Below are positions 1 through 32,977 of a stretch of 32,977 nt of DNA, in pieces. This DNA comes from a virus: the IMG/VR virus record IMGVR_UViG_3300047311_000196, positions 1 through 32,977 of that record. One strand, 5' to 3'. The notes below the pieces were generated by a model. The model had not been told where the DNA came from and searched no databases. It was given only the letters and a program-made list of their open reading frames with translations. The stretch's first letter is position 1, and each line of letters begins with the position of its first letter. A program made the position numbers and the translations under genes.

Positions 1-1
1 G

Positions 2-148
2 AAGGGGATCGAGTGGCGCCATGACAAGGGGTTCCTTGACGAGCACCCGCTGGCGTACAAGAGTATCGACACTGTGATGGCTGACTCCGTGGATCTCGTT
101 ACCATCGTGCACGAGCTTCACCAGCTAGTTAACGTGAAGGGCATGTGA
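2..148 (+). CDS. rtcB: RtcB-type RNA ligase, C-terminal end (partial)
   Basis: This is an open frame that enters from the left edge and ends in TGA at 146-148. Its 48 residues include RHDKGFLDEHPLAYKSID, then VMADSVDLVTIVHELHQLV and a final VKGM. That matches the conserved C-terminus of RtcB, a GTP- and Mn-dependent ligase that joins RNA 2',3'-cyclic-phosphate or 3'-phosphate ends to 5'-OH ends in tRNA repair and splicing. The catalytic histidines lie off the window, so activity cannot be judged. The stop overlaps the next start (TGATG), so it leads a rightward operon. Phage RtcB homologues are usually read as repair of tRNAs cut by host anticodon nucleases; that role is inferred here. Confidence 0.85.
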   Translation, partial: KGIEWRHDKGFLDEHPLAYKSIDTVMADSVDLVTIVHELHQLVNVKGM

Positions 149-498
149 TGAAAAGGCTATCGTACCCATCGGCCAGGAAGATGCTCAGGGAAGTTCTTCT
201 GAGTGCACCCGAGACCCGGTATCTGGCTACCACCCCGTTCTGCGGGATGTATTTCAACCCGCTTACCGGTTCACCATGCTGTGTCGTCGGTTATATATTC
301 GCGAGGATCGGTGTCGAGTACGAGGATGTCTCGGAGCACAGGGCTAATCAGGCCGCCCTGACCTCACTGGATCATCTCTGGAGGGACAAGATGACCGGCA
401 ACGCTATGCTCGTTCTGTCCGAGGCACAGCGTATGCAGGACAGCGGCCGGTCCTGGGGTGAGATCTACGAGGATCTATTCGAGAGTGAGGAAGAGTAA
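148..498 (+). CDS. Small phage protein, function unknown
   Basis: The product is 116 aa. The ATG at 148 overlaps the upstream TGA, which suggests translational coupling; a GTG one codon earlier (145) is possible but less likely. The protein has a Gly/Cys-rich stretch (TGSPCCVVGYIFARIGV) followed by a helix and the ending LSEAQRMQDSGRSWGEIYEDL. It resembles small actinophage proteins that pair a 'CxxGxxLxRLG'-like segment with an 'LSxAQxxQDxGxSWG'-like segment. That resemblance is from memory and gives no function. There is no signal peptide or membrane segment, so it is probably cytoplasmic. The stop TAA overlaps the next ATG (TAATG). Confidence 0.7.
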   Translation: MKRLSYPSARKMLREVLLSAPETRYLATTPFCGMYFNPLTGSPCCVVGYIFARIGVEYEDVSEHRANQAALTSLDHLWRDKMTGNAMLVLSEAQRMQDSGRSWGEIYEDLFESEEE

Positions 499-653
499 TG
501 GGACTCAAGATCAATCTGTGGACGCAGAGCATCGACGTGGGCAACAACGTCCGTCTCGGTCTGGAACATGCTGACGTGTTCCTTCTGGACGAGCGTGGCG
601 AACCCTACGCGGTGCTGGTCAACATTCAACGATACGAGGAGATGACAGGATGA
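498..653 (+). CDS. Very small phage protein, function unknown
   Basis: The product is 51 aa, beginning MGLKINLWTQSIDVGNNVRL and ending IQRYEEMTG. The gene is supported by its fit in the coupled operon: its ATG overlaps the stop of the preceding gene (TAATG), and its TGA overlaps the ATG of the next (ATGA at 650-653). No domain is recognisable. The short strand-like pattern in the middle (DVFLLDERGEPYAVLVNI) suggests a small beta fold. No membrane segment is present. Confidence 0.6.
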   Translation: MGLKINLWTQSIDVGNNVRLGLEHADVFLLDERGEPYAVLVNIQRYEEMTG

Positions 654-1120
654 ACCTGGAACAGGCAGAATACGCCAGGCGGGTCGCCAAGTGGGCCATG
701 CCCGGCACGCCGGGATACGATCAGAACGAGTGGATCCTCGTGCTCTATCCCGGTGAGTACGAAGATGACGGATCCCCGGAGACGGTGCCCATCGCAGCCA
801 TGCGAGAGGGAAGCTGCCAGACCACCGCCTGCATCGCTGGCGGCGTGGCCATCGAACGGGCACCGGAAGGGACCATGGTCGTAGATGGCGTCGATCTGAT
901 CTTTCCGGATGGGGAGGTGGTCAGCGTCCCGGACTTCGCCACACAGGAGCTTGGTCTCACCTACGATCAGGCCCTGACGATCTTCTGGGTGCCTGCTCCC
1001 TATGCCGCCCAGCGGCTGGCGTATGTGGCCGATCACCCAGGCGCCGGTTCGGAGGAGATCCGGGATGCGTTCCCGATTCCGGTTGAGGTGGCTGATATGT
1101 CCTGGCCGGAACTAGACTGA
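650..1120 (+). CDS. Phage protein with CxxxxCIAGG motif, function unknown
   Basis: The product is 156 aa and acidic. It starts at an ATGA overlap with the previous gene. The most distinctive part is CQTTACIAGGVAIERAPEG, then a C-terminal helix region with LGLTYDQALTIFW. Actinophage hypothetical proteins often carry a 'CGTxACIAGxA' segment followed by 'A...LGLT..QA..LF'. This gene fits that pattern, so it is called as a member of that broad family without a function. It is the last rightward gene before the terminator-like repeat at 1122-1217. The coupled arrangement with the three genes before it suggests one transcript. Confidence 0.7.
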   Translation: MNLEQAEYARRVAKWAMPGTPGYDQNEWILVLYPGEYEDDGSPETVPIAAMREGSCQTTACIAGGVAIERAPEGTMVVDGVDLIFPDGEVVSVPDFATQELGLTYDQALTIFWVPAPYAAQRLAYVADHPGAGSEEIRDAFPIPVEVADMSWPELD

Positions 1121-1121
1121 C

Positions 1122-1217
1122 ACGGCTCTGAGAGCCCCGGAGACAGCGAAAAGCCCCGGACCCTCTCCTACCACCAGGGGAGGTGTTCCGGGGCTTCTCC
1201 GTGCCGCTGAGAGCCGT
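1122..1217. terminator. Nested inverted repeat, likely bidirectional terminator
   Basis: An inner perfect 10-bp stem is formed by AAGCCCCGGA (1151-1160) and TCCGGGGCTT (1187-1196). Between the arms, CCTCTCC can pair with GGGGAGG through one G-T wobble. An outer pair, ACGGCTCT (1122-1129) and AGAGCCGT (1210-1217), encloses it. The element lies exactly between a rightward gene ending at 1120 and a leftward gene ending at 1225. The leftward copy ends in a short CTTTT run; the rightward copy has only CTTCT. Confidence 0.75.
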
Positions 1218-1224
1218 ACAGACC

Positions 1225-1512
1225 CTACTGTAGCTTGGCGGGCTTCACGTAGGCCACGGGCTGAGCCTTGTGGCCTAGCAGGATGCTCAGCGCCGGGTAT
1301 TTGATCTCCAGTGTCCTGATAGCCGTGAAGTAACCCGCTGTCAGCAGAGCTGTCAGTACCGAGGTAGCACCGACCTGGATGCCCGGGTCAACGTTGAGCC
1401 CCTTGACCGCTAGCCATGCCGCTACTGCACCTACTGCGACCGGTACATAGGTACGGATCAGTGACGGCACCAGGGTAGCTGCCGTGATCTTTGCTCTTGT
1501 CTTCCTGGCCAT
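1225..1512 (-). CDS. Putative holin (two membrane segments)
   Basis: The product is 95 aa with a short basic N-terminus (MARKTRAKIT). It has two hydrophobic stretches at about residues 17-37 and 46-66, separated by a short polar loop containing DPG, and a hydrophilic C-terminus. Size, topology and position directly after the lysin are those of a small phage holin, which would open the cytoplasmic membrane and let the lysin reach the wall. An AGGAAA ribosome site lies 7 bases before the ATG, and the spacing from the lysin stop is 9 bases. Sequence identity to a named holin family was not recognised, so the call rests on topology and context. It is the last gene of the leftward late block. Confidence 0.6.
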   Translation of the reverse strand: MARKTRAKITAATLVPSLIRTYVPVAVGAVAAWLAVKGLNVDPGIQVGATSVLTALLTAGYFTAIRTLEIKYPALSILLGHKAQPVAYVKPAKLQ

Positions 1513-1521
1513 TGCAGTTTC

Positions 1522-2436
1522 CTATCTCTTGGTGGTGAAATCGTGGTGCGCTCGCGCGCCTCTTCGGGCCTTCCATGACGCAGGGTTAGCCAGGATTGTT
1601 ACCCGGTAACGAGTGCCCTTCCTCAGCTTGCGGAACGTTACCTGCGTTCCTGGTGTTACCTTGTGGCGGATCAGGAACCTGGGACGGAAGCGCAGCAGGT
1701 TAACCGTGTACGATTCAGCACCTCTAATGTGAGTCCAGCTAACCTGGGCCTGCGTGTACCGCTCCACTACCGAGATGCCTGTCACAGGGTTACCCGTTTT
1801 ATCAGCCGCAGGCTTCGGTGCAGGCTTGTCAGGGATCTTGCCGGACGTTACCAGCCACTTCAGCTCCGCCAGCGTGCCCTTGTAGCAGTTGAAGTCCACC
1901 TTGAACCCGTTGAAGGAAATGTTGTCCGCGTACTGCCATATGGTCGGTGTCATACCGCCATAGGAATCCCAGCCCGCCCCGTTGTCAGCGTAGGTCGTGT
2001 ACTGAGACGACACGAGCAGCATGCCACGGCTGATGAACGGCTCCAGGGAAGGACCGCCGATCTGTGCCCAGTACCAGTGCGGCAGGTAGACCAGGTGAAT
2101 TACTCCGCCCAGTCTGCGGTAAGCGTCGATGAAACCAATGGCGTCAGCCATCTGAGGACGACCGCCAGAGGGCTCGAAGTCCAGCATAATCGGTGTCTTA
2201 CCCGCATGGTTGAAGCACCAGGCAGCCTGCGCGGCTGCACGTCCTGCGGACAGGAAATGGTAAGCGAAGAAGAATGCCCCGCACCGTGCCGCTGCACTCC
2301 GGGCACGGTTGTAGTCAGGGTTGAAGTAGCCGGTGCCCTCCGTTACCTTGCAGGCTACGGCTAGCGCACCTCGCAGGCTTATCCCGGCCTGGAAGCCGGA
2401 AATGTCCGGGTAGAAAACAGAAATGGTGATCCACAT
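1522..2436 (-). CDS. Endolysin, GH25 lysozyme with C-terminal FN3-like domain
   Basis: The product is 304 aa. Residues 8-195 match glycoside hydrolase family 25 muramidases: YPDISGFQ near the start (Asp11), KVTEGTGYFNPDY (Glu33) and the catalytic-type LDFEP (Asp86, Glu88), followed by a TIWQYAD strand. After a Pro/Lys linker (about 200-215) comes a beta-rich domain of about 90 residues containing SVVERYTQAQVSWTHI and GTRYRVTILA, which looks like fibronectin type III. The enzyme would cut the MurNAc-GlcNAc bond of host peptidoglycan at lysis. It has no signal peptide, so it would depend on the adjacent holin. The ATG is only one codon from the AAAGG element, and a GGGGAG lies 15 bases upstream, so the exact start is a little uncertain. 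Confidence 0.88.
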   Translation of the reverse strand: MWITISVFYPDISGFQAGISLRGALAVACKVTEGTGYFNPDYNRARSAAARCGAFFFAYHFLSAGRAAAQAAWCFNHAGKTPIMLDFEPSGGRPQMADAIGFIDAYRRLGGVIHLVYLPHWYWAQIGGPSLEPFISRGMLLVSSQYTTYADNGAGWDSYGGMTPTIWQYADNISFNGFKVDFNCYKGTLAELKWLVTSGKIPDKPAPKPAADKTGNPVTGISVVERYTQAQVSWTHIRGAESYTVNLLRFRPRFLIRHKVTPGTQVTFRKLRKGTRYRVTILANPASWKARRGARAHHDFTTKR

Positions 2437-2463
2437 CCTTTCACAGTGGTACTCCCCATTATA
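2437..2463 (-). promoter_or_regulatory. Possible lysis-gene promoter (-10 box) and leader
   Basis: On the minus strand a perfect TATAAT lies at 2463-2458, ten bases after the stop of the upstream tail gene and 21 bases before the lysin ATG. A GGGGAG follows it directly. No convincing -35 hexamer is visible at 16-18 bp; the 17-bp position reads GGACTG. It may give lysin and holin their own promoter. Confidence 0.35.
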
Positions 2464-2472
2464 CTGTCGGGC

Positions 2473-3066
2473 TTACGGTGCAGTCCTTATCCAGTAACCA
2501 TTGAAACTGGGAACAAATCTGCCGGAAATATAACTGGTGTTGGAGTTGAAGCTGGTGGACACGTTCGTGTCAACAAATACCTGTAGCGCAACCACGTCAC
2601 CTGGGTAAAGACCAAAAGGAGAATGGTCGGACATGCACGTAGCCGTATCGTTACCAGTGGTGGAAACGGAGTTTCCTCCTCGCATCCCGAATCTGCGTGT
2701 GGTGCCAACGGTGAGGTTAGGATTGTTAGCACCGGCAGTCAGCAGAATTGAAATTCTCTGGCCGATAGCGGTAGTGCCCGTCAGGAAAGGAACGCACGCT
2801 TCGAAGCAGTAATGGCCCTGTGTCTGGATAGTAGGGTTAAAGCCTACCCCAGCGCTGAAGAACCCGTCATTGTCGTAGTCCAGTGTTCCGCCAGGAAGTG
2901 TAGCCCAGGCACCGGAAGTGAGAGCGGCGGTGGCCGTTTTGTAGACCCGGAACGTGGGCCTGATGTCCATATCAGACAGGAAGCCCACCGCATCGCTGAG
3001 CTGCTGAAGCTTGGTAATGCTCGTATCGCCCGTAACGAAGGCGGGGACAGTTGGTAGTGTGGCCAT
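2473..3066 (-). CDS. Small tail protein, paralogue of the next gene upstream
   Basis: The product is 197 aa. It begins MATLPTVPAFVTGD and is rich in Thr, Gly, Asn and aromatic residues in alternating strand-like patterns. The N-terminal plan (TVPAF, then a helix with LQQLSDAVGFLSD, then a DYDNDGFF beta region and TIQTQGHYCFEA) recurs in the gene at 3066-3608, so the two look like a tandem duplication. The fold pattern, with a short coil-like N-terminus and a C1q/TNF-like beta sandwich, is typical of accessory fibre or tip proteins. The ATG overlaps the upstream stop (TAATG). It lies between the giant tail protein and the lysin, where adsorption proteins are often encoded. Receptor binding is inferred. 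Confidence 0.65.
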   Translation of the reverse strand: MATLPTVPAFVTGDTSITKLQQLSDAVGFLSDMDIRPTFRVYKTATAALTSGAWATLPGGTLDYDNDGFFSAGVGFNPTIQTQGHYCFEACVPFLTGTTAIGQRISILLTAGANNPNLTVGTTRRFGMRGGNSVSTTGNDTATCMSDHSPFGLYPGDVVALQVFVDTNVSTSFNSNTSYISGRFVPSFNGYWIRTAP

Positions 3067-3608
3067 TAGATACTCACAAATTCGAGCGCGAAGAAGGAAC
3101 CGACCTGCGACACGTCGAAGGTGTTACCAAGTGTGTCAGCGATAACGAACACCTGAAGGAAGTCACCCACGTACAGATAGAATGGCCATATCCCACTGAC
3201 CCCGGCAGCACCGGCAAAGGCGGCAATGCTCGGGCAGTAACCACCCCAGTGATCACCGCTGCCGATACCGTTACCAGCCGGGTTGTTAGGCCCTGTGGTG
3301 GAACGCAGTTTCGTAGCGACCGCGTGACCGCCGACAGTGGCGATAGCGTACCGGAACTTGTACCAGCCAGGCGTGTTGATGGTCAGTCTGGTATTGGCAC
3401 CAGTCGCCCACATACCGTCCGTATCGGTGTCTTTCGTGTTAAAGGCTACAGCAGCAGCCGTAGCAGTGATAGCCGCACCACCAGCGGTGTCCCTGACCCT
3501 GGCAATAGGCTTGGTCAGCAGGAACGTGCAAGCGTTAGCGAGCTGGTTCATTTCATCGACGGTAGCGATATGCCCAGCAGGCAATGCTGGTACGGTTGGG
3601 ATTTGCAC
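3066..3608 (-). CDS. Small tail protein, beta-sandwich type
   Basis: The product is 180 aa from a GTG at 3608. An in-frame GTG at 3614 would add two residues, but it sits one base from the AGGAGG. The 3608 start has the usual 5-base gap and lines up better with the paralogue (MQIPTVPAL against MATLPTVPAF). Features are an N-terminal helix (VDEMNQLANACTFLL), then repeated beta strands with LTINTPGWYKFRYAIATVGG and a C-terminal FFALEFVSI. It is a likely partner of its paralogue at the tail tip. It follows the giant tail protein with only a few bases between, and the two are in the same frame separated by a single TAG. Confidence 0.65.
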   Translation of the reverse strand: MQIPTVPALPAGHIATVDEMNQLANACTFLLTKPIARVRDTAGGAAITATAAAVAFNTKDTDTDGMWATGANTRLTINTPGWYKFRYAIATVGGHAVATKLRSTTGPNNPAGNGIGSGDHWGGYCPSIAAFAGAAGVSGIWPFYLYVGDFLQVFVIADTLGNTFDVSQVGSFFALEFVSI

Positions 3609-3617
3609 AGGCACCTC

Positions 3618-6600
3618 CTACTGTGTGACCGTGTAAGTGATCTGAAGCTGCCAGGAACCTGGCCCGCCCTTCCATGATCCGTATTCAGCGGACTGGGTAG
3701 TGGATCCATTGCCAAGCAGAATGAACTTGCCGGTGCCCTGGAAGTTGGTGCCGAAAGCGGACGGCAGTGTAAAGGTGACAGACTTGCCGGTGTTGAACCA
3801 CTGCTGAATTACGTTCCGGTTGGTCACACTGGTAGCGTCGAATGTACCAGCTCCAGGTGACTGAGTTGAGTAACCGAACAGACCACGAGCGCCGTTGCTC
3901 ACGCCACCGGTCTTGTTGGTGCCGGTCAGCTTGACGGACTTGATGGCCACCGTAGCGCCACCACCAGGGTTAAGGTCCGCGTTGATCTGGCTGAACGGGA
4001 ACACGATCTGGGTAGATTCGGAACCATTCTGGTTATTGGCAGACGGCAAACCCTGGTACGCATCCAGGTCGGTGTTCCTGCGGTTCCATGGCGGGTTGTT
4101 CTGCTTGCCGAAGTAAGCGTAGGTGTGCGTGTTCTGGTAGGTCTTTGTGGTGGTGGTGGTTACCTTAGCGTTGGTAACGGTGCCACCCACAATGGTGGAG
4201 TTGAACTGCACACGGTCGTCGCTCTGGCTCCAGCCGCGCCATAGCATTGAGAACTTGGAGCCTCCAAGTCCTACGCCCGAGTTACGGGCAGCACCACTGG
4301 ACTGCTGGGAAGCGACCGTAACCATGTCGCCAAGACCGAGATACATTCTCACGGTTGGGCACGCTACCGGGTTGATCGTGACCACGTTGATCCTGACCTG
4401 CTCTCCCTCAGGAGTCACGTAGGATCCATTGGTAACCGGGTTCACAGTACCCGCTGCAAGGCCCTGAGCGGCACCAGCAGCCACTACGATCTGCCCGGAG
4501 ATAGCGAACCCGGCGTTTACAGTTGCAGCAGCGCTGACGAACGAAACGTCAATGTCGTAGAACCCCGGTACGGTGACCACATACCAGTTCGGCCAGCCAG
4601 GCATAAGGCCCATGCCGCCTACGGTGTCCACGTAAATGTTGTCCCAGAAGACCTGTGGCGTGCTGTTCGATCCTGACGGGAACGACTGCGCCTGGTTGGT
4701 GGCACCCACTACCAGCATGGGCGGTGAAGTCAGCAGGCGAAGGTTGTCGGTAATACCACGCATATCGAGCGCACCAATGAACCCATGACCATCAGCGGCC
4801 GGGTTGTTCATGGCTGCGCCGAACTGCGGCGCCCAGTACGGTCGCCCGGCATCATGGCTAACGTCCTTACCCAGTGACACCTCAGGACCCGAGTCAGCCT
4901 GGCTGATGCCAATACGGGACGTGCTGCCCAGCACACCATAAGTAGCGTCTCCCGGGATCCATGCCCTTTGCGTTTCTGCCGGTGAGCAGTAGAAGGCAAT
5001 GGTGTGGGAAGCGTCGGTAATGGTCTCGGAGATGCCTTCGATGAACCACTCCTTCGACAGGTTGCTGTCCGGGAATGATACCGGCAGGGTGCCTGAAGGG
5101 GCCACCATAGAGTTGATTTCCAGCGCGTAGAAGTTGCTGATGCCGAGACCGGTGGAGGTCTTGTTAAGGGTCAGCAGATCTACCGTTATAGACGCGGGAA
5201 TCATCCACGGATCAGAACGTGAGTTGGCTTCCCAGGCAGCCCGGTCGTCCAGGTTAGGGTCTGAGTAGTAGTAGAAGCTCGTCAGCCCGGCTGATCCGAA
5301 AGCCCTTGACCAGGTAATCAGCGGTAGCTGCAATGGCGCATGAACGGAGTTCTGCGCGTAAATACCGTAATTGTTCTGGCTGGCCTGATTGATGAACCCG
5401 GCCCCGGTCGGGAAGGTCTGGGATGCTACGCCCATCTCGTTGGTAAGGAACTGATCGCTAACGGTCCAGCCCATCTGGGAACCATCGAACGAGTCTGGTG
5501 GCAGCAGAAGATCGGGGGCGCCATGTCCCTGGCGTCTGTCCCGAGTGTGGAACACGAGCTGACCAGCAGCATTAACGAACAGGAGGCCTCCTTCGGCCTG
5601 CTCGTAAGTTTGCATGGACGATAGTGCTGTGGATCCGGAAATGTCCTGGTAGTCCGTCAGGGACAGGCCGTTATGGTTACCGGACAAAGAAGTCCAGAAT
5701 CCAGGAGCGTTAGCAAACGAGGCGAGGGTGGCAATGCAGTCGTCAGTGGTCTGCTCCCATGATCCGTACTGTCCCATCTGCGTGTGAGTTGTGATCTCGT
5801 TCGGGCTGAGAGCACGGTTATAGATGGAAGCAAGAGAGACGGCTCCCCAATGAGTTCCTGTACCACCGTAAGTACCTCCAAGGACGATGTTGTCGTAACG
5901 CTGACCACTCGGCAGACTGAAGGTAGCGCCGAACTGAACGCCGTCCAGATAAGCGATCACCAGCGGTGATGTTCCGCCCGAGATAACAATGACCAGGTGA
6001 TGCGGAATGGGAACAGTATCGGCCGGTAGGTTCGCGCTGATTGACTGCGTGGTGGCTGGTGGTCCATTACCAGGGAAGTTCTTGCCCAGGAAACCAGGAG
6101 GCTGCGGGTACGTGTTGACCTTGAACGAGTGAGGTGAGGCACCGGTCAGGAAGATACCCGCGACAAGGGTGGTTCCGTCGATAGAAGAGCCCAGCGACAA
6201 TGGTACGTAAGGGCCGAACTTGGAAGCGATGTTCGTCCTGATGCCTGGGTCCATCGTGAACCAGCACTCGAACGAGTAGTCACCGGTAGATGGATTGATA
6301 ATGGTCGGCAGTGGTGCCTGTAGCTGATAGCCAATGTTCCCGGTGAACCAGTTAACAGCCGTTTGAGCGGTCAGCTTAGGTACCAGGTAAACAGATCCTT
6401 GCGGAGAGGTGAATGGACCAGCTACGGTAGCGTCCATGCCCCTTACCTGGCTCGTTGGCTGGTTAGATCCTGGCTGCCAGAACTCGCCGCCGTCTGGCTG
6501 CCCCGGCTTAACGGCGTTGGCCAGCGTTTCCACTCCGCCGCTCGTGTCCTGCCACGCGATTGTAGCCGTCTTGGTGTTGTCCGAGTTCCACACGCGCAGC

Positions 6601-9404
6601 GGAGGACCGTTGTTACCGCTGACCTCTGCCGCCAGACCGGTACCACCAGCATTACCCGAGTCATCAAGACTCCAGTGATACAGTGGCTTACCCTGTAGAA
6701 CCGTTTCCTTAGTCCAGGAAGCGAGTGAATCCTTCCGGCTCATGAACGCCAGAACATCAGAACCCGATACTGACACAGAAGACACGAGACCATTGTTCGT
6801 GTAATCGTAAGAACCATCCGACAACAGGCCGTCAGCTCTCGTGTACCAGGCCCCGAACTCGTCAGTAGCGTTGACCTGGTACCTTCGGGCAAGGGTCATT
6901 GTCCCGCCGGACAAGGTAATGACAGAGTTGCCCTTGCCCTTAGTGAACATGCCCGTATCGTTCTGTAGAACGAAGCTGGCAGAAGAAGCCTGGATCTCAC
7001 TCATAGCGTCCTGGCGGCCACGGGTCAGGCTGATCCCGTTATCCATCCGGACCCACATGGAGATATCCATGAAGTCCTGACCAGCCTGGCTGGAGGCTGC
7101 GAATACCGGGTTCACCCAGTCAGCAAGAACCTGCACGTTAGACTGTGCCAGGTACATGAGATCGATATGAACAACGTCGCCCTTGTTGGATTCCGCTACG
7201 GTAGCCACAAGCTTGCACTTGGCCGCGTTGGACGGTGCAGTACCGGAGAAGACGAGCGGCGCCCAGCCACCGCCCTGAGTAGCGTTGTTGATACCAAGAT
7301 CCTGACGGATCAGAACGTTGCCGGACGTGTACCACTGAATACCGATCTGGCAGTCACGGAACCCGGGTGGCAGCATGAAGCCTGACGCGATATATGGTTG
7401 GCTGGCTTTCACGTTGTAGAAGCCGGTGACAATCTGCGTCAGTCCGTCAGCGGAACTTGACCAGGACAGGCTGTTCGCGCCCGCCAGTGCGATGCTGGCA
7501 CTCTGGGCAGGAGCGGAAGCGTTAACGTCAGCTGCCCAGGTGAATCCCGCTGACTCACCGCTAGAGTCCTGCGCTGTCAGCAGGTTATTCGGGAGCAGCG
7601 TGACGGGAGCGGTGCTGGCCCCTGACGGCAGGATCGTGATGGTCTGCACCGAATCGGCTGTAACGCTGTGAGCGTCCGTAGCACGGATAGTAAATGTGAA
7701 GGTGCCGCTCACTGTCGGGGTGCCGGAAACTACGCCTGAGGACAGGCTCAGGCCCGTAGGGAGGGTGCCTACAGGGATCGACCAGGTGAACGGGCCAACA
7801 CCACCAGCAGCTTCGAGGGTCTGTGAGTAGGCCTCATTCTGCACACCGTTCGACATCATGAACGTGATCGACACCGGGTTGACCCGGGTAGTGATCTCAC
7901 CAGCAGCCCATGCTGCGGTAGCGATGGTGCCGCTCGCGGTAAGCGCGGTGGTCGCGTTCACGACCTGGTACGCAGCGCTCAGCCTTGCACCGGCACCGCC
8001 CTGCACGTTACCGACCACGTTAGACGCCCACGGCGCGGCCCAAGTAGGCACACCACCGGCAGCAGCATCCACGATGAAAGCGATAGCGTGCTCTTCAGCC
8101 TGGGTTAGCGTGCCTGATGTTCCTGAGCTGGGAGCTGTGCTGGATCCGGAACCGGTAGCGAACTTGTCAACGGAGAAAACGTTGTTGTCGCCTACTGCGA
8201 TAGCACCCTGCACGCTCGTGTTAGCGGAGTAGACAACGTTGATGAAGTCCACTCCTGCGGTCAGGACGCTGGCCTGATCTGATTCGAAGATGTGGAGCTG
8301 GGCGGTGGACTGGGTAGTGTTGCCCAGGATTTCCGTGTACGTGTTACCAGCCGTGTCTGATACCGTAACGGTCACACCAGTGGTGGCCACAAGAACACCG
8401 ACCACCACACTGTCACCGAGCGCAACCGGGTTGCTGACCGGGACGGCCAGCGTTGTACCTCCGCCTGAAGCCGCAGAGTTGGATCCGACGAAGTACGGGT
8501 TGCCTGGGGTTACCGCAGGGTTAACGATGATCGTCTGTGATGCGGAACCAGTCAGTGAGTTGGAATCGGTAGCGGTAATGGTGAAGGTGAATGTGCCGGT
8601 GCTGGACGGCGTACCACTCCACACACCAGCACTGCTGATGGAGACACCAGGCGGCAGGGTACCGGCTGTCTTAGCCCAGGTGTAGGTTCCGGAACCGCCT
8701 GAAGCAGTTTCCTGCGGGGCACCGTAAGGACTGCTCTGGAATCCGTTGGGAAGTGCAGCGCTGGTGACGGTTATCGTAGCACTGTTCTTCAGCGTTAGTA
8801 CCTGGGCGGTCCATTTGGCCGAGCTGATCGTGCCATTAGCCGTCACAGCAGTGGTAGCGTTAACCCGCTTGTACGCGATGGAAACGTAGTTACCGGTCGA
8901 GGTGGTCGCGCTGATGATTTTAGTCCAGCCTGCGGCCCATACCGGGTCACCCCCACTGGGAGCGTTGCCGATAACACCGATGATGATCTCGGAAGCCTGG
9001 GTCAGCGTGGGGGAAGTGACGGAAGGACTGCCACTGCCCGCAGAGTCAGCTACGTTCTTCACGTCGAGTGAGGTGGTAGCCGTACCAGGAACGCCAATTA
9101 CGACAGCAGTCTTCAGCGAGAATGCGAGAGAATAGGTGACGGTAATAATATCGCCAACCTGGAGGGCTGTGGTAGCACCATCAGCCAGGTAAGTGAACAA
9201 CGGCACGCCATTACCAGGCGTGTCGCTTTCCTGAAGCGTGTACGTGTTACCGCGTGAGTCGGTAACGCTGGAAACACTGCCGGAAGAGGCGACCGTAGAC
9301 ACAACAATATGGTCACCGGCCGTAGTGGCTTTGATGACCGTCAAGTTGAGTGTGGTAATGGCCCAGGTTGAACCCGGGTTAGTTACCAGATACGGGTCTG
9401 CCAT
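3618..9404 (-). CDS. Giant multidomain tail protein (Ig-like repeats, tail-tip core, LamG-like domain)
   Basis: The product is 1928 aa. From the N-terminus a beta-rich unit of about 210 residues is followed by an He_PIG Ig-like domain (about 215-295, with GTLPPGVSISSAGVWSGTP and TFTFTITATDSNSL). The same pair then repeats (about 300-505 and 512-595, GTLPTGLSLSSGVVSGTP). Next come a jelly-roll-like, possibly carbohydrate-binding region (about 600-770) and a segment typical of actinophage tail-tip proteins (about 775-900, with MDNGISLTRGRQDAMSEI and FVLQNDTGMFT). A LamG/concanavalin-like domain (about 1045-1235, YSFECWFTMDPG) and a GGLLFVNAAGQLVFHTRDR block near 1280 follow. The last 170 residues form a separate beta domain. 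It is likely the main tail-tip protein with host surface binding modules. The position after the tape measure gene fits, and its start overlaps the tandem TGA-TGA region ending that gene. Confidence 0.8.
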   Translation of the reverse strand: MADPYLVTNPGSTWAITTLNLTVIKATTAGDHIVVSTVASSGSVSSVTDSRGNTYTLQESDTPGNGVPLFTYLADGATTALQVGDIITVTYSLAFSLKTAVVIGVPGTATTSLDVKNVADSAGSGSPSVTSPTLTQASEIIIGVIGNAPSGGDPVWAAGWTKIISATTSTGNYVSIAYKRVNATTAVTANGTISSAKWTAQVLTLKNSATITVTSAALPNGFQSSPYGAPQETASGGSGTYTWAKTAGTLPPGVSISSAGVWSGTPSSTGTFTFTITATDSNSLTGSASQTIIVNPAVTPGNPYFVGSNSAASGGGTTLAVPVSNPVALGDSVVVGVLVATTGVTVTVSDTAGNTYTEILGNTTQSTAQLHIFESDQASVLTAGVDFINVVYSANTSVQGAIAVGDNNVFSVDKFATGSGSSTAPSSGTSGTLTQAEEHAIAFIVDAAAGGVPTWAAPWASNVVGNVQGGAGARLSAAYQVVNATTALTASGTIATAAWAAGEITTRVNPVSITFMMSNGVQNEAYSQTLEAAGGVGPFTWSIPVGTLPTGLSLSSGVVSGTPTVSGTFTFTIRATDAHSVTADSVQTITILPSGASTAPVTLLPNNLLTAQDSSGESAGFTWAADVNASAPAQSASIALAGANSLSWSSSADGLTQIVTGFYNVKASQPYIASGFMLPPGFRDCQIGIQWYTSGNVLIRQDLGINNATQGGGWAPLVFSGTAPSNAAKCKLVATVAESNKGDVVHIDLMYLAQSNVQVLADWVNPVFAASSQAGQDFMDISMWVRMDNGISLTRGRQDAMSEIQASSASFVLQNDTGMFTKGKGNSVITLSGGTMTLARRYQVNATDEFGAWYTRADGLLSDGSYDYTNNGLVSSVSVSGSDVLAFMSRKDSLASWTKETVLQGKPLYHWSLDDSGNAGGTGLAAEVSGNNGPPLRVWNSDNTKTATIAWQDTSGGVETLANAVKPGQPDGGEFWQPGSNQPTSQVRGMDATVAGPFTSPQGSVYLVPKLTAQTAVNWFTGNIGYQLQAPLPTIINPSTGDYSFECWFTMDPGIRTNIASKFGPYVPLSLGSSIDGTTLVAGIFLTGASPHSFKVNTYPQPPGFLGKNFPGNGPPATTQSISANLPADTVPIPHHLVIVISGGTSPLVIAYLDGVQFGATFSLPSGQRYDNIVLGGTYGGTGTHWGAVSLASIYNRALSPNEITTHTQMGQYGSWEQTTDDCIATLASFANAPGFWTSLSGNHNGLSLTDYQDISGSTALSSMQTYEQAEGGLLFVNAAGQLVFHTRDRRQGHGAPDLLLPPDSFDGSQMGWTVSDQFLTNEMGVASQTFPTGAGFINQASQNNYGIYAQNSVHAPLQLPLITWSRAFGSAGLTSFYYYSDPNLDDRAAWEANSRSDPWMIPASITVDLLTLNKTSTGLGISNFYALEINSMVAPSGTLPVSFPDSNLSKEWFIEGISETITDASHTIAFYCSPAETQRAWIPGDATYGVLGSTSRIGISQADSGPEVSLGKDVSHDAGRPYWAPQFGAAMNNPAADGHGFIGALDMRGITDNLRLLTSPPMLVVGATNQAQSFPSGSNSTPQVFWDNIYVDTVGGMGLMPGWPNWYVVTVPGFYDIDVSFVSAAATVNAGFAISGQIVVAAGAAQGLAAGTVNPVTNGSYVTPEGEQVRINVVTINPVACPTVRMYLGLGDMVTVASQQSSGAARNSGVGLGGSKFSMLWRGWSQSDDRVQFNSTIVGGTVTNAKVTTTTTKTYQNTHTYAYFGKQNNPPWNRRNTDLDAYQGLPSANNQNGSESTQIVFPFSQINADLNPGGGATVAIKSVKLTGTNKTGGVSNGARGLFGYSTQSPGAGTFDATSVTNRNVIQQWFNTGKSVTFTLPSAFGTNFQGTGKFILLGNGSTTQSAEYGSWKGGPGSWQLQITYTVTQ

Positions 9405-9407
9405 TCA

Positions 9408-12400
9408 TCACCCTATCCCGGTGGGCCTTCCCCCGTGGTGTCGTTTATAATCTCGTACCTTCTGGATAATGCGACGTGCGGCTGCGTCAGGATCAGAATC
9501 CCCCTGGACAGTGATGTAGTACGTGTCGCCACCACCGCCATGTCCGTAAGCATGCGGTGAAGTGTGCATAGGCGCGAAGAACTCCGCACCTTCCTCACCA
9601 AAAGCGTACTCCTGTCCTGACATCCCCCAGCCGATCACTGGCTCTGTCAGGATACCACCCGTAGCGAACCCCCGGCGACGGTTGCGCGGAATCTTGAACC
9701 AGATGGAAGCTTCCTTGCCCAGGTCACGGCCGAGCTGCTGGAATAGCTTTCGCAGGTGATCACGCTGGGCGAATAGGCCCTGGTAGAACGCCTTCCCCGT
9801 CTTCCATTCACCCAGGTCAAGAGCACTGGCAGCACCCTTGGAAATCCTGCGCTCTTCCTTGGTAAGCTGGCCTTCCTCACGACCGAGCTGCTTGATGAAC
9901 GCACCGCCACCGGAGATTAGCTCCTGCGCGTACTCAAGACCCTGGTCAGGACCCATATCGATAATCTGGCGCAGCAATGAACCACGAAGACCCAGATGGT
10001 GCAGCTTCTTCAGTGCGTTGCCGAACTGCCGCATGGTGTGGATCTTCTGAGTGAGCTGGAGCTTGATGCCCTGGCCGCCAGACAGGGCAACATTGTCACC
10101 GATACCTGCGGTCGGGCCAATAGTCAAACCCGACAGGTCACCGTAACCCGCAAGTCCCTGCATGATGTTACGCTTGTCCGCGTAAAGCTTGCTAATGGTC
10201 TGCTTGTTAGCGTTGACGCGATCACGGATGTTCTCCATCGCTGTGACCTGGCGGGCCAGGATGTTCTCACGCCTTAGTGCGGCGGGACCGGTCGTGTAAG
10301 TACCGATCAGTGTCAGCATCTTCTCCATGATTGTCTGGAGAGTCTTGTCGCTGGTCTTTCCGACCTTTATCCCGGAGATTTCCCGCAAAACCGCAAGGCC
10401 ACCGCTCTGCTCCTTGCTCAGACCACCGCCCTTACTGCCGGATCCACCAGAGCCGCCAGAACCACCACCGGCAGTCGCGTTCTGGTCCCCGACAGAGAAC
10501 CCATGAGCACGAGCAAGAGAGGCCATATCGTGCCATGGCTCACGGGTCGGGTGAACAGCATGAGCATCGCCCGGCAGGCCGCCGCGACTAACAATGTAAC
10601 CGTGGTGCCGAAGGCCGCGAATAGCCTGACCGAGAGTTCCCTTCCAGAAACCTTCGGTTACCCCGCCACCGACCCGCATAGAGGTCTGACTGTCGAGGAC
10701 GGTTTCCCCGCCCTTCATGTGGATCAGTTCCGGACCACGCTCACCAACCCATGCCCAGCCTGGCTTAGCGGCAGGTGTGCCATTAGCAAGGAACTGGCGG
10801 TAAGCACCGTCCGTGTAAGTTGACCATGCGCCAAGACCCTGCGAACGCCACTTGGCCACAGCCATCCGAGCGTTAGTGAACTCGTTGTACGGGTTACCCG
10901 GGAACGGAAGACCGAGAATCTGCCACAGACCAGCAGCACCAGATGGGTTGTGGGCCATGGCACGACCACCAGACTCGGCCATGGCGATAGCGGCCATCAG
11001 GTGAGCCATGTTAGGAGGGCCACCAGCAGCGATCCATAGCTGACCTAGCTGGTTTTCCTTGGCCGTTCCACCGGATCCACCACCACCGCGCATAAAGCCA
11101 CCAGGCGGAACACGGAAGCCCATGTTACCGGAAGTGCTACCCATGACGGTACCGATACCGGTACCAGCGGCATCAGCCATACGGCCATTACCCATACTGA
11201 TACCAACGTGACCCGGAGGAGGTCCACCGGCAGGGGAGTTGAAGAACACGAGAGCGCCAGGAACGTCAGGAGAGTGCTGACCCCAGGCATACTGCGCTTC
11301 GGAGGTACGGGGAAGACCGTAACCAAAGTGCTTGTAAATGAAGCTCGTGAACCCAGAGCAATCCCACCCGCTCGGGCTCATGCCACCCCACACATACGGG
11401 TGGTTGTTGCCGGTAGCGAACGACGCTGCCAGACGTGCGATAGCCCCGCCTCCTCCAGCCGCCATAGCACGCTTCATAGCGTCGAACATGGCGTGTTCCA
11501 TGGACAGCGTGAACTTGTCCGTGAACTTCTGGTCGAAGCCGGTTGCTGCACTGCCGGAAAGGACGCCCTTGTTACCGGCCATGATAACGCCTTCAGCATA
11601 GCCAGGTACGCCGTTAGCGGCTAGCCAGGGAGCTACATACGGAGACAGGTGCTTAGGTACGACTGACTCGCCACCCTCAAGCAGAGCCGGGAATCGGTCC
11701 CCTCCACCAAACCCTGGAAGTACCGTTACACCCTTAGCAGCGAGCAGGCGCCCGCCAGAAGGACCGATACCACCCGGGAACCTGGCGTTGTTCGGGAAGC
11801 TCTCGTGAATCCCGAACTTACCAAGACCGACCTCGGTAATGGTGATGGCCTTCTTCAGCGGGATCTTGTCCATCTTGGCGATCATCTCAGCGATAGCAAG
11901 CTTGCTGTCACCAGCGTTGTGCATGGTCTGGATGATGGACTGGTTCATCACATCTTCAGCAGCCTTGGCCTGCTTAGAGTGAACACCCCAGTGAGCGATA
12001 GCGGTACCGTAATTATCTACCGCAGTCTTCACCTTGCCATAACGCAGCTCAGCCATGTCAAGTTCACGGATAAGCGTGTTAGCGATGTAGCTGCCCTGAT
12101 CACGCATGGCACCGGTCAGCAGTGATTCCTGAATCGTTGCCTGGTCAGTAATGTGCTTGACCACACGGAGAGAATCGTGCGTGTTGCCCAGCCACTTTAC
12201 CAGCCCCTTCATTGAGGTAATGGCTGGCGCCCCGCCTTCGCGGGCCAGGCCGATAAGCTGTGCTGTCGCCTCAGCGCTTCCACGGGCATACTTGACCAGC
12301 GGTGCGATAGAGTCCTTCACACCGCGATTGAACATGTCACCGGCAATGCCTGCCATTCGCCATGAGTCGAGCATGGCGTTGGTGTTGCTGACCTGCGTGG

Positions 12401-14504
12401 CAAACGCCTGGCTCAGGGCGATACCGGACTTGGACAGGGAGTCAATCGGGGCGCGGACCAGCGTGAACTTGTCCTTGATCTTCCCTACGGAAACCGATAC
12501 AGCCGTGCCGCCCTTGTTGGCCTTGTCGAACGCTGTAGCTAGCGTCTGGACACCCTGAACAGTCGTGTCGAAAGTGTTCTGAGTACCGGTCAGGTCGCTG
12601 ATGAACTGGTCCCAGGCCTGGTTGAGCTTCTGCATAGCCTGGTACTGGTCCGTGATCGCACGGTCCATTACCTGAAGGTCATTGCCAAGCGTGCCGCCCT
12701 GCTGGCCCATCGCCTTGTAACCGGCCAGCGTACCGTTAATCTTCTGGGTCAGGATAGCCCATCCCTCAGCGGACTTGTCCTGCCATTCCTGCTGCGTGAC
12801 ACCGGCAGCAGTCAGCAGCGCTACAGCATTCCTGGTGCCACCGTATGCCTTGGCCAGACCGTTCATCCGGCCTACGCTGAATTGCATCTCGGCCGAGAAC
12901 CTGCTCTGCTGGCCCTGGAGACCCTGAACAATACCCTGCTGCTCTCGCCAGGCCGCAGTAAGAACACGGGATGACAGGCCGGTGTGGATGTTGACAACAT
13001 CCATGTACTTCTGGGTATTGGCCAGCTTGAGCTGGGCCTGCTGCAACCGGCCACTGGTGGTGGTAAGCGCGAACTGAGTTTGCTGCAACCCTTGTGTAAT
13101 ACTGGTAGCGTTATCGATGCTCTTCTGAAGCGTGTCTCCCCACGCCTGAGTCGAACTCTTCGACTTGCTCATCCAGAACACGAGGCCAGCGAGAGCACCC
13201 AGTGCAGCACCAATCCAGATCAGCGGGTTAGCGGAAAGAACGTCAAGAGCGCCCGCGAGCGCGAAGGTAGCGGCGGTAGCCACACCTTCAGTCAGTGTAA
13301 TTGTTACCAGGTCAGCGATGAAGACGGCGAAGGTCTTTACCGCTGTGCCAAGCGCAGTAACACCAAGGGCCACAACAGCCCTGCCCATGAAGAACGCGGC
13401 AGAAGCGCCAAGACCAGCCCACACGATGAAACCGTGGAGCTTCAGTCCAAGCCCGATAATCGGCTCCGCTGCCTTGGAAACAAACTCAGCTAGTCTCAGG
13501 AAACCGTCACCGAAGTCAAGCAGAATCTGCGCGTAACCAGGCATGACATGCAGGACGTTACCGATGATCCCGAACAGGTTACCGAAAGCGTCCGTCACCT
13601 TAGCCAGGTCAGGGATAGCATTCTTCATGAACTCGCTGAAACCCTTACCGGAGGTGATAGCCACCGTCATACGTGCTGCCAGATGGGTCATCACACCGGC
13701 TGTGCCCGTAGCAAGACGCTGGAAGAGGCCAGTCTTCTCGTTCATGATCGTCAGTGCGTCACCGAAGATCTGGTAAACGGCAGGCCTCACCGCTTCGTGC
13801 AGCTTCTCCATGTTACCCGTCATGGGCTTAATGACCCTATTGGTCGCGTCCATGACGGTGTGAAGGTTCAGCATATGGGTGTAAACGTTCTTGGCCGCGT
13901 CAGCACCCGCAATACCAAAGGCGCCCAGTGCAAGGGTAGCCGGGATGATAACAGCCAGAACTTCAGCTATAGCGTCAACCAGCAAGTGAAGAACGCCAAT
14001 ACCGCCCGCTAGCCCACCGAACAGCGCAAGCTTGCCTGTCAGCAAGCCACCGAACAGACCGAACCCTTTACCAGGAGTGAACATCTTGGTCAGACGGGTG
14101 CTTTCCTTCTCCGCTACCGCGCCAAACGCTTCGGTGCTCTTGATCAGCCTGTCGAACCCGAGCTGGGCGGCAGCAAGCTGTGTCTGCGCCCTGGCCAGTC
14201 CTTCAGTGCTTACCTTAGGCTTGGCCGTAGTCTTGTCCAGACGGATAAGCTGCTGGTTAATCCGGGCAAAGGCAAGCTGAGATTCCCGATCATCGGCCTG
14301 GATCAGGATGTTGGTGTGCATGTTCTTCAGGGCCGTAAGATCGGCCCTGAGAGACGCTAGCTTAGTCTTGGGGGTTTCAGCATCGATGTGGACGGTGGTC
14401 TTGGACTTGTCGAGCTTCTGGCGCTCTTTGTTGATCCAGTCCATTTCCGCACGAGCCTGGCGTCCGTCACCAAAGATCGAGAAAGTAACTGACCTTAGCG
14501 GCAT
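9408..14504 (-). CDS. Tape measure protein with NlpC/P60 and lytic transglycosylase domains
   Basis: The product is 1698 aa, the longest helical gene product here and the one expected after the chaperone pair. Residues 1-140 are charged and coiled. About 150-205 is a Gly/Ala/Leu hydrophobic segment, and about 335-455 holds further hydrophobic stretches. Around 1025-1135 lies an NlpC/P60 endopeptidase domain (YVWGGMSPSGWDCSGF, Cys1049; later GHVGISMGNGRM). Around 1155-1240 lies an SLT-type lytic transglycosylase domain (MAAIAMAESGG, Glu1177; NPSGAAGLWQI). Three short Gly-rich motifs of the type common in tape measures recur (RFPALLEGGESVVP, GWAWVGERGPELIH, EYAFGEEGAEFFAP). It sets tail length and probably opens the peptidoglycan at DNA entry. 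The start ATG follows tandem TAG-TAA stops of the frameshift product. Confidence 0.92.
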   Translation of the reverse strand: MPLRSVTFSIFGDGRQARAEMDWINKERQKLDKSKTTVHIDAETPKTKLASLRADLTALKNMHTNILIQADDRESQLAFARINQQLIRLDKTTAKPKVSTEGLARAQTQLAAAQLGFDRLIKSTEAFGAVAEKESTRLTKMFTPGKGFGLFGGLLTGKLALFGGLAGGIGVLHLLVDAIAEVLAVIIPATLALGAFGIAGADAAKNVYTHMLNLHTVMDATNRVIKPMTGNMEKLHEAVRPAVYQIFGDALTIMNEKTGLFQRLATGTAGVMTHLAARMTVAITSGKGFSEFMKNAIPDLAKVTDAFGNLFGIIGNVLHVMPGYAQILLDFGDGFLRLAEFVSKAAEPIIGLGLKLHGFIVWAGLGASAAFFMGRAVVALGVTALGTAVKTFAVFIADLVTITLTEGVATAATFALAGALDVLSANPLIWIGAALGALAGLVFWMSKSKSSTQAWGDTLQKSIDNATSITQGLQQTQFALTTTSGRLQQAQLKLANTQKYMDVVNIHTGLSSRVLTAAWREQQGIVQGLQGQQSRFSAEMQFSVGRMNGLAKAYGGTRNAVALLTAAGVTQQEWQDKSAEGWAILTQKINGTLAGYKAMGQQGGTLGNDLQVMDRAITDQYQAMQKLNQAWDQFISDLTGTQNTFDTTVQGVQTLATAFDKANKGGTAVSVSVGKIKDKFTLVRAPIDSLSKSGIALSQAFATQVSNTNAMLDSWRMAGIAGDMFNRGVKDSIAPLVKYARGSAEATAQLIGLAREGGAPAITSMKGLVKWLGNTHDSLRVVKHITDQATIQESLLTGAMRDQGSYIANTLIRELDMAELRYGKVKTAVDNYGTAIAHWGVHSKQAKAAEDVMNQSIIQTMHNAGDSKLAIAEMIAKMDKIPLKKAITITEVGLGKFGIHESFPNNARFPGGIGPSGGRLLAAKGVTVLPGFGGGDRFPALLEGGESVVPKHLSPYVAPWLAANGVPGYAEGVIMAGNKGVLSGSAATGFDQKFTDKFTLSMEHAMFDAMKRAMAAGGGGAIARLAASFATGNNHPYVWGGMSPSGWDCSGFTSFIYKHFGYGLPRTSEAQYAWGQHSPDVPGALVFFNSPAGGPPPGHVGISMGNGRMADAAGTGIGTVMGSTSGNMGFRVPPGGFMRGGGGSGGTAKENQLGQLWIAAGGPPNMAHLMAAIAMAESGGRAMAHNPSGAAGLWQILGLPFPGNPYNEFTNARMAVAKWRSQGLGAWSTYTDGAYRQFLANGTPAAKPGWAWVGERGPELIHMKGGETVLDSQTSMRVGGGVTEGFWKGTLGQAIRGLRHHGYIVSRGGLPGDAHAVHPTREPWHDMASLARAHGFSVGDQNATAGGGSGGSGGSGSKGGGLSKEQSGGLAVLREISGIKVGKTSDKTLQTIMEKMLTLIGTYTTGPAALRRENILARQVTAMENIRDRVNANKQTISKLYADKRNIMQGLAGYGDLSGLTIGPTAGIGDNVALSGGQGIKLQLTQKIHTMRQFGNALKKLHHLGLRGSLLRQIIDMGPDQGLEYAQELISGGGAFIKQLGREEGQLTKEERRISKGAASALDLGEWKTGKAFYQGLFAQRDHLRKLFQQLGRDLGKEASIWFKIPRNRRRGFATGGILTEPVIGWGMSGQEYAFGEEGAEFFAPMHTSPHAYGHGGGGDTYYITVQGDSDPDAAARRIIQKVRDYKRHHGGRPTGIG

Positions 14505-14507
14505 TTA

Positions 14508-15037
14508 CTATCCTCCCTGGTTTCGTTGCTGCTGCTGCTGACGGTGCTGAATTTGCTGTTCAACAAAAAGGACGAGCTTCGCAAAGTCTTTCATGCGGAG
14601 CCCGTCCAATTCGCGTGGCGGAATGTGAAGCATCTCGGCAAAGTGCCCCATGTACTGATCACGAAGCGATTCTATGTCTCCACCTAGAAGCCTCGCTGTG
14701 TTGTAGTCAGGCGCCCTTACTCGTCTTTTGGGTCGGCCCCTTCGGCGTCCTCAGCGCCCTCAGCCTTCTCGGCGTTTTCCTTGTCGGCTGCGTCCTGAAT
14801 GGCGTTGGCCAGCTTCACGATCTTGAAGTTTACATCATCGATATCCACGCCCTTGTGGCCAGACTGGACCAGCATCAGCCAGTAGACGGCTCGCAGGGCG
14901 TCAGGGTCACCTTCGGTCAGGCCAGCATCCAGGGAAAGCAGGGTGAGCCCCAGCTTCCTCTTCAGAACGGTCGCCTGCTGAACATCAATCTCGTCCAGAT
15001 CGAAAGTCAGCTTCTCACCTTCGTACTCAACAATCAT
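14508..15037 (-). CDS. Tail assembly chaperone, -1 frameshift fusion (gpG-T-like)
   Basis: The first frame reads 104 codons from ATG 15037 to the slip site at 14732-14726. A -1 shift then reads base 14726 a second time and adds 72 codons, ending at TAG 14510-14508, for a 176-aa product. The added part begins RRVRAPDYNTARLLGGDIES, contains LHIPPRELDGLRMKDFAKLV and ends with a Gln-rich tail (four CAG and a CAA). This second frame has no start codon of its own with a ribosome site, is fully open, and stops just before the tape measure ATG. It therefore matches the lambda G/GT arrangement conserved in siphoviruses. The fusion chaperones the tape measure and recruits tube subunits. Confidence 0.85.
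14717..15037 (-). CDS. Tail assembly chaperone, unshifted product (gpG-like)
   Basis: The product is 106 aa. An AGGAGG ribosome site lies 9 bases before the ATG. The N-terminus (MIVEYEGEKLTFDLDEIDVQ) is a beta-alpha start common in siphovirus G-type chaperones. The middle is helical (LSLDAGLTEGDPDALRAVYWLMLVQSG). The C-terminus is a low-complexity acidic Ala/Glu tail that ends shortly after the slippery heptamer. It lies between the major tail protein cluster and the tape measure gene. It would be the more abundant of the two chaperone products. Confidence 0.85.
   Translation of the reverse strand: MIVEYEGEKLTFDLDEIDVQQATVLKRKLGLTLLSLDAGLTEGDPDALRAVYWLMLVQSGHKGVDIDDVNFKIVKLANAIQDAADKENAEKAEGAEDAEGADPKDE
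14726..14732 (-). promoter_or_regulatory. Programmed -1 ribosomal frameshift site (C CCA AAA)
   Basis: On the minus strand the heptamer CCCAAAA sits in the X XXY YYZ register: zero-frame codons CCA (Pro103) and AAA (Lys104) re-pair as CCC and AAA. The zero frame stops two codons later, at TAA 14719-14717, and the -1 frame stays open for 72 codons. Confidence 0.85.
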
Positions 15038-15058
15038 GCTAATTGCCTCCTAGATTAG

Positions 15059-15451
15059 TTACTTTACGTCGTACCCGCCTTCGTCAGCCATCACCCTGAT
15101 AGCCGTGTCCGCAAAAGTTTCTGCCGCCTCGTTCAGCGAGGCTTCTACGCCTTCCTCCATGAACGGCCGGTAAGGCTGGTCGTACCAGTGTTTCCATCCG
15201 TCCGTGCCACGGGGTCCGTGAGCAAAGAGCGGGTGACGTGCACCATAGGTCTCGAACATATAAGCGTTGGGAGCAGTACGACCGCCAGGACCACCAGCGT
15301 TCACGTAGCCAACGCCACCACGGACAAACGACTTAACGGTGCCCGGTATTTTCTTCGAGGGCATTGCTGCTGCCTTCGCCTTGATGGCTTCCACAAGCAC
15401 TTCGCCAGCAGCCTTCAGGCCAGCTTCGATACCCAGGTTGCTGATTGGCAT
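15059..15451 (-). CDS. HK97 gp10-like tail completion or connector protein
   Basis: The product is 130 aa. An N-terminal helix (AAGEVLVEAIKAKAAAM) and a Gly-rich beta region are followed by APNAYMFETYGARHPLFAHG and WYDQPYRPFMEEGVEASLNE. The 'RHPLF...WY.QP.RPF' pattern is typical of the gp10-like proteins actinophages use near the head-tail joint. Such genes normally lie before the major tail protein, yet here it lies after it, directly before the chaperone pair. It may therefore be a minor tail or tail-completion protein. The ATG overlaps the upstream stop (TGATG). Confidence 0.55.
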   Translation of the reverse strand: MPISNLGIEAGLKAAGEVLVEAIKAKAAAMPSKKIPGTVKSFVRGGVGYVNAGGPGGRTAPNAYMFETYGARHPLFAHGPRGTDGWKHWYDQPYRPFMEEGVEASLNEAAETFADTAIRVMADEGGYDVK

Positions 15452-15714
15452 CAGTCATCCCATTCGATCCCGTTGTCGAGAGCCCAGCGAGTGTCGGGGC
15501 TTAGAGCCGCAGTTTTCTTAATGCCTACGCTGACGACTCGTTTGTTGTCCACGATGGCCACATGCTGAACAGTGTCATTACCCGTCACAACAACGATCCG
15601 GGAGAACTCAGGTTCGGAGCTGACCAGCAGCTTCCTGCCACACAGGTGGCAGATCCACTCGGCTACTCCATTTTCTACGGGACCGTTGAGCGATAGTTCG
15701 TGAGTCTCACGCAT
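15451..15714 (-). CDS. Small protein with CxxC pair, function unknown
   Basis: The product is 87 aa. A single CHLCGRKLLV knuckle follows a short N-terminal strand (ETHELSLNGPVENG), then a compact beta-rich part with RIVVVTGNDTVQHVAIVDNK. Only one Cys pair is present, so a zinc site would need a partner or a dimer. A GAAGGTG ribosome site lies 6 bases before the ATG, just after a small hairpin (15728-15744). It overlaps the next gene by one base, which suggests coupling. Position among tail genes is the only hint of role. Confidence 0.6.
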   Translation of the reverse strand: MRETHELSLNGPVENGVAEWICHLCGRKLLVSSEPEFSRIVVVTGNDTVQHVAIVDNKRVVSVGIKKTAALSPDTRWALDNGIEWDD

Positions 15715-15727
15715 GGCACACCTTCCC

Positions 15728-15744
15728 AGTGCCAGTCTGGCACT
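15728..15744. repeat. Short perfect hairpin between tail genes
   Basis: AGTGCCA and TGGCACT flank a three-base loop, directly after the stop of the 15744-16121 gene and before the ribosome site of the following one. The core GTGCCAG...CTGGCAC also occurs at 28973-28996. There is no T run, so RNA stability or attenuation is likelier than full termination. Confidence 0.5.
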
Positions 15745-16121
15745 TAGACGCGGGCGCTGTTCTGGAAGTATAGTCCTGCTGTATCACCGGTTACAGTACC
15801 GGACTTGTCAATCTGGATAAGGCCGCTGCCATCGTTATAGTTCGAAGGACCCCACGGCCCCAGGATGTAGGTGGTGCTAGCTGCCACTGCTATGACCAGC
15901 GGGGCGGGCAGTGAACCATCGGTCGCCCTCGTGAAGATGATGCTTATGTTCCCGTTGTTACCAGCGGCCACGACGTACCTCAGAAGGATACCGCCGTTAT
16001 TGGCAAAGTTAACACCAGTGAAGCCGGTTATAGAAGTAGCTTCTGCGGCTGGCAGAGCAAGTCCAGCGCCAGGACCAGGACCAAGAAACAGCGTAGGGGC
16101 CGGAAGTAGGGTACGAGCCAT
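15744..16121 (-). CDS. Small structural protein, probable virion beta protein
   Basis: The product is 125 aa. A Pro/Gly/Ala-rich N-terminus (LLPAPTLFLGPGPGAGLALP) leads into beta-type sequence: GGILLRYVVAAGNNGNISII, then a TTYILGPWGPSNYND turn and GLIQIDKSGTV. Small proteins of this composition and order occur after the major tail protein in some actinophages. I infer a virion role from that memory and the position. An AGAAGGA ribosome site lies 8 bases before the ATG. It has no Cys and no membrane segment. Confidence 0.55.
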   Translation of the reverse strand: MARTLLPAPTLFLGPGPGAGLALPAAEATSITGFTGVNFANNGGILLRYVVAAGNNGNISIIFTRATDGSLPAPLVIAVAASTTYILGPWGPSNYNDGSGLIQIDKSGTVTGDTAGLYFQNSARV

Positions 16122-16182
16122 GTTGGTTTCCTTCTACTTGAGGGCGGCTGGCAACGAGGACTAGTAGATGTCCTATTTGTAT

Positions 16183-17259
16183 CTATATAGTATCGAGTGT
16201 CTGATATGTGATCTGGATTTGGTTGTCAACCTCGTTATCGAGACCCGTGAAAGCAAGAGCCTGGGTAACCAGCGCAGGACCGCCAGCCTTGGGTGACTCG
16301 GCGTCGAACTTGATGTTCGGGATCAGGATATCCAGCAGTTCAGGAGCACCACCGGAAACACCGACCGTAGGACCAGTGAACTTCAGTTCAATGGCCAGGG
16401 AAGTGTCGGCAGCGAACAGGTTGTAGTTGGTTGCGGCAGCAAGCCACTCAGCGGTGAAGGAACCGGTGATAGAACGGAAGCCGTTCTCAATCGGCTCAGC
16501 GGCGAAACCACCACCGCCAAGGAAGTAGCGGGTGTCGTCAAAGGCCAGTGTGTGCTTGATGCTGGCGTCCTTGATGTTGGCCAGCGTGGTAGCACCGGTC
16601 AGGGAGGTGACACCGGCAGACGTGGTAGGAGTACCAGTCAGCAGGTTAGCCTCACGGAAGTGGAAGATGTCCATACCGGGGGTTACCGTATAGGTGGCCA
16701 GACCTGGAACGGAACCGTTCAGCGGGTCAGAGTTACCCGCACCACCCAGTTCGTTCCTGCCGTCAATGGTCAGGTCGAGAGAGGCCAGCGCCCCGGTTGC
16801 CACGGAGATCGTCCAGTCGGAAATCTTGCAGCCCACGTAAGTAAACGGCATGACAGTTCCGTCTACGGCAGGGACACCCTTCTGGAACACCAGTGAGTGA
16901 CCACCAAGGTTACCCGGAGCATGGACTGCCTTCTGGACGGTTGTGGTGCCGATCTGGGTCAGAGTCGCCAGTGCCTGACCATAGGAACCCAGCATAGCGA
17001 ACAGGAGCTTGTTGAGCTTCCTGGTCTGGAGGTCCATGGAGATACCGCCGCCAGCGTCATAGTTCGTCAGAACCCTGCGCCCTGCGCGGTCATACAGACC
17101 ACCACCGTGAAGTCCCTGGCCCTGCACAGTGGTTTTCTTCAGTTCAAGAGTCTCGCTCTTGAATTCGAGCGCCTGCGCAGTAGCCAGTGAGGGAGCCACC
17201 CCGTATGTGGTCTCGTCCATGTAGACGAGCTGGGAGGCGATACCTGAACCGATAGCCAT
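16183..17259 (-). CDS. Major tail (tube) protein
   Basis: The product is 358 aa. The N-terminus (MAIGSGIASQLVYMDETTYG) is the usual start of actinophage tail tube subunits, followed by ALEFKSETLELKKTTVQGQG and a long beta-rich body. The helix GGISMDLQTRKLNKLLFAML fits a tube-fold helix. The C-terminal half contains FRSITGSFTAEW and ends IQITYQTLDTI. It would form the stacked hexameric rings of the tail tube. A GAGGGC site lies before the ATG and overlaps the stop of the previous gene. Location between the tail terminator and the chaperone pair supports the call. Confidence 0.85.
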   Translation of the reverse strand: MAIGSGIASQLVYMDETTYGVAPSLATAQALEFKSETLELKKTTVQGQGLHGGGLYDRAGRRVLTNYDAGGGISMDLQTRKLNKLLFAMLGSYGQALATLTQIGTTTVQKAVHAPGNLGGHSLVFQKGVPAVDGTVMPFTYVGCKISDWTISVATGALASLDLTIDGRNELGGAGNSDPLNGSVPGLATYTVTPGMDIFHFREANLLTGTPTTSAGVTSLTGATTLANIKDASIKHTLAFDDTRYFLGGGGFAAEPIENGFRSITGSFTAEWLAAATNYNLFAADTSLAIELKFTGPTVGVSGGAPELLDILIPNIKFDAESPKAGGPALVTQALAFTGLDNEVDNQIQITYQTLDTI

Positions 17260-17261
17260 TG

Positions 17262-17585
17262 TTAGCCCTCATTCTTTTCTTCGTCGTCCTTGGCCGCTGA
17301 CTTTGCCTTGCCGCTTGGCTTGCGGGCGGTGGTCTTGCCTGCACCCGTCAGAGCCCTCTCCTCGTTTTCATCAGGAGTGTCGCTTCGGGTACTTACGACC
17401 GGCCCCGGATCAAATTCTTCCCCGTCAGGATGCCTCAGCGTAATGCCTTCCAGCGAAGCCGGAATGTGGTCAGCATCGAAATCAAGCGGAACGAAGTAGA
17501 GATCACTGAATTCGGCATCGTCGGGGAAATCGCGCACATCGCCCACCTGGCACATACCGAAGGCTTGAATGCAAACTACTTCCAT
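17262..17585 (-). CDS. Small acidic protein before the major tail gene, function unknown
   Basis: The product is 107 aa. A folded-looking N-terminal half (MEVVCIQAFGMCQVGDVRDF, then FDADHIPASLEGITLRHPDG) is followed by a disordered, charged tail (about 65-107) of Lys/Ala/Glu repeats. An AAGGAAG ribosome site lies 7 bases before the ATG and overlaps the upstream stop. In actinophages a small gene is often found between the tail terminator and tube gene. A structural or assembly role is inferred from position only. Confidence 0.6.
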   Translation of the reverse strand: MEVVCIQAFGMCQVGDVRDFPDDAEFSDLYFVPLDFDADHIPASLEGITLRHPDGEEFDPGPVVSTRSDTPDENEERALTGAGKTTARKPSGKAKSAAKDDEEKNEG

Positions 17586-17596
17586 GTGTATCTTCC

Positions 17597-18043
17597 TTAC
17601 GTCAGCGAATCGATTCTCTGCTGGCAGTTGACCTTGAATTCCACCGACCCAAGCGACATGCCGTTAACATCCGTCTCCGGAATGAACGTGTACTCCGTCA
17701 TCTGTGCCCAGCGGACTGTGTGGCCGAGGGTGTAGTCGTTTCCTACTGCTACACTCAGTAGCGCCCAGGCGTCCTGTGCTTCCTTCATGCGGCCTTCCAG
17801 ATCACCATCACCCTGGAAGCTCGATATGCAGCAGTTGATATCGAACGCTTCTTCGCGCCTGGCCTGCGGGCTAAGCTCTGCCGGATCCTGCCTGCCGGTG
17901 AACCCGTACACTTCGAGCGTGATAGGCGCGGTGTAGACCAGATCTCCCCGGCTCTTGTGCAGGATCACGAAAGCGTCATCCTGCAAGGTGGCTCTGGCCA
18001 GGCCCAGAAAATACTGGGTGGCTACGGCGGCTACGCTGCTCAT
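17597..18043 (-). CDS. Putative tail terminator or tail-completion protein
   Basis: The product is 148 aa. An N-terminal helix (SVAAVATQYFLGLARATLQD) and strands with VYTAPITLEVYGFTGRQDP are followed by an insertion and then FDINCCISSFQGDGDLEGRM, a helix, and a C-terminal strand SLGSVEFKVNCQQRID. This alternation and length fit the lambda gpU / SPP1 gp17-like tail terminators. The location three genes before the major tail protein supports it. The motif level is too weak for a firm family claim. Confidence 0.55.
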   Translation of the reverse strand: MSSVAAVATQYFLGLARATLQDDAFVILHKSRGDLVYTAPITLEVYGFTGRQDPAELSPQARREEAFDINCCISSFQGDGDLEGRMKEAQDAWALLSVAVGNDYTLGHTVRWAQMTEYTFIPETDVNGMSLGSVEFKVNCQQRIDSLT

Positions 18044-18062
18044 GCTTGCCCCTGTTCAGTGA

Positions 18063-18410
18063 TCAGAATCCGTAGGAAGGCCACTGAATCCTGAGGTGGT
18101 CGTTCAGTGTTCTGGCGGCGGGTGGTTCCTGAACGGCAGGGGCAATGGTGATCGTGTAAGTACCCGATGTCACCGCGCCTGCGGTGTCAGTCATGGAAAG
18201 GGTGAAGGTGAAGGTACCCGCTACCGTGGGCGTTCCCGTGATCCTTACGTGATCAGTAGCGTTGACAACCAGTCCGGTAGGAAGCGTACCGGTTGCTACA
18301 CTCGCTGCGGTGATTGCCGTTGCTGCACCGGTATAGCCGATGGCTGCCTCATACGGAACACCCACGAACCCCGCAGGGAACTTGACGGATGCGTAAACAA
18401 TATCAGGCAT
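18063..18410 (-). CDS. Small standalone Ig-like (He_PIG) protein
   Basis: The product is 115 aa. Nearly the whole chain is one Ig-like domain of the putative-Ig (He_PIG) type: KFPAGFVGVPYEAAIGYTGA, GTLPTGLVVNATDHVRITGT and VAGTFTFTLSMTDTAGAV. A short C-terminal tail ends DHLRIQWPSYGF. The same domain type recurs in the 19088-19519 gene and twice in the giant tail protein. Ig-like domains on phage heads and tails are thought to give weak surface binding (established for the class). No ligand can be named. A ribosome-site-like TGAGG lies just before the ATG. Confidence 0.75.
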   Translation of the reverse strand: MPDIVYASVKFPAGFVGVPYEAAIGYTGAATAITAASVATGTLPTGLVVNATDHVRITGTPTVAGTFTFTLSMTDTAGAVTSGTYTITIAPAVQEPPAARTLNDHLRIQWPSYGF

Positions 18411-18419
18411 TTACGGGCC

Positions 18420-19073
18420 TCACTTCTTGTCGGCTGCGGAAGCCTCTTCAGGCTCTACGTCGTCACCCAGCTTGATACCAGGCCACTGAGCACGCAGCTC
18501 AAGCTCGACGCTGTAACGTGCCTTCGGGTCATCGGTGCTGATACCGGGGTGGGTCTTTGGACGGACCTCTAGCTGCTCTGTCTCCTGGGCTGCTTGCAGG
18601 CGCTCACCAAGAGCGACCGCCCGGCCCTCGTCTTCGTCGTATGACAATGTGTGCGCCCTTCCTGGCATGTCCACCATGTTGGCAGTAGCCGAAGCCTGCG
18701 GGTGCGGAGACGGATCCCCGGCAGGAGTCTCGGGAGAGGTCGGCTGCTTGCGGTTACGGATCTCCTCGTCGCCTTCCTGGCGCTTCTGGAGCGGGGCCTT
18801 TTCCTTGTCCTTGTCTACCCGCTGCCTCTTGTTGTCACTTCCCTGAGGCGGAGTCTTGTCCGGGTCGTCCTTGGTAGCGGAGGTCACGTCACGGTCAGGA
18901 GAATGCGGAGCATCCTTGCCTTCCCTGGCAGACTTCTGCCGGGTCAGCTCTGCGGCCTCGGCACGAGATAGCTGTGCAGGAGCACCGTCATTGTCCAGAC
19001 GAGAACTGTCTTCCTCGTCGGTAGCCTTATCGTTGCCCTTGGCTGCGGTCGAAGTAGTCTTTCGCTCTGTCAT
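18420..19073 (-). CDS. Charged, disordered protein in the head-tail region
   Basis: The product is 217 aa, dominated by Lys, Glu, Asp, Arg, Ser and Thr, with few hydrophobic residues over 1-130 (SREGKD and DKDKEKAPLQKRQEGDEEIR type sequence). A more ordered end (about 165-205) contains ARYSVELELRAQWPGIKLGD. A CAGGAGC ribosome site lies 8 bases before the ATG. It lies between two Ig-like genes. It could be a tether or scaffold-like linker at the head-tail joint, or a disordered decoration protein. No family was recognised. Confidence 0.6.
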   Translation of the reverse strand: MTERKTTSTAAKGNDKATDEEDSSRLDNDGAPAQLSRAEAAELTRQKSAREGKDAPHSPDRDVTSATKDDPDKTPPQGSDNKRQRVDKDKEKAPLQKRQEGDEEIRNRKQPTSPETPAGDPSPHPQASATANMVDMPGRAHTLSYDEDEGRAVALGERLQAAQETEQLEVRPKTHPGISTDDPKARYSVELELRAQWPGIKLGDDVEPEEASAADKK

Positions 19074-19087
19074 GGGTAAAGCTCCTG

Positions 19088-19519
19088 TCAGCTATTCTGT
19101 GAGGGACCGGTGAGAGGCCACATGCGTGCGATCAGGTCGGCGGCGGTAAGCTGTCCCGCCCGGAACTGATCAATGGTGGTCACGGTAGATCTGTTGGCCT
19201 CCGTGCCGTGATAACCCTGTGAATCGGGACCGTCCGCTGAGTTGTTAACCGCCGTGCTTACACAAGTCCCCGCGACTGACAGTGAGTCAGTTGCGGTGAT
19301 GGTAGCGGTAAAGGTGCCAGCAATCAGGGTCGCTGGTCCCCGGCCAGCCACAAGGGCCTGAGTGTCATTGATCCTGGTAAGCGTGAAACCCGCTGGGAGA
19401 GCACCAGATGTAACAGCCCACGTATAGGGAGCGGTGCCACCAGATGCGGTCAGGAACAACTGGTAGTGAGCGTTCTTCTTCGGTGCTGGTAGCGCCGAGG
19501 GGCTAACAGTAACGGCCAT
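19088..19519 (-). CDS. Ig-like (He_PIG) protein with C-terminal extension
   Basis: The product is 143 aa. Residues 1-90 are an Ig-like domain: VTVSPSALPAPKKNAHYQLF, then SGGTAPYTWAVTSGALPAGF and GTFTATITATDSLSVAGT. Residues 95-143 are a non-Ig extension ending IDQFRAGQLTAADLIARMWP, with a short amphipathic helix. The gene follows the gp6-like connector gene with 12 bases between. It is in the same frame as the connector, separated by a single TAA and a few codons. A GGAGA ribosome site lies 7 bases before the ATG. It is a likely virion decoration or neck-associated protein, inferred from domain and place. Confidence 0.72.
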   Translation of the reverse strand: MAVTVSPSALPAPKKNAHYQLFLTASGGTAPYTWAVTSGALPAGFTLTRINDTQALVAGRGPATLIAGTFTATITATDSLSVAGTCVSTAVNNSADGPDSQGYHGTEANRSTVTTIDQFRAGQLTAADLIARMWPLTGPSQNS

Positions 19520-19531
19520 TTGGGTTCTCCA

Positions 19532-20176
19532 TTATCCTATAATCGGCCCGGAACGATATGCCTTGATCATCTCAATGATACGCCACGGTATTCCGATGTT
19601 GATCGACTGTATTCCCGCCTCTGGACCGGAACGTACCTCGCCCTGGTCTGTCGCCCCAAAACCGTACTGAGAAGTCTGCTGACTGGCTCGCTGCTGGGAG
19701 TTCTGCCACCAGAAGGCGATCAGTTCCAGCTCCGCCAGCTTGATCAGTGGCGGTACCGGCAGTCTTCCGGCTGTCCAGGTAACACGAATGTTGGATTTCC
19801 CTCGCATGAACGGGATAACTACGTTACCCGCAGTTCGCCTGGTGATCTCGCCGGTCTCGTCGTTGTCGATAGAGTACGCGAACATGGATCCGGCGCCAGT
19901 GCTGTTCGGCTGAACGTTGTCAAGCTCGTAGCTGGCGAATCCCCAGTTTTCCAGTACGCCCTCGATACTGATGATCGGTACCTTGTTCAGCCAGATGGCC
20001 GACTCCCCGCCATCGTAAACATCATCGTAAGTATGCGGGAGGATCTCGCCGCATTCTTTACGGATGGCATCATCAGCCGCGTCGATGTGAAACTGTAGTG
20101 CCGGGTCATCCTGGGTATTTGCGATGGGGTAGCGCAAATGCGCTCTTACTTCGTCCAAGGTCACAATGTTGGCCAT
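19532..20176 (-). CDS. Head-tail connector protein, gp6-like
   Basis: The product is 214 aa from ATG 20176, chosen because AGAAGGA lies 8 bases before it. A longer frame starting at 20278 has no such site and would run into the oppositely directed endonuclease gene. The N-terminus (IVTLDEVRAHLRYP) and the helix ALQFHIDAADDAIRKECGEI are the classic opening of the gp6-like/phage_connect_1 family. The middle is beta-rich. The C-terminus has PPLIKLAELELIAFWWQNSQ, a helix typical of these connectors. It forms part of the ring under the portal. It is the first head-tail gene after the capsid gene, although the endonuclease gene lies between them. Confidence 0.82.
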   Translation of the reverse strand: MANIVTLDEVRAHLRYPIANTQDDPALQFHIDAADDAIRKECGEILPHTYDDVYDGGESAIWLNKVPIISIEGVLENWGFASYELDNVQPNSTGAGSMFAYSIDNDETGEITRRTAGNVVIPFMRGKSNIRVTWTAGRLPVPPLIKLAELELIAFWWQNSQQRASQQTSQYGFGATDQGEVRSGPEAGIQSINIGIPWRIIEMIKAYRSGPIIG

Positions 20177-20212
20177 TGTTGGATTCCTTCTACCTCCGGT
20201 CGGCTTCCTTGC

Positions 20213-20233
20213 TGGTACACTGTCATCAGGAGG
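20213..20233 (+). promoter_or_regulatory. Extended -10 element and ribosome site of the endonuclease gene
   Basis: TGGTACACT at 20213-20221 has the TGnTAnnnT pattern of an extended -10. AGGAGG at 20228-20233 is the ribosome site, 6 bases before the ATG at 20240. No clear -35 is visible. The 63-bp spacer it sits in also holds the ribosome site of the divergent connector gene. Confidence 0.4.
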
Positions 20234-20239
20234 TGTGTC

Positions 20240-20866
20240 ATGGCCAGAAAAGCCCTGGTTATCCCGGTAGGAACCCACCAGCCGAACGGGCGGCTAGCTA
20301 CGGTGGGTGAGACCAAGATCCAGACGGTAGGCGTGAACCCAGTCATGTACCGAAGCTTCGTGGACTGTATCTGTGATTGCGGAGCTAGCACTACCATCTC
20401 AGCGGCTAAGTTCCTGAGTGAAGCCACCAAATCTTGCGGGTGTCACAGACGTGATCATCTAGCCAAGGTTGCTGCGAATCGTCATCGGGGGCCAGAATAT
20501 CCTCGTGTGCCTGCCCACTACGGCCCAGCGCTTCTGGAAGAACAGGGACCAATCTGTGCTTGGCCCTTGTGCAACGAAGCTCTGACGGGTTCCATTAGTG
20601 TTGATCACGACAGACGACACTGCGATTCCAGACTTTGCTGCGCCTACTGTCCTCGCGGATTGGTGCATCAACGTTGTAACAGTGAAATAACAGTGTTCGA
20701 ACGACGTAGGAACGTTCTCGTACTTCCCGATTCAGTTATTAGATATCTGGATTACCGACGATCTACCCCTGTGTCTTCTTCCGGGAGAACCCGAGAAGAC
20801 CAACTAGGAGGTTGGGCGGCCAGGCGAGGCATTCCCGACCGCCCTTCCTCGTCTGAGGGCGACTAG
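20240..20866 (+). CDS. Homing-type endonuclease: zinc-binding N-domain plus endonuclease VII-like HNH core
   Basis: The product is 208 aa from ATG 20240, the start with an AGGAGG. Residues 43-68 carry CICDCG ... SCGC, a zinc-binding-type motif often seen before HNH domains of phage AP2/HNH homing enzymes. Residues 104-152 fit the endonuclease VII/HNH fold: CAWPLC (Cys106, Cys111), VDHDRRH (His123), CAYC (Cys134, Cys137) and HQRCN (Asn147). These supply both the zinc knuckle and the His-Asn catalytic pair. The C-terminal 40 residues look disordered. It is the only gene facing right inside the leftward structural block and it ends two bases from the capsid stop. That fits a mobile insertion between capsid and connector. 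Endonuclease VII-like Holliday-junction resolution is an alternative. Confidence 0.8.
   Translation: MARKALVIPVGTHQPNGRLATVGETKIQTVGVNPVMYRSFVDCICDCGASTTISAAKFLSEATKSCGCHRRDHLAKVAANRHRGPEYPRVPAHYGPALLEEQGPICAWPLCNEALTGSISVDHDRRHCDSRLCCAYCPRGLVHQRCNSEITVFERRRNVLVLPDSVIRYLDYRRSTPVSSSGRTREDQLGGWAARRGIPDRPSSSEGD
20808..20850 (-). terminator. GC-rich hairpin just after the capsid gene, possible attenuator
   Basis: On the minus strand, 18 bases past the capsid stop, GAGG-AA-GGGCGG and CCGCCC-AA-CCTC can pair with an internal AA/AA mismatch. There is no T run. The position suggests partial termination or 3'-end protection of the capsid message. On the other strand the same bases code the end of the endonuclease. 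Confidence 0.35.
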
Positions 20867-20868
20867 GA

Positions 20869-22221
20869 TTAGCTAGCCGGTGCTCGGTACATGGCGACTG
20901 ATCGCAGGTCGTTGCTTCGAGCGTCCATTCTTACGAACCCCAAAAAACCCACCTGCAAAAAATCTGCGTACCTTTCGTCCAATCGCATAACGCCCGCCTG
21001 GTTGACCTGACGGACAACCATGCAGGTCTGGAAGTCACCGAAGTACATGCCACCGTCAGTTGAAGCGACGGTAGAAATGTCACCGATGTTCTGGTCGATC
21101 AGGACCGGGTAACCGTAGATACGGTCATCCCCGCCAAGCTGAACGTTCGGCTGCCACAGCGGGTGGCCCTGCTGGTCGGTAATACCACGGATCTTCCACT
21201 GGGTGTTGTCGTTCATGACCCAGGTGCAGCGACCGCTGGCACGGTATGCCGGGTCCACCTTTGCGGTCATGGCGATAACGTCATCGAAACCAGGCGTGCC
21301 ACTCGCCAGCTTGTTCAGCGGGGTAGCAACGTGGCCAATGGTGGTCACGGTACCGGCTGCGGTCGGCTGGAACACGCCGCCTGCTGGACCGGCCTTAACA
21401 CCGTATGCGGTAAGCGCGGTCTTCAGGCCCAGAAGCGCTGATGAACCGGTACCCGTGTGAAGCTCGGCAGCGACGAAGCGGCCAATGCTCTCACCGATAC
21501 GCTCGCGGACGAAGGTCTCCACATCGAACGCGCTGTCGTTAATTGCTTCGACAGACGCTAGCGCGACGTTGGAAGTGATCGTCCAGGCGTTCATCATGCC
21601 CTGGCCCAGCACGTAGTCCTGGAACCCGAGCTGAGTACCCTGAGCACCCACGTAGTTACCGACGATACCGGTCGGGTCAACGGTCGGCCACGGCATCGGG
21701 TTACCGGTTGAGGTTTCCACGATCTTGGCCACGTTCAGAAGACCACCGAACTGCTTCAGCGCAACCTGAAGGTTGGCCCAGAAGCCCTGCGGAACCAGGA
21801 AGCCAGCGTTAGAAGCGCCACCCACCGTGTAAAGGGCGTTAGCGTCGTTCGTAACACGCTGTTCCAGGCCTACCAGCGCACGGCGCTCTTCGCCGGACAG
21901 ACCGGCGATACCATGACGCAGGTAAGAGCCGAAAGCACGTTCGTGCGATTCCTTGCTCTTGGTCTCGAACTCGTCACGAGACTGACCAGCAGTCTCGGCA
22001 CCGCTCTCGCGGCCCTCTTCGAGCTTGTTGAAGTCAACGATCCTGCGAAGGTCTGTGTCGAGTGACCGCAGCTCCTTCTCACGACGGTCGTACTCAGCCG
22101 ACTCTTCGCCGCTGAGATCCCCGTTCTCGTTGAACTTCTCCATCAGCTCCTTCATGCCGCCGTAGACCATCGCGCGGTGCTCACGGATGGACCTCTCTCG
22201 CTGTGACATAACTCTGGGCAT
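20869..22221 (-). CDS. Major capsid protein, HK97 fold
   Basis: The product is 450 aa. About 1-85 is a charged coiled coil (MKELMEKFNENGDLSGEESA, then KELRSLDTDLRRIVDFNKLE). This matches the delta-type scaffolding domain that the protease removes. The mature part begins around 110-130 and shows HK97 hallmarks: GGASNAGFLVPQGFW, the long helix region with EAINDSAFDVETFVRERIGE, a GRCTWVMNDNTQW strand and YGYPVLIDQNIGD. The end is GFLGFVRMDARSND. An AAGGAG lies 7 bases before the ATG at 22221. It is preceded by a GIY-YIG gene and a 115-bp spacer, and followed by an opposite-strand endonuclease gene. That bracketing is unusual for a capsid gene. Confidence 0.92.
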   Translation of the reverse strand: MPRVMSQRERSIREHRAMVYGGMKELMEKFNENGDLSGEESAEYDRREKELRSLDTDLRRIVDFNKLEEGRESGAETAGQSRDEFETKSKESHERAFGSYLRHGIAGLSGEERRALVGLEQRVTNDANALYTVGGASNAGFLVPQGFWANLQVALKQFGGLLNVAKIVETSTGNPMPWPTVDPTGIVGNYVGAQGTQLGFQDYVLGQGMMNAWTITSNVALASVEAINDSAFDVETFVRERIGESIGRFVAAELHTGTGSSALLGLKTALTAYGVKAGPAGGVFQPTAAGTVTTIGHVATPLNKLASGTPGFDDVIAMTAKVDPAYRASGRCTWVMNDNTQWKIRGITDQQGHPLWQPNVQLGGDDRIYGYPVLIDQNIGDISTVASTDGGMYFGDFQTCMVVRQVNQAGVMRLDERYADFLQVGFLGFVRMDARSNDLRSVAMYRAPAS

Positions 22222-22336
22222 AGCCAGACTCCTTCTTGGGACAGTGCCTCGTTGAATCGGACTCTCCCCGGAGTGCTATCGCGGCTGCCGGGTACCTAAC
22301 CCTCTTGCGGGTCCTGGAACTGCAAGGGCGGGCGTT
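22222..22336 (-). other. 115-bp structured spacer before the capsid gene
   Basis: No gene fits. On the minus strand CCCTTGC can pair with GCAAGAGGG (one bulged A), ACCC-GCAAGA-GGGT is an alternative hairpin, and ACTC-CGGGGA-GAGT forms a third. It ends with the capsid ribosome site (AAGGAG). It could be a leader that tunes capsid translation, or a remnant of the homing-gene insertion. It did not match tRNA. Confidence 0.35.
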
Positions 22337-22837
22337 CTACGAATTGTGAACTATATTCCATATTGGGCCAGTGGCCTCAATTAGGATTCGTTCAACCCTA
22401 TCCATGTGATCTTCCGATTCACATCGGAAAAACTCCACATGATGAACTTGTTCTCGTTTTATTGGGTCAGACATATGCTTTCCCAATCGGGCGTAGATAT
22501 TAGTGCTCTTACCGATATACAGCAAGGTGTCACCTTCCCCAACGAGAAAGTACACGTAACACCCGTCCACATCGGGAAGCCGGGAAGAACCGGTGAAGCG
22601 TCCTGTTTTCTTGCTCAGAGCGTCTACCTCGGTGGAGGTAAGCCCGAGAGTTCGGGCTAGCACACCGGTCCACTCCTGCTTCGTCTTTCCTGAGGTCTCC
22701 CGCCCGCTGAGAGTGTGACTCACATATTTGCGGGAGTACCCGGTAGCTGCGGCAATCTGGGCGATGTTGAGCCCACTGATCTTCAGGGTCCGTATTCGTT
22801 CAGTACGCTTCTGAATCTGGTCTGCGCTGAGTGACAT
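22337..22837 (-). CDS. GIY-YIG nuclease with N-terminal HTH, homing-type
   Basis: The product is 166 aa. Residues 5-50 look like a helix-turn-helix (RTLKISGLNIAQIAAATGYSRKYVSHTLSG). Residues 93-165 are a GIY-YIG nuclease: CYVYFLVGEGDTLLYIGKS (the GIY part replaced by CYVY), NIYARLGKH (Arg117), VERILIEATGPIWN (catalytic Glu149, Asn161). Such freestanding enzymes cut a target site and spread by repair. An AAGGA lies about 10 bases before the ATG. It sits on the same strand as the structural genes between protease and capsid, with 109- and 115-base spacers on each side that are longer than any other spacers within this block. That is consistent with insertion. Confidence 0.82.
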   Translation of the reverse strand: MSLSADQIQKRTERIRTLKISGLNIAQIAAATGYSRKYVSHTLSGRETSGKTKQEWTGVLARTLGLTSTEVDALSKKTGRFTGSSRLPDVDGCYVYFLVGEGDTLLYIGKSTNIYARLGKHMSDPIKREQVHHVEFFRCESEDHMDRVERILIEATGPIWNIVHNS

Positions 22838-22925
22838 GTCACGGCGTCCTTCCGGTACGTGTGGTCTTAGCTACGATGCCCCTGTGCGGCCCTGAGCGGG
22901 TGCCTGCGGGGATACAACTGGTGGA

Positions 22926-22942
22926 GGGTACTCGGGGTACCC
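22926..22942 (-). terminator. Short hairpin after the protease gene
   Basis: GGGTAC and GTACCC flank a five-base loop, starting four bases after the protease stop. A 10-bp palindrome GGGGTACCCC (22934-22943) overlaps it. There is no T run, so this is at most a weak attenuator. Confidence 0.3.
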
Positions 22943-22946
22943 CAGA

Positions 22947-24470
22947 TCAGCTAAGCTGGTTCAGGCGGGCTACAGCCTCGTCCAGCGTGCGCTGCATTCT
23001 CTCGATGGTGAGCGGCTCAGGCTTGCTCTCCTCGGCCCTCTGGGCTTCAGCTTCAGCCTGCTCACGCGCGGTCTCGATGGTCTCCTGGGACAGGTACGGC
23101 TCGGCCAGGTTGATGATGTCCAGAGCGGTACTGGTCGGCGTCAGCCGCATGGCGAGGTCGTAGATCGCTACCATGTCACGCTGAGCGTCGTCGTTGGCTC
23201 CTGCGCCGATGTCACCGGCAGAAGACCAGTGCGGCGGGATCAGGTCCGGCAGGCTGAGGTCGATGGCCAGGTCGATAGCCGCTACTCGCTGCTCGCGGTT
23301 AGAGGCGTCCTTGATGGCCTGTGCCAGCTTGTTGGCATCCTCGGTCCTGACCACGTTGGTCGGGTACACCCCAATGTCAGTCATACGCTCGTTTTCTCCC
23401 TCGGGGTCGTATCCTTCAACCATTTCACGGAAGTCGCAAAGTGCTTCCCACTCTTCCATGTTCGCTTCTGAAACCTTGGCGCCGATCCTCTTCAGTGCGC
23501 TGCGGATCTTGGACTTGATGTTAGCGAGCTGCTGAGCCGTGTACTTGGCTGCGTTCTTGGCTGCGTTGATATACGACCAAGCGGCCTTGATATGCTTTTC
23601 GTTATCTAGCGGGTAGCGCTTCTTCTTGTCGCTCTGGTAGCCGGGGTCAGCATAGGTAACGTCACCATATGGCTTGCTGGAGTCGCGGGACTCTTCGTCT
23701 TCCTCAGACTCGTCCTGGTTCTCGCTCTCTTCACCTGAGGCACGAAGCTCGTCGCACACGTGCTCCTCGCGGTCTTCCATCTTGGCGCCGCATGAGGCGC
23801 AGTAGTCGCCAGAAGATGTCTTGTCCTGTGACATTGACTCACCGCAGCTAGTGCAGAACGAGCCGTACTCCTGCTGCGATCCGCATTCACCGCAAGTGTA
23901 AAGATCGGAGTAGGTGGCTGCTGCGGCCCTCTCGTCCTTGGCTCCTCTGGCTGTCCGGATCTGATCACGGGCAGAAACCGAGGTATCGCCGTAGGCGGGG
24001 AATGTGCAGACGGAGATCTCGTGGACCTTCATTTCCAGGATCTCCCTGCGAGTGCCGGTCATGGGAGAGGCGGTATTACCCTCGTCATCAGTCCACTTGT
24101 CCTTGATGACCTCGAACCCGAATGAGCAGCCGCCGTAGTTCTTGGCCCTGACGTTCTTGATAACGTCATCGGCGTAAGATGTGTCGGCGGGAGTAGCAAC
24201 CCAGTCACCGCCGTTTTGACCATCTTTCAGCTCTAGTGTACCAGCCGACATTCTTGCCAACGGCTGATGGGTCTGATGATTGTCCAGAAGAACGATGTCA
24301 CCATCGTTAATGCTCTTCCTTCCAGCACCAGTTTTGATGGTTTCCCGGAAACCGGCAGGGCCTCTGCCGATCTGTGTGGGAGACCCGTACACCCAGGCGC
24401 GTCCGGTGAGGGTTCTGTCTTCTCCAGCGCTCGGAGCAGCCTTGCGCATGTATCGGTATTCCATGGTCAT
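22947..24470 (-). CDS. Prohead protease fused to zinc ribbons and a DUF6582-like domain
   Basis: The product is 507 aa. Residues 1-165 are an HK97-type (U35) prohead protease: TLTGRAWVYGSPTQIG, LLDNHQTHQPLARM (His65), CSFGFEV (Ser116) and EMKVHEISVCTFPAYGDTSV (His150, Glu151). It would cleave the capsid delta domain and itself during maturation. Residues 190-240 hold two zinc ribbons (YTCGECG ... FCTSCG, Cys193/196/206/209; YCASCG ... HVC). An acidic linker (240-265) leads to VTYADPGYQSDKKKRYPLDN and HIKAAWSYINAAKNAAKY, matching the DUF6582 type (about 270-330). The last 180 residues are helical with a C-terminal coiled coil. Usual proteases of this family are near 200 aa, so the extension could also serve as scaffold. 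It overlaps the portal stop by 4 bases (ATGA). Confidence 0.88.
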   Translation of the reverse strand: MTMEYRYMRKAAPSAGEDRTLTGRAWVYGSPTQIGRGPAGFRETIKTGAGRKSINDGDIVLLDNHQTHQPLARMSAGTLELKDGQNGGDWVATPADTSYADDVIKNVRAKNYGGCSFGFEVIKDKWTDDEGNTASPMTGTRREILEMKVHEISVCTFPAYGDTSVSARDQIRTARGAKDERAAAATYSDLYTCGECGSQQEYGSFCTSCGESMSQDKTSSGDYCASCGAKMEDREEHVCDELRASGEESENQDESEEDEESRDSSKPYGDVTYADPGYQSDKKKRYPLDNEKHIKAAWSYINAAKNAAKYTAQQLANIKSKIRSALKRIGAKVSEANMEEWEALCDFREMVEGYDPEGENERMTDIGVYPTNVVRTEDANKLAQAIKDASNREQRVAAIDLAIDLSLPDLIPPHWSSAGDIGAGANDDAQRDMVAIYDLAMRLTPTSTALDIINLAEPYLSQETIETAREQAEAEAQRAEESKPEPLTIERMQRTLDEAVARLNQLS

Positions 24471-25801
24471 TGCTGTTTTCCTCCGATGCCATTGCCCCCG
24501 ACTCCCGGGGCTGGTTCAGTAGATGGTGCTGGCTGGGTCGTAGCTGGAATCATGTGCTCCAGGTCTCCTGGTCCCATGTTGAGGGCTAGAATCGGTTCAT
24601 CCAGACCATCGATAGGCTGCATGTTTTCCTTCACCCTCGCTTCGTTTCTGGTCAGCCATCCGGCTGAGATACCTTGCGTGTAAGCGGCGAACCTTTCTGA
24701 CATGCTGCCTCGTAGCAGACGGTCAAGATCGAACTCACAGGACTGCTTCCGGATGGCAATAACCTCCCGGCTGACCCTCTGCTCGATTCTGTTCGTCCAG
24801 CCCGCGATTGTGTAACTTACGAAGCCGGTGTTCTGGGTCTCGATACCAGTTCCCCACGAGGTTGACTTCTCCACGTCACCCACAAGGTGCGGCGGGATGC
24901 CGAACATACGGGCGATCTCGTTGGTCTGCCATCTGCGGGACTCAAGGAACTGCATGGAATCAGGCTCGATAGTCAACGGCTGGAACTCAGTAGCAGCGTC
25001 CATAACGGCTACCTCACCCGCGTTAGCGGTACCGCCCATGCGCTGAATCCACCGGGACCGGATAGCGTCAGCCTGTACCTGGTTCGCCAGTGGCGCCCTG
25101 ACCTTGATGATACCGCTGAGAATAGATCCCTTGGAGAAGAACCTGGCAGCCAGCTTGTCGCCCGCCATAGCCGTGCCGAATGTTCTGGCAGCTAGCTGGA
25201 TGGGGCTCAGTCCCTTTACGCCATCATAACCCAGACCAGGAATGTGCATGATCTCGAAGTCCGTGAGAATGATCGGCTGAGCGGACTGCAACTGAAGTGT
25301 CTCGGGGTCCGTTCGCTTGATCTCGAAGATCTTGTTACCGGCTGCGTCCCGCTTAACGTTCACACGTTCCGGGTGGATCGGCTGAAGGTCCACGATCATG
25401 TCTGTCTCCGGGTTACGGAGCTTGCGGACGAATGCGTTGCCCCACAGGCAGAGATGGGAAATGACCAGCTCCCAGAGTTCATACTGGGTGTAGACCATAT
25501 CGTTGTTGCTGCGGTCCAGGATGGACGGGAAGACTTCTACCTTGCCCGGGTCACGGTAGGTACGGAGCGGGCATCCGGCGATGATGGTGCTCAGCAGTCC
25601 TACACAGCGGTACACCGTAGGGAGCATGACCGAGTTACCGGGAGTAACAGCCTCACCAGAGTCGGTGGACGACATGCCCATGAACACGTCATCGAGACCG
25701 ATAGAACTTAGCGGAACGGCAGGGTTCTCAAACGGGTTGCTCGTGCCACCGAACCCGCTGGAACGACGCTCCACGCGGGAGCCCGCATTGAAGAGCGTCA
25801 T
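24467..25801 (-). CDS. Portal protein, HK97 type
   Basis: The product is 444 aa. It has the family landmarks of phage_portal: TVYRCVGLLSTIIAGCPLRT, YELWELVISHLCLWGNAFVR, GVKGLSPIQLAARTFGTAMA, FFSKGSILSGII and RMFGIPPHLVGD. The N-terminal 50 residues and the C-terminal Pro/Gly tail (PGVGGNGIGG) look flexible. It forms the 12-subunit ring through which DNA is packaged and ejected. It binds terminase on one side and the gp6-like connector on the other. It follows a small membrane protein gene with a 3-base gap and overlaps the protease start, consistent with one operon. Confidence 0.92.
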   Translation of the reverse strand: MTLFNAGSRVERRSSGFGGTSNPFENPAVPLSSIGLDDVFMGMSSTDSGEAVTPGNSVMLPTVYRCVGLLSTIIAGCPLRTYRDPGKVEVFPSILDRSNNDMVYTQYELWELVISHLCLWGNAFVRKLRNPETDMIVDLQPIHPERVNVKRDAAGNKIFEIKRTDPETLQLQSAQPIILTDFEIMHIPGLGYDGVKGLSPIQLAARTFGTAMAGDKLAARFFSKGSILSGIIKVRAPLANQVQADAIRSRWIQRMGGTANAGEVAVMDAATEFQPLTIEPDSMQFLESRRWQTNEIARMFGIPPHLVGDVEKSTSWGTGIETQNTGFVSYTIAGWTNRIEQRVSREVIAIRKQSCEFDLDRLLRGSMSERFAAYTQGISAGWLTRNEARVKENMQPIDGLDEPILALNMGPGDLEHMIPATTQPAPSTEPAPGVGGNGIGGKQQ

Positions 25802-25804
25802 CGA

Positions 25805-26050
25805 TTACTGCCTTTCTGCCACCACAATGGCTCCAATACCTCCGACGATAAGGGCTATAGGTGCGGAGAAAAACAGGGCAAGACCTACCAGAGCCATCCC
25901 AGCGCCCGCAGTCTGAAGCAGCGTCATCCGTGCGCTCTTGTGGCCGGTCCAGGTAAGGATAGCCCTCGCACGGAGTACGGTCAGCTTCTCGCGCCAGGTG
26001 AGCGATTCCTCGCTAGTCTCCAGCGGAACGGGACGTGTATCAGAAGACAT
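25805..26050 (-). CDS. Small membrane protein between terminase and portal
   Basis: The product is 81 aa. A charged N-terminal half (SSDTRPVPLETSEESLTWREKL) is followed by a hydrophobic stretch at about 47-76 (LLQTAGAGMALVGLALFF and IALIVGGIGAIVVA) that could span the membrane once or twice. A GAGG lies 5 bases before the ATG. No family was recognised. It is one of several membrane proteins encoded around the packaging genes in this window. Confidence 0.6.
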   Translation of the reverse strand: MSSDTRPVPLETSEESLTWREKLTVLRARAILTWTGHKSARMTLLQTAGAGMALVGLALFFSAPIALIVGGIGAIVVAERQ

Positions 26051-26063
26051 GCTGCCTCATTCA

Positions 26064-27623
26064 TCAATAGACAAAACCGATCGAACTTACCGGGGTTGAA
26101 TGCTCGTCCCCTTCTTCGTCTTTCCATGTGTAGACGGGTTCATCAAAAATCTCCTGCTGTAGCCAGTAGCCTGCCCGGTCCACCGCCATAACACTGCACA
26201 CCGCCAGGTCGATCTTCCGGGGTGACTCTCTCGCGTCCTTCATCAGGCGAGCACCACGGGTGTCAGTCTTGAGCTGAGCGTTTTCCAGGTGCCGGGCCAG
26301 ACGCGGGTCTCCGTCATGAGAGAGCTTCTGGTTCGTGACCATCTCGTAAAAGCGCTGGGTGGCAGGACCCATACGGCCGAGCGTCTGCGGAAACACAACA
26401 ACCGGAAGTCCCTCGTCCTCAAGGTCTTCCGCTGCGTCAAGCCACAGGTACTCGTCCCAGGCGATCTCACGTACCCGGTAGTCACGGCAGGCCTGGCGGA
26501 TAGCGTCCTTAACGGTGCCGCGAGGCACCTTCCACTGCTTAACGCCGTCAGGCTTCTCCCAGAGCCCGAGTACCTTGATCTTCGGCTCGGCCTCAACGGT
26601 GACCGCTACAAGACCAGTGCAGTCCCCGGACTTAGAACCGTCAAACCCAAGTACAACACCCTTCCGGGGCTGTACGAACGGACGATCAGAATCACGGCAG
26701 CTCTCCCAGGTTCCAGCCGGTAGCCACGCTTTCGCCTGCGATACCCACTGGTTAAGTCTCTTTGTCCGGAACTGGTTTTCCTCGACCTTGCGGACCACGG
26801 AGGAGAAGTCCTCAGGATCGATCAGATCACCGTAGCCGGGATTGGCTGCTTCCCATACGGCCGGGTCCTTGTGGTCGGCCCCCTTAGGAGCCCCGTACCA
26901 GCACATGAAGAACGAGTCGTCCTCGATCTCGCCCTTAACAATCTTCTCGCCGTACTGGTAGCGCCGGTAGCAGATCGAGTCCCCGCCCGTCTGGTCGCTC
27001 TTGACGCCAGCGGTGGTAATGATGATCAGGAGCGGGTCTTTCCTGGCACCGAACGCCTGGACCATAACGTTGTAAAGCTCGTCGGTCGGCGCTGCGTGCA
27101 ATTCGTCGTAAACCACTACGGAAGGGTTAAGGCCTTCCTTGGTGAACGCTTCGGAAGACAGAACCTTGTAGATCGATCCCTGGTCCGTGTACTCAAGCGC
27201 GTCACGGTAAACCCGGATCATGCCGCTCAGGTCTTCGTCCAGCTCCACCATTCGCTTAGCAACGTTGAAGACGATCCTGGCCTGGTCCTTGTCAGCAGCA
27301 CAGGAGTAAACTTCTGCGCCTTCAGTGCTGGCGATAAGACCATAGAGCCCGAACGACGATCCGAGGGCGCTCTTCCCGTTCTTACGCGGGAGGCCGATCA
27401 GTGCCTCACGATGGCGGAGCCTGCCGTCAGGCCGTCTGGCGAACGTGTAGGACGAGATATCTACTTGCCACGGGCGCATACGGAGCAGAGTCCCGGCAGA
27501 GCCTCCCCAGGATTCCTTCGTAACCCGGCAGTAGGATTCGATGAATTCATCGACTTCCCCGCCTTCGCCTCGGAGCAGATCTTCACCGGGGACTGGTGTT
27601 ATCAGCAATGGAACAGCGGACAA
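26064..27623 (-). CDS. Terminase large subunit
   Basis: The product is 519 aa. Residues 40-180 are the ATPase: RMRPWQVDISSY, GLPRKNGKS (Walker A, 77-85) and PSVVVYDELH (Walker B, Asp173-Glu174). A TTAG coupling motif follows at 203-206. The nuclease half has VLGFDGSKSGDCTG (Asp328), AWDEYLWLDAAED and RKIDLAVCSVMA (Asp472), as expected of an RNase H-like fold. It cuts the concatemer and drives DNA into the prohead. It starts at TTG 27623 with GGAGGGG 8 bases upstream; an ATG near 27640 runs into a stop. An extended -10 (TGCTATAAT) sits directly before it. The small terminase gene lies two small genes upstream instead of next to it. Confidence 0.93.
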   Translation of the reverse strand: MSAVPLLITPVPGEDLLRGEGGEVDEFIESYCRVTKESWGGSAGTLLRMRPWQVDISSYTFARRPDGRLRHREALIGLPRKNGKSALGSSFGLYGLIASTEGAEVYSCAADKDQARIVFNVAKRMVELDEDLSGMIRVYRDALEYTDQGSIYKVLSSEAFTKEGLNPSVVVYDELHAAPTDELYNVMVQAFGARKDPLLIIITTAGVKSDQTGGDSICYRRYQYGEKIVKGEIEDDSFFMCWYGAPKGADHKDPAVWEAANPGYGDLIDPEDFSSVVRKVEENQFRTKRLNQWVSQAKAWLPAGTWESCRDSDRPFVQPRKGVVLGFDGSKSGDCTGLVAVTVEAEPKIKVLGLWEKPDGVKQWKVPRGTVKDAIRQACRDYRVREIAWDEYLWLDAAEDLEDEGLPVVVFPQTLGRMGPATQRFYEMVTNQKLSHDGDPRLARHLENAQLKTDTRGARLMKDARESPRKIDLAVCSVMAVDRAGYWLQQEIFDEPVYTWKDEEGDEHSTPVSSIGFVY

Positions 27624-27638
27624 CCCTAGATCCCCTCC

Positions 27639-27647
27639 ATTATAGCA
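27639..27647 (-). promoter_or_regulatory. Extended -10 element before the large terminase gene
   Basis: On the minus strand TGCTATAAT has both the TGn extension and a perfect TATAAT, 15 bases before the TTG start. No good -35 is visible; the 17-bp position reads GTCCGT. Transcription from it would begin within or just after the ribosome site, giving a very short leader. Confidence 0.45.
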
Positions 27648-27671
27648 TACGGTAATTGTTTACGGACGAAA

Positions 27672-28004
27672 TCATTCAATTTTGGCCATTGGCCCGGAGT
27701 CGTCATCATCTATCCCGGCCTTTCTGCGAGCCCTTGACAGCTCCATGTTCAGACGGGCGATTTCCTGGTACTGCTCTCGTTCGTGACGACGACGGCTGGT
27801 GACCTCTTCCTCAAGGTCGTCAATAGTCCGCTCGTAAACCCTGCTGGCCCTTTCGATGGCAGCCTCGTCTACCGTGTGAAAGCCAGGAGGAGCTTCCTGT
27901 GATCTCTGGATGTTAACGGCCCTGGTAGATGCGACCCAGATTACTATCGTGATAGCGAGACCGATGACACCGACGATAAGTGCTATTAGAGTGCCAGCGT
28001 CCAT
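27672..28004 (-). CDS. Membrane-anchored coiled-coil protein
   Basis: The product is 110 aa. There is one membrane segment near the N-terminus (about 5-25, TLIALIVGVIGLAITIVIWV), then a long charged coiled coil (about 47-95, AIERASRVYERTIDDLEEEV and EREQYQEIARLNMELSRARR). The plan resembles small i-spanin-like or coiled-coil membrane proteins, though it is far from the lysis genes. The ATG follows the upstream stop (TAAATG) without a gap. The function is unknown. It sits between the small and large terminase genes with another membrane protein. Confidence 0.6.
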   Translation of the reverse strand: MDAGTLIALIVGVIGLAITIVIWVASTRAVNIQRSQEAPPGFHTVDEAAIERASRVYERTIDDLEEEVTSRRRHEREQYQEIARLNMELSRARRKAGIDDDDSGPMAKIE

Positions 28005-28418
28005 TTATCTATCCTCTATCTTGAACCTTCTCTGCTCGGGCCAGAAGGAAACCACTGAAGTTAGTCCGCAGAATGCCAGGAAAATAGCTCCGCTGATCCA
28101 GCCAAACGGAGCCAGAACCGGGTTAACCGCCCAGCTCAGAATCATTGTAATGCCCCACAGGAACTTGATCAGCACAGCCGTTGAGAAAGCCAGTCTGTCA
28201 AGTGTAAGAAATGACTCAACCAGGCATATAACACCTACCACCAGCCAGGCCACTCCCCACGCTACCGGGGATACGAACAGGTCAAGGTGGGATACCACCA
28301 GGTTGGTCTCTGACAGCAGTGACCAGCCATACACGAAGTCCAGTATCGCCAGGAACAGCAGGTAACTGCCTCTCCGCCCGACACGAACCACAATGCTGCG
28401 TAGCCATCTGGTTATCAC
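28005..28418 (-). CDS. Multi-spanning membrane protein, function unknown
   Basis: The product is 137 aa. There are four likely membrane segments at about 18-36, 48-68, 76-96 and 103-124, including SPVAWGVAWLVVGVICLVES and GWISGAIFLAFCGLTSVVSF. The N-terminus is basic (ITRWLRSIVVRVGRRG). It starts at GTG 28418, three bases after the small terminase stop. No family was recognised. Its place within the packaging cluster is odd, because packaging proteins are not normally membrane proteins. Confidence 0.6.
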   Translation of the reverse strand: MITRWLRSIVVRVGRRGSYLLFLAILDFVYGWSLLSETNLVVSHLDLFVSPVAWGVAWLVVGVICLVESFLTLDRLAFSTAVLIKFLWGITMILSWAVNPVLAPFGWISGAIFLAFCGLTSVVSFWPEQRRFKIEDR

Positions 28419-28421
28419 TTT

Positions 28422-28946
28422 TTACGCCTTTCCGTTTCCGCTGCGCTTGTCCTTGATCTTTTCCTGCAATCCCTGCAATCCCGACTGTACCTTCAGTTCC
28501 GCCAGACCAAGACGGGCACGGTCGGTTGGGCTGAATCCGAGCACTGACAAGCACTTGCGGATTACGTTCTCCGCATCCCTGATCTCACGCAGCAAAGGGT
28601 TGGCTGTCATCTGCCCCGCGTACCCTTTAACGATCAGGCCGGTGTTTTCTATCTCCTCGCGGAAGGCAGCGATGTCATCGTAAGCGTGAGAGATCTGCTC
28701 GACCCAGTGATAGTCCTCAGCGGGATGCAGCCATGCGCGGCCAGCTACCCAGATCTTTTCCCACTCCGTCGTGCCCCGTTCCTTCAGGCTTGCCGGTGGC
28801 GCTGGCGGTGGTACTACCTGGACTCGCCGGTTCTGACTGGGCACTGCCAGTTCCTTGGTGGGTCGGTGCCCGCCAGGGCGCAGTCCGTCACCGCGCATAG
28901 AGTCCCGCTGGCGTTCGAGGGGAACGGGTGGTCTTCCTGCTGGCAT
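28422..28946 (-). CDS. Terminase small subunit, P27-like
   Basis: The product is 174 aa. A Pro/Arg-rich start (MPAGRPPVPLERQRD) and a charged linker lead to a helical core: LKERGTTEWEKIWVAGRAWL, HAYDDIAAFREEIENTG, NPLLREIRDAENVIRKCLSV, then LGFSPTDRARLGLAE. The last motif and the length match the P27-type small terminases of actinophages. It would recognise the packaging signal and pass DNA to the large subunit. GGAGG lies 10 bases before the ATG inside a possible hairpin (28951-28969). The C-terminus is basic (EKIKDKRSGNGKA). Confidence 0.8.
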   Translation of the reverse strand: MPAGRPPVPLERQRDSMRGDGLRPGGHRPTKELAVPSQNRRVQVVPPPAPPASLKERGTTEWEKIWVAGRAWLHPAEDYHWVEQISHAYDDIAAFREEIENTGLIVKGYAGQMTANPLLREIRDAENVIRKCLSVLGFSPTDRARLGLAELKVQSGLQGLQEKIKDKRSGNGKA

Positions 28947-28950
28947 TAGT

Positions 28951-28969
28951 GATACACCTCCGGAGTATC
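28951..28969 (-). promoter_or_regulatory. Hairpin covering the small terminase ribosome site
   Basis: GATAC-T-CC and GG-T-GTATC can pair around a three-base loop (GGA), which would hide part of the GGAGG. The element starts five bases before the ATG. It could lower terminase translation. Pairing is limited to two blocks broken by a T/T mismatch. Confidence 0.35.
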
Positions 28970-28972
28970 ATC

Positions 28973-28996
28973 GTGCCAGTACGTAGTTGCTGGCAC
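28973..28996. repeat. Inverted repeat GTGCCAG-N10-CTGGCAC
   Basis: A perfect 7-bp stem with a 10-base loop lies between the SNase-like gene and the small terminase gene. The same arms occur at 15729-15743 with a one-base gap. There is no T run. Confidence 0.5.
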
Positions 28997-28998
28997 CT

Positions 28999-29361
28999 TT
29001 AACCTCCGTAGGCGACAGCCTGCCCGGCAGCGATCATTGTTTCCCCGAAATCACTTCCGTCAGGAAGGGTGAGGGCTCCGTCGAACCTGCCGCCGTATTT
29101 GTCCCAGCCGTAGCTGAGCACGGTCACGTAGGTTCCGGGCGGGCACAGGTTGAGTGCATAGTCACGAGCGGTCTTACCGGCTGCTGTATTCAGCTCGGGA
29201 GCGTTGATACCGTAGATACGGCAGGAGATAACTGGCTTTCCTTTCAGGTCATACCCGTTGAGAAGGATACCGAACCCAAGATCTACGTCGAGATGGCAAG
29301 TGTCTCCGTCTCTCCAGTCTTTTACCAGCGCTGGGTATGGCCCGAACATTTCTTGCGCCAT
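28999..29361 (-). CDS. Staphylococcal nuclease-like (thermonuclease) protein
   Basis: The product is 120 aa. KDWRDGDTCHLDVDLGFG and CRIYGINAPE are the SNase signature. Arg48 and Glu56 keep the 8-residue spacing of the catalytic pair, and DKYGGRFDG supplies the second arginine (Arg92). GKTARDYALNL, then GETMIAAGQAVAY, complete the fold. All three catalytic residues are present, so it may be an active calcium-dependent nuclease. It has no signal peptide, so it acts in the cell or the virion. The ATG overlaps the stop of the upstream GIY-YIG gene (TAATG). A role in degrading host DNA or processing phage DNA is inferred. Confidence 0.82.
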   Translation of the reverse strand: MAQEMFGPYPALVKDWRDGDTCHLDVDLGFGILLNGYDLKGKPVISCRIYGINAPELNTAAGKTARDYALNLCPPGTYVTVLSYGWDKYGGRFDGALTLPDGSDFGETMIAAGQAVAYGG

Positions 29362-29717
29362 TATGCCCTCTCAATGATAGAAACTGGATCCGAATCTGGC
29401 CCGAAGTTGAACCATTCAGAGTCACTGCGCATACGCTCCCGGTCGAAGTGATCGTGCAGCCAGGTCTCGTACTGGAAAGAGTCTGGCCGGTACACCATTG
29501 CCTTGACTTCCAGCCTCCACGGGTTTCCCGTCTGAAGGGTTTTCAGCCTTTTCTTGATATTGTTTGTTACACCGATCTTCACGATACCGTGAAACTGCGG
29601 ATCCTCGAAGCCTATCACGTAGAGGCACAGGCTGGATTCAGCTACGGCTGGAGCGCGCCGAGATGCCGTTCGGGTAGATGCCGTCCGTCCCGAAAGCAAG
29701 TCCCGTATCAGTCCCAT
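29361..29717 (-). CDS. T5orf172/MUG113-type GIY-YIG protein
   Basis: The product is 118 aa from ATG 29717, chosen because GGAGG lies 5 bases before it; a start near 29747 has no such site. CLYVIGFEDP (32-35 LYVI), VKIGVTNNIKKRL (46-58), LQTGNPWRLE, ETWLHDHF (Glu84) and SEWF (100-103) fit the T5orf172 subgroup of GIY-YIG nucleases. Arg57 and Glu84 are the likely active residues. The first 27 residues are a basic tail. It overlaps the upstream membrane protein gene by 80 bases in another frame and the downstream SNase gene by one base. Coupling with SNase suggests they act together, which is inferred. Confidence 0.75.
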   Translation of the reverse strand: MGLIRDLLSGRTASTRTASRRAPAVAESSLCLYVIGFEDPQFHGIVKIGVTNNIKKRLKTLQTGNPWRLEVKAMVYRPDSFQYETWLHDHFDRERMRSDSEWFNFGPDSDPVSIIERA

Positions 29718-30024
29718 TGCCGCCTCCGCCTCTAACGCCGTTTTCATCAATTATAGTGGCCTGGATCACCGACTGACTCTCCATGGCCTTGGCCTCAGCC
29801 TTTGCCAGGAACCTCGGGTTACGGATCCGGATCCTGTTGATCCAGATCATGCCCCCGATAGCGCCCATAAATCCGGTCGTGAAACTGATGGCCGACACAG
29901 CAAGAAGCGCGGCGACCGCACTCTGGATTGTTACGGCAAGAATAATGGCCAGCGTCAGCAGAAGTATCACCATCACGATGGCTGCGGTGACACTCGTTCT
30001 GAGAAGCAGATTATAGACCTTCAT
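29638..30024 (-). CDS. Two-segment membrane protein after the FtsK-like gene
   Basis: The product is 128 aa from ATG 30024, which has an AGGAG 5 bases before it; a longer frame from 30120 lies inside the upstream gene. Two membrane segments lie at about 10-35 (TSVTAAIVMVILLLTLAIIL) and 38-62 (AALLAVSAISFTTGFMGAIG). A basic segment follows (WINRIRIRNPRFLAKAEAKA), then a Gly-rich tail. Its topology and place next to a TraB/FtsK-like protein recall the Spd-type proteins of actinobacterial mobile elements. The match is by layout, not by sequence. It overlaps both neighbours. Confidence 0.55.
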   Translation of the reverse strand: MKVYNLLLRTSVTAAIVMVILLLTLAIILAVTIQSAVAALLAVSAISFTTGFMGAIGGMIWINRIRIRNPRFLAKAEAKAMESQSVIQATIIDENGVRGGGGNGTDTGLAFGTDGIYPNGISARSSRS

Positions 30025-31807
30025 ACCATCTCCTGATGTCAGAGGACCGGTAGAGGTGAGGCGCCTTTGGGCTTGTTCCTCTTCGGCCAACCGACGGCGG
30101 GAAGTTCCCGATGTTCTCATGAGCTGTCCGGTCCCTGGCCTTGCGGATTGCGGCCAGTGTTTTGCCTGGGCACAGGGCCAGAGCCTCGGACAACGTTACC
30201 GTCTCATCAATTGCCACGGCATTTGCGTCTTGATCGATAATCTCCCCGGTGATCACTGGTATCGCAGGTACATGATCCTTTGCGTCCAGCGCATCTTCAG
30301 GATAGATTGGGAATGGTGTTACTTCCCCGTTGGTGGCCAGCTCCCTGGCCTCTGAACCACTGAGGAAAGCTACCTGGCATTCCTGGATTTTTGATGTCAC
30401 GATCTGCACGCGACCTGGCCTCATTGACCGTGGTGGCATATCGTGCTCCGGTACGAGCATTCGCCATGCGTTTCTGGTATAGCGCCCCAGAACACGGATA
30501 CCCATGTTCTCGCGTGCGGCGCCCGAGCCTGCGGCGAGGGCGGTCATCATCTGCGCTACCGCGAACATGTTGATCCGGACCTGACGGCCCATGAACAGAG
30601 CTTCCTCAAGGGCCTCGATAGCCGGTGACTTCTTCGGCTGATTCTTTGTCCTTGTCTCTGACCACAGACGGCGGAGCCGTGCCATCCCCTCGTTCATCTC
30701 CTCGGCAATAACCAGAAGCCGTGGACCCACGTTAGCGTGGACTTCCCCTTCGAGGTCCACTCCAACATCGGCTACCTTGGTGCGCCTGTTGATCTCGTAG
30801 TCGAGCCAGATCAGGGCATCATGAATTTCCTCGATTGACCGGGCATACCGGACATTGGGAAGATCCCTGGCCCAGGTATGGGACAGCCGCTTAATGTCCA
30901 GTATAAGGACAATGCCGCCGTTGTGGAGAATCTGCGCAGCAGCAAGACGGGCAAGCTGCGACTTACCGCCGCCTGCGGCGATGGATAGGCCAAAGTGAGG
31001 TGAGTCCTCGGCCACGCTGACACTAATGGTTTCGTTACCACGGCCAAGGCCCATAACAACACTATCCTGAGTGCTTGCCTCAATGTCCGGGAGCACGTCG
31101 CGCAGCACAACCTTATCCGGTGGCGGGGTCGCAGATTTCATCTCCGCGTAGGAGTTGTCTCCCTGAACATTCCATGTCAAAACGGGATCACCCTGCATTC
31201 CTGCTACATCCCGGATAATGGCCGTGAGCCTGTTTTTCTGGCCCTCCGTGGGATGGAAGTTTTTCGGTAGGTCAAGACGGATATTAGAACGATCTTGTGC
31301 TACCCTGATCCATCGTCCTGGCTTGGCTGCCAGGGGAATCCCGATCTCCGGGGCCAGTGCGCTGTGAAGCGGACGAAGAATGGTCTTGTCGTTGCCCCTG
31401 TTCATCCACAGTCTTCTGAAACTCCAGATCCCCTCACCAATAAGGATCAGGGCGAACACTGCGACAATAGTGTCGAGACGAGTCTGGTGGATCAGGTGGA
31501 AATGACTGGTAAACCAGGACTGGTGCGCGACCCATGCCATTGTTCCCAGCGGGATCAGCATTGTCCAGCCAGTACGCTGAAGGGCCTTGTGCATGCGGGC
31601 TACAGGCTGGTAATGCTTGGAGTGCGGGTCGTACTTATCGTCATTGCGCCTATCGTCACCTTCGAGGCCATGACGCTGACGGCCTGAGAACCAGCGGTAG
31701 ACAACGGGCAGGAAGCCGTAGCGCTTTACGTGTGCCCGGAATGCCTGGTGAATCCCGATCACGGCCACCCCGATGATTGTCATCAAGATCAATATAGCGG
31801 GCAGCAT
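30011..31807 (-). CDS. FtsK/TraB-like DNA translocase
   Basis: The product is 598 aa. Three membrane segments lie at about 3-22, 81-99 and 111-131. The RecA-type motor domain spans about 245-455: SIAAGGGKSQL (Walker A, 277-283) and PRLLVIAEEMNE (Walker B, Glu369-Glu370). A GRYTRNAWRMLVPEH segment follows. The C-terminal 65 residues (LSEALALCPGKTLAAIRKAR to SSDIRRWYEG) look like a helix-turn-helix that may bind DNA. The build resembles TraB-type translocases of actinobacterial conjugative elements and FtsK proteins of some actinophages. It could move DNA through the membrane or segregate it. An AAGGTGA precedes the ATG. The upstream spacer carries TTAGC repeats. Confidence 0.78.
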   Translation of the reverse strand: MLPAILILMTIIGVAVIGIHQAFRAHVKRYGFLPVVYRWFSGRQRHGLEGDDRRNDDKYDPHSKHYQPVARMHKALQRTGWTMLIPLGTMAWVAHQSWFTSHFHLIHQTRLDTIVAVFALILIGEGIWSFRRLWMNRGNDKTILRPLHSALAPEIGIPLAAKPGRWIRVAQDRSNIRLDLPKNFHPTEGQKNRLTAIIRDVAGMQGDPVLTWNVQGDNSYAEMKSATPPPDKVVLRDVLPDIEASTQDSVVMGLGRGNETISVSVAEDSPHFGLSIAAGGGKSQLARLAAAQILHNGGIVLILDIKRLSHTWARDLPNVRYARSIEEIHDALIWLDYEINRRTKVADVGVDLEGEVHANVGPRLLVIAEEMNEGMARLRRLWSETRTKNQPKKSPAIEALEEALFMGRQVRINMFAVAQMMTALAAGSGAARENMGIRVLGRYTRNAWRMLVPEHDMPPRSMRPGRVQIVTSKIQECQVAFLSGSEARELATNGEVTPFPIYPEDALDAKDHVPAIPVITGEIIDQDANAVAIDETVTLSEALALCPGKTLAAIRKARDRTAHENIGNFPPSVGRRGTSPKAPHLYRSSDIRRWYEGL

Positions 31808-31890
31808 TTATCTCACCTTCTGCCCGTAGGGAAGTCGGGTCTGCTAAACACGTTTTCGTGCATGATTTTCTTGCCCCTTTGCCTCGGTTC

Positions 31891-31947
31891 GTTAGCCTTG
31901 CTAATTGTTAGCGCGGCTCACGGGAAATCGTTAGCAACGCTCACTAA
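31891..31947. promoter_or_regulatory. TTAGC operator-like repeats
   Basis: TTAGC-CTT-GCTAA-TTG-TTAGC at 31892-31912 contains two overlapping perfect palindromes. A diverged copy, TTAGC-AAC-GCTCA-C-TAA, lies at 31931-31947, with starts 39 bp apart. The block sits in the 206-bp spacer between the leftward FtsK-like gene and the rightward membrane gene. It is a candidate repressor site. The rest of the spacer (31808-31890 and 31948-31998) holds no gene; GCTCGCT is repeated near 31977-31995. Confidence 0.5.
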
Positions 31948-31998
31948 ATAAGCTTTGCAAAAACTTTACCTTCTCTCGCTCGCTGACGCTCGCTCGCC

Positions 31999-32013
31999 TG
32001 ATACACTCAAGTC
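31999..32013 (+). promoter_or_regulatory. Extended -10 at leaderless distance
   Basis: TGATACACT (31999-32007) is a TGnTAnnnT extended -10. It ends six bases before the ATG at 32014, so transcription could begin on the start codon itself. There is no ribosome site, as expected of a leaderless message. Confidence 0.4.
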
Positions 32014-32331
32014 ATGACGCACACCGGGAAACGAGCCAAGATCACTATCGAACCGCGCCACGGGCATCTCACTACCCGTGTGCGCTACCGCGCCCTTGAC
32101 CTGGACGGCTTGACCGCCATGATCCTTACCGTCATTATACTGACGGCGCGCTTTTCCTGGCGATTTCTGGTCATAGCGGACAAAGTGACCGCCTGGGCCT
32201 GCTGGCGAGTCATCATGGCGGCGCGTATCGTGGGACCTGTGATCGCGCGGGTTACCGTGATCATGGTCTGCGGACTGGTACATCGCAGCCGTGGCATGAT
32301 CCGCGCGCTACGCGCGTTCTACCCGCTGTAA
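32014..32331 (+). CDS. Putative small membrane protein
   Basis: The product is 105 aa. A basic N-terminus (MTHTGKRAKITIEPRHGHLT) is followed by hydrophobic stretches at about 34-54 (TAMILTVIILTARFSWRFLV) and 68-88 (MAARIVGPVIARVTVIMVCG), then a basic C-terminus. Positive charges on both sides fit a two-segment membrane protein. It lacks a ribosome site but has an extended -10 at leaderless spacing. The frame overlapping it on the other strand looks like a shadow (His/Arg/Asp-rich, no motifs). Its end overlaps the end of the facing hydrolase gene by 13 bases. It may be an Spd-like partner of the FtsK-like protein, which is speculative. Confidence 0.5.
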   Translation: MTHTGKRAKITIEPRHGHLTTRVRYRALDLDGLTAMILTVIILTARFSWRFLVIADKVTAWACWRVIMAARIVGPVIARVTVIMVCGLVHRSRGMIRALRAFYPL

Positions 32332-32867
32332 CCATGATCAACTATGAACTTCAGCCAATCGGAAGGGGTGACGTGACGGTAGTCCCCAGGTAGCGGCGCA
32401 GGCCTGCCACACCGGTCATACCCGTATGCGGCCAGTGAGCTGCACACGATGTGACCGGGCAGTACCCCGTTCACCTTCTCATGCCAGATATCCTTCAGCC
32501 CGAATTTACGGGTAAATACCTGCCCGCCATCCTCAGCGATGGCGGCCCAATCATAAGGGGTGCCTAGCATCGCTTCCATTAGAACGGCAATAGACATGCG
32601 CGATTCATCGGTTAGGGGCTGGCCAACGTTGGCCACCGTGAGAGGGTTGCTCGTGTATTTGGCGCAGTCTACCCAGCCAACACCGCCTGGCCGTCCCTCT
32701 ATGCCCCACATGATCCCGTGCGGCCCTACGTGGTGCACTATGGCTACATGCTGGGCGGCGGGCTCACCGTCGATTACCGCGCCGATCTCGATAGCCTGGT
32801 CGGTAAAGGATGCGCCTCCGCTAACCACCAATACGGTGGCCGGGCGGAGTTTTGCCACGTCAAGCAT
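32319..32867 (-). CDS. Permuted papain-like hydrolase (YiiX/NlpC-type)
   Basis: The product is 182 aa. The order of the catalytic pieces is His first (AAQHVAIVHHVG, His40), an acidic strand (MWGIEGRPGGVGW), then Cys late (HIVCSSLAAYGYDRCG, Cys142). That is the circularly permuted arrangement of YiiX/YaeF-type NlpC/P60 relatives. GTPYDWAAI before the Cys region is also typical. Such enzymes act on amide or ester bonds in peptides or lipids; the substrate here is unknown. There is no signal peptide. GGGAGG lies 7 bases before the ATG. Upstream lies a repeat-rich spacer to the window edge. Possible roles are in wall or membrane modification or in virion entry. Confidence 0.7.
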   Translation of the reverse strand: MLDVAKLRPATVLVVSGGASFTDQAIEIGAVIDGEPAAQHVAIVHHVGPHGIMWGIEGRPGGVGWVDCAKYTSNPLTVANVGQPLTDESRMSIAVLMEAMLGTPYDWAAIAEDGGQVFTRKFGLKDIWHEKVNGVLPGHIVCSSLAAYGYDRCGRPAPLPGDYRHVTPSDWLKFIVDHGYSG

Positions 32868-32910
32868 TGTTTTCCTCCCAATATATTCCTACGGATTCGG
32901 TAGGATAGTG

Positions 32911-32968
32911 CATAATTATGCGGGATTTTTCAAGATCACTAAAAATACGCCCGATTTAGGCGGGATTT
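32911..32968. promoter_or_regulatory. Repeat-rich regulatory spacer before the hydrolase gene
   Basis: A perfect palindrome CATAATTATG (32911-32920) and two copies of TTA(T/G)GCGGGATTT (32916-32928 and 32956-32968, 40 bp apart) occur within 110 bp of the ATG. On the minus strand TTGAAA lies upstream of possible -10 elements, but none has good spacing. These are candidate operators. Confidence 0.4.
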
Positions 32969-32977
32969 GCAAACGAC

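Follow-up and report, generated by a model that had tools for sequence, protein, structure and literature searches.

HEG-islands are phage loci in which essential modules, including capsid genes, are bracketed by homing endonuclease genes; in the published islands, these modules serve the capsid, the tail and replication (Barth, Dunham and Seed 2023, PMC10448857). In phage T4, the uncharacterised GIY-YIG gene segD lies between genes 23 and 24 (PMC2988022). F-CphI is a homing endonuclease of the endonuclease VII (EndoVII) type, also known as DHHRN (PMC6083498). In Nocardia phage NBR1, the GIY-YIG gene gp07 is located between the genes for the head maturation protease and the major head protein.

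The locus described here belongs to an uncultivated tailed phage and was analysed in the 32,977-base IMG/VR virus record IMGVR_UViG_3300047311_000196, the whole of which is called the window. Its major capsid gene lies between an HNH/EndoVII-like gene and a GIY-YIG gene. Judged from sequence comparison, both are probably free-standing (intron-less) homing-type endonuclease genes placed in the non-coding junctions on either side of the capsid gene, and together they would form a minimal HEG-island. As in HEG-islands, an essential gene is flanked at both ends by homing-type nuclease genes of different families, and the occupancy of the sites is variable. Unlike in the published islands, the bracketed part is a lone capsid gene, with a GIY-YIG gene on one side and an EndoVII-type gene on the other. 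In a HEG-island, carriers are also much more alike in the cargo than in the remaining genome, which is not the case for the capsid gene here. The likeness in function to a HEG-island stands on the bracketing of the capsid, and shared cargo is not supported. The initial annotation of this DNA had considered two such genes in one locus uncommon, a statement contradicted by the published islands (PMC10448857). This kind of arrangement is already described; what is less usual here is the reversed order of the GIY-YIG and HTH parts and the EndoVII-type partner.

Two nuclease-like genes beside the capsid gene

On its minus strand, the window holds a tailed-phage structural block, in which profile searches identified the terminase small and large subunits, the portal and the prohead protease. 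Further minus-strand structural genes are those for the major capsid protein, the connector, tail proteins and an endolysin-like glycosyl hydrolase. The prohead protease gene (22947..24470, minus strand) has a long C-terminal extension and matches Peptidase_S78 at 2e-30, the major capsid gene (20869..22221, minus strand) matches Phage_capsid at 4e-42, and the head-tail connector gene (19532..20179, minus strand) matches Phage_connect_1/phrog_442. The two nuclease ORFs were found at the positions and on the strands first assigned to them, with the same neighbours, and gene calls and profile matches agree that the HNH gene parts capsid from connector and the GIY-YIG gene parts protease from capsid. 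Upstream of the terminase small subunit, a weak staphylococcal-nuclease-like match (0.0016, under the cut-off) was seen at 28999-29361 on the minus strand. A nucleotide search of isolated phages with the window gave no match, and no host was found by way of relatives in bacterial genomes. The EndoVII and GIY-YIG matches to actinobacteriophages are only a hint of the possible host. A promoter scan detected no sigma-70 promoter-like sites, and terminator-like sites were at chance level.

The GIY-YIG endonuclease-like gene (22337..22837, minus strand) encodes 166 amino acids, with an N-terminal HTH part at residues 21-74 and a C-terminal GIY-YIG domain at residues 93-157. The latter matches Pfam GIY-YIG PF01541 at 1.1e-5, above the gathering score, and the former matches HTH_31 at 1.7e-5, slightly under its cut-off. 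The AF2 model was modest, and its top PDB matches were UvrC GIY-YIG domains with a weak E of 0.02. The protein keeps Y94/Y96, Y107-I-G109, R117, H121, E154 and N161, and sequence inspection found the catalytic Tyr, Arg, Glu and Asn to be invariant in three carriers. The catalytic roles of its Tyr, Arg, His, Glu and Asn are presumed from general knowledge of the family. Members of the I-TevI/Seg family likewise combine a GIY-YIG catalytic domain with an HTH DNA-binding part; compared with I-TevI, the order in the window protein is reversed. NBR1 gp07 has the same position as this gene, and its protein shares 28% identity over 118 aa, nuclease domain included, with no similarity detected over the first ~50 residues.

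The HNH/EndoVII-like gene (20240..20866, plus strand) encodes 208 amino acids, and its strand opposes the structural operon. An AGGAGG ribosome site precedes ATG 20240, which is therefore a better start than the longer ATG at 20138. A zinc-cysteine module at residues ~38-83 is followed by an EndoVII-like domain at ~90-170. The N-terminal module matches the PHROG 'HNH endonuclease' at 6e-7, and the C-terminal half, scanned alone, matches the PHROG 'endonuclease VII' at 2.3e-4. A Pfam search with the protein gave no match, its AF2 model (pLDDT 31) was unusable, and a PDB sequence search returned nothing informative. Residues ~175-208 are an antisense reading of the conserved stem-loop after the capsid stop codon. 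Like T4 segD, the gene is free-standing, lies beside the major capsid gene and is oriented against its neighbours, but the nuclease families differ. A separate EndoVII gene was also seen in the 97,339 bp record of the diverged carrier L005 (92991-93266), with a strong PF02945 match and near replication-type genes; it is probably that phage's own resolvase. The L008 record contains a separate EndoVII gene at 20430-20717.

F-CphI resembles the HNH protein in being encoded by a free-standing gene and in carrying its EndoVII-type catalytic domain behind an N-terminal part. The motifs C106-X4-C111, D122-H123-D124, R139 and C146-N147 are kept. Unlike in F-CphI and the DHHRN enzymes, Arg125 takes the place of the second DHDH His in both carriers, and His143 that of the first CX2C Cys. 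In T4 EndoVII, this second His is essential (PMC6083498). DHDR likewise occurs in an annotated Streptomyces phage homologue, and in the L005 record the second EndoVII gene also has His at the position of the CX2C Cys. Of the catalytic residues, whose loss across the family the initial annotation had named as a point that would refute homing, most are kept in both proteins; the DHDH His and one zinc Cys of the HNH protein are replaced. Because most catalytic residues are kept and the DHDH His is Arg, nuclease activity is likely but not certain.

These replacements also bear on the explanation that both genes are former homing endonucleases, now decaying or repurposed (for example, with the GIY-YIG protein repressing the capsid via its HTH) and kept by chance or for regulation. 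The Arg in both HNH copies would agree with it, as would the location of the GIY-YIG gene inside the capsid leader, and I-TevI doubles as a repressor (PMC10448857). However, the two diverged carriers have both ORFs intact and most of the catalytic residues unaltered. Genes in decay should show breaks, which makes this explanation rather improbable.

Occupancy and history of the two sites

IMG/VR was scanned with the capsid, protease, connector, portal and both nucleases, and 10 relatives with a capsid identity of at least 76% were obtained. Loci with and without each gene were searched for among them, as the initial annotation had proposed, and empty sites were found at both positions, so that the close relatives do not all carry both genes. 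The GIY-YIG gene is present in the window, L002, L003 and L005 and missing from L004 and L006-L010; its insertion covers approximately 22297..22874 (minus strand). The HNH gene is present in the window, L005 and L002, in the last as the gene end only, at the contig edge, and is absent from L003, L004, L006, L008, L009 and L011. Its insertion covers approximately 20180..20809 (plus strand), in the space that separates the connector gene from the capsid 3' stem-loop. In the window, the protease and capsid genes are 725 bp apart; where the GIY-YIG gene is lacking, the distance is 139-187 bp in L004, L006, L007, L009 and L010 and 269 bp in L008. From capsid to connector, the gap measures 691 bp in the window and 694 bp in L005, compared with 72-96 bp in the six relatives that lack the HNH gene. 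Both genes bracket the capsid in the window and L005, and the near-twin L003 shares the GIY-YIG gene with the window and lacks the HNH gene. Among known relatives, each nuclease gene has only two diverged carrier lineages, namely window/L002/L003 and L005 for GIY-YIG, and window/L002 and L005 for HNH. Neither nuclease was matched in the scanned stretches of L024, L025, L044, L047, L054 and others with ~43-53% capsid identity. Unrelated small genes were seen in the capsid-connector junction of L026 (2535-3193), L051 (5978-6277) and L053 (8328-8845), which suggests that this junction is a general insertion spot.

The distribution of the nuclease genes conflicts with the backbone tree. A clade of the three GIY-YIG carriers was rejected in the protease tree (AU p=3.1e-7), and the empty L010 is sister to window plus L003 in both the protease (98/98) and portal (100/97) trees. 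Identity at 4-fold sites between the window and L005 is 0.67 for GIY-YIG and 0.60 for HNH, compared with 0.43 for terminase, 0.48 for portal, 0.40 for protease, 0.34 for connector and 0.39 for the next gene. Fisher tests gave p values of 1e-4 to 9e-3 (GIY-YIG vs protease 1e-4, HNH vs connector 1e-3), on 4-fold sites that are few and whose similarity could be inflated by unequal codon constraint between genes. For the capsid gene, the identity is 0.59 between the window and L005 and 0.56-0.60 between the window and the non-carriers L004, L006 and L010. Because the capsid is equally similar to non-carriers, the value of 0.59 does not show capsid co-transfer and more likely reflects codon constraint. 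Movement of the capsid block as a unit is not supported, as silent-site identity is no higher between double carriers.

The flank footprint was compared at the HNH site; the GIY-YIG site has no gene-free near-twin among the relatives. From portal to mid-capsid, the window and L003 are mostly at least 97% (97-100%) identical, apart from some lower bins in the protease. Towards the HNH site, identity falls to 88% at ~21400, 84% at 21100, 81% at 21025-20950 and, at the junction itself, 62%; past the junction it is 88-96%, with recovery beyond the connector start. The capsid 3' end (20870..21100, minus strand) forms a co-conversion-like tract in which the window has L005-type alleles, unlike its twin L003. 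The window carries the L005 base at 12/12 sites differing from L003 in 21026-21100, and in the 20740-21100 flank 53 of the 69 informative differing sites match L005 (p 9e-6). All 10 capsid sites that set both HNH carriers apart from every non-carrier fall within the final ~200 bp, although this clustering is weaker evidence than it appears because most window-L003 differences are also there. The gradient fits co-conversion around a double-strand break, and loss of the gene from L003 through exchange with an empty allele fits equally. The co-converted part of the capsid gene looks to be only the last ~200 bp or so, beside HNH. A second mosaic tract was seen in the gene after the connector (19230-19525), where the window agrees with L005 rather than with L003. 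Window-L003 differences cluster there as well, so the region recombines in general.

Such exchange of other segments, together with the unrelated small genes at the capsid-connector junction, is what ordinary mosaic recombination would leave, with accessory genes swapped along with neighbouring segments and no nuclease-driven bias. This is nevertheless quite unlikely, since nuclease genes of two unrelated families occupy the two sites, these genes exceed most neighbours in silent-site similarity, and the gradient is centred on the insertion. It is highly improbable that the HNH gene encodes the phage's own packaging nuclease (HK97 gp74-like) or recombination nuclease (an EndoVII-type Holliday resolvase) instead of a homing enzyme: its catalytic half resembles the phage EndoVII family, resolvases included, and HNH nucleases working with terminase are known (PMC10448857), but the gene is missing in the near-twin and five further relatives, lies far from terminase and against the structural operon, and the 97 kb L005 record has its separate EndoVII gene at ~93 kb.

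Structured elements around the capsid gene

A conserved stem-loop with the loop AAUGCCUCG lies directly after the capsid stop codon (20803..20851, minus strand), and the HNH gene is inserted just 3' of it. It consists of a ~9-18 bp stem and a ~9 nt loop and occurs in every relative checked (L003-L006, L008, L009, L011, L024-L026, L044, L047, L051 and L053-L055, plus the window). The stem is diverged but covarying, with compensatory changes in 9/10 tested pairs. The loop consensus is NNKGCCUCR in most relatives, and the loops of L053 and L024 deviate. An Rfam search gave no match, including for the stem-loop.

At the other end of the capsid gene, a conserved structured leader, also found in L004 and L006-L010, is interrupted in carriers by the GIY-YIG gene. 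The conserved leader element CCCC...GGGG (22879..22911, minus strand) lies 5' of the insertion. A second leader hairpin (22264..22293, minus strand) lies 3' of it and differs in sequence between carriers and non-carriers, with compensatory changes recognised by eye (CGAG/CUCG to AGAG/CUCU and GCC/GGC to GUC/GAC). The first hairpin was rejected as a single covarying structure, as its pairings are inconsistent between subgroups, and a leader pattern scan found no additional alleles. The leader motif YGAGGC (near 22245-22251) and the capsid 3' loop GCCUCR (20825-20831) are complementary and covary between subclades, with C-G in the window clade and U-A in L026, L051 and L055. GAGG is also Shine-Dalgarno-like, so this pairing may be trivial and is a lead only. 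It is unlikely that both nuclease genes are targeted to two conserved RNA-coding elements on either side of the capsid gene, namely the split leader and the stem-loop, whose loop might pair with YGAGGC. If this were true, homing would make use of a capsid-mRNA regulatory element not described before, and capsid expression could change upon insertion.

Proposed homing and its meaning

The preferred reading is that both genes are homing-type endonuclease genes. Transfer would take place where a carrier and a non-carrier phage infect one cell. The nuclease would cut a conserved site in the non-carrier DNA, at the junction or close to it, and repair would copy the carrier allele, moving the nuclease gene and some flank. 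Cleavage, target sites, transfer direction and cooperation of both genes are the parts of this proposal that we infer. Homing, as put forward in the initial annotation, is supported by the empty sites at both positions, the discordant distribution in the trees, the silent-site similarity above that of non-capsid neighbours and the HNH flank footprint; the added suggestion that the whole capsid block is spread or protected finds no support in the capsid 4-fold identities. Endonucleases encoded in a group I intron or an intein were rejected, as the genes sit between intact genes, no coding gene is split and there is no Rfam match.

Alleles that are full, half-empty or empty for two unrelated homing-type nucleases occur naturally around this one essential gene, and the HEG-islands gain an EndoVII-type case. 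The window and L003 are a near-identical pair one insertion apart, which makes co-conversion and marker exclusion around the capsid gene directly testable.
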